NCBI RefSeq assembly: GCF_002750855.1 | Contig: NZ_NWUC01000004.1 | Coordinates: 1-64,000 of the forward strand | Source of the DNA: Neopararhizobium haloflavum | GTDB lineage: Bacteria > Pseudomonadota > Alphaproteobacteria > Rhizobiales > Rhizobiaceae | Length of the DNA stretch: 64,000 nt | Direction: 5' to 3' | Shown: positions 1 through 64,000 of the stretch, one piece after another | Position numbering within the stretch: position 1 is the stretch's first letter | Layout: each line of letters opens with the position of its first letter | Notes under the pieces: model-generated | The model's database searches: none | The model's input: only the letters and a program-made list of their open reading frames with translations | Told to the model about the DNA's origin: nothing | Made by a program: the position numbers and the translations under genes

Positions 1-77
1 GTCTTGCCATGGTCAACGTGACCAATCGTGCCAATGTTCACATGCGGCTTATTGCGTTCAAACTTGCCTTTAGCCAT
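1..77 (-). CDS. tuf: Elongation factor Tu, N-terminal fragment (cut by window edge)
   Basis: The first 25 codons of EF-Tu are visible on the minus strand, from the ATG at 75-77 to the window edge, beginning [16 protein letters not shown] and reaching the P-loop motif GHVDHGKT. EF-Tu is the GTPase that delivers aminoacyl-tRNA to the ribosome. A GGAG ribosome-binding site lies 8 bases upstream. It is the last visible gene of the str operon, 70 bases after fusA. The rest of the protein is outside the window. Confidence 0.96.
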
Positions 78-147
78 TGGAGGCTCTCCGTTTTACCTGT
101 TGTCCCGCTGGGGACCGTTCTTCTGTTTTCTAATGCTCGTCAGACGA

Positions 148-2238
148 TCAGGCGTATTTGGCCTGGATCTCCTGTGCCACGTTCGAGGGAACGGGCGCGT
201 AATGGTCGAACTGCATCGTGTACTGGGCGCGGCCCTGGGACATCGAACGCAGGTTGTCGACATACTTGAACATGTTGGCGAGCGGCACGTGCGCGTTGAT
301 GACGATCGCAATACCACGCTGCTCCTGGCCCTGAATCTGGCCGCGGCGGGAGTTCAGATCGCCAATCACGTCGCCGACGTAGTCTTCCGGCGTGACAACC
401 TCGACCTTCATCACCGGCTCAAGCAACTGAGCACCGGCCTTCTGTGCGCCTTCGCGGAAAGCGGCACGCGAGGCGATCTCGAACGCCAGAACCGAAGAGT
501 CGACGTCGTGGTAGGCACCGTCGATGAGGGTCGCCTTGACCGACAGCATCGGGAAGCCCGCCAGCGGACCGGAGGACAGAACGCTCTCGATGCCCTTCTG
601 GACGCCCGGAATGTATTCCTTCGGAACCGAACCACCGACGATCTTGGATTCGAAAACGAAATCCTCGCTGTCCGGGTTGGGTTCGAACACGATTTTGACG
701 CGCGCGAACTGACCCGAGCCACCCGACTGCTTCTTGTGGGTGTAGTCGATCTCGGCGGCCTTGGTGATCGTTTCGCGGTAAGCCACCTGCGGCGCACCGA
801 CATTGGCCTCGACCTTGTACTCGCGCTTCATGCGGTCGACGAGAATGTCGAGGTGAAGCTCGCCCATGCCAGCGATGATGGTCTGGCCGCTTTCCTCGTC
901 GGTCTTGACGCGGAAGGAGGGATCCTCGGCGGCGAGACGGTTGAGCGCAAGGCCCATCTTTTCCTGGTCGGCCTTGGTCTTCGGCTCGATCGCGATCTGG
1001 ATGACCGGATCAGGGAATTCCATGCGCTCCAGGATCACCGGTGCGAGCGGATCGCACAGCGTGTCGCCTGTCGTCGTTTCCTTTAGGCCTGCCAGAGCAA
1101 CGATGTCGCCCGCATAGGCCACGTCGATGTCTTCACGCGAATTGGAGTGCATCTGCAGCATGCGGCCGATGCGCTCGCGCTTTTCCTTGACCGTGTTGAG
1201 CAGCGCACCGCCCTTTTCCAGCTTGCCGGAATAGATGCGGCAGAAGGTCAGCGAACCGACGAACGGGTCGCTCATGACCTTGAACGCGAGCAGTGCGACC
1301 GGCTCGTCGTCGTTGGCCTTGCGCTTGGTCGGCTCTTCGGTCTTGACGTCGATGCCCTTGATGGCGGCGATGTCGATCGGCGAAGGCAGGAAGTCCACGA
1401 CGGCGTCGAGGAGCGGCTGAACGCCCTTGTTCTTGAAGGCCGAGCCGCAGAACATCGGGAAGAACTGGACGTTGATCGTGCCACGACGGATCAGTTCACG
1501 GATCTTGTCGTTGTCCGGCATTTCGCCTTCGAGATAGGCCTCCATCGCGGCTTCGTCGATCTCGACAACCGTCTCGATCATCTTCTCGCGATATTCCTCG
1601 GCCTTTTCCTTCAGGTCGTCCGGAATCTCGACGATATCCCACTGCGCACCGAGCGACTCATCGCGCCATACCAGGGCATTCATCTCGATCAGGTCGACAA
1701 CGCCCTTGAAATCGCTTTCGGCGCCGATCGGCAGCTGGACGACAACAGGGGTCGCACCGAGGCGTGACTTGACCATCTCGACCGAGCGATAGAAGTCAGC
1801 ACCGATCTTGTCCATCTTGTTGCAGAAGATCATCCGCGGGACTTCGTACTTGTCGGCCTGACGCCAAACGGTCTCGGTCTGCGGCTCGACGCCGGCATTT
1901 GCGTCGAGAAGCGCGATCGCGCCGTCGAGCACGCGCAGCGAACGCTCGACCTCGATGGTGAAGTCGACGTGTCCGGGGGTGTCGATGATGTTGAAGCGGC
2001 GCATCTTGCCGTCACGGCCCTTCCAGAAGGTCGTGGTCGCAGCCGACGTGATCGTAATGCCGCGTTCCTGCTCCTGCTCCATCCAGTCCATGGTGGCAGC
2101 GCCGTCATGGACTTCGCCGATCTTGTGCGAACGGCCGGTGTAGAACAGGACGCGCTCGGTCGTCGTCGTCTTGCCGGCATCGATATGCGCCATGATGCCG
2201 AAGTTGCGGTAGTCTTCGATTGCGTATTCGCGGGCCAT
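148..2238 (-). CDS. fusA: Elongation factor G
   Basis: This 696-residue protein is full length for bacterial EF-G, the GTPase that drives translocation of tRNA and mRNA on the ribosome. The G1 motif [12 protein letters not shown] is at residues 17-28, followed by the RGITI switch I segment, DTPGHVDF and NKMDKIG; domains II-V follow, ending in a typical C-terminal region ([16 protein letters not shown]). It lies between rpsG and tuf in the classical str operon on the minus strand and is presumably co-transcribed from the rpsL promoter. No anomalies are visible. Confidence 0.98.
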
Positions 2239-2297
2239 TTTGGTCAGCCTTTCAATGCGTCGGCGCAGCCTTCAAAGCGCGCCCATTCAATTTGCGA

Positions 2298-2768
2298 TTA
2301 CCAGCGGTAGTGCGAGAACGCGCGGTTGGCATCGGCCATCTTGTGCGTGTCTTCGCGCTTCTTGACCGCGCTGCCACGACCGTTCGCCGCGTCCATGAGT
2401 TCGCCGGACAGGCGCTCGATCATGGTCGTTTCGTTGCGGCCGCGTGCTGCGTTGATCAGCCAGCGGATGGCAAGTGCCTGGCGACGCTCTGGACGAACGT
2501 CGACCGGAACCTGATAGGTCGCACCACCAACACGGCGCGAGCGCACTTCGACGTGCGGCGCAATGTTGTCGAGCGCCTGGTGGAAGATGGCGACCGGCTC
2601 CTGCTTGGTCTTTGCCTCGACCACATCAAAGGCGCCGTAGACGATCGATTCGGCGACCGACTTCTTGCCGTGATACATGATGGCGTTCATGAACTTCGTG
2701 ATGACCAGATCGCCGAATTTCGGATCGGGATTGATCTCACGCTTTTCTGCCCGGTGACGTCGCGACAT
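2298..2768 (-). CDS. rpsG: 30S ribosomal protein S7
   Basis: This is a 156-residue S7, the assembly-initiating protein of the 30S head that contacts the E-site tRNA. It begins [20 protein letters not shown] and carries the family signature [20 protein letters not shown]. The length matches bacterial S7. It is the second gene of the str operon, 58 bases after rpsL and 59 bases before fusA. In E. coli S7 is the translational repressor of this operon; whether that applies here cannot be told from the sequence. Confidence 0.98.
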
Positions 2769-2826
2769 GTTTTTCGTCTCTCACTGATTGAACGTGGCCT
2801 GCCGCATGGCGGCAACGCCGGATATC

Positions 2827-3198
2827 TTACTTCGGACGCTTGGCGCCGTACTTGGAACGGCGCTGCTTGCGGTTCTTGACACCCTGGGTATCGAGAACGC
2901 CGCGGATGATGTGATAACGCACACCCGGAAGGTCCTTCACGCGGCCGCCGCGGATCATCACCACGGAGTGCTCCTGAAGGTTGTGGCCCTCACCCGGAAT
3001 GTAGCCGATGACCTCGAAACCGTTGGTCAGGCGAATCTTGGCAACCTTACGCAGAGCCGAGTTCGGCTTCTTCGGGGTCGTGGTGTAGACGCGCGTGCAA
3101 ACGCCGCGCTTCTGCGGGTTCTGCTCGAGCGCGGGAACCTTGTTGCGCTTGACCGGCGCCTGGCGCGGCTTGCGGATCAGTTGGTTTACGGTAGGCAT
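2827..3198 (-). CDS. rpsL: 30S ribosomal protein S12
   Basis: This is a 123-residue S12, the decoding-centre protein of the small subunit. It begins [13 protein letters not shown] and contains [15 protein letters not shown] and [12 protein letters not shown]. The two residues where streptomycin-resistance mutations usually fall are wild type (K43 in TPKKPN and K88 in GRVKDLPG), so streptomycin sensitivity at this locus is expected by inference. It is the first gene of the str operon, behind a leader of roughly 235 bases from the promoter at 3440-3468. Confidence 0.98.
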
Positions 3199-3728
3199 TC
3201 AACCATCCCTTGACAAATCTATCTCAAAGCCCTGCGAAAGGCCGTCAGCCACAAACGAGCGAACATGCACGAAGCGAGCCGTCCCCGAAAATCGGTGGAT
3301 GGCCCACAAAAGGCAGAGGAAGCGCTTGGCGCTTCTTGCAAACAGCCGTGTCGTCGTCTGCGGTTCAAGCCTTGTTTGAGGCGAATTCCAAAGCGCGTCG
3401 CTTCGAAGATGCCGGCCTCACATCGGCTTTGGTGGGCGGGTCATACTGATTTGGCCGGTTAACGTCAAGTGCCGCGGCTCCACAATTGTCGCCACCGAGC
3501 GGCAGGTCTGCGGTCCGCGCGCATGGGCGCAAGATCGTTTCGTCTGCCGCCTTCAATGCGACGCATTCTTCCGGCGGCCGAGCCGCTCCCATGATCGATG
3601 CCGCGAAATCGCAGAATCAGCCCATTGACGCAAGCCGGCATCCGTTGTCATGCCTCGCGCGACGCCGTCTGGGAACCATCCACGCTCCGGGACGCTATTC
3701 GACCAACCACCCGCGAGGCGAGGCATCC
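3199..3728. other. Gene-free region carrying the str operon leader and promoter
   Basis: This 530-base stretch lies between the divergent rpsL and the small gene at 3729. Its left half is the presumed 5' leader of the rpsL transcript and its middle holds the promoter at 3440-3468. Open frames here are short, low in complexity of evidence and without recognisable motifs. I see no RNA gene or repeat in it. The right half must contain whatever promoter serves the plus-strand gene at 3729, but I could not identify one. Confidence 0.6.
3440..3468 (-). promoter_or_regulatory. Sigma-70-type promoter of the str operon
   Basis: On the minus strand TTGACG (3463-3468) and TATGAC (3440-3445) are separated by exactly 17 bases. 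The -35 box, preceded by C, gives CTTGAC, the preferred alphaproteobacterial form. It is correctly oriented upstream of rpsL, with a predicted start near 3433 and a leader of about 235 bases. Spacing and match are good; use in vivo is inferred. Confidence 0.65.
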
Positions 3729-4022
3729 ATGATCGACATTCCAGCAAACGAGAACGACCCGACGACGCCCATGGTGTTCATCATCATCGGTCGCGCGTGG
3801 CGGGAGAAGGACGGAGAGCCTGTCGACATGCACATCATGCTCTCCGCGCCCGATGACGACACCGCCGTGCGCGAAGCGCTGAACGCGCTGGTCGAGGAAG
3901 GCTACGAGGAAGCGGAACTGGATCAGATCGGGACCCTGGACGGCAGCCCGGATGAAGAGCCGCACGCATCGGCCTACCAGGGCGCGCTCGAAGGCGAAGT
4001 TGCGATCGTCACATTCTCTTGA
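3729..4022 (+). CDS. Small acidic protein of unknown function
   Basis: This 97-residue product begins MIDIPANENDPTTPM and has no signal peptide or membrane segment. It is strongly acidic in its second half (VEEGYEEAELDQIG, DGSPDEEPH) and looks like a small globular alpha/beta fold: a strand VFIIIGRAW, a second HIMLSAPDDDTAVREAL, and a final EVAIVTFS. I chose the ATG at 3729 because a GAGGCGAGG stretch precedes it and the upstream in-frame extension has no protein-like character. I do not recognise the family. It stands alone between the divergent rpsL and the phosphatase gene. Confidence 0.7.
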   Translation: MIDIPANENDPTTPMVFIIIGRAWREKDGEPVDMHIMLSAPDDDTAVREALNALVEEGYEEAELDQIGTLDGSPDEEPHASAYQGALEGEVAIVTFS

Positions 4023-4219
4023 GACCGACTCTCGAGACCGACGGCCGGCAATGTTCAGCGCCCAAGTGACGGCCGCCGGTGCGCTGGCGTCCGTGATCGG
4101 CCATCCCTCGACGCCCTTGCTGTCACATACCCTACATCTGACACCGCTATGGCCCTCCATGGACCACAATCCGGGCGTGTCCAACCGTCCATGCGTCCGG
4201 GCAACAGCGGAGACCGTCC

Positions 4220-6532
4220 ATGGACCAGACTTCCCATTACACGCTGCAGCTCCTGCATTTTGCTGACGCCGAGGCCGGGCTGCTCGCCGGCGACACGGCG
4301 CCCTATCTTGCGGCGCTCATCGACCTGTTTGACGACACCTACGCGAACTCGCTGACGCTTTCAGGCGGCGACAATTTCATTCCCGGGCCGTTCCTCACGG
4401 CTGGCGGTGACCCATCACTGGCCGACGTCATCGGCGCGGAGGGTCGGGGGCGCCCCGACATCGCGATCCTCAACGCCTTGGGCGTTGACGCATCCGCCAT
4501 CGGCAATCACGAATTCGACCTCGGGTCCAGCGTCTTCAACGACGCGATAAGCGCATCGGGCAACTGGGCGGGCGCTCTTTTCCCGCACATCACGGCAAAT
4601 CTCGACTTTTCCGCCGACAGCGCGCTGAGCGACAACTTCATCGATACCCTCGGAAGCGCACTGCCGGACGCTTCCACGTTTGCCCCGGGCGCCATCGTTC
4701 CGGCGACCGTCGTCACCGAAGGGGGCGAGCGCATCGGCATCCTCGGCGCCACGACGCAGCGGCTTGAAAACCTCTCCTCTCCGACCGGCACGACCGTCGA
4801 AGGCGTCAGCGATTCGCAGGATGACATGGAACTGCTGGCCAGCCAGTTGCAACCGATCATCGATGCGATGATCGCCGACGGAATCGACAAGATCATCCTC
4901 ACGTCGCATCTGCAGGAGATCAGCAATGAGGTCGAACTGGCTGGGCTTCTGACCGGCGTCGACATCATTCTCGCAGCCGGGTCGAACACCCGTCTCGGCG
5001 ACGAGAACGACACGGCCGTCAGCTTTCCCGGCCATGCGGCTGATTTCGCCGACGCCTATCCGCTCGAAGTCGCCAACGCCGACGGCAGCACGACATTGAT
5101 CGTCAACACCGACAACGAGTTCACCTATCTCGGCCGCCTCGTGGTCGACTTCGATGCCGACGGCAACTACGTGGCCGGCAGCTACGATGCGGATGCGGGC
5201 GGGGCTTATGCCGCGTCGATCGACGTTGTCGCCGAAGCCTATGGCGTCGCCCCGGAGGACCTGGAAGCCGCTGCCTTCGCGGAGGGCTCGATGGGCGCCG
5301 AGGTACGCGAAATCACCGAGGCCGTCGACGACGTCATCAACATCAAGGACGGCACCGTATTCGGCCTTTCCGACGTGTTTCTGGAAGGCGAGCGGGCGAT
5401 CGTGCGCAGCGAGGAAACAAATCTCGGGAACCTGACCGCCGATGCCAACCGGGCTGCAGCGCTGGACGCCCTCGACGCCGAAGGCTTCGTCGTCTCCATC
5501 AAGAATGGCGGCGGCATCCGTGCTTCGATCGGTGCCGTCGACAATGCCGGCAATCCTCTGCCGCCGCAGGAAAACCCCGATGCCGGCAAGCCGACAGGCG
5601 GCATCTCGCAACTCGATATCGAAAATGCCCTTCGCTTCGACAACAAGCTGATCCTTGTCGACACGACTCCGGAAGGCCTGCTCAACATCCTCGATTTCAT
5701 GGCTGGCGTTGCCAACAATGCCGGCGCTTTCCCGCAGGTAGGCGGCATCAGCTACTCCTATGACGAAGGTGCGGAATCGGGCAGCCGGATCAAGAATGTC
5801 GCGCTGATCGACGAGGACGGAAACGTCTTTGCGCCCGTTGTCGTTGACGGTGAGATCGCGAGCGACGCACCGCAGACCATCTCGATCGTGACGCTCAACT
5901 TCCTGGCCGATGGCGGCGACGGCTATCCGTTCCGTGAGCATGCCACCAACTATCGCTATCTGCTCGAAGACGGCTCGCTCGGCGAACCGATCGATCCCGC
6001 CCTCGTGGCCGGTGAAGAGGCAATCCCCGCACCGCCCGAGAACGCACTCGGCGAGCAGCAGGCTCTCGGCGACTATCTGCAATCGGAGTTTGCGACGAAC
6101 GCCTTTGCCTCGGCGGAAACATCGGAGAGCGAGGACCTGCGGATACAGAACCTCGATCTGCGTGAGGATGCCGTGTTCGTCGACAATGCGGCCGATCCCT
6201 ATGAGGCGCAGCTCGACATCCTCTACGAAATCGCATTCGACCGGCCGGGCGATCCAGCCGGAACCGAGTACTGGAGCGGCCTCAATGAAAGCGCGGGCGT
6301 AGACATCATCGCGACGGCGCACCGCTTTGCCGACAGTGCCGAATTCGTTTCGCTCGTGACCAGCGGCCCGGTCGAAGAGGGAATCGATTTTCTCTATCTG
6401 AACGCTTATGGGCGTGAGGCCGATACGGCCGAACTCGACTATTGGGACGATGTCGTCGCAGAGGACGGTTATGCCGGACTGCTCGTCGGGCTCGTCACCG
6501 ATTCTTATGAAGCAGGCGCAATGGCGGCCTGA
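4220..6532 (+). CDS. 5'-nucleotidase/metallophosphatase-like protein with C-terminal DUF4214-like domain
   Basis: This 770-residue protein has a calcineurin-like phosphatase fold at residues 9-270, followed by a 5'-nucleotidase C-terminal domain (about 365-560, with VSIKNGGGIRASIG and NALRFDNKL). GNHEFD is at 95-100 and GGDN at 49-52. The usual first ligand motif DxH reads DAE (16-18), and the usual GHxH reads GSNT (254-257). The last 115 residues resemble DUF4214 (AQLDILYEIAFDRPGD, DFLYLNAYGREADTAELDYW), often found in type I-secreted proteins. There is no N-terminal signal peptide, consistent with C-terminal-signal export (inference). GGAG lies 8 bases before the ATG. Hydrolysis of phosphate esters or nucleotides is the likely role. 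Confidence 0.82.
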   Translation: MDQTSHYTLQLLHFADAEAGLLAGDTAPYLAALIDLFDDTYANSLTLSGGDNFIPGPFLTAGGDPSLADVIGAEGRGRPDIAILNALGVDASAIGNHEFDLGSSVFNDAISASGNWAGALFPHITANLDFSADSALSDNFIDTLGSALPDASTFAPGAIVPATVVTEGGERIGILGATTQRLENLSSPTGTTVEGVSDSQDDMELLASQLQPIIDAMIADGIDKIILTSHLQEISNEVELAGLLTGVDIILAAGSNTRLGDENDTAVSFPGHAADFADAYPLEVANADGSTTLIVNTDNEFTYLGRLVVDFDADGNYVAGSYDADAGGAYAASIDVVAEAYGVAPEDLEAAAFAEGSMGAEVREITEAVDDVINIKDGTVFGLSDVFLEGERAIVRSEETNLGNLTADANRAAALDALDAEGFVVSIKNGGGIRASIGAVDNAGNPLPPQENPDAGKPTGGISQLDIENALRFDNKLILVDTTPEGLLNILDFMAGVANNAGAFPQVGGISYSYDEGAESGSRIKNVALIDEDGNVFAPVVVDGEIASDAPQTISIVTLNFLADGGDGYPFREHATNYRYLLEDGSLGEPIDPALVAGEEAIPAPPENALGEQQALGDYLQSEFATNAFASAETSESEDLRIQNLDLREDAVFVDNAADPYEAQLDILYEIAFDRPGDPAGTEYWSGLNESAGVDIIATAHRFADSAEFVSLVTSGPVEEGIDFLYLNAYGREADTAELDYWDDVVAEDGYAGLLVGLVTDSYEAGAMAA

Positions 6533-6550
6533 CGCCCTTCATGCAAAGCA

Positions 6551-6575
6551 GCGGGGCGGCCAGTGGCTGCCCCGC
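6551..6575. terminator. Hairpin between convergent genes
   Basis: An 11-bp stem (6551-6561 with 6565-6575, one G-U pair) with a 3-base loop AGT sits between the phosphatase stop at 6532 and the stop of the convergent minus-strand gene at 6597. There is no long T tract on either strand, so it is a plausible but not certain bidirectional terminator. Confidence 0.4.
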
Positions 6576-6596
6576 CCTGCCCGCTCACCGCTATAT

Positions 6597-7040
6597 TCAG
6601 TTCGTCTCAGGTGCGGGGACGTCCGATTCCATTTTGCAGGTATCGAGCCAAACGTCGTAAACGGCGTGCTCGACAGCGTTGAGCGCAGGGGAATCGGCGA
6701 ACATCCAGCCCGTGAAGATACGGCGGATCTTGCGGTCGAGCGTGATCTCGTCGACCTCGACGAAGGTCGTCGTCTTCGGCGCCTCCGTTTCGTCACGGGT
6801 GTAGCAGACCCGCGGCGTCACCTGCAGCGCGCCGAACTGCACCGTCTCGTTGATATAGACGTCGAATGTCGTGATGCGGCCGGTGATCTTGTCGATGCCG
6901 GAGAAGACGGCGACCCTGTTCTCTATCCGCGCCGCTTGAGCCGGCGGGATCGAGACGATCGCGGCGAGACCGGCGAGCATTACCCATGTGGCAGCCCGCG
7001 CGGTTCGTCTCAATGGCTCTGGTCTAAAGGGGCTGGGCAC
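6597..7040 (-). CDS. DUF2155 domain secreted protein
   Basis: The predicted product of about 147 residues has a basic N-terminus (RRTAR), a hydrophobic stretch (VMLAGLAAIVSI) and a clear signal-peptidase site after PPAQA, so it should be periplasmic. The mature part (RIENRVAVFSGIDKITGRIT, ITLDRKIRRIFTGWMFADSP, VYDVWLDTC) matches the alphaproteobacterial DUF2155 family. I chose the GTG at 7040; a TTG at 7112 gives 171 residues but puts 35 residues in front of the signal peptide. It follows the NDUFA12-type gene by a short gap, a pairing that I recall from other rhizobia. Molecular function is unknown. Confidence 0.8.
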   Translation of the reverse strand: MPSPFRPEPLRRTARAATWVMLAGLAAIVSIPPAQAARIENRVAVFSGIDKITGRITTFDVYINETVQFGALQVTPRVCYTRDETEAPKTTTFVEVDEITLDRKIRRIFTGWMFADSPALNAVEHAVYDVWLDTCKMESDVPAPETN

Positions 7041-7117
7041 GTTGTCGCCGTTCGTCCTTATTGTCGATCCAATTCGCGATAGACGCGGAATGTGGCCGAA
7101 CTTCTCCCTCAAAGGAT

Positions 7118-7516
7118 TCAGGATTTCGGTGTCCAGGCGTCGTAGTCCCCGGTGACGCGCGGCCGTTCGCTGCCCGTCAGAATCGATCCCTTGGGGCGGT
7201 ATGCCGCCGAGGAGCCGGTGACGTTCGGCTTGTGCGGCTTTTCCCAGGTCCGCGCCTGATAGGCGGCGCTCGCAGGGGTGACGTCGGTGCGGTGATGCAT
7301 CCAGCCGTGCCAGCCGGGCGGGATGCGCGAGGCGTCGGCAAGGCCGTTATAGATGACCCAGCGGCGAGTCCGGCCCTCCGAATCCTTGCCGCCCTGATAG
7401 TAAATGTTGCCGACCTCGTCTTCGCCGACCTTTTCGCCAAAGCGCCAGGTGTGAAACTTCGTGTTCAATGTCGTGCCGTTCCACCAGGTGAAGAACTGCA
7501 GGAGAAACTGTTTCAT
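7118..7516 (-). CDS. NADH:ubiquinone oxidoreductase accessory subunit, NDUFA12/B17.2 family
   Basis: The 132-residue product begins MKQFLLQFFTWWNGTTLNTK and carries the family features FGEKVGEDEVGNIYYQGG and RRWVIYNG, with WHGWMHHRTDVTP further on. It is homologous to the mitochondrial complex I accessory subunit B17.2/NDUFA12, which alphaproteobacteria share with mitochondria, so it probably binds the peripheral arm of the complex I encoded at 42-59 kb. I chose the internal ATG at 7516 because the typical N-terminus starts there; an upstream start adds six residues. It is encoded about 40 kb away from the nuo operon. Confidence 0.9.
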   Translation of the reverse strand: MKQFLLQFFTWWNGTTLNTKFHTWRFGEKVGEDEVGNIYYQGGKDSEGRTRRWVIYNGLADASRIPPGWHGWMHHRTDVTPASAAYQARTWEKPHKPNVTGSSAAYRPKGSILTGSERPRVTGDYDAWTPKS

Positions 7517-7615
7517 GCGACTGCGCTCGCCCATATTGAGGATTGTGCCGACGTTCGGCCCGCTTATGCCGCGTCACCAACGCGAAGTCCAGTGGCGCGG
7601 CGGATGCCCTGCCGG

Positions 7616-8107
7616 TCAGATCAACGACTTTTCCATCACGATCGTTTCAATCGTCGATCCCGGCGCTGCGTCCCTCCCGGCATCGCCGGTTTCCACGAAA
7701 CCGATGCGGCGATAAAAGGCGACCGCAGCGGCGTTTTTCGGGTCCACTTCGAGGCGCATCAGGCTGGCACCGTCGAAACAGGTTTCCATTTCAGCGAACA
7801 GATCGAGACCGATGCCCTGTCGCTGCAGCGCCGGATGCACGTAGAGCTGGTGGAGCGTCACCGTGTTCCTTGCCGTCACCGACGCATAGGCGGTGCCAGC
7901 AATGCGTCGCCCGTCGTCGGCGACGATGAACTCCGATGCGGGCCGATGAAGGTTTGCCTTCAGCGCGCCAACGGAATGCCAGGCCTGTGTGATCTCGTCG
8001 ACCTTCTCGGCACCGTGGATCGCATCGTAGGTCGCATGCCAGGTTTCCGTCAGCAGCCGGCCGACTTCCGGCAGGTCTTCCTCGCTGGCGCTGCGGATGA
8101 AGAACAC
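7616..8107 (-). CDS. GNAT family N-acetyltransferase (downstream of gatB)
   Basis: This 163-residue single-domain GNAT protein has IRSASEEDLPEVGRLL at the N-terminus, the acetyl-CoA pyrophosphate-binding segment VHPALQRQGIGLDLF, and the motif B segment KNAAAVAFYRRIGFVETG. The substrate is unknown. It starts 6 bases after the gatB stop and is therefore probably in the gat operon. It is the third of three distinct GNAT genes interleaved with gatC, gatA and gatB. Confidence 0.88.
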   Translation of the reverse strand: MFFIRSASEEDLPEVGRLLTETWHATYDAIHGAEKVDEITQAWHSVGALKANLHRPASEFIVADDGRRIAGTAYASVTARNTVTLHQLYVHPALQRQGIGLDLFAEMETCFDGASLMRLEVDPKNAAAVAFYRRIGFVETGDAGRDAAPGSTIETIVMEKSLI

Positions 8108-8113
8108 GGATGC

Positions 8114-9616
8114 CTATTCCTCGATGCCGAGCTTCGTCTTGACCAGGGCATTGACCGCCTGCGGGTTGGCCTTGCCGCCTGTTGCCTTCATGACCTGGCC
8201 GACGAACCAGCCGGCGAGCGCCGGCTTGGCCTTTGCCTGCTCGACCTTGTCCGGATTGGCGGCAATGACCTCATCGACAGCGCCTTCGATCGCGCCGGTG
8301 TCGGTGACCTGCTTGAGGCCGCGCGTCTCGACGAGTTCGGAGGGGTCGCCCCCCTCGTTCCAGACGATCTCGAAAAGGTCCTTGGCGATCTTGCCGGAAA
8401 TGGTGCCTTCCTTGATGAGATCGACGATGGCACCGAGCTGAGCAGGCGAGATCGGCGTTTCCTCGATGCCCTGCCCGTTCTTGTTGAGGGCGCCGAGCAG
8501 GTCGTTGATGACCCAGTTGGCGACCATCTTGCCGTCGCGCCCCGCGGCGGCCTTTTCGAAATAATCAGCGATCGCCTTGTCCGAAACGAGGATCGAGGCG
8601 TCGTAGGCCGAAAGACCGAGGTCGCCGATCAGGCGATTCTTCTTGTCGTCGGGCAGTTCGGGCAGATGGGCGGCGAGGTCAGCAACGAAGGCGTCGTCGA
8701 ACTCGAGCGGCAGAAGGTCGGGATCGGGAAAATAGCGGTAGTCGTGCGCATCTTCCTTGGAGCGCATCGACCGCGTCTCGCCCTTGGAGGGGTCGAAAAG
8801 ACGGGTTTCCTGATCGATCGTGCCGCCCTGCTCCAGAATCGCGATCTGGCGGCGGGCTTCGAACTCGATCGCCTGACCGACGAAACGGATGGAGTTGACG
8901 TTCTTGATCTCACAGCGCGTGCCGAACGCACCGCCCGGCTGGCGAACGGATACGTTGACGTCGGCCCGCATGGAGCCCTCGTCCATGTTTCCGTCGCAGG
9001 TGCCGAGATAGCGCAGGATGGTGCGCAGCTTCGTGAGATAGGCCTTCGCCTCGTCAGCCGAGCGCAGATCCGGCTTCGAGACGATCTCCATCAATGCGAC
9101 GCCGGAACGGTTGAGGTCGACATAGGACATGGTCGGGTGCTGGTCGTGCATCGACTTGCCGGCATCCTGTTCCAGATGCAGCCGCTCGATGCCGATCTCG
9201 ATATCTTCGAAATTGCCCTTGCGGTCCGGGCCGACCGAGATGACGATCTTGCCTTCGCCGACGATCGGGTCCTTGTACTGGGATATCTGATAGCCCTGCG
9301 GCAGATCGGGATAGAAATAATTCTTCCGGTCGAAGATCGACCGCTTGTTGATCTGCGCCTTGAGGCCGAGGCCAGTACGCACGGCCTGCTTGACGCACTC
9401 CTCGTTGATCACCGGCAACATGCCCGGCATCGCCGCGTCGACGAGCGAGACGTTGGCGTTGGGCGCCTTGCCGAACTCTGTCGATGCGCCGGAGAACAGC
9501 TTCGACTTGCTGGTGACCTGCGCGTGCACCTCCAGACCGATGACGATTTCCCAATCGCCAGTCGCGCCGGGAATGAAACGTTTGGGTTCAGGGGTGCGGG
9601 TATCGACGATGGTCAT
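8114..9616 (-). CDS. gatB: Asp-tRNA(Asn)/Glu-tRNA(Gln) amidotransferase subunit B
   Basis: This 500-residue GatB is the kinase/tRNA-binding subunit of the GatCAB complex, which phosphorylates the misacylated Asp or Glu and presents it for amidation. The cradle domain shows [37 protein letters not shown] and [11 protein letters not shown]; the C-terminal helical YqeY-like tail ends [17 protein letters not shown] chose the ATG at 9616, which gives the usual length and N-terminus; an upstream start would add 31 atypical residues. In the operon it lies between two GNAT genes. Confidence 0.97.
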
Positions 9617-9715
9617 CGGAAGAACTCTTTTTGGGTCGTCCAAGAATTGGCGTTTGGCTAGAACATCGATGGGGCGGACGCAAGGACTTTGGCCGTTAAC
9701 CCAGGCCAATGCGGC

Positions 9716-10228
9716 TCAGTCGACCGCATCGGACGCCTCGACACGCGCCGTCAGCGATTTCTCCATGCCGACCTTCTCGATATCACGGTCGAGGCCGGCG
9801 GCGTATTTGGTGGAGAGCCATTTCACGGCGTAGCCCCGACGCTGGTAGAAGGCGATCGCTGCTTCGTTGCGGGCGTGGGTTTCGAGTGCGGCCACCTTAT
9901 AGCCTGCGGCAACCATGTCGTTTTCGAGTTGGATGAGGAGGGCCGAGCCGGCGCCGTGATGCTGCAACGAAGGGTCGACCCATAGATCGGAAATCGTGTG
10001 GTCGCCGTTTTCGCGTGCGCCCCATCCAACGATGGCCCCGTCGATCTGCGCGACGAGGATGGTCTGCCAGCCATCGCGCGTGAAGGAGGCAAAGGCGGCT
10101 TTCGCGTTCGGGATGATCGCAGCCGCGTCGTCGGGGCTGGACGCCCAAACCGACAGCTTGTCCTGCCAGGCGCGAAAACCGACATCCGCGAGGATCGCGG
10201 CATCGTCCTGCCTGGCGGGACGGATCAC
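9716..10228 (-). CDS. GNAT family N-acetyltransferase (between gatA and gatB)
   Basis: The product of about 170 residues is a GNAT acetyltransferase with [17 protein letters not shown], the acetyl-CoA loop segment [18 protein letters not shown], and [20 protein letters not shown]. Three consecutive GTG codons (10234, 10231, 10228) could start it; I favour 10228, which overlaps the gatA stop as GTGA and implies translational coupling. Substrate unknown. It is not a recent duplicate of the other two GNAT genes in the operon, judging by the low similarity I can see outside the acetyl-CoA site. Confidence 0.86.
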
Positions 10229-11706
10229 CACCACCGCTTTGGCGTGAAGCGGCCGGCGGCCTGCTCCACCACGTTGGCGGTCGCGAACAGCGTCTCCTCA
10301 TCGAAGGGACGACCGATCAGTTGCAAACCGAGCGGCAGACCGCTCTCGGACAGCCCTGCCGGCACCGCAATGCCTGGCAGGCCGGCCATGTTGACCGTTA
10401 CGGTGAAAATGTCGTTCAGGTACATCTTCACCGGGTCCGCTGCCATTTCAGCATCGCCGATCTCGAAAGCGGCGGAGGGCGTCGCAGGCGTCAAGATCGC
10501 ATCGACGCCGTCGGCGAACACTGTCTCGAAATCGCGCTTGATCAGGGTGCGCACCTTCTGGGCCTTGAGGTAATAGGCATCGTAATAGCCGGCCGAAAGA
10601 ACGTAGGTGCCAATCATGATGCGCCGCTTCACCTCGGCGCCAAAGCCATCGGCCCGGGTCTTCTCGTACATGTCGAGAATGTCCTTGCCATTGTGGCGCA
10701 GGCCGTAGCGCACACCGTCGTAGCGGGCCAGGTTCGAAGAGGCCTCGGCGGGCGCGACGATGTAGTAGGCGGGCAGAGCGTATTTCGTGTGCGGCAATGA
10801 AATGTCGACGATCTCGGCGCCGGCGTCCCTCAACCAGTCGATGCCCTTTTGCCAAAGGCCATCGATCTCGCCCGGCATGCCGTCGACCCGGTATTCCCTT
10901 GGAATACCGATCTTCATCCCCTTGACCGAGCGGCCGATCGCCGCTTCGTAGTCGGGAACCTCGCGATCGGTCGAGGTGGTATCCTTGGGATCGCTGGAGG
11001 CCATGGATTTCAGCATGATCGCCGCATCGCGCACGTCGCGCGTGATCGGTCCGGCCTGGTCGAGCGAAGACGCGAAGGCGACGATGCCCCAGCGCGAGCA
11101 GCGGCCGTAGGTCGGCTTGATGCCCACCGTGCCGGTGAAAGCGGCGGGCTGGCGGATTGAGCCGCCCGTGTCGGTTGCTGTCGCGCCGGCGCAAAGCATG
11201 GCTGCGACCGACGCGGCAGAACCGCCGGACGAGCCACCCGGAACGAGGTTCCGGTTGGATCCTTCGACCCGCCAGGGGTTGGTCACCGGGCCGTAGTAGG
11301 AGGTCTCGTTGGACGAGCCCATGGCAAACTCGTCCATGTTGAGCTTGCCCAACATGACGGCACCATCGTCCCAGAGGTTCTGCGTAACCGTCGATTCATA
11401 GCGCGGCTCGAAATGATCGAGGATATGGCTGCAGGCCTGGGTGTGGACGCCCTCGGTGGCGAAAAGATCCTTGATGCCGAGCGGAATGCCTTCAAGCGCG
11501 CCGGCTTCGCCAGCGGCATATCTGGCATCCGAGCGCCTGGCCATGTCGCGCGCCTTCTCGGAGGTGACGGTGACATAGGCGTTCAATGTCGGGTTCGCGG
11601 CCTCGATGGCGTCAATATAGGCGTTCGTCAGTTCCTCCGACGTCACCTCCCGGGCGCGCAGCTTTTCTCGGGCTTCGGCGATCGTCAGTTTCGTCAGTTC
11701 ACTCAT
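10225..11706 (-). CDS. gatA: Asp-tRNA(Asn)/Glu-tRNA(Gln) amidotransferase subunit A
   Basis: This 493-residue amidase subunit releases ammonia from glutamine for tRNA-bound Asp or Glu amidation. The amidase-signature catalytic triad is recognisable: the lysine in [15 protein letters not shown], and the two serines in [13 protein letters not shown] and [12 protein letters not shown]. The length is typical. Its start overlaps the preceding GNAT gene by 4 bases (ATGA), and its stop overlaps the next GNAT gene. Organisms with GatCAB usually lack GlnRS and/or AsnRS; neither gene is in this window. Confidence 0.98.
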
Positions 11707-12173
11707 TGGGACAGCTTCTTTTCATAAAATCTTGAATAGCCGGAATCCGGGTAGTCGAGCACGGCTCCGCACACCTTGTAGCCGCCACGCTCGTAAACGC
11801 GCCAGGCGGCCTCGAAACCCGGCGCCTCCCCCGTTTCGAGAACGAGACGGGCGACGTTGCGGGCGACGGCGAGTTCTTCGATCCGCTGCAGCAGTTGCGA
11901 GCCGACACGACGGCCGCGGACCTCGGGCAGCGTGAACATGCGTTTCACCTCGCCGAGCCTATCGCCATGCTCCTTGAGCGAGGCCATGCCGACCGCCCTG
12001 CCCGCCTCGTCTCGCGCGATGAGGACCGTGACGGATGGCTCGGCCATCTGCTCGGCGGACAGCTGAAACTGGAATTCGCGCGGCGTCAGCGGGATCATGG
12101 TCTCGTTGAGCTCGGCCACCATGGCCCGCACATCATCCTGCAGGGGCGTTTCGACGGCGATCGCGATCGCCAT
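11703..12173 (-). CDS. GNAT family N-acetyltransferase (between gatC and gatA)
   Basis: The 156-residue product shows the GNAT pattern: [18 protein letters not shown] as the beta4 strand region, [20 protein letters not shown] as the acetyl-CoA-binding turn, and [21 protein letters not shown] near the C-terminus. It starts 5 bases after the gatC stop and overlaps the gatA start by ATGA, so it is embedded in the operon. The variant RGRRVGSQL still fits the Q/RxxGxG/A signature. Substrate unknown. Confidence 0.85.
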
Positions 12174-12178
12174 CGCGC

Positions 12179-12466
12179 CTACTCCACCACCTTGGGGACC
12201 AGGAAGAAACCCTCATCGCTGGCAGGCGCGTTCGCGACGACGTCAGCAGCCTTGTCGCCATCGGTGACCTGATCGACGCGCTTCTTCATCGCCATCGGAG
12301 TAACCGACGTCATCGGTTCGACACCGGTGACATCGACTTCGTCCAGTTGTTCGACAAAGCCGAGAATGGTGTTGAGTTCGCCTTCCATGCGGGCGGCTTC
12401 CTCATCGCTGACAGCCAGGCGCGACAGCCGGGCGACACGCTTCACCGTGGCGAGATCGACGGACAT
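12179..12466 (-). CDS. gatC: Asp-tRNA(Asn)/Glu-tRNA(Gln) amidotransferase subunit C
   Basis: This 95-residue GatC is the small belt-like subunit that stabilises GatA-GatB. It begins [20 protein letters not shown] and contains [21 protein letters not shown], both typical, ending [12 protein letters not shown]. It is the first gene of the gatC-GNAT-gatA-GNAT-gatB-GNAT operon on the minus strand. Confidence 0.97.
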
Positions 12467-12504
12467 TTCAAGCAGGCTCCATTCGACGGTTCGGATTTGG
12501 GCCC

Positions 12505-12533
12505 GCTATAGCGACCAGTCACGCGAAGAGCAA
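12505..12533 (-). promoter_or_regulatory. Possible promoter of the gat operon
   Basis: On the minus strand TTGCTC (12528-12533) and TATAGC (12505-12510) are 17 bases apart, about 40 bases upstream of the gatC ATG. The -35 match is weak, and it overlaps the hairpin that follows the upstream gene, so I hold this only as a candidate. Confidence 0.4.
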
Positions 12534-12555
12534 GGCGCGGCGTGCCGCGCCTTGC
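12530..12555 (-). terminator. GC-rich hairpin after the UPF0173 gene
   Basis: A 12-base inverted repeat (12530-12541 with 12544-12555) forms a very GC-rich hairpin 10 bases beyond the stop of the minus-strand hydrolase gene. No T tract follows on the minus strand (CTCTTCGCG), so it may act as a weak or factor-assisted terminator or as an mRNA end stabiliser. Confidence 0.4.
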
Positions 12556-12565
12556 GCCGTCTCGC

Positions 12566-13273
12566 TCAGAAGCGCTGGGCGGTGCCGGCGGTCTGGACCT
12601 TTGCGCGATCCGCCTGGCTCTCCAGCGCCTCGACGAACTTGTCGGCCGTCTGGTCGATGATCGGAAACGAGCCATAGTGGCAAGGGATGATCGTGCGGAA
12701 ATCGAAATAGCGCCGGCAGGCCAGAGCCGCAACGGCGCCGCCCATCGTGAAGCGATCGCCGATCGGCACGATGCCGATTTCCGGCTTGTGCAGTTCGTTG
12801 ATCAGCGCCATGTCGGAGAAAATGTCGGTGTCGCCCATATGCAGCAGGGTCGGTGCATCCGAAAAGTGGAAGACGCAGCCATTGGCATTGCCGAGACCAT
12901 GCGCAACGCCATCCTCCGTCACCGTCGCAGAAGAATGCAGGGCATTGACATAGGTGACCGAAAATCCCTCGTGCGAAACCGTGCCGCCGGTGTTCGTCGG
13001 GTCGACCTTTTCCACGCCGTGACGGGTGGCGAGCCAGTCTGCAAGATCGGCATTGGCGACGACGGTTGCACCGGTCTCCTTGGCGATCGCGACCGTGTCG
13101 CCGACATGGTCGGCATGGCCGTGCGTGAGAACGATGTGGCTGACATCCTTCGTCGCGTCCTTCCGATCAAGGCCTTCGAAACCGGGATTGCCTGACAGGA
13201 AAGGATCGACGAGGATTGTCGATTTTCCGGTCTCGATGCGAAAGGCGGCATGGCCGAGCCAGGTCAGTTTCAT
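12566..13273 (-). CDS. Metal-dependent hydrolase, UPF0173 (metallo-beta-lactamase fold)
   Basis: This 235-residue protein begins [20 protein letters not shown] and contains the metal-binding [20 protein letters not shown], then [11 protein letters not shown] and [10 protein letters not shown]. These are the ligand-bearing motifs of the YtkL/UPF0173 branch of the metallo-beta-lactamase superfamily. The substrate is unknown. It is divergent from ruvX with a 98-base gap and is upstream of the gat operon on the same strand. Confidence 0.93.
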
Positions 13274-13371
13274 TCGTCACACTCCCATCGTTCAAATATC
13301 TCATGCGATTGCGCAGCCCGCATAGATGGCGCAGATAGTGCGAAATGCAAACCTTGCGAAAGGCCCATCAG

Positions 13372-13860
13372 GTGTCGATCATCCCGCTCGAAGAACTTCC
13401 GGCCAGCATCGCCAAGGGATACACCATCGCCGGGCTCGATCTCGGAACGAAGACGATCGGCATCGCCATCTCCGATCTGGGCCTGCAACTGGCGACACCG
13501 CGCGGCACGCTCAGGCGGTCGAAATTCAGCAAGGACGCGGACACGCTGCTGAAGCTGCTGGCAAGCGAGAACGTAGGCGGCGTGGTCATCGGCCTACCGG
13601 TGAACATGGACGGAAGCCAAGGGCCGCGCGCCCAGGCAACGCGCGCCTTCGTGCGCAATATCGGACAGATGAGCGATCTGCCGATTGCATTCTGGGACGA
13701 GCGGCTATCGACGGTCGCCGCAGAGCGTCAGCTGATCGACATGGACGTTTCCCGCGCGAAACGGGCCGAACGGATCGACGCGGCGGCAGCGGCCTTCATC
13801 CTTCAGGGCGCGCTCGACAGACTTGCGTCGCTGTCCCGCGAGACGACAGCCGGATCGTAA
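13372..13860 (+). CDS. ruvX: Putative Holliday junction resolvase / pre-16S rRNA nuclease YqgF
   Basis: The product is a YqgF-fold nuclease with the RNase H-like first acidic motif [15 protein letters not shown] and [33 protein letters not shown], and [14 protein letters not shown] as the last acidic motif. I chose the GTG at 13372 because GAAAGG lies 8 bases before it; an ATG at 13345 adds nine residues but has no visible ribosome-binding site. That gives 162 residues, normal for the family. Its 3' end overlaps the convergent gene at 13803 by 58 bases. Confidence 0.92.
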
Positions 13861-14135
13861 GCGCGGCGCGATTTCCACCAGGCGGCAATGACCCTTCGAC
13901 GCCTGAATACCAGGATAGCGATCACCAGAAGCGTATCGACGATCAGCGCGCGGGCGACCAGTGGCGGGATCGCATCCGGCTCCATGCCCAGAATGTTGCC
14001 GTAGATCTCAAAGACGAGGTCGTGCGTCTCTCGCGTCAGCATGAAGAAGCCGAAGCTGATGTCGTGGTAGGACAGCCCATACCAAGCGCCCAGGAACGCG
14101 ATCGGGCCTGCCCACAGGATCACAAACCACTTCAT
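13803..14135 (-). CDS. Small membrane protein, DUF6105-like
   Basis: The 110-residue product begins [20 protein letters not shown] and has two hydrophobic segments (about 3-20 and 60-77) followed by a basic stretch [15 protein letters not shown] and a polar tail. The fold resembles the small rhizobial membrane family I know as DUF6105 (attribution tentative). Its start overlaps the preceding gene by ATGA, so the two are probably translated together. Its 3' end runs into the end of ruvX on the opposite strand. Function unknown. Confidence 0.75.
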
Positions 14136-14614
14136 GGCATAGGCCTCCGTCTTCGCAGATAGGCAAGGTCGGTCGTCATGGCGGCAAGCCTGGCGCGCGC
14201 CCCGGCCGCTCCGTGCGCCGGCCCCGCCTCGTCGGTGCCGCGCGCCGGCTGAATATCGATCGTCCAGCGAAACGCGAGCGTCGTCATTACGAGGAGGATG
14301 GCTGCGGAATAAGGTGGGCCGTTCTGCGACGCGACCAATCCGGCGACGACGTGCTCGGCGGCAAGAATGGCCAAAGCGCCGGCACCCGCCCATTCAACGA
14401 ACCTGGCCGCTTCGCCGCGCTCCTCATCCAGTCCGACGAGCAGTTGAAGGAAGGCGAGAGCGAACAAGCCGGAAACTGCAAACTCCGCCACGCCGAATGC
14501 CTGCAGCAATCCCGACGGCAAGGCGGTCGACGACGGCACGACAGCGCGCGCCAGACCCGACAGCGCGAAATGGGCCGTCCAGAACAGGGCTAGCGTACTC
14601 AAGAATGCGCGCAT
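14132..14614 (-). CDS. Four-helix membrane protein, DUF6163-like
   Basis: This 160-residue protein has four predicted membrane segments (about 5-25, 38-60, 73-95, 100-117) and a basic cytoplasmic tail ending YLRRRRPMP. It resembles a rhizobial membrane family I recall as DUF6163, usually near pyrB and the DUF6105 gene (tentative). It is the first gene of a two-gene minus-strand operon and is divergent from the AEC transporter gene. Function unknown. Confidence 0.75.
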   Translation of the reverse strand: MRAFLSTLALFWTAHFALSGLARAVVPSSTALPSGLLQAFGVAEFAVSGLFALAFLQLLVGLDEERGEAARFVEWAGAGALAILAAEHVVAGLVASQNGPPYSAAILLVMTTLAFRWTIDIQPARGTDEAGPAHGAAGARARLAAMTTDLAYLRRRRPMP

Positions 14615-14701
14615 GGTCTTTGCATCATCCGCTTTATCGCTCGATGTCTGCGAGGCTGCCTCATCGCACTTTCGATCCGCAGCAGCGCATTAACATCTCA
14701 G

Positions 14702-14764
14702 TAACCATAAGGCAGCGATCGATCCACGGCCACGCGCGGCGGCGGGAAACGCCCGTTATGGTTA
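14702..14764. repeat. Inverted repeat in a divergent promoter region
   Basis: TAACCATAA at 14702-14710 and its exact complement TTATGGTTA at 14756-14764 lie 45 bases apart, in the 237-base gap between two divergent genes. The A+T-rich arms stand out against the GC-rich surroundings. They could be a pair of operator half-sites for a regulator of either gene; this is inference. Confidence 0.45.
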
Positions 14765-14851
14765 ACGGACAAGCAGGGGCGCCACGCGCGATTGCGCCTT
14801 ATTGCCAAATGGGTTTAAGCAGGTGAGCCCCTCCCAACGCCGATACCGCTC

Positions 14852-15787
14852 GTGTCCGTCATCTTCGAAAGCATTCTTCCGATCTTTCTGATCGTCGTTC
14901 TAGGCGTCCTGCTGAAGCGGTGGCGCACGATCTCCTCAGGGCTTTGGGAAGGTCTGGATCAGTTCGGCTATTTCGTTCTCTTTCCTTCGCTTCTCTTCGT
15001 CACGCTTTATCGAGCAGATTTCAGCGGGCTCGCGATCGGCAACGTGGCCTTTGTCGCGATCGGATCGATCATCGTCTCCTCGATCGCGATTCTGGCTTTC
15101 TGGCCGCTCGCCAAACGGCTCGGTGTTGCCTCGGGATCATTTTCGACGCTCTTTCAGACCTCGACACGCTGGAACGCCTTCGTGGCGCTTGCGATCGCCG
15201 ACAAGCTTTTCGGCTCGGGCGGGCTCGCATTGGTGGCACTGGTGATGGCGCTCATCATACTGCCGATCAACGTCATCAATGTCTCGGTGCTCGCCGTGAT
15301 GGGCTCGCAGTCGCGCAGCATTAGGGCTCTGGCCGTGCGATTCGCGACAAACCCGCTGATCCTCGGCTGCATCGCCGGCGTTGCGCTGCGTTTCCTGCCG
15401 TTCCCGCTCTACGCACCGCTCGTCGATGCCATCGACCTCATTGCCCGCGCTGCGCTTGGCCTCGGGCTGCTGATGGTCGGTGCCGGCCTCAGGATCCGCG
15501 ACGCGCTGATGCCGCGACCAATCGTTCTGGTCTCGGTCGCGCTGAAGCTGCTCGCCTTTCCGCTCCTGATGGTTCTCCTCTCGCTCCTGGTCGGGATCGA
15601 CGGTGAATCGCTGCTCCTGATGGCGCTGTGCGGCGCGGTGCCGACGGCAATGAATGGCTACCTGCTCGCGCGGCAGATGGGCGGAGATGCGCCGCTCTAC
15701 GCAGCGATCACGACGGTCCAGACCGCTGCCTCCTTCCTGACGATCCCGCTGGTCCTGGCGCTGGCCGCTCAACTCGGTTCGGGATAG
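14852..15787 (+). CDS. AEC family transporter (auxin efflux carrier-like permease)
   Basis: The 311-residue protein starts with GTG at 14852 and has about ten hydrophobic segments in two five-helix halves, beginning MSVIFESILPIFLIVVLGVL. Conserved AEC features include FPSLLFVTLYRADF in the first half, and ALCGAVPTAMNGYLLARQMG with PLYAAITTVQTAASF near the end. The family exports or imports small organic anions such as malate, or auxin in plants; the substrate here is unknown. It ends by overlapping the convergent acyl-CoA dehydrogenase gene by 19 bases. Confidence 0.92.
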   Translation: MSVIFESILPIFLIVVLGVLLKRWRTISSGLWEGLDQFGYFVLFPSLLFVTLYRADFSGLAIGNVAFVAIGSIIVSSIAILAFWPLAKRLGVASGSFSTLFQTSTRWNAFVALAIADKLFGSGGLALVALVMALIILPINVINVSVLAVMGSQSRSIRALAVRFATNPLILGCIAGVALRFLPFPLYAPLVDAIDLIARAALGLGLLMVGAGLRIRDALMPRPIVLVSVALKLLAFPLLMVLLSLLVGIDGESLLLMALCGAVPTAMNGYLLARQMGGDAPLYAAITTVQTAASFLTIPLVLALAAQLGSG

Positions 15788-17418
15788 AGCAGGTCCAGGA
15801 GTTGGCGCGCGTCGAAGCGCGCGTCCAGCATGCCGTAGGTCGACCGCCAGGAGCCGGCAAGCCGCGTCTCGACAAAAGCATCGGCGACACGGCCCGCGCC
15901 GATCCGATACAGTTCGGCAGCCGCCGCCGTCAGGGCGAGTTGTTCGGTCAGCATGCGTGCGGCGCCTTCATCGCGTTCGCACACGGCCATGGCGGCCGCG
16001 AGCACGTCGCGCGTGCGCCCCCCGGCAGGTCCGAGGTCACGCGCGATCATGTCGACAACGACATCGAACAGGTCACGCCCGCGTGAAAGGACGCGCAGCA
16101 CATCGAGTGCCATCACGTTGCCGGAGCCTTCCCATATGGCGTTGACCGGTGCTTCCCGGTAATGACGCGCAAGCGCCTTTTCCTCCACATAGCCATTGCC
16201 GCCAACGCTCTCCATCGCTTCATAGACAAGCGCCGGCGCGATCTTGCAGACCCAGTACTTGACGACAGGCGTCATCAAGCGGGCGAAGGCGGCATCCTCC
16301 GGGTTGTCCCGAGCCTCATCGAAGGCGCGGGCCAGGCGAAACGCCAGCGCCGTGGCGCCCGCCGCATCGAGCGCCATGTCGGCCAGAACGCGGGTCATGA
16401 GCGGCTGGTCGATCAGCGCCTTGCCGAAAACCTGCCGGTGGCGGGTGTGATGAACCGCATCGGCGAGCGAGGCGCGCATGATCCCCGCGGAGGCGACCGC
16501 GCAGTCGAGGCGTGTCAGCGTCACCATGTCCAGGATGGTGCGAATGCCCTCGCCGGAACGGCCGAGCAGAAATCCGTAGGCCGAAGTGAACTCGACTTCG
16601 CTGGAGGCGTTCGACCTGTTGCCGAGCTTGTCCTTCAGACGCTGGAATTCCAGGCCGTTGGGCGATCCATCCTCGAGGATGCGGGGAACGAGAAAGCAGC
16701 CGACGCCGTCATCGGCCTTCGCCAGCATGACGAAGGCGTCGCTCATCGGCGCCGACATGAACCATTTGTGGCCGGATAGCCGATAGATCCCCTCGCCCAC
16801 CCGCTCGGCACGGCTGGTGTTGGCGCGCACGTCGGTACCGCCCTGCTTTTCGGTCATGCCCATGCCGAGCGTGACCCCCGATTTCTGCATGGCGGGCCGG
16901 CGCGAGGAATCGTAGGTTCGCGAGAGGATTTTCGGGGTCCAATCGCGCGCAACGCGCGGCGCCGACATGATCGCGGCAAGGGAGGCGTTCGTCATCGTCA
17001 CGGGGCAAAGGTGCCCTGTTTCGAGGCCCGCCATCATGAAGAATCGGGTGGCCCTGGCCCTATGGCGCATGCCCTTTTCAGCAGCGCCGTCCTCCCAGAT
17101 CGATGCATGCAGCCCGGAGGCAACGGAGCGGCGCAGGAGCGCGTGGTAGGAAGGATGAAAATCCACCTGGTCGAGCCGGTGACCCTGATGGTCGTAGGCG
17201 CGCAGCTCAGGCGGATTCCGGTTGGCGAGGCGCGCCAGATCCTGCGCCTCGGCAGACATCACGAATCGGCCGACAGTTTCGAAATCCTCGCGCAGCGCGC
17301 GTGGCATATCGAGGCTGAGTTCCAGCAACAAAGGATCATTGCGATAGGCATTGAGGCCCGAAAATGAAGGCGGCTGGTTCTCGACGCTGTGGGTGGGGCG
17401 GCTGGTTCGGCTGTTCAT
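15769..17418 (-). CDS. Acyl-CoA dehydrogenase, AidB-like
   Basis: The 549-residue product is close in length to E. coli AidB. It begins MNSRTSRPTHSVENQPPSFSG, and NQPPxxxGxNxYxxDPLL is the AidB-type start. FAD-domain features are MTEKQGGTDVRANTS, GHKWFMSAP, and the late EAMESVGGNGYVEE and IWEGSGNVMALDVLR. AidB belongs to the adaptive response to alkylation damage in E. coli, but related proteins may be ordinary acyl-CoA dehydrogenases; DNA binding cannot be judged here. It is divergent from pyrB and convergent with the AEC gene. Confidence 0.9.
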   Translation of the reverse strand: MNSRTSRPTHSVENQPPSFSGLNAYRNDPLLLELSLDMPRALREDFETVGRFVMSAEAQDLARLANRNPPELRAYDHQGHRLDQVDFHPSYHALLRRSVASGLHASIWEDGAAEKGMRHRARATRFFMMAGLETGHLCPVTMTNASLAAIMSAPRVARDWTPKILSRTYDSSRRPAMQKSGVTLGMGMTEKQGGTDVRANTSRAERVGEGIYRLSGHKWFMSAPMSDAFVMLAKADDGVGCFLVPRILEDGSPNGLEFQRLKDKLGNRSNASSEVEFTSAYGFLLGRSGEGIRTILDMVTLTRLDCAVASAGIMRASLADAVHHTRHRQVFGKALIDQPLMTRVLADMALDAAGATALAFRLARAFDEARDNPEDAAFARLMTPVVKYWVCKIAPALVYEAMESVGGNGYVEEKALARHYREAPVNAIWEGSGNVMALDVLRVLSRGRDLFDVVVDMIARDLGPAGGRTRDVLAAAMAVCERDEGAARMLTEQLALTAAAAELYRIGAGRVADAFVETRLAGSWRSTYGMLDARFDARQLLDLLYPEPS

Positions 17419-17505
17419 GGCCTTTCCTACAGGGATTCGAACGCGAATGCAGGGGTCGGCGCGCCCATTTTCGCGCCTCTGCACCGGGGCTACCGCCCGC
17501 AATGC

Positions 17506-17534
17506 TTGCCGGGATGGACGGCGCCCCCTATAGA
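17506..17534 (+). promoter_or_regulatory. Promoter of the pyrB operon
   Basis: TTGCCG (17506-17511) and TATAGA (17529-17534) are exactly 17 bases apart and point towards pyrB, whose ATG is at 17567. The predicted start near 17541 leaves a leader of about 26 bases, too short for a classical attenuator. Confidence 0.55.
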
Positions 17535-17566
17535 ACCGCGAGCCCAAAGCCGGAGCGTTTCCGCCC

Positions 17567-18508
17567 ATGCCATTTCCGCACCGCCATCTCCTCGGGATCA
17601 AGGGTCTCAACGAGCCCGATCTCATCCATCTGCTCGACAAGGCGGACGAGGCCGTCAAGCTCAGCCGGCAGCGGGAGAAGAAATCCAGCACACTGCGCGG
17701 GCTGACCCAGATCAACCTCTTCTTCGAAGCGTCAACGCGCACGCAATCATCGTTCGAGCTGGCCGGAAAGCGGCTCGGCGCGGATGTGATGAACATGGCC
17801 GTCGGCAATTCGTCCGTGAAGAAGGGTGAAACGCTGATCGATACCGCGATGACGCTCAACGCGATGCGGCCGGACATTCTCGTCGTGCGGCACAGTTCGG
17901 CCGGCGCCACGGCGCTGCTTGCCCAGAAGGTGGGCTGCTCGGTGATCAATGCGGGCGACGGCGCCCACGAACACCCGACCCAGGCGCTTCTCGACGCGTT
18001 GACCATCCGGCGCGCGAAGGGCCGGATCGGCCGACTGATCGTCGCGATCTGCGGCGACGTGCTTCACAGCCGCGTTGCGCGCTCCAACATCGTCCTTCTC
18101 AACCTGATGGGCGCCAGGGTCCGCGTCGTCGGCCCCTCCACGCTCATGCCATCGGGCATCGAACAGATGGGCGTCGAGGTCTTCACCTCCATGGAAGAAG
18201 GTCTCAAGGATGCCGACGTCGTCATGATGCTGCGCCTGCAACGCGAGCGGATGGCCGGCGCATTCGTGCCGTCCGTGCGCGAGTACTTCCGCTTTTACGG
18301 CCTCGACGCGGAGAAGCTGAAGCGCGCGAAGGACGATGCGCTGGTCATGCACCCCGGCCCGATGAACCGGGGTGTGGAGATCGCATCGGAGATCGCCGAC
18401 GGACCGCAGAGCGTCATTGAAAGTCAGGTCGAAATGGGTGTCGCCGTGCGCATGGCGGTGATGGAGACGCTCCTGCTTGACGGCCCGGACAGGGAGGCAG
18501 GCCGATGA
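17567..18508 (+). CDS. pyrB: Aspartate carbamoyltransferase catalytic subunit
   Basis: The 313-residue ATCase catalyses carbamoyl phosphate plus aspartate to carbamoyl-aspartate in pyrimidine synthesis. The carbamoyl-phosphate site [20 protein letters not shown], the [18 protein letters not shown] motif, and MLRLQRERM followed by [12 protein letters not shown] are all intact. It overlaps the next gene by four bases (ATGA). In organisms of this type the catalytic trimer commonly pairs with a non-catalytic dihydroorotase homologue rather than PyrI, and such a gene follows directly. Confidence 0.97.
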
Positions 18509-19794
18509 CCACAACCGTCCTCCAGAACGCCCGCATCGTCGATCCGTCGCGCGATCTCGACGAAATCGGAACGGTGATCATCGTAGATGGCCGCATTGCG
18601 GCGGCCGGGGCGGAGGCTACAAATCAAGGGGTTCCGGACGGCGCGAGCGTGATCAACTGCCGCGACCGGCTCGTCATTCCCGGCCTGATCGATTCGCGTG
18701 TCTTCATCGGCGAGCCCGGCGGTGAGCATCGCGAGACCATCGCATCGGCAAGTCGGGCGGCGGCGGCGGGCGGCGTCACGTCGCTGATCATGATGCCCGA
18801 TACGGACCCGGTGATCGACGATATCGCCCTGGTGGAATTCGTGCTGAAGACGGCGCGCGACGAGGCGCTCGTACGCGTGCACCCCTCCGCCGCCATAACC
18901 AAGGGCCTTGCCGGCGAAGAGATGACCGAGTTCGGTCTTCTTGCCGGTGCTGGCGCGGTGGCATTGACCGATGGACGGCACACGCTGTCCAGCAGCGTCG
19001 TCCTGCGCCGCGCCCTCACCTATGCGCGCGACTTCAACGCAGTGATCGCCTGCGAGACCCAGGACCGGGACCTTGCCGGCCGCGGCGTCATGAACGAAGG
19101 TCTTTTGGCAAGCTGGCTTGGCCTGCCCGGCATTCCACGCGAAGCCGAGATCATCCCGCTGGAACGCGACATGCGTCTCGTGGGGCTAACACGCGGGCGC
19201 TATCACGCTGCCAAGATCTCCGTCTCGGACTGCGCCGACATCGTCGCGCGGGGCAAGGACAAGGGCCTTGACGTGACAGCGGGAATTTCCATCAACAACC
19301 TGGCGCTGAACGAGAACGACGTCGGCGAATACCGGACCTTCTTCAAGACCTCGCCGCCACTGCGCGCCGAGGACGATCGACGTGCCATGGTTGAAGCGCT
19401 GAAGACGGGAACGATCGACGTGATCTCCTCGTCGCACGACCCGCAGGACGTCGACACCAAGCGGCTCCCTTTCGCAGACGCCGAGCCGGGCGCCATCGGC
19501 CTGGAAACCCTGCTGGCGGCGGCGCTGCGTCTCTATCACAGCGACGAGGTCGACCTTCTTCGCCTGATCGACGCGCTGTCCACGCGACCGGCCAAGATAT
19601 TCGGTTTGGAAGGCGGCACCGTGCGCAAGGGTGCGCAAGCCGACATCGCCATCGTCGATCTTAACGATCCTTTCGTGGTCGCTAAGGATCGGATCGTCTC
19701 CACATCCAAGAACACACCGTTCGAGGATGCCCGCTTTCAGGGCAGGGTCTTGCAAACCATGGTTGCAGGCCGCACAGTTTTCACCATCGATTGA
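18505..19794 (+). CDS. pyrC: Dihydroorotase-like protein lacking metal ligands (PyrC', probable ATCase partner)
   Basis: This 429-residue protein has the type I dihydroorotase fold ([51 protein letters not shown]). Every usual metal or catalytic position is changed. The HxH after PGLID reads RVF (65-67), the HCED histidine is alanine in ACET (182), the PHH region reads AGI, and the catalytic DHAP reads SHDP (310-313). It therefore probably lacks dihydroorotase activity and acts as a structural partner of PyrB, as known for PyrC' in Pseudomonas. An active dihydroorotase must be elsewhere. The symbol marks homology only. Confidence 0.88.
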
Positions 19795-19812
19795 CACGAA
19801 AGTCCGTTCCCG

Positions 19813-20427
19813 ATGCCGGAACCCATCTTCACCCAGTTGCCCCTGTCGCACTTTGCCGCCGCTCTGGCCTTCGGCTATCTGCTCGGATCGATCCCGTTCG
19901 GGCTGCTCCTGACGAGCATGGCCGGGCTTGGCGACGTGCGCAAGATCGGTTCGGGGAATATCGGGGCGACGAACGTACTGCGTACCGGCAACAAGATGCT
20001 GGCTGCCGTGACGCTTCTTCTGGACGCGCTGAAGGGAACGGTTGCGGTCGTCGTCGCTGCGCATTTCAGCTTCGAGGCGGCGGTGCTTGCGGGCTTCGGC
20101 GCATTCTTGGGACATCTCTTCCCCATGTGGCTCGGCTTCAAGGGTGGCAAGGGCGTGGCAACCTATGTCGGCGTGCTTCTCGGGCTGATGCCGGTGATGG
20201 TCGTCGTCTTCGCCGTGGTGTGGATCGCAACGGCGTATCTGACGCGTTATTCTTCTCTTGCCGCGCTCCTCGCGGCAATCGTGGTTCCGATCTCGTTGTT
20301 TCTGATGGGCGAAGGCCGGCTGACCGAACTTTTCGTGATCATGAGCATCATCACGTTCATCAAGCATCGGACGAACATCGCGCGCCTGATGAACGGCACC
20401 GAGAGCCGCATCGGAGCCAAGGGCTGA
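19813..20427 (+). CDS. plsY: Acyl-phosphate glycerol-3-phosphate acyltransferase
   Basis: The 204-residue integral membrane protein makes lysophosphatidic acid from acyl-phosphate and glycerol 3-phosphate, the first step of phospholipid synthesis. The three PlsY motifs are present: [20 protein letters not shown], and [14 protein letters not shown]. About five membrane segments are visible. It sits 18 bases after the dihydroorotase-like gene and its stop overlaps the dprA start as TGATG. Confidence 0.96.
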
Positions 20428-21566
20428 TGGGGCGGCCAGGAGGGATCGTGCTGTCCGACCGGCAGCGCCTGGCCTGGCTACGTCTCATCCGAAGCGACGA
20501 TGTCGGCCCCGCCACGTTTCGCGATCTCATCAATCACTGCGGCACCGCCGAAGCCGCCATCGAAATGCTACCGGAGTTGTCACGGCGAGGCGGAGCGGCG
20601 CGGGCCATCAAGGTCTGCAGCAAGGACGACGCGGAGCGCGAACTGGACATCGCAGAGCGCTTCGGCGCGCGGTTCATCGGCATTGGTGAACCGGACTATC
20701 CGCCGTTGCTGCGCAGCATAGATGCGGCCCCGCCGGTGATCGCAGCGAAAGGCTCCAGCGATGTCGTGGCCATGCCCTCGGTGGCCATCGTCGGCGCACG
20801 CAATGCATCGATTGCGGGCTGCAAGTTCGCAGCGCGGCTAGCGCGCTCGATTGCGGCGGATGGCTATGCCATCGCCTCCGGGCTGGCACGCGGGATCGAT
20901 GCCGCCGCCCATCATGCTAGCCTGGAAACCGGAACGATCGCCGCGATGGCCGGTGGCCTCGACAAGCCCTATCCTCCGGAGAACCTGCTTCTCTATCAGG
21001 ACATTTGCGCCGGTCAGGGGTTGGCGATCTCCGAGATGCCGTTCGGCTGGGAGCCACGGGCCCGCGATTTTCCCCGACGCAACCGTCTGATCGCCGGCAT
21101 ATCGCATGGCCTGATCGTGGTGGAGGCGGCGCACCGATCGGGATCACTGATCTCGGCGCGGCGTGCCGCCGACTTCGGCCGGCTCGTCTTCGCGGTGCCC
21201 GGTTCGCCGCTCGACCCAAGATGCCACGGCACCAATGCCCTGCTGAAGGATGGCGCCATCGTGACGACCGAGGCTCGCGATGTCCTGGACGCGCTGGCGC
21301 CCGTCGTCGGCCGCGATCGCGAGCCGCCCGCGCTGGTGGAAGAAAGCGAGATCGAGGGCGAAGCGTTTCAAGCGCCGCCGAGCGAAGACGACCGCGCGAT
21401 CGTTCTGGCCGCCCTCGGCCCGACCCCCGTCGACATCGACGACATCATCCGCCACACCGGCCTTTCCGCGCCGAGTGTCTATCTCATTCTGCTCGAACTC
21501 GACCTTGCAGGGCGTCTACATCGACACGCCGGGGGGCGCGTCGGACTTGATGTCCCTGACGCGTGA
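20427..21566 (+). CDS. dprA: DNA processing protein DprA (Smf)
   Basis: This 379-residue protein binds single-stranded DNA and loads RecA during transformation. Order: an N-terminal SAM-like domain (RLAWLRLIRSDDVGPATF), the Rossmann-like core with VAIVGARNASIAGCKFA, ASGLARGIDAAAHHASLETG, and FPRRNRLIAGISHGLIVVEA, and a C-terminal winged-helix (DIDDIIRHTGLSAPSVYLIL). The ATG at 20427 overlaps the plsY stop. It is full length; competence genes other than dprA are not seen in this window. Its 3' end overlaps a small gene on the other strand. Confidence 0.95.
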   Translation: MGRPGGIVLSDRQRLAWLRLIRSDDVGPATFRDLINHCGTAEAAIEMLPELSRRGGAARAIKVCSKDDAERELDIAERFGARFIGIGEPDYPPLLRSIDAAPPVIAAKGSSDVVAMPSVAIVGARNASIAGCKFAARLARSIAADGYAIASGLARGIDAAAHHASLETGTIAAMAGGLDKPYPPENLLLYQDICAGQGLAISEMPFGWEPRARDFPRRNRLIAGISHGLIVVEAAHRSGSLISARRAADFGRLVFAVPGSPLDPRCHGTNALLKDGAIVTTEARDVLDALAPVVGRDREPPALVEESEIEGEAFQAPPSEDDRAIVLAALGPTPVDIDDIIRHTGLSAPSVYLILLELDLAGRLHRHAGGRVGLDVPDA

Positions 21567-21704
21567 GGGACGCCGGCCGAGCTGGATGTCGCCCGCCTCG
21601 ACATAGGCCATCTCGATCAGATAGCACAGCATGGCACAGCCTTCGGCCTCGGCGACGGCACGCAATTCTCCGAGCATGTGCCGCACGTAGGCAATATTCT
21701 CCAT
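21516..21704 (-). CDS. Small conserved-looking protein overlapping the dprA end
   Basis: A 62-residue product starts MENIAYVRHMLGELRAVAEA and continues CAMLCYLIEMAYVEAGDIQLG, a helical amphipathic pattern resembling short rhizobial hypothetical proteins. Its last 51 bases overlap the 3' end of dprA on the other strand. An upstream ATG at 21731 adds nine residues. There is no signal peptide. Function unknown, and the call rests on protein-like composition and the fit between dprA and topA. Confidence 0.55.
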   Translation of the reverse strand: MENIAYVRHMLGELRAVAEAEGCAMLCYLIEMAYVEAGDIQLGRRPSRVRDIKSDAPPGVSM

Positions 21705-21819
21705 ATGCTCGCCATTGTTCTGCGAGGTCATCTATCCCAGCTCCGCGTCCCCTCTGCCGCGATGCGACAGCGATTTGTCCCATGACTGCCAAGCGAGCAG
21801 CCATCCCGAATTGTTTACC

Positions 21820-21858
21820 TATAATTGTGTTTCAATGCAACTCTCGCTTTGGTTGCAT
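21820..21858 (+). promoter_or_regulatory. A+T-rich element upstream of topA with consensus -10 and inverted repeat
   Basis: A perfect TATAAT lies at 21820-21825 on the plus strand, without a recognisable -35 at the right distance. It is followed by ATGCAAC (21835-21841) and its exact complement GTTGCAT (21852-21858), 10 bases apart. Transcription from here would give a leader of about 165 bases before topA that begins with this hairpin. Candidate only; the rest of the gap between 21705 and 21996 shows nothing else. Confidence 0.35.
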
Positions 21859-21996
21859 ATCCGGTTGATCGGCGGTTAGTTCGGCAGTAGGCCTTGACCG
21901 GGGACCAATCCCTGTCCATTTCGGAGCCCAAGTCCGTTCCGCACCATCAGACCGATGCAGGGAGCGCTTTGCCAGCATTTCATTTGAGTGGTTTTC

Positions 21997-24639
21997 ATGA
22001 ACGTTGTCGTTGTCGAATCGCCCGCCAAGGCCAAGACCATCAACAAATATCTGGGCAAGGACTACAAGGTGCTTGCCTCGTTCGGCCATGTGCGCGATCT
22101 GCCGGCCAAGGACGGGTCGGTGAAACCCGACGAAGATTTCGAGATGAGCTGGGAGGTCGATACCGCCTCCAACAAGCGGCTGAAGGACATCACCGACGCA
22201 CTGAAATCGGCCGACAACCTGATTCTCGCGACCGACCCGGATCGCGAAGGTGAAGCGATCTCCTGGCATGTGCTGGAAGTGTTGAAGCGCAAGAAGGCGT
22301 TGAAGGAGAAATCTGTCCAGCGCGTCGTCTTCAACGCGATCACCAAGAAGGCCGTCCTCGACGCGATGGCCAATCCACGCGACATCGACGCACCGCTTGT
22401 GGAAGCATATCTGGCGCGCCGCGCGCTCGACTATCTGGTCGGCTTCAATCTCTCGCCGGTGCTGTGGCGTAAACTGCCGGGCGCCCGCTCGGCCGGCCGG
22501 GTGCAATCGGTTGCGCTGCGCCTCGTTTGCGACCGCGAGGCGGAGATCGAGCGGTTCGTATCGGAGGAATACTGGCAGATCAGCGCCGATCTCAAGACGC
22601 CGCGCAACGACGTCTTCAACGCGCGCCTTTCCGCTTTCGAGGGCAAGCGCATCCAGCGCCAGACGATCGGCAAGGCCGGCGAAGCAGACGTCATCAAGGC
22701 GATGCTCGAAGGTGCTGCCTTCACCGTCGACAGCGTCGAGGCAAAGCCGACGAAACGCAACCCTTCACCGCCCTTCACCACGTCGACGCTTCAGCAGGCG
22801 GCCTCTTCCAAGCTGGGCTTCAATGCCAAGCGGACAATGCAGGTAGCGCAGAAGCTCTATGAAGGCATCGATATCGGCGGAGAGACGGTCGGTCTCATCA
22901 CCTATATGCGAACCGACGGGGTCCAGATGGACATCAGCGCCATCGAAGCTGCCCGCGATGAGATCGCGACGAATTTCGGCGACCGTTATCGCCCCGAGAA
23001 GCCGCGCTTTTACTCCACAAAGGCAAAGAATGCCCAAGAGGCCCACGAGGCGATCCGCCCGACCGGGTTCGAGCGCAAGCCGGAGGACATGAAGCGCTAT
23101 CTCGATGCCGACCAGTTCCGGCTCTACGACCTGGTCTGGAAACGCGCGATCGCGAGCCAGATGGCGTCCGCCGAGATCGAGCGCACGACCGCCGAGATCA
23201 CGGCACGGAACGCGGACAAGACAGCCGGACTGCGCGCCACTGGCTCCGTCATTCGTTTCGACGGCTTTATCGCCGCCTATACGGACCAAAAGGAGGACGG
23301 CGAGCAGAGCGACGATGGAGACGACGACGGCCGGCTGCCGGAAATCAACGCCCGCGAGGACCTTGCCCGCGAGAAGATCAATGCGACGCAGCACTTCACC
23401 GAGCCGCCGCCGCGCTATTCGGAAGCCACGCTGATCAAGCGGATGGAAGAACTCGGTATCGGCCGCCCATCGACCTATGCGGCGACGCTTTCGACGCTGC
23501 AGGATCGCGATTATGTGGTGATCGACAAACGCAAGCTCATTCCCGAGGCGAAGGGCCGGCTCGTTACCGCATTCCTGCAGAATTTCTTCGAGCGCTATGT
23601 CGAATACGACTTCACCGCCAATCTGGAAGAGCAGCTCGACCGGATATCGAACGGCGACCTGGCGTGGAAGGACGTGCTGCGGGACTTCTGGAAGGATTTC
23701 TTCGCGCAGATCGAGAACACCAAGGAACTTCGCGTCTCCGACGTTCTCGACGTGCTCAACGAGGAACTGGCGCCGATCGTTTTTCCCAATCGAGAGGACG
23801 GCGGCGACCCGCGGCTGTGCCCGACCTGCGGAACGGGGAACCTGTCGCTCAAGCTTGGCAAGTTCGGCGCCTTCGTCGGATGCTCGAACTATCCCGAGTG
23901 CAACTTCACGCGCCAGCTTTCGGCCGACTCCGTCAACAGAAGCGACGCGCAGTTGGCGAACGAGCCGAAGGATCTCGGCAACGATCCGCATACGGGCGAA
24001 CCGATAACCCTGCGTACGGGCCGCTTCGGGCCCTATGTCCAGCGCGGCGACGGCAAGGAAGCCAAGCGTTCTAGCCTCCCCAAGGGCTGGAAGCCGGACG
24101 ATATCGACCACGAAAAGGCAATGGCGCTGATCTCGTTGCCGCGTGATATCGGCAAGCATCCCGAAAGCGGCAAGATGATCTCGGCCGGGATCGGGCGTTA
24201 TGGCCCGTTCCTGCTGCATGACGGGGGCTACGCCAATCTGGAAACCGTCGAGGATGTCTTCACCATCGGCCTGAACCGAGCGGTGACCGTGATCGCTGAA
24301 AAGAAGGCCAAGGGGCCCGGCCGCGGACGCGCCACCCCGGCCGCACTGAAAGAGCTCGGCGAACACCCCGATGGTGGCGCGATCACCGTGCGTGACGGCC
24401 GTTACGGTCCCTATGTGAACTGGGGCAAGGTCAATGCAACGCTGCCGAAGGACCAGGATCCGGCCGGCGTGACGGTCGAACAGGCGCTTGCCCTAATCGC
24501 GGAGCGGGCGGCCAAGACCGGCAAGGGCAAGAAGGCGGCGCCGAAGAAGGCCTCGGCCAAGAAGGCACCTGCCAAGAAGAAGAGCGCCGCCGCGAAAGCG
24601 ACGACGACAAAGACGACCGCCAAGGCCAAGAAGGCGTAA
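21997..24639 (+). CDS. topA: DNA topoisomerase I
   Basis: The 880-residue type IA topoisomerase relaxes negative supercoils. The Toprim domain begins NVVVVESPAKAKTINKYLG and has ATDPDREGEAISWHV; the active-site tyrosine is in GLITYMRTDGVQ. A zinc-ribbon CPTCGTGNLSLKLGKFGAF...CSNYPEC is near residue 610, followed by further C-terminal repeats (RFGPYVQRGD, RYGPFLLHDG, RYGPYVNWG), and a lysine/alanine-rich tail of about 40 residues. I chose ATG 21997; a GTG nine bases upstream is an alternative. It lies 22 bases before rnr. Confidence 0.97.
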   Translation: MNVVVVESPAKAKTINKYLGKDYKVLASFGHVRDLPAKDGSVKPDEDFEMSWEVDTASNKRLKDITDALKSADNLILATDPDREGEAISWHVLEVLKRKKALKEKSVQRVVFNAITKKAVLDAMANPRDIDAPLVEAYLARRALDYLVGFNLSPVLWRKLPGARSAGRVQSVALRLVCDREAEIERFVSEEYWQISADLKTPRNDVFNARLSAFEGKRIQRQTIGKAGEADVIKAMLEGAAFTVDSVEAKPTKRNPSPPFTTSTLQQAASSKLGFNAKRTMQVAQKLYEGIDIGGETVGLITYMRTDGVQMDISAIEAARDEIATNFGDRYRPEKPRFYSTKAKNAQEAHEAIRPTGFERKPEDMKRYLDADQFRLYDLVWKRAIASQMASAEIERTTAEITARNADKTAGLRATGSVIRFDGFIAAYTDQKEDGEQSDDGDDDGRLPEINAREDLAREKINATQHFTEPPPRYSEATLIKRMEELGIGRPSTYAATLSTLQDRDYVVIDKRKLIPEAKGRLVTAFLQNFFERYVEYDFTANLEEQLDRISNGDLAWKDVLRDFWKDFFAQIENTKELRVSDVLDVLNEELAPIVFPNREDGGDPRLCPTCGTGNLSLKLGKFGAFVGCSNYPECNFTRQLSADSVNRSDAQLANEPKDLGNDPHTGEPITLRTGRFGPYVQRGDGKEAKRSSLPKGWKPDDIDHEKAMALISLPRDIGKHPESGKMISAGIGRYGPFLLHDGGYANLETVEDVFTIGLNRAVTVIAEKKAKGPGRGRATPAALKELGEHPDGGAITVRDGRYGPYVNWGKVNATLPKDQDPAGVTVEQALALIAERAAKTGKGKKAAPKKASAKKAPAKKKSAAAKATTTKTTAKAKKA

Positions 24640-24661
24640 CAACGGGTAACTCCCGAGGAGA

Positions 24662-26932
24662 ATGACGATTAGCAAGACCGCCCTGCCCGACCGAGAGACA
24701 CTGCTTCGCTTCATCACGGAGAACCCCGACCGTGCGACCAAGCGGGACATTGCCAAGGCATTCGGGCTCAAGGGCGACGATCGCGTGGCGCTGAAATCCA
24801 TGCTGCGCGAACTTGCAGATGAAGGGCTGGTGCAGAAGGATCGAAAGCAGCTGACCCGGCCCGGCAGGTTGCCGCCCGTTACACTGATCGACATCACGAC
24901 CCGGGATTCGCACGGCGGGCTGATCGGCCGTCCCGCGAATTGGGACGACGAAGGCCAGGTCGCCCCCGCCGTCGCGGTCCGCACGGCGCGTGCGACGGGA
25001 CGCAGTGCCAAGGCAGGGCCGACTGCGGGCATAGGCGACCGCGTGCTGGCCAAGATCTTTCCCTCCAAGGACAAGACGGGGCCCGCCTATACGGCGCGTG
25101 TCATCAAGCTGATCGATCGGCGCAAGGATGCCTCGCTTGGCGTCTTTCGCGCCATGCCGGGAGGCGGCGGGCGCATCATGCCGATCGCACGGCAGGCACA
25201 GGAACTCGTGGTGGACGATGACCACGCGAAAGGAGCGGTCGACGGCGATCTGGTCGAAATCCAGGTTTCGCGCGCCGGCCGCTACGGGCTGGCCCGCGCG
25301 CAGGTTCTGAATGTCGTGGGTTCGGTTGCCAGTGAAAAGGCGATCTCCATGATCGCCATCCACGATCACGGAATTCCGCACATCTTTCCCGACCGCGTCA
25401 CCGCGGAGGCGGAGGCGGCCGAACCGGCGACGATGGCGGGGCGCGAGGATTGGCGCCAGATGCCGCTCATCACAATCGATCCGCCGGACGCCAAGGACCA
25501 TGACGATGCCGTCCATGCCGAGCCCGACCCTTCGCCCGACAACAAGGGTGGCCATATCGTCACCGTCGCGATCGCGGATGTGTCACACTATGTCTTCGCC
25601 GGGTCGGCACTCGACCGCGAGGCGCTGAAGCGCGGCAATTCGGTCTATTTCCCTGATCGGGTGGTCCCGATGCTGCCAGAGCGGATTTCCAACGATCTGT
25701 GCTCGCTGAAGGAAGGGGTCGACCGGCCCGCGCTTGCCGTGCGCATGACGTTCACCGGCACCGGGCAGAAGCTGCGCCACTCGTTCCATCGGGTCATGAT
25801 CAAAAGCCTTGCCAAGCTTTCCTACAGCCAGGCGCAGGCCGCAATCGACGGCACGCCGGACGACAGGACCGAAACGTTGCTCGACGGCGTTCTGCGCCCG
25901 TTATGGGACGCCTATGAGGCGATGCGGTCGGGGCGCGACAAGCGCCAGCCGCTCGAGCTCGACCTGCCTGAACGCAAGATCCTGCTCGACGAGCAGGGCA
26001 AGGTCGACCGGGTCGTCGTGCCACCGCGCCTCGACGCCCACAAGTTGATCGAAGAGTGCATGATTCAAGCGAACGTCGCCGCGGCGGAATCGCTCGAACG
26101 CAAGCGCCAGGGCCTCATTTACCGAATTCACGACGCGCCCTCGCTCGCCAAGCAGGAAACGCTTCGCGAATTTCTGGCGACGCTCGACCTGTCGTTGTCG
26201 CGGGGCAACCTGCGCGCAAACAATTTCAATCAGATCCTCGCCAACGCCGTTGGAAAGCCGCATGAGACGATGGTCAGCGAGATGGTGCTGCGCTCCCAGA
26301 GCCAGGCGATCTACAGCCCCGACAATCTCGGCCATTTCGGGCTCAATCTGATGCGCTATGCGCATTTCACCTCGCCGATCCGCCGATATGCCGATCTGAT
26401 CGTTCATCGCGCCCTTATCGGGGCGTTGAAGCTGGGCGACGGCGGGATCACGGCGGAAGAGGAAGCGGCGCTGACCGATATCGCGGCAGACATCTCGACA
26501 TCGGAACGCCGCGCCATGGCGGCCGAGCGCGACACGGTGGACCGGCTGATCGCGCACCATCTCGCCGACAAGGTGGGAGACACGTTCGATGGCCGGATAT
26601 CGGGCGTGACCAGATCCGGCCTCTTCATCGCCTTGCCTCAGTTCGGCGCCGACGGCTTCGTGCCGATATCCACCCTTGGGCTCGATTATTTCGTCCATGA
26701 CGAGGCGCATCAGGCGCTTACCGGTCAGGAAACGGGCCTTGGCTACCGGCTTGGCGACAGCGTCGAGGTCCGGCTCATCGAGGCGTTGCCGCTGGCCGGT
26801 GCACTGCGTTTCGAGATGCTGAGCGAAGGCCGCAAGATGCCAAAGGGCGCGCGCTCCTTCCACAAGGCCAAGGGCGCGTCGGCGCGCGGCCGACGGCAGC
26901 CCGGCACGCGGGCTCCGCGCGGGCGGCGCTGA
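24662..26932 (+). CDS. rnr: Ribonuclease R
   Basis: The 756-residue 3'-5' exoribonuclease degrades structured RNA. Domains: N-terminal winged helix (TLLRFITENPDRATKRDIAKAF), cold-shock domains, the RNB catalytic domain with DPPDAKDHDDAVHAEPDP (metal-binding aspartates) and YFPDRVVPMLPERISNDLCS, and HFTSPIRRYADLIVHR, then a C-terminal S1 domain (FDGRISGVTRSGLFIALPQF) and a basic tail rich in arginine. Full length. It is transcribed with topA and the following genes. Confidence 0.96.
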   Translation: MTISKTALPDRETLLRFITENPDRATKRDIAKAFGLKGDDRVALKSMLRELADEGLVQKDRKQLTRPGRLPPVTLIDITTRDSHGGLIGRPANWDDEGQVAPAVAVRTARATGRSAKAGPTAGIGDRVLAKIFPSKDKTGPAYTARVIKLIDRRKDASLGVFRAMPGGGGRIMPIARQAQELVVDDDHAKGAVDGDLVEIQVSRAGRYGLARAQVLNVVGSVASEKAISMIAIHDHGIPHIFPDRVTAEAEAAEPATMAGREDWRQMPLITIDPPDAKDHDDAVHAEPDPSPDNKGGHIVTVAIADVSHYVFAGSALDREALKRGNSVYFPDRVVPMLPERISNDLCSLKEGVDRPALAVRMTFTGTGQKLRHSFHRVMIKSLAKLSYSQAQAAIDGTPDDRTETLLDGVLRPLWDAYEAMRSGRDKRQPLELDLPERKILLDEQGKVDRVVVPPRLDAHKLIEECMIQANVAAAESLERKRQGLIYRIHDAPSLAKQETLREFLATLDLSLSRGNLRANNFNQILANAVGKPHETMVSEMVLRSQSQAIYSPDNLGHFGLNLMRYAHFTSPIRRYADLIVHRALIGALKLGDGGITAEEEAALTDIAADISTSERRAMAAERDTVDRLIAHHLADKVGDTFDGRISGVTRSGLFIALPQFGADGFVPISTLGLDYFVHDEAHQALTGQETGLGYRLGDSVEVRLIEALPLAGALRFEMLSEGRKMPKGARSFHKAKGASARGRRQPGTRAPRGRR

Positions 26933-27016
26933 GATGCGGCGCCATGGCAGGTGCAAGGCGCGGCGCAACGCCCTATATGTCCCCTCATCCCAGGGATTGA
27001 TGATCGAGACCAAGCG

Positions 27017-27469
27017 ATGATGCACTACGGGCCTGCCCCAGCAACAACCCTTTCCCCCGATCGCGCGCAACGCCGTCTGCTGCCGGCCATCCTCAACGGC
27101 CTCAAGGGACGCTGCCCGAACTGCGCAGAGGGACGCCTTTTCCGCGCGTTCCTGAAACCGGTCGACAGCTGTAGCTCGTGCCATGAAGAACTGCATCATC
27201 AGCGCGCGGACGATCTGCCGCCCTATCTGTCGATCTTCATCGTCGGCCATATCGTCGTCGGCGGCTATATGTTCGGCGAGCGCCTCGTCGATCTCAACTC
27301 CTGGCAGCATCTGGGCATCTGGGTGCCGATCACGCTGGCCATGACATTTGCGATGATGCAGCCGATCAAGGGCGGCGTGATCGGGCTTCAATGGGCCGCG
27401 CGAATGCATGGGTTCGGCGGAGAACCCGACAAACCCGCCGACGATCTCGATGATGAAGACGAACGATGA
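27017..27469 (+). CDS. DUF983 membrane protein with zinc-ribbon-like N-terminus
   Basis: The product of 150 residues has GLKGRCPNCAEGRLFRAFLK and SCSSCHEEL, a CxxC pair arrangement typical of DUF983, then two hydrophobic segments (SIFIVGHIVVGGYMF and IWVPITLAMTFAMM) and an acidic tail. I chose ATG 27017, where the family-like sequence begins. It overlaps the following NUDIX gene by four bases (ATGA). Function unknown; the pairing with a NUDIX gene is what I recall from related genomes. Confidence 0.85.
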   Translation: MMHYGPAPATTLSPDRAQRRLLPAILNGLKGRCPNCAEGRLFRAFLKPVDSCSSCHEELHHQRADDLPPYLSIFIVGHIVVGGYMFGERLVDLNSWQHLGIWVPITLAMTFAMMQPIKGGVIGLQWAARMHGFGGEPDKPADDLDDEDER

Positions 27470-28200
27470 GTATTGAGATGCGGCCGCGCATCGGCGAGCC
27501 CTATGCGGGGTCTTCCGAGCATCCCCTGCTGCGGCCGAAGGATGCAGCGTCCATTATGCTGGTCGACCGTTCCGGCGACATACCGCGCGTCCTCATGGGC
27601 AAGCGCGGCAAGGCGCATGTTTTCATGCCGAGCGCGTATGTCTTTCCCGGCGGCCGCCGCGATGCCGGCGATTCGCGTATCAGGCCGGCGCAAGCGCTTC
27701 ATCCGGCCGTGCTCCAGAAGCTTCTGCAGCGCTGTGGCCGGGGCATGACACCGACGCGGGCACAGGCGCTGGCCGTCGCCGCCATCCGCGAGACTCATGA
27801 AGAAGTCGGGCTGACGATCGGGGCGCCCGGTGCAGTCGGCAAGAGTGCGGCCTGGGCGGGTTTTGCAAAACAGGACGTCGGGCCGGATCTGTCGCGTCTG
27901 CGATACATCGCGCGCGCCATCACCCCGCCGCGACAGAGCCGCCGCTTCGACACGCGGTTCTTCGCATGCTTCTTCGATGAAATCTCGGCCAATCCGAAGG
28001 ATGTCGCCGAAAGCACGGAACTCCATGATCTGAAATGGGTCGGTTTCGACGAAATCGAGACATTCAAGCTGCCCGTTATCACCCGCACCGTGCTCCTCGA
28101 CCTTGCCGAAGAGATGCGCAGGGATCCGGGCCTGGCCTATGGCCAGCCCGTGCCGTTCTATCTGGTGAAGGGCGGCATTTTCACGCGCGATGTCATCTGA
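27466..28200 (+). CDS. NUDIX hydrolase
   Basis: This 244-residue protein has the NUDIX-box core AAIRETHEEVGLTIG near residue 105-120. The Glu usually seven residues before RE is not in its classical place, as in the Nudt7/Nudt19-like branch, which tends to hydrolyse CoA-type or larger nucleoside diphosphate substrates (inference). VMLVDRSGDIPRVLMGKR and FMPSAYVFPGGRRDAG fit the N-terminal strand region. It follows the DUF983 gene with ATGA overlap and precedes the rpmG promoter. Confidence 0.88.
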   Translation: MSIEMRPRIGEPYAGSSEHPLLRPKDAASIMLVDRSGDIPRVLMGKRGKAHVFMPSAYVFPGGRRDAGDSRIRPAQALHPAVLQKLLQRCGRGMTPTRAQALAVAAIRETHEEVGLTIGAPGAVGKSAAWAGFAKQDVGPDLSRLRYIARAITPPRQSRRFDTRFFACFFDEISANPKDVAESTELHDLKWVGFDEIETFKLPVITRTVLLDLAEEMRRDPGLAYGQPVPFYLVKGGIFTRDVI

Positions 28201-28234
28201 GACCCTTCGAAGGCGGAAAGGGTCCGGTTTGGCC

Positions 28235-28263
28235 TTGACTTTCCCACGCCGATGGGTAGGTAT
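28235..28263 (+). promoter_or_regulatory. Promoter of rpmG
   Basis: TTGACT (28235-28240), preceded by C to give CTTGAC, is followed 16-17 bases later by TAGGTAT (28257-28263). This lies about 70 bases before the rpmG start and fits the alphaproteobacterial sigma-70 pattern. Confidence 0.55.
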
Positions 28264-28331
28264 CGCGCCAAGTTTTCGCCGTGGAGCCGACAGGCATTCC
28301 GCGGCTTCATTTTTGAAGAGCAGGACGTCCC

Positions 28332-28499
28332 ATGGCCAAGGCAACCACGATCAAGATCAAGCTGCTTTCGACGGCAGATACCGGCTTCTTCTACGTCACG
28401 AAGAAGAACAGCCGCACGATGACCGACAAGATGTCGAAGACGAAGTACGACCCGATCGCGCGCAAGCACGTCGAGTTCAAGGAAACGAAGATCAAGTAA
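28332..28499 (+). CDS. rpmG: 50S ribosomal protein L33
   Basis: The 55-residue protein reads [20 protein letters not shown] onwards and includes [19 protein letters not shown], typical of L33. There are no cysteines, so this is the C-minus (zinc-independent) form. It has its own promoter and a strong terminator, so it forms a monocistronic unit. Confidence 0.97.
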
Positions 28500-28532
28500 G
28501 GATCTTTCTTCCTTTTTCGTCGACACGTGAAT

Positions 28533-28570
28533 ACGAAGAAGCCGCCGGATCGCTCCGGCGGCTTCTTCGT
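28533..28570 (+). terminator. Strong hairpin terminator after rpmG
   Basis: A perfect 17-bp stem (28533-28549 with 28554-28570) closes a 4-base loop TCGC, 34 bases after the rpmG stop. Only a short T-containing tail (GTTTG) follows, but stem length and position make termination of rpmG likely. It could also serve the opposite direction. Confidence 0.75.
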
Positions 28571-28986
28571 GTTTGAAAGGGGTCGATCAGCACGCAGACC
28601 GCGGTACGAGGAGGCCACGTTAATGTCGGCGTCCTGATCGACCGACCCCATGACCCAGGAGATGCGGCGGACCTGAACATCACGGGGTATCTGATGTGAA
28701 TTTTCGCTTCAGTGCCCCTATAGGCAACTCTCGCGCAACGACACCGAAAAATCAATCATCTATTAATCATTTTTGTCGGCATCGACGTCGTTGGTTAATT
28801 TTGGCACGGTTTAGGTCCACATTAACATGCTTAATGACTATGAAATCGATTAACTTCGATTGGATACTGCATTCTATACACGCAAATATATGCCGCTGCA
28901 GATAGTTCGCCGCCCGACCCTCGACACGGCGCCGTCGTCACGTCGGTCTCGACGCCGCAGGCTTGCGCAATTTTGGCAATGACGCT
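28571..28986. other. Gene-free region between convergent rpmG and pleD, partly structured and A+T-rich
   Basis: This 416-base gap separates two convergent 3' ends, where little regulatory sequence would be expected. Its left part has a long-range inverted repeat: GGGGTCGATCAG at 28579-28590 and CTGATCGAC plus CCCC at 28634-28649 (three-base bulge), enclosing about 43 bases. From about 28700 to 28905 it is strikingly A+T-rich with several TTAA sites, unlike the flanks. No convincing coding frame or RNA gene is recognised. It may be a small RNA or a remnant of foreign DNA. Confidence 0.5.
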
Positions 28987-30360
28987 TCAAGCAGCGTTCG
29001 CAACGACCTTGTTGCGGCCGGTTCTCTTGGCCGTATAGAGCGCGTCGTCAGCGCGCCTGAACAGCGGCTCCGGCGTCAACTCCCCGGCCCTCAGCGTCGC
29101 CGTTCCGAGCGACGCCGTGACCGGCAGCGCCAGATTGCGGGCCTTCAGGAAAAAGGGCGCCGATTCAATACCGACCCGCAACCGCTCGGCCACGCTTTCG
29201 GCCAGCGCGGCATCGGTGTCGGGCATGACGACGACGAATTCCTCTCCGCCATAACGACAGGCCAGATCGGCGCCGCGCACCGTCTGGCGGATGCGCCGGG
29301 CCAATTCGCGCAGAACGTCGTCGCCGGCTTCGTGCCCGTGCGTGTCATTGATCGCCTTGAACCGGTCTATATCGGCCATGCAGATCGACAGGGGCCGCGA
29401 GCGCGCTGCCGCCCGCTCGATGAGCGACTGGATGTGGCTGTCGAGATACCGCCGGTTGTGCAGGCCCGTCAGTCCATCGGTGACGGCGAGCTCTATGGTC
29501 TCGCGGACACTGCGGCGCAGATAATCGTCATACCGTTTGCGGCGTATCTGGGTCGACACGCGGGCAAGCAGTTCGTTGCCGTCGAGCGGCCGCAGGATAT
29601 AGTCGTTGACGCCAAGCTCGAGGCCGCGCGTGACCGTGTGGGAGGCGTTGCCCTTTGCGATCAGCATCAGCGGAAGGAACCGTGTCCGCTCCACCGAGCG
29701 CAACTGCGAGCAAAGGCGCAGCGGGTCATAAGCGCTGAAATTGTCGCTGACGACGACGAGATCGTAGGGCCGTTCGGCTGCTTCAAACAGCGCGGCCTGC
29801 GGATCTGACATGGCGACAACCTCGGCGATCGGCTCGAGAATGCGCGTGACGCGCTCCTGGGAGGTGACGCGTTCGTCGACGAGCAACACATGGCCGGGCT
29901 CACGCTCGCCCTCTCGCGTGCCATTCAGCATGTCCTGCGTGTTGATGAGGTGCGCCGTCTCGGCGCGAATGCGCAGTTCGTCCGTGAGCGTCTTGAGACG
30001 CAGAAGGCTGCGCACGCGTGTCATCAGCTGGAGATCATTCACCGGCTTGGTGAGAAACTCGTCGGCACCGGCCTCCAGGCCCCTCACCCGGTCTTCCGGC
30101 TGGTCCAGGGCGGTGACCATGACGACGGGGATATGGGCGGTGCGCGGATCCGACTTCAGGCGGCCGCAAACCTCGAATCCGTCCATCTCGGGCATCATTA
30201 TGTCGAGCAGGATCAGATCGACATGCGCCCGGCGACAGATGGCCAGCGCATCGGCGCCGTTCTGCGCCGTCAAAACATCGAAATAGTCGGCGAGAAGCCG
30301 CGCTTCCAGAAGCTTGATATTGGCTGGAACGTCATCGACGACCAGAATTCTTGCCGTCAT
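28987..30360 (-). CDS. pleD: Response regulator diguanylate cyclase PleD
   Basis: This 457-residue protein makes cyclic di-GMP in the cell-cycle and polar-development circuit. It has a first receiver domain with the phosphoacceptor aspartate in LILLDIMMPEMDGFEV (about residue 53), a second degenerate receiver (VLLVDERVTSQERVTRIL), and a GGDEF domain whose signature is YGGEEFVVVMP, preceded by the RxxD product-inhibition I-site in RGADLACR. It starts 9 bases after divK, so the two are an operon, as in Caulobacter. GGEEF is a common active variant. Confidence 0.96.
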   Translation of the reverse strand: MTARILVVDDVPANIKLLEARLLADYFDVLTAQNGADALAICRRAHVDLILLDIMMPEMDGFEVCGRLKSDPRTAHIPVVMVTALDQPEDRVRGLEAGADEFLTKPVNDLQLMTRVRSLLRLKTLTDELRIRAETAHLINTQDMLNGTREGEREPGHVLLVDERVTSQERVTRILEPIAEVVAMSDPQAALFEAAERPYDLVVVSDNFSAYDPLRLCSQLRSVERTRFLPLMLIAKGNASHTVTRGLELGVNDYILRPLDGNELLARVSTQIRRKRYDDYLRRSVRETIELAVTDGLTGLHNRRYLDSHIQSLIERAAARSRPLSICMADIDRFKAINDTHGHEAGDDVLRELARRIRQTVRGADLACRYGGEEFVVVMPDTDAALAESVAERLRVGIESAPFFLKARNLALPVTASLGTATLRAGELTPEPLFRRADDALYTAKRTGRNKVVANAA

Positions 30361-30369
30361 GTCGCCCCC

Positions 30370-30741
30370 TCAAGCGTCGCCCAGATAAGTCTTGATCGTC
30401 TCCAGGAACTTCGGAACGGAGATCGGTTTGGAGATGTATGCTTCGCATCCGCCCTGACGAATGCGTTCCTCGTCGCCCTTCATGGCGAACGCCGTGACGG
30501 CGATGACCGGAATCTTGTGGAGTTCGTGGTCTTCTTTCAGCCAGCGTGTCACGTCGAGACCGGAAACCTCCGGCAACTGGATGTCCATCAGGATCAGATC
30601 GGGACGATGAAGGCGTGCCAAATCCAGCGCTTCGGTGCCGTTGCGCGTCTGCACGGTGTCGTAGCCGGACGCCTCTATGAGGTCGCGGAACAGCTTCATG
30701 TTCAGTTCGTTGTCCTCGACAATCAGTACCGTCTTGGGCAT
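30370..30741 (-). CDS. divK: Single-domain response regulator DivK
   Basis: The 123-residue receiver protein begins [20 protein letters not shown] and has the phosphoacceptor in [16 protein letters not shown] (D53), the threonine/serine switch [12 protein letters not shown] and the lysine [10 protein letters not shown]. It transmits the cell-fate signal between PleC/DivJ and DivL. It is followed by pleD 9 bases away. I chose ATG 30741; an upstream start adds a 13-residue leader that does not fit the family. Confidence 0.95.
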
Positions 30742-30827
30742 AGATGCTCCCGTTGAAGATGCGGCGGCTGGGTGCGGCAAGGGCCAAACAGGGCCTGGTT
30801 GATGACGCTGACCGCATCTACTTGCAT

Positions 30828-30838
30828 GTTACAGTAAC
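30828..30838. repeat. 11-bp palindrome in the divK divergent promoter region
   Basis: GTTACAGTAAC is a perfect 11-base palindrome (GTTAC-A-GTAAC) located in the 106-base space between the divK start and the divergent gene at 30848. It could be an operator; no known regulator is assigned. Confidence 0.4.
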
Positions 30839-30847
30839 GCCATTTGG

Positions 30848-31177
30848 TTGAGGAAACGCAAACTCTTGGCTCTAAAACAGAATGATCCGGCTCAAGAGCG
30901 GAATGCTGCGCAGGATCGCGCGGTGGATGTGCTGACCTGGCTTGCCGACGAGCCCGACATGATGGGCCGCTTTCTCGCCTTGACAGGCATGACGGCGGAT
31001 ACGTTGCGCCGATCGGCACGAGAGCCGGGATTTCATCTCGCCCTGCTGGATTTCCTGATGGATCACGAGCCGACGCTGATCGCCTATTGCGAGGCGACGC
31101 ACACCGCGCCGGAGGATATCGTTCGGGCCCACCGCGCGCTGTCCGGTCCGCCTGGCCTCGACACCAACAGCTTTTGA
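30848..31177 (+). CDS. DUF3572 family protein
   Basis: This product of about 109 residues contains AVDVLTWLADEPDMMGRFLALTG at its core, with LRRSAREPGFHLALLDFLMD and HTAPEDIVRAHRALSG. This matches the rhizobial DUF3572 family, usually found close to divK. The only start in the frame is a TTG at 30848 or the TTG at 30866, both without a clear ribosome-binding site, so the N-terminus is uncertain. It is divergent from divK and is 3 bases before the next gene. Confidence 0.82.
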   Translation: MRKRKLLALKQNDPAQERNAAQDRAVDVLTWLADEPDMMGRFLALTGMTADTLRRSAREPGFHLALLDFLMDHEPTLIAYCEATHTAPEDIVRAHRALSGPPGLDTNSF

Positions 31178-31180
31178 GCG

Positions 31181-31870
31181 ATGCCGACTGCTCTTCCGGA
31201 AGACCTCATCGCGTTCGAATGGATCGCCCAGTCCGCTCGCCCCCTTGTGGTCTGCGACGTGGACGAAGTCGTGCTGGAGTTCGTGACACCCTTCACGAGT
31301 TTTCTCAAAAATGCCGGATATCGTCTTGAGGCGAAATCGTTCCGGCTGCACGGCAACATATTCGATGAAGCCAACGGCGCACCCATCGAGCGTTCGGCGT
31401 TCGCCGAAATGCTCGATGCGTTCTTCGCCGAGCAACACGACTGGCAGACCCCGGTCGAGGATGTGAGGGGAAGCCTTGCCAAGATCAGCCAACGGGCCGA
31501 CATCGTGTTCATGACGGCAATGCCACCACGCCACTTCGATGTCCGCCGCGCCCTCCTCGACGGCCATGGCCTCGACTACCCGATGATCGCGACGGAAAAT
31601 CCCAAGGGCGACGTCCTTCGACTGATCCATGGCGACCGGATGACGCCAGTGGTCTTCATCGACGATATTTTCAGGAACCTTGATTCCGTTCGAAGTCATC
31701 TGCCCAACACTCTGCTCGTCAATCTCATGGCGAACCGCCAGTTCCGCGCCCTCGCACCCGATCCCGGGCCGGCCGTGGCGCGGCCGGCGGACTGGCGGGA
31801 GGCCTGCATCATCATCCAGGACTTTCTCGACAGCCAAGCCACGGACACGCGAGCCGACTCCCCCGCTTGA
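31181..31870 (+). CDS. HAD-like superfamily protein of unknown function
   Basis: The 229-residue protein shows haloacid-dehalogenase-type elements: motif I LVVCDVDEVVLEF (a DxD pair), motif II-like region VFMTAMPPRHFDVRR, a lysine in ENPKGDVLR, and motif IV VVFIDDIFRNLDSVR. It looks like a phosphatase fold acting on a small metabolite, but no specific family is recognised. There is no signal peptide. It is packed 3 bases after the DUF3572 gene and 66 bases before dinB, so it may be co-transcribed. Confidence 0.72.
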   Translation: MPTALPEDLIAFEWIAQSARPLVVCDVDEVVLEFVTPFTSFLKNAGYRLEAKSFRLHGNIFDEANGAPIERSAFAEMLDAFFAEQHDWQTPVEDVRGSLAKISQRADIVFMTAMPPRHFDVRRALLDGHGLDYPMIATENPKGDVLRLIHGDRMTPVVFIDDIFRNLDSVRSHLPNTLLVNLMANRQFRALAPDPGPAVARPADWREACIIIQDFLDSQATDTRADSPA

Positions 31871-31936
31871 GCGCTGCGATACTAACGCGTATCCTGCGGA
31901 TGTTCAATTTATGTTCCGCTTTCACGCGACAGCATC

Positions 31937-33238
31937 ATGACCGACCCACAGATCGGATTTTGCAGGGATTGCCTTACCGGCATCGAGCCGCACGCGCGCC
32001 GTTGCAAGCGTTGCGGCAGCCCACGGCTGGTGCGCCACAGTGAACTCGACACGTTGACGCTGGCGCATATCGACTGCGATGCGTTCTATGCCGCGGTGGA
32101 AAAGCGCGACGATCCTTCACTCGTCGACAAACCGGTCATCATCGGCGGCGGCAGGCGTGGCGTCGTCTCCACGGCCTGTTATATCGCGCGGATCAACGGC
32201 GTGCGCTCGGCCATGCCGATGTTCAAGGCCCTGGAGGCATGCCCGGATGCTGTGATCATCAAGCCGAACATGGAGAAGTATGTCGCCGTCGGCCGCCAGA
32301 TCAGGGCGATGATGGATGATCTGACGCCGATGGTGCAGCCCGTCTCCATCGATGAAGCGTTTCTCGATCTGGCTGGCACGCAGGCACTCCATCGCGACAG
32401 CGCAGCGCGCACGCTGGCGAAATTCGCGCAACGGATCGAACGCGAGGTCGGCATTACCGTTTCGATCGGCCTGTCCTACTGCAAGTTCCTGGCCAAGGTG
32501 GCATCCGACCTCAACAAGCCGCGCGGCTTCTCCGTCATCGGCCGGGCCGAAGCGCCATCATTTCTCGCCGACAAGCCGGTGACGCTGATCTGGGGCGTCG
32601 GCAAGGCATTCGCCGACAAACTCGCCCATGATGGCATTCGCACCATCGGTCAGTTGCAGGCGATGGAAGAAGCGGAGTTGATGCGGCGCTACGGTACGAT
32701 GGGCCAGCGGCTATGGCGCCTTGCGCGCGGGCACGACGAGCGGCGTGTCGAGCCGCGAGAGGGCGCCAAGAGCGTTTCCTCCGAAACCACGTTCGACCAT
32801 GACCTGTCGAAACCGGCCGATCTCGTGCCGGTTCTCAGGGCCCTTTCGGAGTCCGTCGCCCATCGGCTCAAGAAGGCCGGCATCGCGGGCCAGACAGTCG
32901 TGCTCAAGCTCAAGACGTCGGACTTCAAGATCAGGACGCGCAATCGGCGGCTCGACGATCCCACCCGCTATGCCGACCGCATATTCCGCACCGGTCTTTC
33001 GCTTCTGGAACGCGAGATGGACGGGACACGCTTCCGCCTGCTCGGTATCGGCGTTGCCGATCTCAGCGATGCCGGTCTTGCCGATCCGCCGGACCTTGTC
33101 GACCCGGCAGCATCGCGACGCGCGGTGGCGGAGACGGCGATGGACAGGGTGCGCGAGAAATTCGGACGGCAGAGCCTGGAGACCGGATACACGTTCGGGC
33201 GGTCATCGCGCGGTCGGCCGTCTCAAGACGGAACGTGA
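31937..33238 (+). CDS. dinB: DNA polymerase IV with N-terminal zinc-ribbon-like segment
   Basis: The 433-residue Y-family polymerase carries catalytic motifs [19 protein letters not shown] and [13 protein letters not shown] (SIDE), [18 protein letters not shown], a thumb/HhH segment [14 protein letters not shown] and a little-finger domain. The first 35 residues add CRDC and CKRCGS pairs (residues 9-27), a CxxC...CxxC arrangement typical of a small zinc ribbon, not present in E. coli DinB. No beta-clamp motif was confidently identified at the C-terminus. Confidence 0.93.
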
Positions 33239-33339
33239 TACTTACCGCAGCCGAACCAATTCTTCCGAACCACCACAAGAATTCTTAAGCTCTTTTCGGG
33301 ACACTGACGACGCTATCGTCATGTTCCGAGTCCGATCCG

Positions 33340-34569
33340 ATGTATCGTCGCCAGTTCCTTGCCTTTTGTGCAGCAGCCGTGTCGCTGGGCCGCCCAGATA
33401 TCTCCCATGCCGCGGTCGACGGCACTTTGACCATTATTGTCTCGCTCGGTGCGCAGCGGCTGACCGTCTATGCCGGAGACCGACAGATCGCGACATCTCC
33501 GATCTCGAGCGGCAAGGCGGGACATGCGACACCGCGCGGCATCTTTTCCATCCTCGACAAGCGGCGCCATCATCGCTCCAACATCTACTCCGATGCGCCG
33601 ATGCCCTACATGCAGCGGCTGACCTGGTCGGGGATTGCACTTCATGCCTCCAACCACGTGCCGTCCTATCCTGCCTCGCATGGCTGCGTGCGGATGCCCG
33701 ATGCCTTTGCGCGCGAACTCTATGCGATGACCGGGCTTGCTGTGCATGTGGTCATCGCGGACGAAGCGCCCGCGCCGCGTCCCATTCGCCACAAGACATT
33801 GTTCCAGCCGCCGCAGCCGCTGGACCGGATGCTGTCCGGCCCGATCGGGCTCCGGCTCACGATGAAGGAAAGCGGCGAGGACCCGGTCCAAATCGCGTCG
33901 GCAGCTTCGATGAATGCCGAGACGTCCTCCGACGCGGTTGCCGCCGAGCCCGCAGCGCCGATCCGCATGCTTCTCACACGGCGCACGCACCACGATCTCA
34001 CCCGAGACGTCCAGCACCTGCTCAACGTGCTCGACTTCGATGCTGGCGAGGTGGATGGTTTCATCGGACCGCAGACAGGCGCTGCTCTTAAGGCGTTCCA
34101 AAAAGCCGTCGCGCGCCCGGCGAACGGTGTCATCGCCAAAGCCGATATCGACGAGCTCTATGCGGCGACCGGCAAGGGACCTGCCCCGACGGGGCACCTG
34201 TATGCGCGCCAAGCCTTCAAGCCGATCTTTGATGTCCCCGTCACGATCCGCCAGCCGGAGCGCCCGCTCGGCGCACATCTCTTCACCGTCGACCAGATGG
34301 AGGGCGACACGGCGAGATGGTTGGCCCTGTCGCTCGCCGACCGCCCGCTACGCTCGGTTGTCAACGGCACGGCGATCATGCCGATCGAAGCCGACAATGA
34401 CCATGATACGTCTGCCGCAGCGTTGCTCGATCGACTTGAGATCGACGCTGCGACCCGTCAGCGAATTGGCCGAAATCTCACGCCCGGATCCTCACTGGCC
34501 ATTTCGGATAACGGTCTCGGGCCTGAAACTGGCAAGGGCACCGACTTCGTCGTCCTGACGCAGCGTTGA
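33340..34569 (+). CDS. L,D-transpeptidase (YkuD) with peptidoglycan-binding-like domain
   Basis: The 409-residue protein has a Tat-like signal (MYRRQFLAFCAAAVS, cleaved after ISHA) and the YkuD catalytic signature HASNHVPSYPASHGCVRMP, with the nucleophilic cysteine in HGCVRM. Residues 225-260 form a peptidoglycan-binding-like repeat (VQHLLNVLDFDAGEVDGFIG, PQTGAALKAFQKAV). The last ~130 residues are of unknown kind, perhaps a third structural module. It cross-links meso-diaminopimelate in peptidoglycan or attaches proteins to it. It has a good upstream spacing after dinB. Confidence 0.92.
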   Translation: MYRRQFLAFCAAAVSLGRPDISHAAVDGTLTIIVSLGAQRLTVYAGDRQIATSPISSGKAGHATPRGIFSILDKRRHHRSNIYSDAPMPYMQRLTWSGIALHASNHVPSYPASHGCVRMPDAFARELYAMTGLAVHVVIADEAPAPRPIRHKTLFQPPQPLDRMLSGPIGLRLTMKESGEDPVQIASAASMNAETSSDAVAAEPAAPIRMLLTRRTHHDLTRDVQHLLNVLDFDAGEVDGFIGPQTGAALKAFQKAVARPANGVIAKADIDELYAATGKGPAPTGHLYARQAFKPIFDVPVTIRQPERPLGAHLFTVDQMEGDTARWLALSLADRPLRSVVNGTAIMPIEADNDHDTSAAALLDRLEIDAATRQRIGRNLTPGSSLAISDNGLGPETGKGTDFVVLTQR

Positions 34570-34584
34570 GCGTCGATCCGGGCT

Positions 34585-35088
34585 TCAGTTCTTCGTCAGA
34601 TTGATCTCGCTCGTCACGACCTGAGAGCCCGTCGTCGGGCTGGTGTCGATCGTGCGGATGACCATTGCGTTCTCGCCTGTCACTTCCAACTGCATGCGCG
34701 CCTGGTTGTCGCCATTGACAGGTTCTGCCCAAGCAACTTCCAGATCGATCGTATTGCCGCTACGCGCTCCCGTCAGGCCCGACTGACCGCCGTTGGGGCC
34801 GACATACGTGCCTTGGTAGGAACTTCCGCCGGTATTGTTGAGGGTCGCGGAGATCGACTGGCGCACGATCGCCAGCGCGCGGCACTGCCCGTCGAGATTG
34901 AGGGTGTTGGCGTCGGCCTCGGTGGTGAACTGACAGTTGATACCGATCGGATTGCCGTCAGCAGTCCGTCGGGCCGATCCCTCGCCGCTCCAATTTCCGC
35001 TGAGCGGTTGCAGAAAGACGCTTTCATCAGCGCTCGCGGGCGCTGAAAGCGGGACGATCATGGTCAACAGGGCAAGAACGAACTTCAT
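34585..35088 (-). CDS. Small secreted protein of unknown function
   Basis: The 167-residue product begins MKFVLALLTMIVPLSAPASA, a standard signal peptide with cleavage after ASA. The mature part is polar (FLQPLSGNWSGEGSARRT, NCQFTTEADANTLNLDGQC, and two cysteines, probably disulfide-bonded) and ends VTSEINLTKN. I recall similar rhizobial lipocalin-like secreted proteins, but cannot name the family. Upstream ATG at 35175 would add 29 residues without sense. It is convergent with the transpeptidase gene. Confidence 0.78.
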   Translation of the reverse strand: MKFVLALLTMIVPLSAPASADESVFLQPLSGNWSGEGSARRTADGNPIGINCQFTTEADANTLNLDGQCRALAIVRQSISATLNNTGGSSYQGTYVGPNGGQSGLTGARSGNTIDLEVAWAEPVNGDNQARMQLEVTGENAMVIRTIDTSPTTGSQVVTSEINLTKN

Positions 35089-35232
35089 GTGGGGGCTCTC
35101 CGGTGCCGGTTGCTCGCTTGGGTCGGGCGGCAGCAGCGTCCCTCCTGCTGCCGGAATGACCAGAAGCACGGACATATGGGTCAGCTTGTGACCACGGCAA
35201 TCACAAAGGCGTGTGAGCGGGGCTGGAGTCGA

Positions 35233-35931
35233 TCAGGCCGGAACGACCTGACCCTCGGCGAGTGTGACGCATCGATCCATGAGTGCGGCGAGTTCGTGAT
35301 TGTGGGTGGCGATCAACGCGGCGAGGCCGGACTGGCGGACCAGCGCCTGCAACGCCTCAAACACATAACCCGCGGTTTCGGGATCGAGGTTGCCGGTCGG
35401 CTCGTCGGCAAACAGGACGAGCGGCGCGTTTGCAACGGCGCGTGCGATTGCCACGCGCTGTTGTTCGCCTCCCGACAACTCGCTCGGCCGATGATCGGCA
35501 CGATGGCCGATGCGCATATAGTCGAGAAGCTGTCGCGCCCGATCCGCTGCATCCGCCTGTCTCAGCCCGGAGATGAGCTGGGGCATCATGATGTTTTCAA
35601 GAGCCGTGAATTCCGGCAGGAGGTGGTGGAACTGATAGACGAAGCCGATGTCGCGGCGACGCATGGCCGTGCGCTGATCGTCGCCAAGGCGCCCGCAGGG
35701 CTCGCCGTCCAGATAAATTTCGCCGTCGTCCGGTCGCTCCAGAAGGCCCGCAACATGCAGAAGCGTCGACTTTCCCGCGCCGGAAGGGGCAACGAGCGCG
35801 ACAATCTCGCCGCGCTTCAAAGCGAAATCAGCGCCGCGCAGGATCGCCAGCTGCGTATCGCCCTGGCTGTAGTGACGCTCGACCTTTTCGAGGCGAAGGA
35901 CGTCTTGGCTGACAACTGCGCTCATTGGCAC
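35233..35931 (-). CDS. lolD: Lipoprotein-releasing ABC transporter ATPase
   Basis: The 232-residue ATPase has Walker [12 protein letters not shown], signature [16 protein letters not shown], Walker [14 protein letters not shown] and the H-loop ATHNHE. The specific subfamily is shown by [20 protein letters not shown]. It follows the permease gene by only 3 bases, so LolD powers that LolC/E-type permease to move lipoproteins from the inner membrane to the LolA carrier. Confidence 0.94.
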
Positions 35932-35934
35932 TTT

Positions 35935-37245
35935 CTACTCATAGCGAAGGGCGTCGACCGGATCGAGCCGGGAGGCGCGCCAGGCCGGGAAAAGGGTGGC
36001 GAGGAAGGACAGCGTCAATGCCATGAGGATGACGGCGACGGTCTCCCCCGGATCCATCTCGGCAGGCAATTGAGACAGGAAATACAGTTCGGGATCGAAG
36101 AGCGTCGTGCCGGACAGCCAGGAGAAGAACCAGCGGATCGACTCCACGTTGAGACAGACGATGACACCGAGAACGACGCCGGCGATGGTGCCGGTGACGC
36201 CGATGGCCGCGCCGGTCATGAAGAATATCCGCATGACCGAAGCCGAGGACGCGCCCATCGTCTTCAGGATCGCGATATCGCGACCCTTGTCCTTCACCAG
36301 CATGATCAGGCCGGAAATGATGTTGAGCGCGGCGACAAGGACGATCAACGTCAAGATCATGAACATGACGTTGCGCTCGACTTCCAGCGCGGAAAAGAAG
36401 GTCTGATTGCGCTGGCGCCAGTCGGACAGGAAGATTTGACGTCCCGCCGCCGCCTCGATGCCGGCGCGATATTCGCCGACAAGGTCGGGATCGGCCACGA
36501 ATAGCTCGATTGACTGGACGAGGCCATCGGCATTGAAATAGAGTTGCGCCTCCTCCAGCGGCATGAACACGATGGAGGCATCGAACTCCGACATGCCGAC
36601 CTCGAAGACGCCGGACACGGGGTATGCCTTGACGCGCGGCGTGACGCCGAGCGGTGTCACGTCTCCTTCGGGGGCGACAAGGGTGATCAGATCGCCGGCG
36701 CCAAGTCCGAGTGCTTCTGCCATGCGCGAGCCGACCAGGACGCCCTCGCCTGCCGCAAAGCCCACCATGTCTCCCGACACGATGTTTTCCGAGATCGTGG
36801 TCATGCGCGTGAGGTCGTCTGCGCTCACGCCCTTCACGATGGCGCCACTGCCGGCCCCTTGGGCGCCGGATGCGAGCGTCTGTCCTTCGACCAACGGGAT
36901 CGCCATCTCAATGCCTTCGACGCCTTCAAAGGCAGCGGCCAGGTTCTCATAATCGTCGAGCGGCCGATCAATCGGCTGGACGATCATGTGCCCGTTGATG
37001 CCGAGGATGCGGTCGATCAGCTCGGTGCGAAACCCGTTCATGACTGCCATCACGATGATCAGCGTGGCAACACCCAGCACGATTCCGACAAAGGAGAAGC
37101 CGGCGATAACCGAAATATAGGCCTCCTTGCGGCGCGAGCGCAGGTAGCGCCAGGCAACCATGCGCTCGAAAGCGGAGAACGGTCCGGCGGAGGGTGGTGT
37201 ACCGCGTTCGGGTGGGCCCTCGGCAACGGCACTCGCATCGGTCAT
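35935..37245 (-). CDS. lolC: Lipoprotein-releasing ABC transporter permease
   Basis: The 436-residue protein has an N-terminal membrane anchor (FSAFERMVAWRYLRSRRKEA, then ISVIAGFSFVGIVLG), a periplasmic domain with FRTELIDRILGINGHMIVQP, and three membrane helices near the end. Many alphaproteobacteria use one such subunit in place of LolC and LolE, so whether the symbol should be lolC or lolE is unclear. It is followed by lolD and preceded by proS on the same strand, 34 bases away. Confidence 0.92.
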   Translation of the reverse strand: MTDASAVAEGPPERGTPPSAGPFSAFERMVAWRYLRSRRKEAYISVIAGFSFVGIVLGVATLIIVMAVMNGFRTELIDRILGINGHMIVQPIDRPLDDYENLAAAFEGVEGIEMAIPLVEGQTLASGAQGAGSGAIVKGVSADDLTRMTTISENIVSGDMVGFAAGEGVLVGSRMAEALGLGAGDLITLVAPEGDVTPLGVTPRVKAYPVSGVFEVGMSEFDASIVFMPLEEAQLYFNADGLVQSIELFVADPDLVGEYRAGIEAAAGRQIFLSDWRQRNQTFFSALEVERNVMFMILTLIVLVAALNIISGLIMLVKDKGRDIAILKTMGASSASVMRIFFMTGAAIGVTGTIAGVVLGVIVCLNVESIRWFFSWLSGTTLFDPELYFLSQLPAEMDPGETVAVILMALTLSFLATLFPAWRASRLDPVDALRYE

Positions 37246-37279
37246 CTCAGCATTCCCAATCTGGCGTCGACGGCGCGTT

Positions 37280-38608
37280 CTAGCGCTCCGCGATCAGCCG
37301 GTTGATCGCACTTTCGAGCGACATCGTCTGACGTTCACCGGTCTTGCGGTCCTTGATCTCGATTTCACCGGACGCGATACCGCGCGGACCGACGATGACC
37401 TGCCTCGGCACCCCGATCAGGTCCGCCGTAGCGAATTTGGCGCCGGCGCGGTCGTCGGTGTCGTCATAGAGCACTTCGACGCCGGCATTCGTCAGCTTTG
37501 CATAAAGATCGTCGCAGGCCGCCTCGCAGGCGCCGTCACCGCTCTTCATGTTGATGATCATCACCTGGAACGGCGCCACACCGTCCGGCCAGATGATCCC
37601 CGCCTCATCGTGCGAAGCCTCGATGATGGCTGGCACGAGACGCGTCGGGCCGATGCCGTAGGACCCGCCGTGCACCGGATGGTCCTTGCCGTCCGGGCCG
37701 GTGACCGAGGCCTTCATGGGTACGGAATACTTCGTTCCGAAATAGAAGATATGGCCGACTTCGATACCGCGAGCGGACACCCTGGCCGCATCGGGCACAT
37801 CGGCAAAGGCAGCCTCGTCGTGCATTTCGGAGGTCGCGGCATAGAGCGACGTCCATTTGTCGACGACGGACTGAAGCCCCGCCCGGTCGTCGAAATCCGT
37901 CTCGGCGCCGGGAATGTCGAAGCCCAGATAATCCTTGTGGCAGAAGACCTCCGATTCACCGGTTTCGGCAAGAATGATGAATTCGTGGCTGAGATCGCCG
38001 CCGATCGGGCCGGTATCGGCACGCATCGGGATAGCTTTCAGGCCCATGCGATGAAAGGTCCTGAGATAGGCTAGAAACATCCTGTTGTAGGAGTGGACCG
38101 CGCTCTCCTTGTCGATGTCGAAGGAATAGGCGTCCTTCATCATGAACTCGCGTGAGCGCATCGTGCCGAAACGGGGACGGATCTCGTCACGGAACTTCCA
38201 CTGTATATGGTAGAGATTGAGCGGCAGGGCCTTGTAGGAACGGACATAGGCGCGGAAGATGTCGGTGATCATCTCTTCATTGGTCGGGCCATAGAGCATA
38301 GGGCGGCTCTGCCGGTCCTCGATGCGCAGCATTTCCTTGCCGTAGTCGTCGTAGCGTCCACTCTCCATCCAAAGGTCGGCCGACTGGATCGTCGGCATCA
38401 TCACCTCGATGGCGCCCGTGCGATCCTGCTCCTCGCGCACGATGCGATTGACCTTGTCCAGCACGCGCTTGCCGAGCGGCAACCAGGAATAGATCCCGGC
38501 AGATTGCTGGCGGATCATGCCGGCGCGCAGCATCAGGCGATGCGAGACGATCTCCGCTTCCTTGGGATTTTCTTTGAGGATGGGAAGGAAATAACGTGAC
38601 AGGCGCAT
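37280..38608 (-). CDS. proS: Prolyl-tRNA synthetase (short, no insertion domain)
   Basis: The 442-residue class II enzyme charges tRNA-Pro. Motifs: [20 protein letters not shown], motif 1-like [19 protein letters not shown], motif 2 [20 protein letters not shown], motif 3 [16 protein letters not shown], and a C-terminal anticodon-binding domain. The E. coli-type editing insertion of about 180 residues is absent, as typical of the alphaproteobacterial form, which needs a separate trans-editing protein to remove Ala-tRNA-Pro (family knowledge). It is followed by lolC-like genes. Confidence 0.96.
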
Positions 38609-38798
38609 GGACGGTCCGGCTGTGATGGCCCTGATCTACGAACGGAATCAGGCAGAATGGCGATGAGGAAGTCTCGGCGTTCATAGCGGCTTCCCGGCGT
38701 GAAGAAAACCCGACGGTTCAGCCTCTCCCGCTGTTTCGCCAACTCACAGATGACCGACGACGGCACGGCGTCAATGTGACAAATTTGCGAATTTGCTG

Positions 38799-38827
38799 GT
38801 GACAGTCCGGTTCCCTTGCGTTAGGTT
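38799..38827 (+). promoter_or_regulatory. Candidate promoter of the small RNA
   Basis: GTGACA (38799-38804) and TAGGTT (38822-38827) are spaced by exactly 17 bases on the plus strand, and would start transcription near 38834. The -10 match is moderate (4 of 6). Confidence 0.4.
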
Positions 38828-38833
38828 GTGCCC

Positions 38834-38983
38834 ACAAACGAGGCAGAGATCGATGAATTTCTGCCCATTCGCGGTCAAGTCTTGGGAGGATCAGATCTCG
38901 GCGCGACTTATCCGCTGCCACCGAACCATCGGTACAGATCACGCGGGACTTCAAAAACAAGGCTTTCAGCCTTGTTTTTTTTT
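38834..38983 (+). ncRNA. Candidate trans-acting or structural small RNA, about 150 nt
   Basis: The transcript predicted from the promoter at 38799-38827 to the terminator ending at 38983 contains a 9-bp hairpin (38842-38850 with 38857-38865, one G-U), a second stem made of GCGG plus AAGTC (38871-38881) and its partner GACTT plus CCGC (38905-38915) with two mismatches between, a 5-bp hairpin (38920-38924 with 38929-38933) and the intrinsic terminator. No coding frame explains the region. Not recognised as 6S, SRP or tmRNA. Its function is unknown. Confidence 0.5.
38953..38983 (+). terminator. Intrinsic terminator
   Basis: AAAAACAAGGCT at 38953-38964 pairs with AGCCTTGTTTTT starting at 38968, and the T tract continues to 38983. 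This is a textbook Rho-independent terminator on the plus strand, although no plus-strand gene lies upstream within several kilobases. The A run on its left side gives it weaker bidirectional potential. Confidence 0.85.
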
Positions 38984-39009
38984 GCTTCAGGCAATTGTTG
39001 AAGGACCCA

Positions 39010-39279
39010 TCAGTCGAAGATGGGGACGATGCGGGGAATGGACTCAAAGGACAGGCCATAGACCGACGTCGTCACGAAATAGACTGCGAAAACGACCGCA
39101 GACACGAGTGTCGTCAAAAGCGCCTTCTGGCCGAGGTTCGCCTTGACAGGCGCACTCTCGGCGGTGCCCAGGATGATGTCATCGTCATCGGCCTGGGTGC
39201 GCACGCCAATCGGCAGGATCGCGAACAACGTGACCCACCAGATGATGAAGTAGACGGCGAAGGCAGAAAATATCGACAT
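39010..39279 (-). CDS. DUF1467 family membrane protein
   Basis: The 89-residue protein has two membrane segments (FAVYFIIWWVTLFAILPIG at 6-25 and LLTTLVSAVVFAVYFVTT near 54-71). The intervening VRTQADDDDIILGTAESAPV is a signature of the alphaproteobacterial DUF1467 family. It follows mce on the minus strand and is the last gene of the block running from nuo through birA and rnj. Function unknown. Confidence 0.88.
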   Translation of the reverse strand: MSIFSAFAVYFIIWWVTLFAILPIGVRTQADDDDIILGTAESAPVKANLGQKALLTTLVSAVVFAVYFVTTSVYGLSFESIPRIVPIFD

Positions 39280-39305
39280 GATCGCTATGGATGCTCCGGC
39301 ACCAT

Positions 39306-39710
39306 TCAGACTTGTTCGAGTTCGACCAGCGTTCCGCAGAAATCCTTGGGGTGCAGGAAGACCACGGGCTTGCCATGGGCCCCGACCTTGGGCTCGCCAC
39401 TTCCAAGGACCCTGGCTCCGGTGCTCTTCATCCGATCGAGCGCGGCATTGATGTCGTCCACCTCGTAACAGATGTGATGCATGCCGCCGGACGGGTTCTT
39501 CTCCAGAAATGCCGCGATCGGCGAGTCTTCGCCAAGCGGCTCCAGCAATTCGACCTTGGTGTTGCCCAGATCGATGAAAACCACCGTGACACCGTGATGG
39601 GGCAAGGCCTGCGATGCGGAGACCTTTGCCCCGAGCTGCTCGCGATAGATCGCGCTGGCGGCGGCGAGATCGGGGACTGCGATCGCCACGTGATTGAGCT
39701 TGCCGATCAT
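39306..39710 (-). CDS. mce: Methylmalonyl-CoA epimerase
   Basis: The 134-residue vicinal-oxygen-chelate protein starts MIGKLNHVAIAVPDLAAASA (metal-binding His in LNHVAIAV) and contains KVELLEPLGEDSPIAAF and GGMHHICYEVDDI with the second His and PKDFCGTLVELEQV with the last Glu ligand. It interconverts (2R)- and (2S)-methylmalonyl-CoA in propionyl-CoA metabolism. ATG 39710 is chosen; an upstream start adds 19 residues overlapping rnj. It sits 11 bases after rnj. Confidence 0.94.
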   Translation of the reverse strand: MIGKLNHVAIAVPDLAAASAIYREQLGAKVSASQALPHHGVTVVFIDLGNTKVELLEPLGEDSPIAAFLEKNPSGGMHHICYEVDDINAALDRMKSTGARVLGSGEPKVGAHGKPVVFLHPKDFCGTLVELEQV

Positions 39711-39721
39711 TGTCGCCCTCC

Positions 39722-41389
39722 TCAGATGCGGGTGAGGAAAACCGTCGTGACCGGTTTCTTGCCCCAAACGCTGTTGGCTTCGGCCCTGATGGCCCGTCTC
39801 ACCGCCTCGCGTACCGTATCGAGGTCTTTTCGCCTGGCCCGAGGGATCGAGTCGACCGCGCCGATTGCCGCATCCACCAGAAGCTCGGCGATCGCATCGC
39901 CTTCGTCGTCAAGTTCGGGAACCCCCCGCGCGACGACGACAGGATCACGGTCGAGCTCGAATTTGCCGTCGAGCAGAATGTTGACGGCGACATGGCCGAC
40001 GAATGCCAGCTTGCGCCGTTCACCGATCGCCATTTCATCGAAGTCGCCAATCAGGCGACCGTCCTTGTAGAGACGGCCGCACGGGGCTTCGTCGACGATC
40101 TCGACGGGACCGGGCGCAAGACGCAGCATCTGCCCGTTTCGAACCCGCGGGACGCGGCGAATGCCGGACGCTTCCGCCAGTTCCGCATGTGCCGTCAGAT
40201 GGGCCGCTTCGCCATGGACAGGCACCAGAATCTCGGGCCGCACCCATTGATACATCTGCTGCAGTTCTGAGCGCCGCGGGTGACCGGACACATGGACGAG
40301 CTCCTGGCTGTCCGTGATGACCTTGATGCCCTGGTCGATCAGGCCGTTCATGATCTCCAGGATTGCTTTTTCATTGCCGGGAATGGTGCGCGAGGAAAAG
40401 ACCACCGTATCGCCGGCGGCCAGCGCGACATGGCGCATCTCGTCGCGCGCGATCTTCGCCAGCGCCGCACGCGGCTCGCCCTGGCTACCGGTCAGGATAA
40501 CAACGATCTTGTCGCGCGGGATGTAGCCGAATTCATCCTCCGCGATGAAGGGTGGCAAACCTTCCATCAGACCGAGATCGCTGGCGACATCGACCACACG
40601 CTTCATCGACGACCCGAGCAGCAGGCATTGCCTGCCGGCATCGCGAGCAGCCTCGGCGATCGAACGGATCCGGCCGACATTCGAGGCGAAGGTGGTGATC
40701 GCCACCCTGCCCTCCTCGCGTTCGATGATCGTCTTCAGGCTGGCGCTGACCTCGCGCTCCGACGGCGAGACGCCATCGCGCATCGCGTTGGTGGAATCGC
40801 AGATCAAGGCGAGGACGCCGTCGTCTCCAAGGGCCTGGAAGCGGTGCTGATCCGTTTTCGGCAACAAGGTCGGCGCTTCGTCGATCTTCCAGTCACCGGT
40901 GTGGATGATGCGCCCAGCGGGCGTCGTGATCGCCAGTGAAACAGGCTCGGGGATGGAATGGTTGACCGGGATCGCCTCGATCGTGAAAGGGCCGACCTGA
41001 AACGTCTCGCCGGGCTTGTAGACGGTCACCGGCACTTCATTGCGTTCGCGCTCGAAGGCCCGTTTTGCCTCAAGCATGCCGGCCGTGAACGGGGTGACAT
41101 AGACGGGACAGTTCAGCCCGGGCCATAGATCAGCCAGCGCGCCGTAGTGGTCCTCGTGCGCATGAGTGATGACGATTGCCTTGAGGTTGCGGCGCTCTTC
41201 TTCCACGAATGCGATATCGGGAAGCACGAGGTCGATGCCGGGCAGATCCGGGCCGGCAAAAGTCACGCCGCAATCGACCATGATCCACTCGCGATGACCG
41301 GGCGGACCAAAACCGTAAAGGGCCAGGTTCATTCCTATCTCGCCGACGCCGCCAAGCGGAAGGAAGACCAGTTCGTCCTGTTTAGCCAT
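39722..41389 (-). CDS. rnj: Ribonuclease J
   Basis: The 555-residue metallo-beta-lactamase/beta-CASP ribonuclease has LVFLPLGGVGEIGMNLALYG, the metal motif ITHAHEDHYGALADLWPG, RIIHTGDWKIDEAP, LICDSTNAMRDG, VVFSSRTIPGNE and HVSGHPRRSELQQMYQW. In Sinorhizobium this enzyme matures 23S and 16S rRNA ends. I chose ATG 41389; an earlier ATG would add 39 unlikely residues. It follows birA by 23 bases. Confidence 0.95.
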   Translation of the reverse strand: MAKQDELVFLPLGGVGEIGMNLALYGFGPPGHREWIMVDCGVTFAGPDLPGIDLVLPDIAFVEEERRNLKAIVITHAHEDHYGALADLWPGLNCPVYVTPFTAGMLEAKRAFERERNEVPVTVYKPGETFQVGPFTIEAIPVNHSIPEPVSLAITTPAGRIIHTGDWKIDEAPTLLPKTDQHRFQALGDDGVLALICDSTNAMRDGVSPSEREVSASLKTIIEREEGRVAITTFASNVGRIRSIAEAARDAGRQCLLLGSSMKRVVDVASDLGLMEGLPPFIAEDEFGYIPRDKIVVILTGSQGEPRAALAKIARDEMRHVALAAGDTVVFSSRTIPGNEKAILEIMNGLIDQGIKVITDSQELVHVSGHPRRSELQQMYQWVRPEILVPVHGEAAHLTAHAELAEASGIRRVPRVRNGQMLRLAPGPVEIVDEAPCGRLYKDGRLIGDFDEMAIGERRKLAFVGHVAVNILLDGKFELDRDPVVVARGVPELDDEGDAIAELLVDAAIGAVDSIPRARRKDLDTVREAVRRAIRAEANSVWGKKPVTTVFLTRI

Positions 41390-41412
41390 CGCGTGTGAAG
41401 CTCTTTCCTTGG

Positions 41413-42246
41413 TCAGTTGCGCGCCGAGGAGACGGCGCCGAAATGAACGTCGCCGGCTGCAATGTGCATCCGGGTTCCATCGTCCTGGCGGATGACGAAG
41501 CGGCAATCCTCGTCGATCGTCTCGAATATGCCCCTGGCGACCCGTCCGTCCAGATTGACCGCGACGGAACTGCCAATTCCACTCGCCCTATCCAGCCAGC
41601 GCAGGCGGATGTGATCGAGACCTGCCGGACCGTTCCAGACGCTGTAATTTTCCTGCCACGCATCCGACAGGGCCGTGAAGACGTCACTGGCATCGCACGA
41701 CGCACCAAGCTGCAGCAAGGACGATGCCGGATATGGCGTGTCACTTGGGTGTGAAACCACATTGACACCCCACCCGATGGCCGTTGCCTGCTTCCCGTCC
41801 TGGCGCAAGGTCGATTCCAGGAGGATGCCGGAGAGTTTGGCGCCGGCCGCCAGAACATCGTTCGGCCATTTCAATTCAAAGCGGTTGCGCGCACTACCAC
41901 CGGCCGATCGGCCAGCGTCGAGAGCCACCGCCACATTCGCCGACGGCACGATCGCGCTCAACGCATCATGGAGCGAAAGGCCGGCAACGAAACCAAGCGT
42001 CGCCGTGCGCTTCAGATCATGATCACCGACAACGAGCAGGGAGGCCGCGAGATTGCCCTTCTCCGTCTGCCATGGCCGGCCCCGTCGCCCGCGTCCGGCT
42101 TCCTGCCGATCCGTCACGACCCACAAGCCGCCTGCATCTCCGCTACCGGCTCTTTCCAGCGCGATCGCATTGGTCGAGCCGGCTGCTTCCAGGCTCTCGA
42201 GACGATATCCGGCCTGCAAGGCCGTGGGCGCGAGGCGAAACGTCAT
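41413..42246 (-). CDS. birA: Biotin--[acetyl-CoA-carboxylase] ligase
   Basis: The product of 277 residues attaches biotin to carrier proteins. It has the biotin-binding DRQEAGRGRRGRPWQTEKGN, LKWPNDVLAAGAKLSGILLE and GWGVNVVSHPSD. There is no N-terminal DNA-binding domain, so it should not be a repressor of biotin genes. ATG 42246 is chosen; a TTG at 42270, directly after the nuoN stop, with a nearer ribosome-binding site to neither, would add eight residues. It is linked to nuoN. Confidence 0.93.
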   Translation of the reverse strand: MTFRLAPTALQAGYRLESLEAAGSTNAIALERAGSGDAGGLWVVTDRQEAGRGRRGRPWQTEKGNLAASLLVVGDHDLKRTATLGFVAGLSLHDALSAIVPSANVAVALDAGRSAGGSARNRFELKWPNDVLAAGAKLSGILLESTLRQDGKQATAIGWGVNVVSHPSDTPYPASSLLQLGASCDASDVFTALSDAWQENYSVWNGPAGLDHIRLRWLDRASGIGSSVAVNLDGRVARGIFETIDEDCRFVIRQDDGTRMHIAAGDVHFGAVSSARN

Positions 42247-42273
42247 CGAAGCTGCGGGTCCGGCCTCCAATGG

Positions 42274-43716
42274 TCAGAAGAATGTCGTGGCGGCGGCTTC
42301 CGCTGCTGCTCCGATCGGCCCGCCGATCAAGAGATACCCAAGGGTGAACAGACCGGACAGGCCGTAGACCAATCGCAGTTCCCCGGAGACGGGCACGAAC
42401 GCTTCCGTCGCCTCATCGAACCACATGATCTTGATGATGCGCAGGTAGTAGTAGGCCCCGACGCAGGATGCCAGGACACCGATCACGGCGAGCGCATAGA
42501 GTTCTGCCTCGATCGCCGCCACGAAGACGAAATACTTGGCAAAGAAGCCGGCCAGCGGCGGAATGCCGGCCAACGAAAACATCAATATCGTCAGGACGGT
42601 CGCCATGAAGGGATTGGTGGACGCCAGGCCCGCCAGATCCTCGATCTCTTCGACATTGCCCTCTTCCTTCTTCCGCATCGCCAGGATGCAGGCGAAGGTG
42701 CCGAGGGTCATGACCATGTAGATGAGCATGTAGAGCACGACGCCCGATACGCCGGACATCGTCCCGGCGGCCAGGCCGACGAGCGCATAGCCCATATGGC
42801 TTATCGACGAATAGGCCATGAGCCGTTTGATGTTCTTCTGGCCAATGGCCGCGAACGCACCGAGCACCATGGACGCGATCGCGATGAAGACGATGATCTG
42901 CTGCCAGTCAGGCGTGATGGGTTCGAACGCCTCGATGACGATGCGCACCGTCATGCCCATGGCGGCGACCTTCGGAGCGGCTGCGAAGAAGGCGGTGACC
43001 GGCGTCGGCGCACCTTCATAGACATCGGGCGTCCACATGTGGAAGGGCACGGCCGATATCTTGAAGGCGAGGCCGGCCAGCACGAAGACGAGTCCGAAGA
43101 TCAACCCGAGCGAGCGCTCACCGCCCGCAAGGGCCGCCGCGATCTCGGTGAAGCCGGTGTGGCCGGTGAACCCGTAAACGAGCGACGCACCGTAAAGCAG
43201 CATGCCCGAAGACAGGGCCCCGAGGACGAAGTATTTGAGGCCGGCTTCCGTCGAGCGCACGCTGTCGCGATTGATGGCGGCGACGACGTAGAGCGCCAGT
43301 GATTGCAGTTCGAGGGCGAGGTAGAGCGCGATGAGATTGTTGGCCGAGACCATCAGCATCATGCCGAGGGTTGCCAGTACGATGAGAACGGGGAACTCAA
43401 ACCGGTTGATGCGTTCCGCCTTCGCCTGACCGACGGACATCACCATGGCCGTCACGGAGCCGATGAGGATCAGCACCTTCATGAAGCGGGAGAACGGATC
43501 GGAGAGGAAAGCACCGCCATAGGCCGCCCCCTCGCCCGTAACCAGCAGCAGACATCCGCCGGCGATGATCAGCAGGCCGACCGCCAAGCCGGTGACCATG
43601 CTGGTCGATTCCTCGCCCGTGAAGACGCCAACCATCAGGAGCGCCATCGCGCCGATGGCGAGGATGATCTCCGGCAGCGAGAGCTCGAGGCTTAGGAGGA
43701 GAATGTCGACGGTCAT
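42274..43716 (-). CDS. nuoN: NADH-quinone oxidoreductase subunit N
   Basis: The 480-residue antiporter-like membrane subunit of complex I belongs to the proton-pumping arm. It has about 14 membrane helices, with the conserved lysine-bearing motifs [21 protein letters not shown] and [20 protein letters not shown]. It is the last nuo gene, 15 bases after nuoM, and is followed by birA. Confidence 0.97.
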
Positions 43717-43731
43717 GAATGTCCCCAGGCG

Positions 43732-45240
43732 TCAGTTTGCGCGCGCGAGATCGTTCGCGGACTGGATCGCAGCGGTGTAATTGTTCAACAGGTTGTCGAC
43801 GGACGCGGCGGTGACGTCGAAAACCGGCATGGGATAGACGCCGAAGAAGATCACCAGCGCGACGAGCGGATAGAGAATGATCTTTTCGCGGCGCGTCAGA
43901 TCAAGCATCGCCTTCAGGCTTTCCTTCTCCAGCGCGCCGAAAATCACGCGGCGATAGAGCCACAGCGCATAGGCCGCCGACAGGATGACGCCGGTGGTCG
44001 CGAAAAGGGCGACCCAGGTGTTTGCCCGGAAGATGCCGATCAACGTCAGGAATTCGCCGACGAAACCGGACGTGCCCGGCAGACCGACATTGGCCATGGT
44101 GAAGACCATGAAGGCGACGGCATATTTGGGCATGTTGTTCACCAGCCCGCCATACGCCGCGATCTCGCGTGTGTGCAGCCGATCGTAGACGACGCCCACG
44201 CAGAGGAAGAGCGCGCCGGATACGAGGCCGTGCGACAGCATCTGGAAAATCGCTCCCTGAACGCCCTGAGCGTTCGCGGCGAAGATGCCCATCGTCACGT
44301 AGCCCATGTGCGCGACGGACGAATAGGCGATCAGCTTCTTGATGTCGTCCTGCATCATCGCGACCAGGGAGGTGTAGATGATGGCGATCACCGACAACGC
44401 GAACACGAAAGGGGCGAGATCAGCCGAGGCCAGCGGGAACATCGCGAGCGAGAAGCGGATGAAGCCATATCCGCCGAGCTTCAGGAGAATGCCCGCGAGG
44501 ATGACGGAGCCGGCTGTCGGCGCCTCGACGTGGGCATCGGGAAGCCAGGTATGGACCGGCCACATGGGCATCTTCACCGCGAAGGACGCGAAGAAGGCGA
44601 TCCACAACCAGAATTGCATGGACTCCGGGAAGTCGTGGTTGAGCAGCAACGGAATGTCCGTCGTGCCGGCGTCCCAATACATCGCCATGATCGCCAGAAG
44701 CATCAGCAACGAGCCGGCGAGCGTATAGAGGAAGAACTTGAACGAGGCATAGACGCGGCGCTTGCCGCCCCACACACCGATGATGATGAACATCGGGATC
44801 AGGCCAGCCTCGAAGAAGATGTAGAAGAGGACGATGTCGAGCGCGCAGAAAACACCGATCATCAGCGTTTCGAGAACCAGAAACGCGATCATGTATTCCT
44901 TGACGCGCTTCTGGACCGATTCCCAACTGGCCAGGATGCAAAGCGGCATCAAGAACGTCGTCAGGATGACGAACAACATCGAAATGCCGTCGACGCCCAT
45001 GTGGTAGGCAATGCCGGTGTTGAGCCACTCGGCCCGCTCCACCATCTGGAAGCTGGCTTCCTGGTTGTCGAAACTGACCCAGATGAACAGCGACAGAATG
45101 AAGGTGCAGCCGGTCGCCAGAAGCGCCACATTGCGGATATTGCGCCGGCCCACCGAGGAGTCATCCCGGATCATCAGGATCAGGAGCGCCCCGACGAGCG
45201 GCAGGAAGGTGACCGTTGAAAGGATCGGCCAATCGGTCAT
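43732..45240 (-). CDS. nuoM: NADH-quinone oxidoreductase subunit M
   Basis: The 502-residue antiporter-like subunit of complex I contains [20 protein letters not shown] and [20 protein letters not shown], the conserved lysine/histidine-bearing helices. Its start overlaps the nuoL stop (TGATG), a sign of translational coupling. About 14 membrane helices. Confidence 0.97.
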
Positions 45241-47225
45241 CAGAAGGAACTCCCGAGCATCATCCAGGTGACGAGCGCAGCGACGCCGATCAGCATCACG
45301 AATGCGTAGTGATAGAGGTAGCCGGTCTGCAGCTTGACCACCCGGCCGGTGATGTCCTGAACGCGGGCCGCCACACCGTCCGGCCCCAGGCCATCAATGA
45401 CGCGGCCATCGCCCTGCTTCCAGAGGAAACGACCAAGCGCCTTGGCGGAGCGGACGAACAGGAAGTCATAGAGCTCGTCGAAATACCACTTGTTCAACAG
45501 GAACTGGTAGAGGCCGTGATGCTGGGCTGCCAGCGCGCGCGGGGTCTGCGGCGAGCGGATATAGAAGTACCACGCCGTGACGAGACCGATCAGCATCGCC
45601 AGGAACGGGCTCATCTTGACCCAGAACGGAACGTGGTGGAATTCGTGCACGATCTCGTTCTCCGGCAGCGTGAAGAGGGCGCCCTGCCAGAAGCCGTCAT
45701 AGTAGTCACCGAAGAACTGCTTGTGGAAGAGTATGCCCGCCAGAAGCGCGCCGGCCGCCAGGATATAGAGCGGGATCAACATGACGTTGGGCGATTCATG
45801 GACGTGATGCATGACGTCTGCGGAAGCGCGCGGTTTGCCATGGAACGTCATGAAGATCAGGCGCCAGGAATAGAAGCTGGTAAAGAGTGCAGCCACGACC
45901 AGCAGCGTGAAAGCGAAGCCGGATGCCGCGTTGTGCGCGACGAATGCACTTTCGATGATCGCATCCTTGGAGAAGAACCCGGCCGTGCCGAAATAGAGAC
46001 CCGGAATGCCGACGCCGGTCAAAGCCAGCGTGCCGATCACCATCATCCAGTAGGTGCGCGGGATGTGCTTTCGGAGGCCACCCATGCGCCGCATGTCCTG
46101 CTCGTCGGATACGGCATGAATGACCGATCCCGCGCCGAGGAACAGGAGGGCCTTGAAGAAGGCGTGCGTGAAGAGGTGGAAGATCGCGGCGCCATAGGCT
46201 CCGATGCCAAGTGCGACGAACATGTAGCCAAGCTGCGAGCAGGTCGAATAGGCGATGACGCGCTTGATGTCGTTCTGGACCAGGCCGACCGTGGCGGCGA
46301 AGAACGCCGTGATGGCGCCGATGACGACCACGACGGTCAGTGCCGCCTGGCTGAGCTCGAAGATCGGTGACATGCGGGCGACGAGGAAGACGCCGGCGGT
46401 GACCATCGTCGCCGCGTGAATGAGCGCGGAAACCGGGGTCGGGCCCTCCATGGCGTCCGGCAACCAGGTGTGAAGAAGGAACTGCGCCGACTTGCCCATG
46501 GCGCCCATGAAAAGCAGCAGGCAGGTGACGGTCAGCGCGTCGGCGCGATCGAGCTGCCAGCCGAGGAAGTTCAGCACTACATCGCCGCCACTGCCGTCCT
46601 CAGTCGGAATGAAATCGGCCGCGCCGGCAAAGATCGTGTCGAAATTGATCGATCCGAAAAGCACGAACACGCCGAAGATGCCGAGCGCAAAGCCGAAATC
46701 GCCGACGCGGTTGACGATGAAGGCCTTCATGGCGGCAGCTGTCGCCGAGGGCTTTTTGTACCAGAAGCCGATGAGCAGATACGAGGCGAGGCCGACGCCT
46801 TCCCAACCGAAGAACATCTGCAGCAGGTTGTCGGACGTCACCAGCATCAACATCGCGAAAGTGAAGAGCGACAGATAGGCGAAGAAGCGTGGCCGGTGCG
46901 GATCGTGGTGCATGTAGCCAATGGAGTAGACGTGCACCAGTGAGGAGACCGTGTTGACGACGACCAGCATGACCACGGTCAGCGTGTCGATGCGGAATGC
47001 CCAGTCGACCGACAGCGCGCCGGATTCCATCCAGCGCATCACCGGGATGCGAAGTGTTTCGCCCTCACCCAGCGCGACCGTGAAGAATGCGATCCACGAC
47101 AGGAAGGCAGCGAATACCAGGAAGCCTGACGTAATATATTCGGAGGCCTTGGCGCCGATCGAGCGGCCGAACAGGCCGGCTATGATCGCGCCGATGAGGG
47201 GCAGAAAGACGATCGCGTGATACAT
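45240..47225 (-). CDS. nuoL: NADH-quinone oxidoreductase subunit L
   Basis: The 661-residue subunit is the distal antiporter-like protein with the long lateral helix. Features: [55 protein letters not shown] and a C-terminal amphipathic extension after the last pair of helices, ending [12 protein letters not shown]. Full length. Confidence 0.97.
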
Positions 47226-47232
47226 GGCCGGC

Positions 47233-47541
47233 TCAGCCCTTCATCGTGTTGATGTCTTCGACCGCGATCGAGCCGCGGTTGCGATAGAAGGTGACGAGGA
47301 TCGCAAGGCCGATCGCAGCCTCCGCCGCGGCCACCGTCAAAATGAACAGCGCGAAGACCTGGCCGACAATGTCGTTGAGGAAGGCGGAAAAGGCGACCAT
47401 GTTCAGATTGACCGCGAGCAGGATAAGCTCGACCGACATCAAGATGACGATGACATTCTTGCGGTTGAGAAAGATGCCGAAGACGCCGATCGTGAAAAGC
47501 AGCGCGCCGACGGTCAGATAATGGGAAATACCGATTTCCAT
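47233..47541 (-). CDS. nuoK: NADH-quinone oxidoreductase subunit K
   Basis: The 102-residue protein has three membrane helices and the conserved segment [20 protein letters not shown] with the membrane glutamate used in proton translocation, and [18 protein letters not shown] with the second. It sits between nuoJ and nuoL with short gaps. Confidence 0.97.
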
Positions 47542-47562
47542 GTTTGAAGCCCCGTCGCGTTC

Positions 47563-48177
47563 CTAAATGCCCTGCCCCGGCTTGACCTTGACGACGTCGA
47601 CCGACGTCGCGGGTGTGCGGGCAACCTGGCGGCTGATGTCCTGGCGCTTAATGTTCTCGCGGTGACGCAAGGTGAGCACGATGGCTCCGATCATCGCGAC
47701 CAGCAGGATCAGTCCGGCGATCTGAAAGAAATAGATGTAGTCCGTATAGAGCACGTCGCCGAGCGCGCCCGTGTTGGACCGATCGGAGAGTGCCGGTATC
47801 GCCTGAGCGCCGGAGGCGGCGATCTCCGGCGAGAATGTCGCGCCGCCAAGGACGATGATGAGTTCGCCCGCAAGAATCAGCCCGACAAGCGCGCCGACCG
47901 GCGCATATTCCAGAAAGCCTGAACGCAATTGGGCGAAATCGACGTCGAGCATCATGACGACGAAGAGGAACAGCACCGCCACGGCGCCGACGTAAACGAC
48001 GAGCAGGATGATCGCCAGGAACTCCGCGCCGGTCAGCAGAAACAGTCCGGCCGCGTTGAAGAAGGTCAGGATCAGAAAAAGCACCGAATGCACGGGATTG
48101 CGCGCTGCGATCACCATGAACGCCGACGCCACCGCGACGAACGCGAAGAGATAGAAGAATACGGCCTGGAGACCCAT
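47563..48177 (-). CDS. nuoJ: NADH-quinone oxidoreductase subunit J
   Basis: The 204-residue membrane subunit begins MGLQAVFFYLFAFVAVASAF; VVYVGAVAVLFLFVVMMLDV is the family signature. Five membrane helices are visible and the C-terminus is basic and cytoplasmic. I chose ATG 48177; an upstream start adds 20 residues that do not fit. A 144-base gap separates it from nuoI. Confidence 0.96.
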   Translation of the reverse strand: MGLQAVFFYLFAFVAVASAFMVIAARNPVHSVLFLILTFFNAAGLFLLTGAEFLAIILLVVYVGAVAVLFLFVVMMLDVDFAQLRSGFLEYAPVGALVGLILAGELIIVLGGATFSPEIAASGAQAIPALSDRSNTGALGDVLYTDYIYFFQIAGLILLVAMIGAIVLTLRHRENIKRQDISRQVARTPATSVDVVKVKPGQGI

Positions 48178-48321
48178 GGCGGTGCCTTTTGTCTTCCCCA
48201 CCTTAACGCCGGCGAAGTGCACCGGCAGCGGCGTCATTGAATGTCATTTCGCAAGTGCGAGAGGTGTCCCCGCGCGCGGTTCTCATAAAACAGGGCTGAC
48301 GCCCCGTCTAGGGCTGGCGGC

Positions 48322-48810
48322 CTAGCGGTAAGGCGCATCCATCTGAATATTGCTCGCGATCTCGCGTTCCCAGCGGTCACCGTTCTCGAGCAGCCGGTCC
48401 TTGTCGTAGTAGAGCTCTTCGCGGGTTTCCGTGGCGAACTCGAAATTCGGCCCTTCGACGATGGCGTCCACGGGGCATGCCTCCTGGCAGAAGCCGCAAT
48501 AGATGCACTTCACCATGTCGATGTCGTAACGCACCGTGCGCCGCGTGCCGTCGTTGCGGCGCGGTCCCGCCTCGATCGTGATCGCCTGGGCCGGACAGAT
48601 CGCTTCGCACAGCTTGCAGGCGATGCAGCGCTCTTCGCCGTTCGGATAGCGGCGCAGCGCATGCTCGCCCCTGAAGCGCGGACTGACCGGTCCTTTCTCG
48701 AAGGGATAGTTCAAGGTCGACTTCGGCGCGAAGAAGTAGCGCATCGACAGGAAGAAGGCCCCGACGAACTCTTTCAGGAACAGCGATTTGGCGGCTTGTG
48801 CGAGAGCCAT
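48322..48810 (-). CDS. nuoI: NADH-quinone oxidoreductase subunit I
   Basis: The 162-residue iron-sulfur subunit holds two [4Fe-4S] clusters in [16 protein letters not shown] and [19 protein letters not shown], the electron path near the quinone site. [20 protein letters not shown] is typical. It lies between nuoH and nuoJ. Confidence 0.97.
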
Positions 48811-48834
48811 GTGACTAGAACCCTTTCCGGCCGA

Positions 48835-49878
48835 TCAGGCCCAGCCGGTCAGTTTGAGGACGAAGGCGGTGATGACGACCATCGCCAGCGAGAGCGGCAG
48901 GAAGACCTTCCAGCCGAGGCGCATGAGCTGGTCGTAGCGGTAGCGGGGCACGAATGCCTTCACCATGGCGAACATGAAGAAGACGAGCGCGCATTTGAGG
49001 ACGAACCAGAAAATGCCCGGGATCCAGTTGATCAGCCAGAAATCGACCGGGGGCAGCCAGCCGCCGAGGAACAGGATGGTCGTCAGCGCACACATCAGAA
49101 CGATGGCGGCATATTCGCCGAGCATGAACATCATGTACGGCGTCGAGCCATATTCCACCATGAAGCCGGCAACGAGTTCGGATTCTGCTTCCGGCAGGTC
49201 GAATGGCGGGCGGTTCGTCTCGGCGAGCGCCGAGATGAAGAAGATGATGAACATCGGGAAAAGCGCCAGCCAGTGCCAGTCCAGGAAGGAATTGGGCAGG
49301 CCAAGCATCGTGCCCAGGCCGTCGCGCTGTGCAAGGACGATGTCGGTGAGGCTGAGCGAGCCGACGCACAGAAGGACGGTGACGATGACGAAGCCGATGG
49401 AAACCTCGTAAGACACCATCTGGGCCGCCGAGCGCAGCGCGCCGAGGAACGGATATTTCGAGTTCGACGCCCAGCCGCCCATGATCACGCCGTAAACCTC
49501 GAGCGAGGAAATGGCGAACACATAGAGAATGCCGACATTGATCGAGGCAACCGCCCAGTTCTCGTTGACCGGAATGACGGCCCATGCGGCCAACGCCAGC
49601 GTCACCGAGACGAGCGGGGCGAGAAGAAACACGCCCTTGTTCGCGCCAGCCGGAATGACGGGCTCCTTCAGCACGAACTTCAAAAGGTCGGCGAAGGACT
49701 GCAGCAATCCCCACGGGCCGACCACGTTCGGACCGCGCCGCATCTGGACGGCGGCCCAGACCTTGCGGTCGGCATAAAGGATATAGGCGATGAAGATCAG
49801 CAGCGAGACCAGAAGCAGAAGCGACTGTCCGATGATGACAATCGCCGGCCAGGCGTAGGTTGCGAAAAATCCGTCCAT
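48835..49878 (-). CDS. nuoH: NADH-quinone oxidoreductase subunit H
   Basis: The 347-residue membrane subunit lines the quinone chamber. It contains [20 protein letters not shown] and [20 protein letters not shown], the conserved charged loops, and [18 protein letters not shown] near the C-terminus. Eight helices are visible. Confidence 0.97.
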
Positions 49879-49896
49879 AATCGTTTCCCCCAGCGC

Positions 49897-51978
49897 CTAT
49901 TCGGCAGCGACTTGTGCTTCGCCGCGCGCAAGCGCCGAGCATTCGGCCATGACCGCGGAAGCGCGGGCAATCGGGTTTGTGAGATAAAAGTCCTTCACCG
50001 GCGAGGCAAAGGCAGCGCTGCCGAGCTTGCCCGGCTTCGCGATCCGTCCCTTCAGGTCGGCTGCATCGCCCGGCGAGATTTCGTCGATCGCGGCAAGATG
50101 CGGATGCGACTCGTAGAGCTTCGCCCGAAGTGCGCCCAGTGAATCGAACGGCAGCTTGTGGCCCAGAACATCGGACAGCGCGCGCAGGATCGCCCAGTCC
50201 TCCTTGGCATCACCCGGCGCGAAACCGGCACGCGCGGTCATCTGCACCCTGCCCTCGGTGTTTACATAGGTACCGAATTTCTCGGTATAGGCCGACGCGG
50301 GCAGAATGACATCGGCGTGATGGGCACCGACGTCGCCATGCGTTCCGATATAGACCGTGAAACCAGCCCGGCGCGCCGTCATGTCGAGTTCGTCGGCGCC
50401 GAGCAGGAACAGGACGTCACTCTCGGCGACCATGGCCGCCGCGTCCAGCCCGTCCTTTTTCGGTACGAAGCCGATGTCCAGGCCTCCAACACGTGCGGCT
50501 GCGGTGTGAAGCACGCCAAAGCCGTTCCAGTCGGCTTCGAGCGCACCGATATCGCCGGCAAGCCGAAGAGCCGATTGCAGCACGGCGCCGCCGTCGGCGC
50601 GGGCGAGCGCGCCCTGCCCGACGAGGATCATCGGACGCTTGGCGTCCTTGAGGACCGAAGCAAAGTCGAGCGAGCCATCGAGAAGGCCGGACAGCGTCTC
50701 CGGACCTGCGCCGAGGTGGGCATGATCGTAGCGCAGATCGGCCAGTTCGCCGACGACGCCGATAGGGAAATTGCCCTGGCGCCAGCGCTTGCGGATACGG
50801 GCATTGAGCACCGGCGCTTCGAAACGCGGATTGGCGCCGACGATCAGCAACGCGTCGGCATCCTCGATGCCTTCGATCGAAGCGTTGAGAATATAGGAGG
50901 CGCGACCGAGCGCAGGATCGAGCGCGGCGCCATCCTGGCGGCAGTCGATGTTGGACGAGCCGAGGCTCTCCATCAAAAGCTTCAGCGCATACATTTCCTC
51001 GACGGCTGCCAGATCACCGGCGATCGCACCGATGCGGTCACCCGAGGTTCCGGCAACGGCCGCCTTGATGGCACCGAAGGCTTCGCCCCAGCTGGCGGGC
51101 TGCAACCGGCCGTCTTTCCTGACATAGGGCCTGTCGAGCCTTTGCGTGCGCAGACCGTCCCAGATGAAGCGGGTCTTGTCGGAAATCCACTCCTCGTTGA
51201 TCGCTTCGTTGACGCGCGGCATGATGCGCATGACCTCGCGGCCGCGGGTGTCGACGCGGATCGCCGAGCCACAGGCGTCCATGACGTCGATCGATTCGGT
51301 CTTGCCGAGTTCCCATGGTCGCGCCTGGAACGCGTACGGCTTGGAGGTCAGCGCGCCCACCGGGCAAAGGTCGATCACGTTGCCCTGCAGTTCCGACGTC
51401 ATCGCGCTTTCGAGATAGGTGGTGATCTCGGCATCCTCACCACGCCCGACAAGGCCAAGTTCGGAGATTCCGGCGACTTCAGTGGTGAAGCGGACGCAAC
51501 GGGTGCAGTGGATGCACCGGTTCATGATCGTCTTGACGAGCGGGCCGATGTACTTGTCCTCGACGGCGCGCTTGTTCTCATGGAAGCGGGAGTTGTCCAT
51601 CCCGAAGGCCATGGCCTGATCCTGAAGATCGCACTCGCCGCCCTGGTCGCAGATCGGGCAATCGAGCGGGTGATTGATCAGCAGGAACTCCATGACGCCC
51701 TCGCGGGCCTTCTTGACCATCGGCGTGGTCGTGAAGACTTCCGGCGGCTCGCCATTGGGACCCGGGCGCATGTCGCGCACGCCCATGGCGCAGGACGCGG
51801 CCGGCTTGGGGGGCCCGCCCTTCACCTCGACAAGGCACATACGGCAATTGCCGGCGATGGACAGCCGCTCATGGAAGCAGAAACGCGGCACCTCGGCGCC
51901 GGCCTCCTCGCACGCCTGCAACAGCGTGTAGTGATCCGGAACCTCGACTTCGCGTCCGTCGACTTTCAACCTTGCCAT
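49897..51978 (-). CDS. nuoG: NADH-quinone oxidoreductase subunit G
   Basis: The 693-residue subunit carries the N-terminal [2Fe-2S] cluster ([20 protein letters not shown]), a histidine-ligated [4Fe-4S] site ([17 protein letters not shown]), a further cluster in [15 protein letters not shown], and a long molybdopterin-type domain without the cofactor. I chose the ATG at 51978; an upstream start adds 12 residues. It is separated from the HhH gene by 85 bases. Confidence 0.97.
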
Positions 51979-52063
51979 TCTCAGTCCTTCGCGGCCGCTG
52001 CCGCCTTTTCCCATCGTGCAAGTGGCGCCCCGGCTTTCACACCGAAGCGCCTTTCAGTGCAAC

Positions 52064-52870
52064 CTATTTCTTTGACAGCGCCTTTGCCTGATCGAGCCAA
52101 CCGTCCCGATCGATCCGGCCCTTGAACTGCAGATAATCCTCGACCCAGGCAATCTCGGCCTCGCTCCAGCCGGCAACCTGCTCGAAGGACCAGACGCCAA
52201 TCCGGTTCAGCACCTCTTCCAGCTTCGGGCCGATGCCGGAAATCTGCTTCAGATCGTCCGGACTTTCGGGCCTGGCCATCTTGCGTGGCGCGCTGGGGGC
52301 AGACACGACCGAGGAAGACTTCGCCGCCGGCTCCGGTGTCCGCTTTACAGGTTCGGCCGCCTTCGTGACCGTCTTGCGCACGGGAGCCGTCGCGGCTGCG
52401 CTGACCGTCGCGACAACCTCGGCGGCCTCCTTCAACGCGCTCTTGACCGCCGTGCCCGCGTCTTCGGCATCTGAACGCATGTCCGCCGACACGTCCTTCG
52501 CGGCGTCTATCGTGCGAGCGACGGTCTGCTCCGTTTCATCACGGGCGGCCTTTCCTGCCGCGACAACCCATTCGCCGTCCCAGAAGCGCAGGCCCGCCTC
52601 GAAATCAACCGGCGTGACCGGCATGCCAAGCTTGCGCGAGGCTTCAAGAGCGCCCTGCATCGACCCCATCATCAGGCCCATCATCTGGCCGGCAGCACCA
52701 AATCCGAGCGCCGTCGCCGCGGCGGCCGCAGCCGTTGGATGGGACATCAAGGGCGACAGCGGCATGGTCGGCATGGACTTGGCCATCCCCTTCATCCAGT
52801 CCTCTATCTCGCTCATCGGCATGGTCATTGCTTCAGCTGTCATTTCAAAGGGACTCGCTTGTTGCGACAT
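52064..52870 (-). CDS. Helix-hairpin-helix protein in the nuo operon
   Basis: The 268-residue protein starts MSQQASPFEMTAEAMTMPMS and has a methionine-rich N-terminus that may touch the membrane, a long alanine/lysine-rich central linker that resembles a coiled coil, and a C-terminal helix-hairpin-helix domain: LKQISGIGPKLEEVLNRIGV, then WVEDYLQFKGRIDRDGWL. The same domain is fused to the end of NuoE. It lies between nuoF and nuoG, where rhizobial nuo operons carry an extra gene. It is probably an accessory or assembly factor of complex I; no known function. Confidence 0.85.
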   Translation of the reverse strand: MSQQASPFEMTAEAMTMPMSEIEDWMKGMAKSMPTMPLSPLMSHPTAAAAAATALGFGAAGQMMGLMMGSMQGALEASRKLGMPVTPVDFEAGLRFWDGEWVVAAGKAARDETEQTVARTIDAAKDVSADMRSDAEDAGTAVKSALKEAAEVVATVSAAATAPVRKTVTKAAEPVKRTPEPAAKSSSVVSAPSAPRKMARPESPDDLKQISGIGPKLEEVLNRIGVWSFEQVAGWSEAEIAWVEDYLQFKGRIDRDGWLDQAKALSKK

Positions 52871-52968
52871 TGGAGAGCTCCTTGCTGTCGTTCGTGCGGT
52901 TCTCATTCCCTTCGTCGACGTTTCCTCGCTTGATGGCCGCTTGATCGCGGCCCTTGTTCGATTCCGGC

Positions 52969-54276
52969 CTATTCGGCGGCCTGCATGACGGGGCTTCTGC
53001 CCGTGTCGGCGCGATGGGTATAGGCGTCGATCCGCGCTTCGATCTCCGGGCGGAAATGACGGATCAAGCCCTGGATCGGCCATGCCGCAGCGTCGCCGAG
53101 GGCGCAGATCGTGTGGCCTTCCACCTGCTTCGTCACGTCGAAGAGCATGTCGATCTCGCGCTTCTGCGCGCGGCCTTCCACCATGCGTTCCATGACGCGC
53201 CACATCCAGCCGGTACCCTCCCGGCATGGCGTGCACTGGCCGCAGCTTTCGTGCTTGTAGAACGCGGCCAGCCGGGCGATCGCCTTGATGATGTCGGTCG
53301 ACTTGTCCATGACGATGATCGCCGCCGTGCCCAAACCGGATTTCAGGTCGCGAAGGCTGTCGAAATCCATCGGGCAATCGGCGATCTGGTCGGCAGGCAC
53401 GAGCGGGACGGAAGACCCGCCAGGGATGACCGCCATGAGGTTGTCCCAGCCGCCGCGAATGCCGCCGCAATGACGGTCGATCAGCTCGCGGAACGGGATC
53501 GACATCGCCTCTTCCACGGTGCAGGGCTGATTGACATGCCCGGACACGCAAAACAGCTTGGTGCCGGTGTTGTTCTCACGCCCGATGCCAGCGAACCAGG
53601 CGCCCCCGCGCCGCAGGATCGTCGGAGCAACGGCAATCGATTCGACGTTATTGACCGTTGTCGGGCAACCATAGAGACCGACATTGGCTGGGAAAGGCGG
53701 CTTGAGGCGAGGTTGTCCCTTCTTGCCTTCGAGGCTTTCCAGAAGAGCTGTCTCCTCACCGCAGATATAGGCGCCGGCGCCATGATGCAGATAGACGTCG
53801 AAATCCCAGCCACACTTGTTGTTGCGGCCCAGCAGTCCCGCCTCGTAGCATTCGTCGATCGCTGCCTGCAGCGCCTCGCGCTCTCGCATGTATTCGCCGC
53901 GCAGATAGATGTAGGCGACATGGGCTCCCATGGCGCAGCCGGCGATCACGCAGCCTTCGATCAAAGTGTGCGGATCGTTGCGCATGATATCCCGGTCCTT
54001 GCAGGTTCCGGGTTCCGATTCGTCCGCATTGACGACGAGATAATGCGGACGCCCATCACTTTCCTTGGGCATGAACGACCATTTAAGGCCAGTGGGGAAA
54101 CCGGCGCCACCACGACCGCGAAGGCCGGACGCCTTCATCTCGGAGATGATCCAATCGCGACCCTTGTCGATGAGCCCTTTCGTTCCATCCCAATGGCCAC
54201 GCTTCATCGCGCCCTTGAGAGACTTGTCCCTCAGCCCATAGATGTTGGTGAAGATGCGGTCTTTGTCTGCAAGCAT
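52969..54276 (-). CDS. nuoF: NADH-quinone oxidoreductase subunit F
   Basis: The 435-residue subunit binds NADH and FMN. The FMN/NAD site is [20 protein letters not shown] and [19 protein letters not shown]; the [4Fe-4S] ligands are in [18 protein letters not shown] plus a later cysteine ([16 protein letters not shown]). Full length. It is flanked by nuoE and the HhH gene. Confidence 0.97.
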
Positions 54277-54291
54277 CGATCTATCCTGCCT

Positions 54292-55455
54292 TTACCGCGG
54301 CTTCTTGCCGAAGACACGAATGTATTCGGCCTCGCCGCCCTTGGCGAGCGCCTTGGCCTGCTTGATCCAGTCGTCGCGCTCGATGCGGCCGGAAAAACGA
54401 AGGTGGTCGTCCACCCATTCGCGTTCCGCCTTCTTCCAAGCGGCGATCTGGTCGTAGCTCCAGATGCCCAACTCGTTGAGCTTGGTCTCTATCTTCGGTC
54501 CGATGCCCGAAATCAGCTTGAGATCGTCCGGCTGGTCGGGACGATCGGTGCCGGAAGGCTGGCCCTTCGGCGCTGTGGAAGGACGAGCCCTGGAGTGCCC
54601 GCTCACCGCGGGGTCAGGAACCTTCTTGGAAGCGGACCTGGCGTCTTCCGGCTCTCCGCCGGATTCGTCGTCCGTCTTGGATGGTCCGCCCGGACCCTTC
54701 GCGTCCTTCGGCTCAGCCAGTTGTGGATCTGCCTCCGGCGGGGTTTTTGGAAGGGGCTTTCCGACCTGGGTCGGAGCCTGGGCTTCATCGCCAGTGCCCC
54801 TGGCCCGCGACGAAGGCTTGCGTGCCTTCCCGCCTTCGATGGCCTCATCGTCGGTGAGGGTCGTCAACCCGCCTGACGGGGCCGACAGATGCCGCCCGTT
54901 TTGCGGACCGGGCGGAACCGCCGCTCCCTCGCCCGCCTCGAACTGATCGATGATCTCTTCCAGCCGCTCGGCTGTCAGGTCTTCATAGGCATCCTTGAAG
55001 ATCATCACCATGGGTGCGTTCACGCAGGCGCCCTGACACTCCACTTCTTCCCAGGACAGCGTACCTTCCGGATTGGTCTGGAACGGCGCGGCATTGATCT
55101 TGCGCTTGCACAGATCGATCAGCTCTTCCGAACCGCGCAGCATGCACGGGGTCGTGCCGCAGACCTGGATATGGGCGCGCGTGCCGACCGGCTTCAGCTG
55201 AAACTGGGTGTAGAACGTCGCCACCTCGAGTGCGCGTATATACGGCATGCCGAGCATGTCGGCGATATTCTCGATCGCCGCTCGCGTAACCCAGCCCTCC
55301 TGCTCCTGCGCACGCATCAGCAATGGGATGACGGCTGAGGCCTGGCGGTCCTCGGGATACTTGCGAATGGTCTGTTCCGCCCAGCGCATGTTCTCATCGC
55401 TGAACGCGAAGGCGGCGGGCTGGACTGTGTCTTCTGCAAGACGGCGGACGGACAT
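54292..55455 (-). CDS. nuoE: NADH-quinone oxidoreductase subunit E with long C-terminal extension
   Basis: The first ~165 of 387 residues are the thioredoxin-like [2Fe-2S] domain ([28 protein letters not shown]). The remainder is an extra, disordered, Pro/Gly/Lys-rich region and then a helix-hairpin-helix domain ([39 protein letters not shown]) homologous to that of the gene at 52064. Such fused tails are seen in rhizobial NuoE. It may tether the HhH protein or bind another factor (inference). Confidence 0.95.
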
Positions 55456-55467
55456 GCGGATAAGCCT

Positions 55468-55740
55468 CTATTGATCGATGGCGCCGCAGCGCGAATTCGT
55501 CAGGGTCACGAACTCACAGGCATACGCCTGCGCATCCTTCTGGAGAAAGACGACGAACTTGTTGCCCGAGGGCGACGACGCCTTGATTTCAAAGCCGCGC
55601 TGCAAGAGCGCGCCCATTGTTGCATTGCCGATCGGTTCCTCGCTGCTGGAGCCACCGGTGACGGGGGTCTGGGCCATGGCCGGCAAGGCCATCAGCAGGG
55701 TGAGCATCCCACAAGCTGCCTGCAGAGCCGCCGTCCTCAC
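55468..55740 (-). CDS. Small secreted protein between nuoD and nuoE
   Basis: The 90-residue product begins with a signal peptide ([14 protein letters not shown], cleaved after AMA) and a short mature domain with two cysteines ([17 protein letters not shown]), probably disulfide-linked. The GTG at 55738-55740 overlaps the nuoD stop as GTGA, so it is coupled to nuoD translation. It is a periplasmic protein inside an inner-membrane complex operon, and I cannot assign a function. Confidence 0.75.
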
Positions 55741-56927
55741 CGGTCCACCTCGCCAAAAACGATGTCGAGCGAGCCGAGGATCGCCGACACGTCGGCCAGT
55801 TGGTGACCCCGGCAGATGAAGTCCATGGCCTGCAGATGCGCGTAGCCCGGCGCCCGGATCTTGCAGCGATAGGGACGATTGCTTCCGTCCGATACGAGAT
55901 AGACGCCGAACTCCCCTTTCGGGGCTTCCACTGCCGCGTAGACCTCGCCTTCGGGCACGCGATAGCCTTCCGTATAGAGCTTGAAGTGGTGGATGAGCGC
56001 TTCCATCGAACGCTTCATCTCACCACGCTTCGGAGCGACGATCTTGCCGTCTCGGGAGGAGACTGGCCCGATTTTGTCCTTTCCGAGCAAGCGATCGACG
56101 CACTGGCGCATGATGTGGGCCGACTGGCGCATCTCTTCCATCCGGATGAGATAGCGGTCGTAGCAGTCGCCGTTCTTGCCGATCGGAATCTCGAAATCGA
56201 AATCTGAGTAACACTCGTAGGGCTGCGAGCGGCGAAGGTCCCATGCCGCACCCGAGCCGCGCACCATGACGCCGGAAAAGCCCCAGGCCCAGCATTCTTC
56301 AAGCGAGACGACGCCGATGTCGACGTTGCGCTGCTTGAAGATTCGATTGTCCGTCAGCAGTGCATCGATGTCGTCGACGGTCTTGAGGAACGGATCGATC
56401 CAGTTGCCGATGTCCTCGACCAGCTGGTGCGGCAAGTCCTGGTGTACGCCGCCAGGGCGCACAAAGGCTGCGTGCATGCGCGAACCGGACGCGCGCTCAT
56501 AGAAGACCATGAGCTTCTCGCGCTCTTCGAAGCCCCAGAGCGGCGGCGTCAGGGCGCCGACGTCCATCGCCTGCGTCGTCACATTCAGCAGATGCGACAG
56601 GATCCGGCCGATCTCCGAATAGAGCACGCGAATGAGCTGGCCGCGCACTGGCACTTCGACATCGGAAAGCCGCTCGACGGCCAGGGCGAAGGCATGCTCC
56701 TGGTTCATCGGCGCGACGTAGTCGAGGCGATCGAAATAGGGGATCGCCTGAGTATAGGTCTTGTGCTCGATCAGCTTTTCGGTGCCGCGATGCAAAAGGC
56801 CGATATGCGGATCGACACGCTCGACGATTTCCCCGTCAAGCTCCAGAACCAGACGCAAAACACCATGCGCTGCAGGATGTTGCGGTCCGAAGTTGATGTT
56901 GAAGTTGCGAACGTTGTGTTCGGTCAT
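55737..56927 (-). CDS. nuoD: NADH-quinone oxidoreductase subunit D
   Basis: The 396-residue 49-kDa subunit is part of the quinone-binding site. It begins [40 protein letters not shown] is the signature, with [20 protein letters not shown] and a C-terminal FGEVDR. I chose the ATG at 56927, which has GGAG 6 bases upstream. Upstream of that start are the heptamer repeats of the inserted cassette, separating it from nuoC. Confidence 0.97.
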
Positions 56928-56945
56928 GGCCTGCTCCGCAAGGAG

Positions 56946-56973
56946 GTGAATAGTGAATGGTGAATAGTGAATA
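56946..56973 (+). repeat. Left heptamer array, four tandem copies
   Basis: Four uninterrupted copies of a 7-base unit read GTGAATA, GTGAATG, GTGAATA and GTGAATA. It lies 19 bases upstream of the nuoD ATG (in operon direction) and is followed by the nuoD ribosome-binding site. Confidence 0.9.
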
Positions 56974-56991
56974 GAGGCGAAGAAAGCTCCA

Positions 56992-57339
56992 TCACCCTTC
57001 CCCCTTGCGTTCGAGCGAAACAATGAAAGCGCGAAGCATCTTGCCAAGCGCTTCGTATCGTAGCGCCAGTGCGCCGGTGGCGGCGGAATCTGCAAATCCC
57101 AAACGTTCAGAGAGAACGGTCTGCGTCTCCAGTTCCTTCAGCGACCCCTGTGCGATACGCAGATACTGAATGAACGAGCGCCGCTGACCGCGTCCAAAGC
57201 CTTCGGCAATGTTGGACGGGATGGAAACGGCGGCTCGGCGCATCTGTGCCGTCAAACCATAGACCTCGTCCCGCGGAAAGCGGTCGGTCATCCCATAAAT
57301 GTTGACAGCAAGCTCCATCGAATCCTTCCAGACCTTCAA
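56992..57339 (-). CDS. Four-helix-bundle protein (23S rRNA intervening-sequence protein family)
   Basis: The product of 115 residues from the first canonical start (TTG 57339) contains the signature [15 protein letters not shown] (residues 38-51), and amphipathic helices [20 protein letters not shown] and [20 protein letters not shown], the four-helix bundle of the bIVP/Avd type. Family members usually begin with ...YRDLKVWQ, and here in-frame codons upstream of the TTG encode INDYRDL. So translation may start earlier, at an ATT (57369) preceded by GGGAAGG, giving about 125 residues. The family binds nucleic acids or partner proteins; no exact function known. Confidence 0.88.
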
Positions 57340-57384
57340 GTCCCGATAATCGTTTATCGGATCAACAATCTGCTTGGCCTTCCC

Positions 57385-57405
57385 TATTCACCATTCACCA
57401 TTCAC
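57385..57405 (-). repeat. Right heptamer array, three tandem copies
   Basis: On the minus strand three copies read GTGAATG, GTGAATG and GTGAATA in operon order, starting on the base after the nuoC stop codon (57406-57408). They are the inverted counterpart of the left array. Confidence 0.9.
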
Positions 57406-58020
57406 TCAACTTTTCTTCTCATCTCCCGGCAACACATAGTCCGTGCCTTCCCAAGGAGAGAGAAAATCGAAATCGCGGTATTCCTGGCGCAGGTCCACCG
57501 GATCGTAGACGACGCGCTTCATCTCGTCGTCGTAGCGTACCTCGACGAACCCCGTCAGAGGGAAATCCTTGCGCAGCGGATGACCCTCGAATCCGTAGTC
57601 GGTGAGAATGCGGCGCAGGTCGGGATGCCCAGTGAAGAGAATGCCGTAAAGGTCATAGGCTTCACGCTCGAACCAGTCCGCGCCGGGGAAGACACCACAG
57701 ACCGACGGGATCGGCTCGTCCTCGCCGGCGGCAACCTTGATGCGGATCCTGCTGTTCTGGCGCGGCGACAGCAGATGATAGACGACGTCGAAGCGCTGGG
57801 CGCGGCCCGGCCAGTCCACCCCGCAGATATCGATTATGTTGACGAACTGGCATTGCGGATCGTCGCGCAGAAACGTCAAGAGCGGAACGATCGAAGTCGC
57901 ACTTGCGGTCACCGTCAATTCGCCGAAGGTGATGCCGGCGCTGTCGATCAGATCGCCCTTCTCTTCCGTAATATAGGCTGAAAGATCCCTCAGCCCGTCA
58001 TTCAAATGATCCATAACCAC
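57406..58020 (-). CDS. nuoC: NADH-quinone oxidoreductase subunit C
   Basis: The 204-residue 30-kDa subunit carries [40 protein letters not shown] and [20 protein letters not shown], the family motif. It starts with GTG at 58020 (an ATG at 58014 is also possible). Its C-terminal LPGDEKKS is immediately followed by the inserted cassette. 72 bases separate it from nuoB. Confidence 0.96.
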
Positions 58021-58092
58021 CTGCTATCTCTAAAGCCGGGAGAGTCGGGCTGGGCTGGCAAGGCACATCCCAGCGCCCGAAAACCCCGCGCC

Positions 58093-58701
58093 TCAGCGCT
58101 CGATCGTGCCCGTGCGGCGAATCTTCTTCTGCAGCAGCATCACGCCGTAAAGCAGCGCCTCGGCCGTCGGCGGACAGCCCGGCACGTATATGTCGACGGG
58201 AACGACGCGGTCGCAGCCTCTGACCACTGAATAGGAGTAGTGATAGTAGCCGCCGCCATTTGCGCATGACCCCATCGAGATGACGTAGCGCGGCTCCGGC
58301 ATCTGGTCATAGACCTTGCGCAACGCAGGCGCCATCTTGTTGGTGAGCGTGCCGGCGACGATCATCACATCGGACTGGCGCGGCGAGGCGCGCGGGGCAA
58401 AACCGAAGCGCTCGGCGTCGTAGCGCGGCATAGACATCTGCATCATCTCGACAGCGCAGCAGGCCAGACCAAAGGTCATCCACATCAACGAGCCGGTGCG
58501 GGCCCATTTTATGAGCTCGTCCGCCGAAGTGACGAGGAAGCCACGGTCAGCAAGCTCGTTGTTGATCTCGCCGAAGAATGCGTCGTCGTGCCCGATGGGC
58601 CGGCCGGTGTTGGGATCGATGATCCCCGTTGCGGCCGGCGCGACCATCGTCGCGCCGCGATCACCGCTCTTCAAGGGCGGGCGGGCGTCAGCTACTCCCA
58701 T
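58093..58701 (-). CDS. nuoB: NADH-quinone oxidoreductase subunit B
   Basis: The 202-residue subunit holds the N2 [4Fe-4S] cluster: [37 protein letters not shown], and [15 protein letters not shown] chose ATG 58701, the family-like start; upstream starts would add 28 atypical residues overlapping nuoA. It overlaps nuoA by ten bases. Confidence 0.97.
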
Positions 58702-59057
58702 TCCAGCGCTCCCTTTTTCCATTCGTAAACAAAGCCGACCGTCAAGACGGTAAGAAATACCATCATGGACCAGAAGCCGATCCAACCCACCTCACCGAAG
58801 GAAACGGCCCATGGGAACAGGAAAGCAACTTCCAGATCGAAGATGATGAAGAGAATCGCCACGAGATAGAAGCGAATATCGAACTTCATGCGCGCGTCGT
58901 CGAAGGCATTGAAGCCGCACTCATAGGCCGACAGCTTTTCCTGATCGGGCGCCTTATAGGCGACCACGAACGGCGCGATCAAAAGCGCGAGACCTATTAC
59001 GAGCGACAGCCCGAGAAAGATCGCAATCGGGACATAGGAACTCAGGAGTTCGTTCAT
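58692..59057 (-). CDS. nuoA: NADH-quinone oxidoreductase subunit A
   Basis: The 121-residue subunit has three membrane segments and the signature [20 protein letters not shown] with the Glu/Cys motif, followed by [20 protein letters not shown]. It is the first gene of the 14-subunit complex I operon. Confidence 0.97.
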
Positions 59058-59156
59058 GCTGGCTGCCTCTGATCCCTACCTTGGGCCCGCCTGAAAAGCG
59101 CGCCGGGCGACCTTCGATCGCCGGCCGGGACATCGTGTATGTTGCATCGCGGCTTG

Positions 59157-59183
59157 GTTATAGCAGCGCGCCGCGTGAAGCAA
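59157..59183 (-). promoter_or_regulatory. Candidate promoter of the nuo operon
   Basis: On the minus strand TTGCTT (59178-59183) precedes TATAAC (59157-59162), a 5/6 match to the -10. The spacer is only 15 bases, shorter than optimal. The predicted start near 59150 leaves about 93 bases before the nuoA ATG. Confidence 0.45.
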
Positions 59184-59351
59184 GGGCGCGTCGGTCAAAA
59201 CGCAGTGTTCGCAGCAACGTGCTCGGGCATCGTTTGCGAAGCGACAAACCTCGCCCGAGAGAGATGCGATACGTGCAGGAAAATCTGTGAGGTGAGCTTG
59301 CTTGGTGCGGCGGGCGCCACTTTCCGGAATTCAAATCGATGAAAAGGAAAG

Positions 59352-59428
59352 TGGCGCGAGTGACGGGGCTCGAACCCGCGACCTCCGGCGTGACAGGCCG
59401 GCACTCTAACCAACTGAGCTACACCCGC
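59352..59428 (-). tRNA. tRNA-Asp (GTC anticodon)
   Basis: The 77-base gene on the minus strand reads GCGGGTG at its 5' end, with a CCA encoded at the 3' end (TGG at 59352-59354 on the plus strand). The acceptor stem pairs with CACTCGC (one G-U) and the discriminator is G. The D-arm is GTAGCTCAGTTGGTTAGAG and the T-arm GGTTCGAGCC. The anticodon stem-loop CCGGCCTGTCACGCCGG has GTC in the centre of its loop, reading GAC/GAT (Asp). Confidence 0.96.
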
Positions 59429-59666
59429 GCAACCGATCGAAACGACGCTGCGAACGCGTCTGCTGTTTCGTTCGTGGCGGCTGAATAGGACCTCCAACTG
59501 AGGCTGTCAAGGCAAGTTCACGCGCTTTTCCAACAAAGATGCACGAAGGTGCGAAAGGTGACCCGTGTCTCATGAAAGCGGCTGAAAATCGGCTCGATTT
59601 TCCCCTTGCGCTAAAGCCGCAAACCGCCTAAACGGTGCCCACGCTACGCCGGGGCAACCGGCGCGG

Positions 59667-59742
59667 GGGCGGTTAGCTCAGCTGGTAGAGCGCCTCGTTT
59701 ACACCGAGGATGTCGGGAGTTCGAGTCTCTCACCGCCCACCA
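59667..59742 (+). tRNA. tRNA-Val (TAC anticodon)
   Basis: The 76-base gene starts GGGCGGT and ends ACCGCCC-A-CCA, with the CCA encoded. It has the D-arm TAGCTCAGCTGGTAGAG and the T-arm with GAGTTCGAGTCTC. The anticodon loop TTTACAC between CCTCG and CGAGG has TAC, decoding GTA/GTG valine codons. It ends 13 bases before the convergent oxidoreductase stop. Confidence 0.97.
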
Positions 59743-59755
59743 TTTTCAACGCCGT

Positions 59756-61123
59756 TCAACGATCGAACGTGTCCTGTGTGCAGGCGTTTTCCATGGCCCG
59801 CCGGATCGTGACGGCCTGACTGTCGGCGACCTCCACGTCGTCCCACGTCACCACCCCGCCTTCGGCGATATCCGCCTTCAACGTCACGCCATGGGCAAGG
59901 CCTATGGGCAGCGCCTTTTGCGCCAGCGACCGACTTGCCGGCATGATGCGGCCCCAGACGGTGTGTCCGCCCTCGCCGTCCAGCTTCTCACCCTTTCTCA
60001 AGGCTTTCTTCGAAACCGCGACGACATCGGCGGAAAATTCCGCGCAATGTCCGGTCGGCTCGCTTCGCAATGCGGCGGAGGCAACGCTGACGGGAAGTTC
60101 CAGGCCGATGAGATGGGAGGGGCGGAAGAGCGAGGCATATCGGCCGGACGGGTCGGTCACCACCTGGTATTCGCCAAAGCATCGCCGCGCGTAGTCTCCC
60201 CTCGCATCCGAATCATGCGGGCGGAACGTCACGAATACGCCCCAGCGCAAGTCTCCGACGACATGGCGGCCATCGCGCTCCTGGCTGGAGACGACCTCGA
60301 CCATGCCGGACTTTTCAAGCACACCGCCATCGCCGGCCGGCTTGAGGACCTGCGCCAGGTCCTGAACGCCGCACGGGGGAAACAGCAGTCCGTCTGCGGG
60401 CGCGTCAAGGCCGGTCGCGTTGGCGATCGCCGCCATCTCGATGGCCGACTTGGTGCCGTCGATGAAGGAATTGAACATCTGCGGGTTCATTCCCCCGCGC
60501 GCCGCATCCTCGGCGCTGATCCCGTAGTGCTGCCAGACCGTTTCCGGTGTCGAGGCGGCATAGTGCGGCAGATATTTGGTGCCTTTTCCCGCTGCCACGA
60601 CCTCGAACCCGCAGGTGCGCGCCCAGTCCACCATTTCGCAGACGAGGGCCGGCTGGTCGCCATAGGCCATGCTGTAGACGAGACCGGCCTTTCGGAACTT
60701 AGCCGCCAGATAGGGTCCGGCCAGCACGTCGGCCTCGACATTGACCATCACCATATGGCGGCCATGCCGCGCCGCCAGTAGCGCGTGACGAATGCCGGCA
60801 GCCGGGTTGCCGGTGGCGTCGATGACGACGTCGAGCCCGTCGGCGGCAATCAGCGCCTCGGAGTCCTCCGTGACATGAATGCGATTCGATCGACGCGCCG
60901 ATTCGAAAGAGCTGGCGACAACAGCCCCGGCATCCCAGCCGGTCTCTTCCAGCGCACGCCTTGCGCGGGCCGGGTCGAGATCGGCAATCGCCATCAGGTG
61001 CATGCCGGGAACGGTGCGCACCTGCGCCAGGAACATCGAGCCGAACTTGCCAGAGCCTATGAGGCCGACGCGAACGGGCCTGCCCTCGTCAGCGCGGGCG
61101 CGCAGTTTCGCGTAAAGGTTCAT
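59756..61123 (-). CDS. NAD(P)-dependent oxidoreductase with SAF domain (homoserine-dehydrogenase-like)
   Basis: The 455-residue protein begins MNLYAKLRARADEGRPVRVG; a Rossmann nucleotide-binding motif VRVGLIGSGKFGSMFLAQVR follows. Central features are VIDATGNPAAGIRHALLAAR and NVEADVLAGPYLAAKFRKAG. The C-terminal ~90 residues look like a SAF domain (VVAVSKKALRKGEKLDGEGG). I recognise it as the Gfo/Idh- or homoserine-dehydrogenase-like family with SAF found near sugar or glycolate genes, but the substrate is not clear. It is followed upstream by glcF on the same strand. Confidence 0.8.
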   Translation of the reverse strand: MNLYAKLRARADEGRPVRVGLIGSGKFGSMFLAQVRTVPGMHLMAIADLDPARARRALEETGWDAGAVVASSFESARRSNRIHVTEDSEALIAADGLDVVIDATGNPAAGIRHALLAARHGRHMVMVNVEADVLAGPYLAAKFRKAGLVYSMAYGDQPALVCEMVDWARTCGFEVVAAGKGTKYLPHYAASTPETVWQHYGISAEDAARGGMNPQMFNSFIDGTKSAIEMAAIANATGLDAPADGLLFPPCGVQDLAQVLKPAGDGGVLEKSGMVEVVSSQERDGRHVVGDLRWGVFVTFRPHDSDARGDYARRCFGEYQVVTDPSGRYASLFRPSHLIGLELPVSVASAALRSEPTGHCAEFSADVVAVSKKALRKGEKLDGEGGHTVWGRIMPASRSLAQKALPIGLAHGVTLKADIAEGGVVTWDDVEVADSQAVTIRRAMENACTQDTFDR

Positions 61124-61155
61124 GGTGATCTCCTCGTGTGCTCCGGCCGGTCGGG

Positions 61156-62481
61156 CTATTCGGCAGCGGTAGTCGTGCTTGCGCCCGCCAGGGCGTGTGG
61201 GCGCGGCCCGCCATGTGCCCAGTCAAGCAGTTGCACCGTATGCACCACCGGAACGGCCGTTCCGGCGCCAATCTGCGTGATGCAGCCGATGTTACCTGTC
61301 GCCACGACGTCCGGACGGGTGCGTTCCAGGTTGGTCACCTTCCGTTTGAGCAGGCGGGCGGAAATTTCCGGCTGCATGATGTTGTATGTCCCGGCGGAAC
61401 CACAGCACAGATGCCCTTCCAGCGGCTCGCTGACGGTGAATCCAGCGGCAGTCAGAAGACTTTTGGGCTCACGAGTGATCTTCTGGCCATGTTGCATCGA
61501 ACAGGCCGAATGATAGGTGACGGCCAGCGGTGCCGGCGCGCTCGTCGGCGGAAGATCGAGCCGCGCGAGATACTCGGTGATGTCGAGTGCCATCTCGGAC
61601 ACCCGCCGTGCCTTTTCGGCATAGGCAGGGTCGAGGCGCAGCATGTAGCCGTAATCCTTGATCGTGGTGCCGCAGCCTGATGCGGTGATGATGATCGCAT
61701 CCAAGCCTTTGTCCATCTCGCGTGTCCACGCATCGACATTCTGGCGGGCGGCGGCCAACGCGGCCCCTTCCTTGCCCATGTGATGGACCAGGGCACCGCA
61801 ACATCCCTCGCCTTCGGCGCCGACCACCTCGATCCCGAACCGCGTAAGGAGCCGAATCGTCGCTGCGTTGATGTCCGGATCGAGAACGGTCTGGGCGCAG
61901 CCTCCGAGGATCGCGACACGACCCCGGCGTTCGCCGACCAACCGGTGGACGCCCGGCCCCGAAGCGCTCGACCTGGCCGGCACCGACTTCGGAGCGAGCG
62001 CCAACATCGCGGCCAGCGGCCGGAGCGGACGGATACGCCGGAAGATCCCGGCGAAGGGTCGACCGAGGGCCGCCGCGCGCAAGGCTGCGCGAAAGCGATC
62101 GGGATAGGGCAGCACCCGCGCCAGCACCGCGCGAATCGTGCGATCGGCCAGCGGCCGGCGATAGGTCTTGTCGATATGAGCGCGGGCATGGTCGACGAGA
62201 TGCATGTAATTGACGCCCGATGGGCAAGTCGTCATGCAGGCAAGGCATGAGAGGCACCGGTCGATATGCGTGACGATCTCCTTGTCGGCCGGCCGGTCGT
62301 TCTCCAGCATGTCCTTGATAAGATAGATGCGCCCGCGCGGGCTATCCAACTCGTTGCCCAGCGTCACATAGGTCGGACAAGTGGCCGTGCAGAAACCGCA
62401 ATGCACGCATTTGCGCAGAATCTGTTCCGATTCGCGGGTTGCCGGATCGCTGAGCTGTTTCTCGGTAAAGTTGGTTTCCAT
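61156..62481 (-). CDS. glcF: Glycolate oxidase iron-sulfur subunit
   Basis: The 441-residue subunit has two N-terminal [4Fe-4S] sites, KCVHCGFCTATCPTYVTLG and RCLSCLACMTTCPSGVNYMH, and two CCG domains (EGEGCCGALVHHMGKEG and HLCCGSAGTYNIMQPE). It transfers electrons from the flavin subunits GlcD/GlcE to the quinone pool in glycolate oxidation to glyoxylate. ATG 62481 is chosen; an upstream start adds seven residues. It follows glcE by about 55 bases. Confidence 0.96.
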   Translation of the reverse strand: METNFTEKQLSDPATRESEQILRKCVHCGFCTATCPTYVTLGNELDSPRGRIYLIKDMLENDRPADKEIVTHIDRCLSCLACMTTCPSGVNYMHLVDHARAHIDKTYRRPLADRTIRAVLARVLPYPDRFRAALRAAALGRPFAGIFRRIRPLRPLAAMLALAPKSVPARSSASGPGVHRLVGERRGRVAILGGCAQTVLDPDINAATIRLLTRFGIEVVGAEGEGCCGALVHHMGKEGAALAAARQNVDAWTREMDKGLDAIIITASGCGTTIKDYGYMLRLDPAYAEKARRVSEMALDITEYLARLDLPPTSAPAPLAVTYHSACSMQHGQKITREPKSLLTAAGFTVSEPLEGHLCCGSAGTYNIMQPEISARLLKRKVTNLERTRPDVVATGNIGCITQIGAGTAVPVVHTVQLLDWAHGGPRPHALAGASTTTAAE

Positions 62482-62536
62482 CGTCTTGTGCGATCCCGCC
62501 AATAATTCATGAAGTGCCGGCCAGGCGGCCAGGCGT

Positions 62537-63778
62537 TCAATATGTGCTGGCCATGCGGCCCGGATTGAGAATGCCGTGCGGATCGAACTGGGCCTTCAGC
62601 CGCCCGGCGAGTGCCGCCAGCGGTGCCGGCTGCGGCTCGAACACCGGTATCGACGCACGGTCCTCACGGCTTGCTCGGATGAGCGTTGCATGCCCGCCGC
62701 CGAGCGCACGAATCGTCGCACGCAGCAGTTCGGCGCCGGGTTCGGCTTCCATGCGCAGCCAGACGAGCCCGCCCTGCCAGTCATAGAATGCATCAACGCC
62801 GACCCGCAGCCGCAAGGCACCGACGAGCTGGTGTCCCACCGACGGGGCGACGGCAACGCGCCAGACCGGGCGGGCCGTTCCATCGCAGAACGGCTCGACG
62901 TCGCGTATCTCGCGCCACAGCCGCTGCGATTCGTCCCCGTCAAGACGCTCGGCGGGGCCAAAAGGCTTCAAAAGTGCCGCCAGACGCGAAAAACGGTATT
63001 CGACCGACGGAGCAAAGCCTTCAAGGCGTAGCACCGTCGAAGATGCCGCCAATGCCTTGTCCAGAAACCGTCCCTTGACACTTTCCGGCAGATGGGCCGC
63101 AGACGCCACTTCGGCGCTCGATCCCATCGCAACCGCCATCGCCTCCGTCGCTTCACCATCGTCGAGGCCCGAAAGGACAAGCGTCGCTTCCGTCTCGGGA
63201 CGCGGCATGACCTTCATGGTGACTTCGGTCATTGCGCCGAGGGTTCCCCATGAGCCGCACAGACCCTTGGACAGATCGTAGCCGGTGACGTTCTTGACGA
63301 CCCGGCCGCCGGCCTTGACGATGTCGCCGCGCCCGGTGACGAACCGCATGCCCAGCACATGATCGCGCGCTGCCCCGGCCTTGAGACGCCGAGGACCGGA
63401 CAGGTTTGACGCCGCCATGCCACCCAGCGTGCCGACGCCGGGTGGCTCGGCCAGAAGCGGCCCGTAGTCCATCGGCTCGAACTGGAATTGCTGACCGCGC
63501 TCGGCAAGCAGTGTCGACAGATCGGCGAGCGGAGTGCCAGCGCGCGCCGAGAGCACCAGTTCTTCGGGCTCATAGAGCGTGACGCCGGAAAGATCGGCAA
63601 GCGACAAGGTCTCGGCCGTCTGCATCGGCCGGCCGATGGCTCGCCTCGACCCATGCCCGACGATCTCCAGCGGCGCGCGCTCGGAAATCGCCCAGGCAAC
63701 GGCATCGCGAACGCCGTCTTCCGTCGTGGGGCGCAGCATGGCGCTCGGCGCCGGTTCAATCACGGTCTGGTCGGACAT
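62537..63778 (-). CDS. glcE: Glycolate oxidase FAD-binding subunit
   Basis: The 413-residue flavoprotein has the FAD-binding region DLSGVTLYEPEELVLSARAG, PGVGTLGGMAASNLSGPRRL and GGRVVKNVTGYDLSKGLCGS. It ends with QFDPHGILNPGRM, a typical FAD_linked oxidase C-terminus. It is the second flavoprotein of the GlcDEF complex. The ATG at 63778 is chosen over a GTG three bases upstream, with the glcD stop 7 bases away. Confidence 0.95.
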   Translation of the reverse strand: MSDQTVIEPAPSAMLRPTTEDGVRDAVAWAISERAPLEIVGHGSRRAIGRPMQTAETLSLADLSGVTLYEPEELVLSARAGTPLADLSTLLAERGQQFQFEPMDYGPLLAEPPGVGTLGGMAASNLSGPRRLKAGAARDHVLGMRFVTGRGDIVKAGGRVVKNVTGYDLSKGLCGSWGTLGAMTEVTMKVMPRPETEATLVLSGLDDGEATEAMAVAMGSSAEVASAAHLPESVKGRFLDKALAASSTVLRLEGFAPSVEYRFSRLAALLKPFGPAERLDGDESQRLWREIRDVEPFCDGTARPVWRVAVAPSVGHQLVGALRLRVGVDAFYDWQGGLVWLRMEAEPGAELLRATIRALGGGHATLIRASREDRASIPVFEPQPAPLAALAGRLKAQFDPHGILNPGRMASTY

Positions 63779-63784
63779 CACTTG

Positions 63785-64000
63785 TCAGAATCTCGGAATA
63801 TCGGGGAACGGCAGTTGGCCGCGATGGATATGCATGCGGCCCATTTCCGCGCAGTTCTTCAACTGCGGGAAAACCTTGCCGGGGTTCAGCAGATGCTTTT
63901 CGTCGAATGCGCATTTGACGCGCATCTGCTGATCAAGGTCGTCCTCGTTGAACATCTCGGGCATCAGATCGCGTTTTTCCACGCCGACGCCGTGCTCCCC
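63785..64000 (-). CDS. glcD: Glycolate oxidase FAD-linked subunit, C-terminal fragment (cut by window edge)
   Basis: The last 71 residues are present, starting GEHGVGVEKRDLMPEMF and ending KVFPQLKNCAEMGRMHIHRG and a short tail. GEHGVGxxK and LNPGKVFP are the signature C-terminal motifs of the D-lactate/glycolate oxidase family. It precedes glcE in the operon. The start is outside the window. Confidence 0.93.
   Translation of the reverse strand, partial: GEHGVGVEKRDLMPEMFNEDDLDQQMRVKCAFDEKHLLNPGKVFPQLKNCAEMGRMHIHRGQLPFPDIPRF

Follow-up and report, generated by a model that had tools for sequence, protein, structure and literature searches.

The window examined in this study, a stretch of 64,000 nucleotides from Neopararhizobium haloflavum, contains a small cassette between nuoC and nuoD (Table 1). 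In the direction of the operon, the nuoC stop codon (57406-57408, minus strand) is followed by three repeat units, a single S23 (four-helix-bundle) gene, four complementary units, a trailer containing GGAG, and the nuoD ATG. An earlier note on this DNA had described inverted GTGAATR arrays around one gene, inserted at an operon junction; both features were found as described, with neighboring genes that match Complex1_30kDa and Complex1_49kDa, and the arms, for which 22-24 bp of pairing had been claimed, pair over 26 nt at 92% or over 23 nt at 96%. The comparison of base composition proposed in the note placed the cassette (54.1% G+C) below nuoC (58.4%) and nuoD (60.6%), as well as below the window as a whole (62.3%). 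Within the 4.17-Mb genome, GTGAATRGTGAATR is unique to the cassette (five overlapping matches, compared to 0 for a reversed control pattern), PF05635 occurs as a single copy at nuoC|nuoD, and a scan with the array pattern identified no gene-less mini-elements. No recombinase motif was seen in the cassette by eye. The predicted fold of a 486-nt mRNA stretch across the cassette has the arms paired, with z = -4.24 against 100 shuffles.

Table 1. Features of the nuoC|nuoD locus in the window.
Feature	Coordinates	Strand	Remarks
nuoC, upstream host gene	57406..58020	-	PF00329 (Complex1_30kDa)
Whole cassette (both arms and loop with S23 gene, between nuoC and nuoD)	56946..57405	-	Absent in 3/3 genus mates
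5' arm (mRNA sense), three GTGAATR units, first base directly after nuoC stop	57385..57405	-
Probable 5' gene extension with conserved YRDL motif; no ATG/GTG/TTG inside	57340..57375	-	Possible non-canonical start
S23 / four-helix-bundle gene, ORF from first canonical start (TTG)	56992..57339	-	PF05635 domain 57031-57345
3' arm (mRNA sense), four complementary units (+ strand = GTGAATR)	56946..56973	-
Trailer, 3' arm to nuoD ATG, with nuoD ribosome-binding region GCGGAGC	56928..56945	-
nuoD, downstream host gene	55737..56927	-	PF00346 (Complex1_49kDa); start set by comparison with relatives

The sole gene of the cassette matches PF05635 (E = 9.6e-35), a large family that has been described from fragmented 23S rRNA and has no assigned function. 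Its conserved N-terminal YRDL motif is encoded before the first canonical start; therefore, translation may truly begin at a non-canonical codon. No ATG, GTG or TTG precedes YRDL in 25 of the 133 S23 genes studied in the taxonomic family, including that of the window (56992-57384), and ATT, ATC or ACG starts are possible for these 25. The S23 protein is under purifying selection (median dN/dS 0.094, 17 pairs), and no catalytic motif is known in it. An AlphaFold2 model has four helices (mean pLDDT 96.4) and matches 2gsc and 2rld, with a weaker match to Avd (4dwl); the modeled protein folds like Xcc0516 and the Avd protein of diversity-generating retroelements (DGRs). Its TM score of about 0.8, at 11-13% identity, with Avd and DGR ribonucleoprotein chains would be in keeping with retromobility, in which S23 and a reverse transcriptase would together act on an RNA of the element, in the manner of the structurally related Avd. 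However, no PF00078 (RVT_1) match was identified in the N. haloflavum genome, which rules against retromobility and leaves it highly improbable.

Two further observations concern the neighborhood of the cassette. A possible further operon insert is found between nuoD and nuoE, where a 90-aa ORF (55468-55740) has a signal-like start. The ORF taken as nuoE (54292-55455) is prolonged at its C-terminus by a long segment, and the helix-hairpin-helix-like stretch that closes this segment resembles the end of the ORF at 52064-53551 (by eye).

Arms and Host Junctions of S23 Cassettes

PF05635 was identified in 116 of the 395 genomes of the taxonomic family and was absent from the other 279. Of about 147 listed matches, 133 loci were studied, those left out being mostly fragments. 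To score the arms, the 5' flank was locally aligned to the reverse-complemented 3' flank, and stretches 300 nt further out served as a control. The median score was 24.5, compared to 11 in the offset stretches (maximum 16), and 125 of 132 loci had complementary flanks scoring above their own 20 shuffles each. With no threshold applied, the best period was 7 or 8 in 130 of 132 5' flanks and 128 of 133 3' flanks, compared to 25 of 263 controls. Units were called in 124 of 128 family cassettes (95 heptamers and 29 octamers), with about four per arm (medians 4.0 and 4.1). The unit varies between lineages, yet it agrees between the two arms of one cassette; among 65 nuoC|nuoD cassettes, own arms had a median score of 22, compared to 12.25 for arms swapped from elements with different units, and scored above the mean swap in 62 cassettes and above the best of 12 swaps in 40. 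This co-variation may be due either to selection or to correction of the inverted repeats at the DNA level. At one locus (L200), about 65 nt are directly repeated on both sides of the S23 gene (by eye).

The host junctions of 172 loci (133 from the family and 39 from outside it) were named from Pfam/NCBIfam matches, using one example of each. The most commonly observed junction was nuoC|nuoD (70 loci), followed by circularly permuted ATP-grasp|Alpha-E and glutamine-synthetase-like|FAD oxidoreductase (27 loci each), then acyl-CoA dehydrogenase|hydroxyisobutyrate-dehydrogenase-like, gmd|fcl, and cysD|cysN (5 loci each), with single cases including nuoB|nuoC (L208), accB|accC (L201), and murB|ddl (L168). 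Stop codons in all three frames within a 45-nt window were found in the 5' arm region of 96 of the 133 family cassettes and in the 3' arm region of only one. At two loci (L171 and L177), the downstream protein seemingly has an N-terminal extension encoded in frame by the 3' arm, while at two others (L181 and L187) gltX follows the cassette without an obvious ATG start past the arm (all by eye); a tRNA synthetase domain was found in the downstream gene of L181. According to a simple ORF caller, both neighbors are co-directional at 63 of 86 contig and plasmid loci and 28 of 39 phylum-search loci; its count of 54 of 133 in the G+C-rich family was misled by antisense ORFs, and orientation there was judged from the named junctions instead.

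Outside the family, a phylum search identified PF05635 in 62 of 398 genomes; 22 of 38 scored loci exceeded their own shuffles, and the best period was 7 in 33 of 39 5' flanks. A broad contig scan spanning many phyla and one archaeal group listed 80 of 582 loci, to which 6 plasmid loci were added. Among these listed contig and plasmid loci, 67 of 85 scored exceeded their own shuffles (median 21, compared to 10), and the best period of the 5' flank was 7 in 64 of 84, compared to 10 of 163 controls. The repeat-armed S23 design thus recurs in many phyla, often between operon genes. GTGAATR arrays flank S23 genes in many genomes, as the mobile-element idea of the earlier note required, and they do so along with other 7/8-mer arrays. 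On two cyanobacterial plasmids (L212 and L213), cas6 and cas4 flank a four helix bundle gene beside long 7-mer arrays, which is in line with the 18 such genes in cas loci mentioned in passages of PMC3936711. Similarly, a table in PMC5524665 lists a four helix bundle gene of Flavobacterium columnare flanked by the genes for guanylate kinase and a nicotinate-nucleotide adenylyltransferase. Carriage by phages was considered and rejected; no match was found among 50,697 phage records, and the 32 relatives found among 2.9 million IMG/VR contigs (22 of 32 with arms above shuffles) are possibly host DNA.

Cassette History and Gene-less Arrays

All three genus mates lack PF05635, and in each of them the nuoD ATG follows the nuoC stop after just three bases; at the protein level, NuoC of these genus mates is 82% identical to that of the window. 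The empty sites that the earlier note suggested looking for in close relatives are therefore present, and the shared presence of gene and arrays in every close relative, which it had named as counting against a mobile element, was not found. More broadly, 27 of 30 nuoC loci inspected gave a junction, five of them holding an S23 cassette (G000, G014, G016, G006, and G028, the last from another family) with differing units, while some others were occupied by a different gene. The small gene found at nuoC|nuoD in L014, L022, and L023, which we take from its appearance to encode a GFA-like protein, indicates that this junction is a general insertion spot. GGAG-bearing trailers like that at 56928-56945 were seen by eye at many occupied nuoC|nuoD junctions. 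At the nuoC|nuoD junctions compared and at the two mini-element sites described below (ketosynthase|oxidoreductase and L343), no target-site duplication was seen by eye, and no active jump was observed.

On a weakly resolved tree of 128 S23 proteins, 13 junction changes were counted, compared to a shuffled mean of 56.4; therefore, lineages are mostly site-faithful and movement between sites is rare. As read from this tree, S23 lineages appear to keep to one junction with some jumps, such as L122, a puuA-clade cassette with octamer arms located in the acyl-CoA dehydrogenase junction, which is elsewhere filled by heptamer cassettes. Unit length changed 3 times (26.2 when shuffled) and unit sequence 17 times (66.3 when shuffled), indicating that the gene and its arms travel together. 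They do not travel with their surroundings. The identity of S23 is barely correlated with that of NuoC (Spearman 0.10, 2080 pairs from 65 loci), and L100 and L113, which share 98.5% of NuoC and have flanks 88-100% identical per 50-nt window right to the cassette edge, have S23 proteins sharing 57.9% and different units. Six nuoC|nuoD pairs with similar flanks (windows 0.74-1.00) had cassette identities of 0.53-0.56, compared to 0.74-0.75 in two same-unit control pairs. In one genus, all seven genomes are occupied, and the six of them placed on the tree represent at least three S23 lineages. The presence of unrelated cassettes, differing in their repeats, within similar flanks indicates that cassettes were gained or replaced independently of their surroundings, as expected from the mobile-element claim of the note, and both the architecture of the cassette and its independent history are well supported. 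Replacement may also occur by short-tract homologous recombination.

There are several potential explanations for these patterns. An unlikely one is that the cassette is a host-beneficial regulatory device, kept by host selection, in which S23 binds the arms in the mRNA and tunes operon expression or processing. A strand-specific test compared G-U mismatches, which are RNA-compatible, to A-C mismatches in the arms, and the excess of G-U in family arms (184 compared to 111) would fit such a device, as would the purifying selection on S23, the position of the cassette inside an operon, and the paired arms of the predicted fold. However, the bias is opposite outside the family (23 compared to 44, and 80 compared to 108), and there is no general RNA-strand bias overall (287 G-U and 263 A-C, p = 0.33), so RNA-level selection on the arms is not claimed. 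In addition, the cassette is missing from 279 of 395 genomes, with all three genus mates among them, unrelated cassettes replace one another at a single junction, and cassettes occur in unrelated operons.

Arrays of the same units also occur without a gene. Three-unit GTGAATR arrays were found in 48 of the 395 family genomes, of which 37 contain PF05635 and 11 do not, compared to 79 of the 347 array-less genomes with PF05635 (Fisher p = 2.8e-13); GGGCAGTA arrays were found in 31 of 395, of which 26 contain PF05635 (Fisher p = 7.2e-11). Classification of 60 array loci, the best 30 listed for each of the two units, identified 7 with S23, 23 gene-less inverted pairs (loops of 38-118 nt), and 30 solo arrays, a class consisting partly of pairs whose degenerate partner was missed by the strict pattern. 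The GTGAATR or GGGCAGTA arm came first in 24 of 24 inverted pairs, and for 4 of the 53 loci without S23, the same junction is occupied by an S23 cassette elsewhere. At the ketosynthase|oxidoreductase junction, 15 congeners included 7 repeat-armed inserts (two GTGAATA and five GCGAATA-like), 6 short junctions, which count as empty sites, and 2 other inserts (by eye); several occupied alleles use the TGA within the first unit as the stop codon of the upstream gene. At the site of another mini-element (L343), none of four relatives had a clean empty site, all having other inserts.

The fixed inward polarity in 24 of 24 pairs, the gene-less copies at many other sites, and the regular 7/8-mer enclosure of PF05635 across phyla would be left unexplained if nuoC|nuoD and similar junctions were merely permissive hot spots, where repeats expand through slippage and the correction of inverted repeats, and where cassettes without mobility of their own are exchanged by homologous recombination in flanking genes. 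This explanation is improbable, although it would account for the other genes at nuoC|nuoD (L014, L022, and L023), the site-faithful S23 lineages, and the variation in repeat number.

Interpretation and Relation to Known Systems

The locus is probably a single representative of a widespread family of very small mobile elements, similar to 23S rRNA intervening sequences (IVSs) and specialized for operon junctions, a family that is apparently undescribed. In each cassette, an S23 (PF05635) gene is enclosed by two inverted arrays built from a 7- or 8-nt unit, and the whole lies directly after the stop codon of the upstream gene and directly before the ribosome-binding region of the next, a position presumably tolerated because both host frames stay intact. 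The arms would pair, either in mRNA or in extruded or single-stranded DNA, and serve as the ends recognized by the mobility process, with S23, the sole encoded protein, acting on them and host functions cutting and joining. A stem formed in the mRNA would leave the gene in a loop and could serve as a substrate of RNase III. A bolder proposal, which is possible but which we hold only tentatively, is that S23 is the mobility factor of a pan-bacterial mobile DNA without a known recombinase, its pentameric four-helix-bundle ring reading tandem 7-nt (or 8-nt) units, roughly one per subunit, at the inverted ends and driving insertion at the stop codons of operon genes; 23S IVSs would then be members that landed in rRNA, and the heptamer and octamer VNTRs of many bacteria their non-autonomous offspring.

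If the usual home of PF05635 is a repeat-armed cassette in operon junctions, a context is available for testing the function of the family. PF05635 would also be connected with heptameric repeats that have been without an explanation for years, an origin would be suggested for the octamer VNTRs used in Brucella typing, and mobile DNA would be seen to enter essential operons (Complex I, sulfate activation, fatty-acid synthesis) with reading frames unbroken.

The resemblance to a 23S IVS proposed in the earlier note holds for the S23-family protein and the stem-closing terminal inverted repeats but not for the location, since the cassette lies in an operon mRNA and seven short 23S motifs were found in no locus scanned. 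According to passages of PMC4990558, the Coxiella burnetii 23S IVS (428-444 nt) likewise has terminal inverted repeats (28-bp stem) that close a loop containing an S23 ORF, is called selfish, and has a sporadic distribution, as do the cassettes. Unlike the 23S IVS, the cassettes have tandem 7/8-mers as ends and gene-less derivatives, and RNase III cleavage, demonstrated for the IVS, is putative for the cassette stem. Avd is similar in modeled fold, and homology with S23 is proposed in passages of PMC10053308; however, identity is 11-13%, and the cassette contains neither a reverse transcriptase nor a template repeat. REPINs/RAYT, as described in PMC3116915, share short inverted repeat pairs, a small loop, dispersal, and a linked protein gene, whereas the cassette units are tandem heptamers or octamers and the only gene, PF05635, encodes a four-helix bundle and no Y1 (RAYT) tyrosine transposase.

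Close parallels to the arms are the heptameric repeats of Xanthomonas (GGGAATC), Nostoc (GGGGAYT), and Beggiatoaceae (TAACTGA), which are intergenic, tandem, often near the upstream ORF, and in some cases inverted pairs; the searched passages of the sources (PMC4692102, PMC4679880) make no mention of S23/four-helix genes. No published link of such genes to heptamer arrays was found in passages of PMC8700078, PMC11637426, and PMC10910872 or elsewhere in the literature searched, preprints and most subscription papers being outside the search. Finally, the Brucella HOOF-print octamer AGGGCAGT, known from passages of PMC7589603 as a typing VNTR with eight typing loci, is a rotated form of the GGGCAGTA arms of the puuA-site clade, from which we infer that this octamer may be linked to S23 cassettes.
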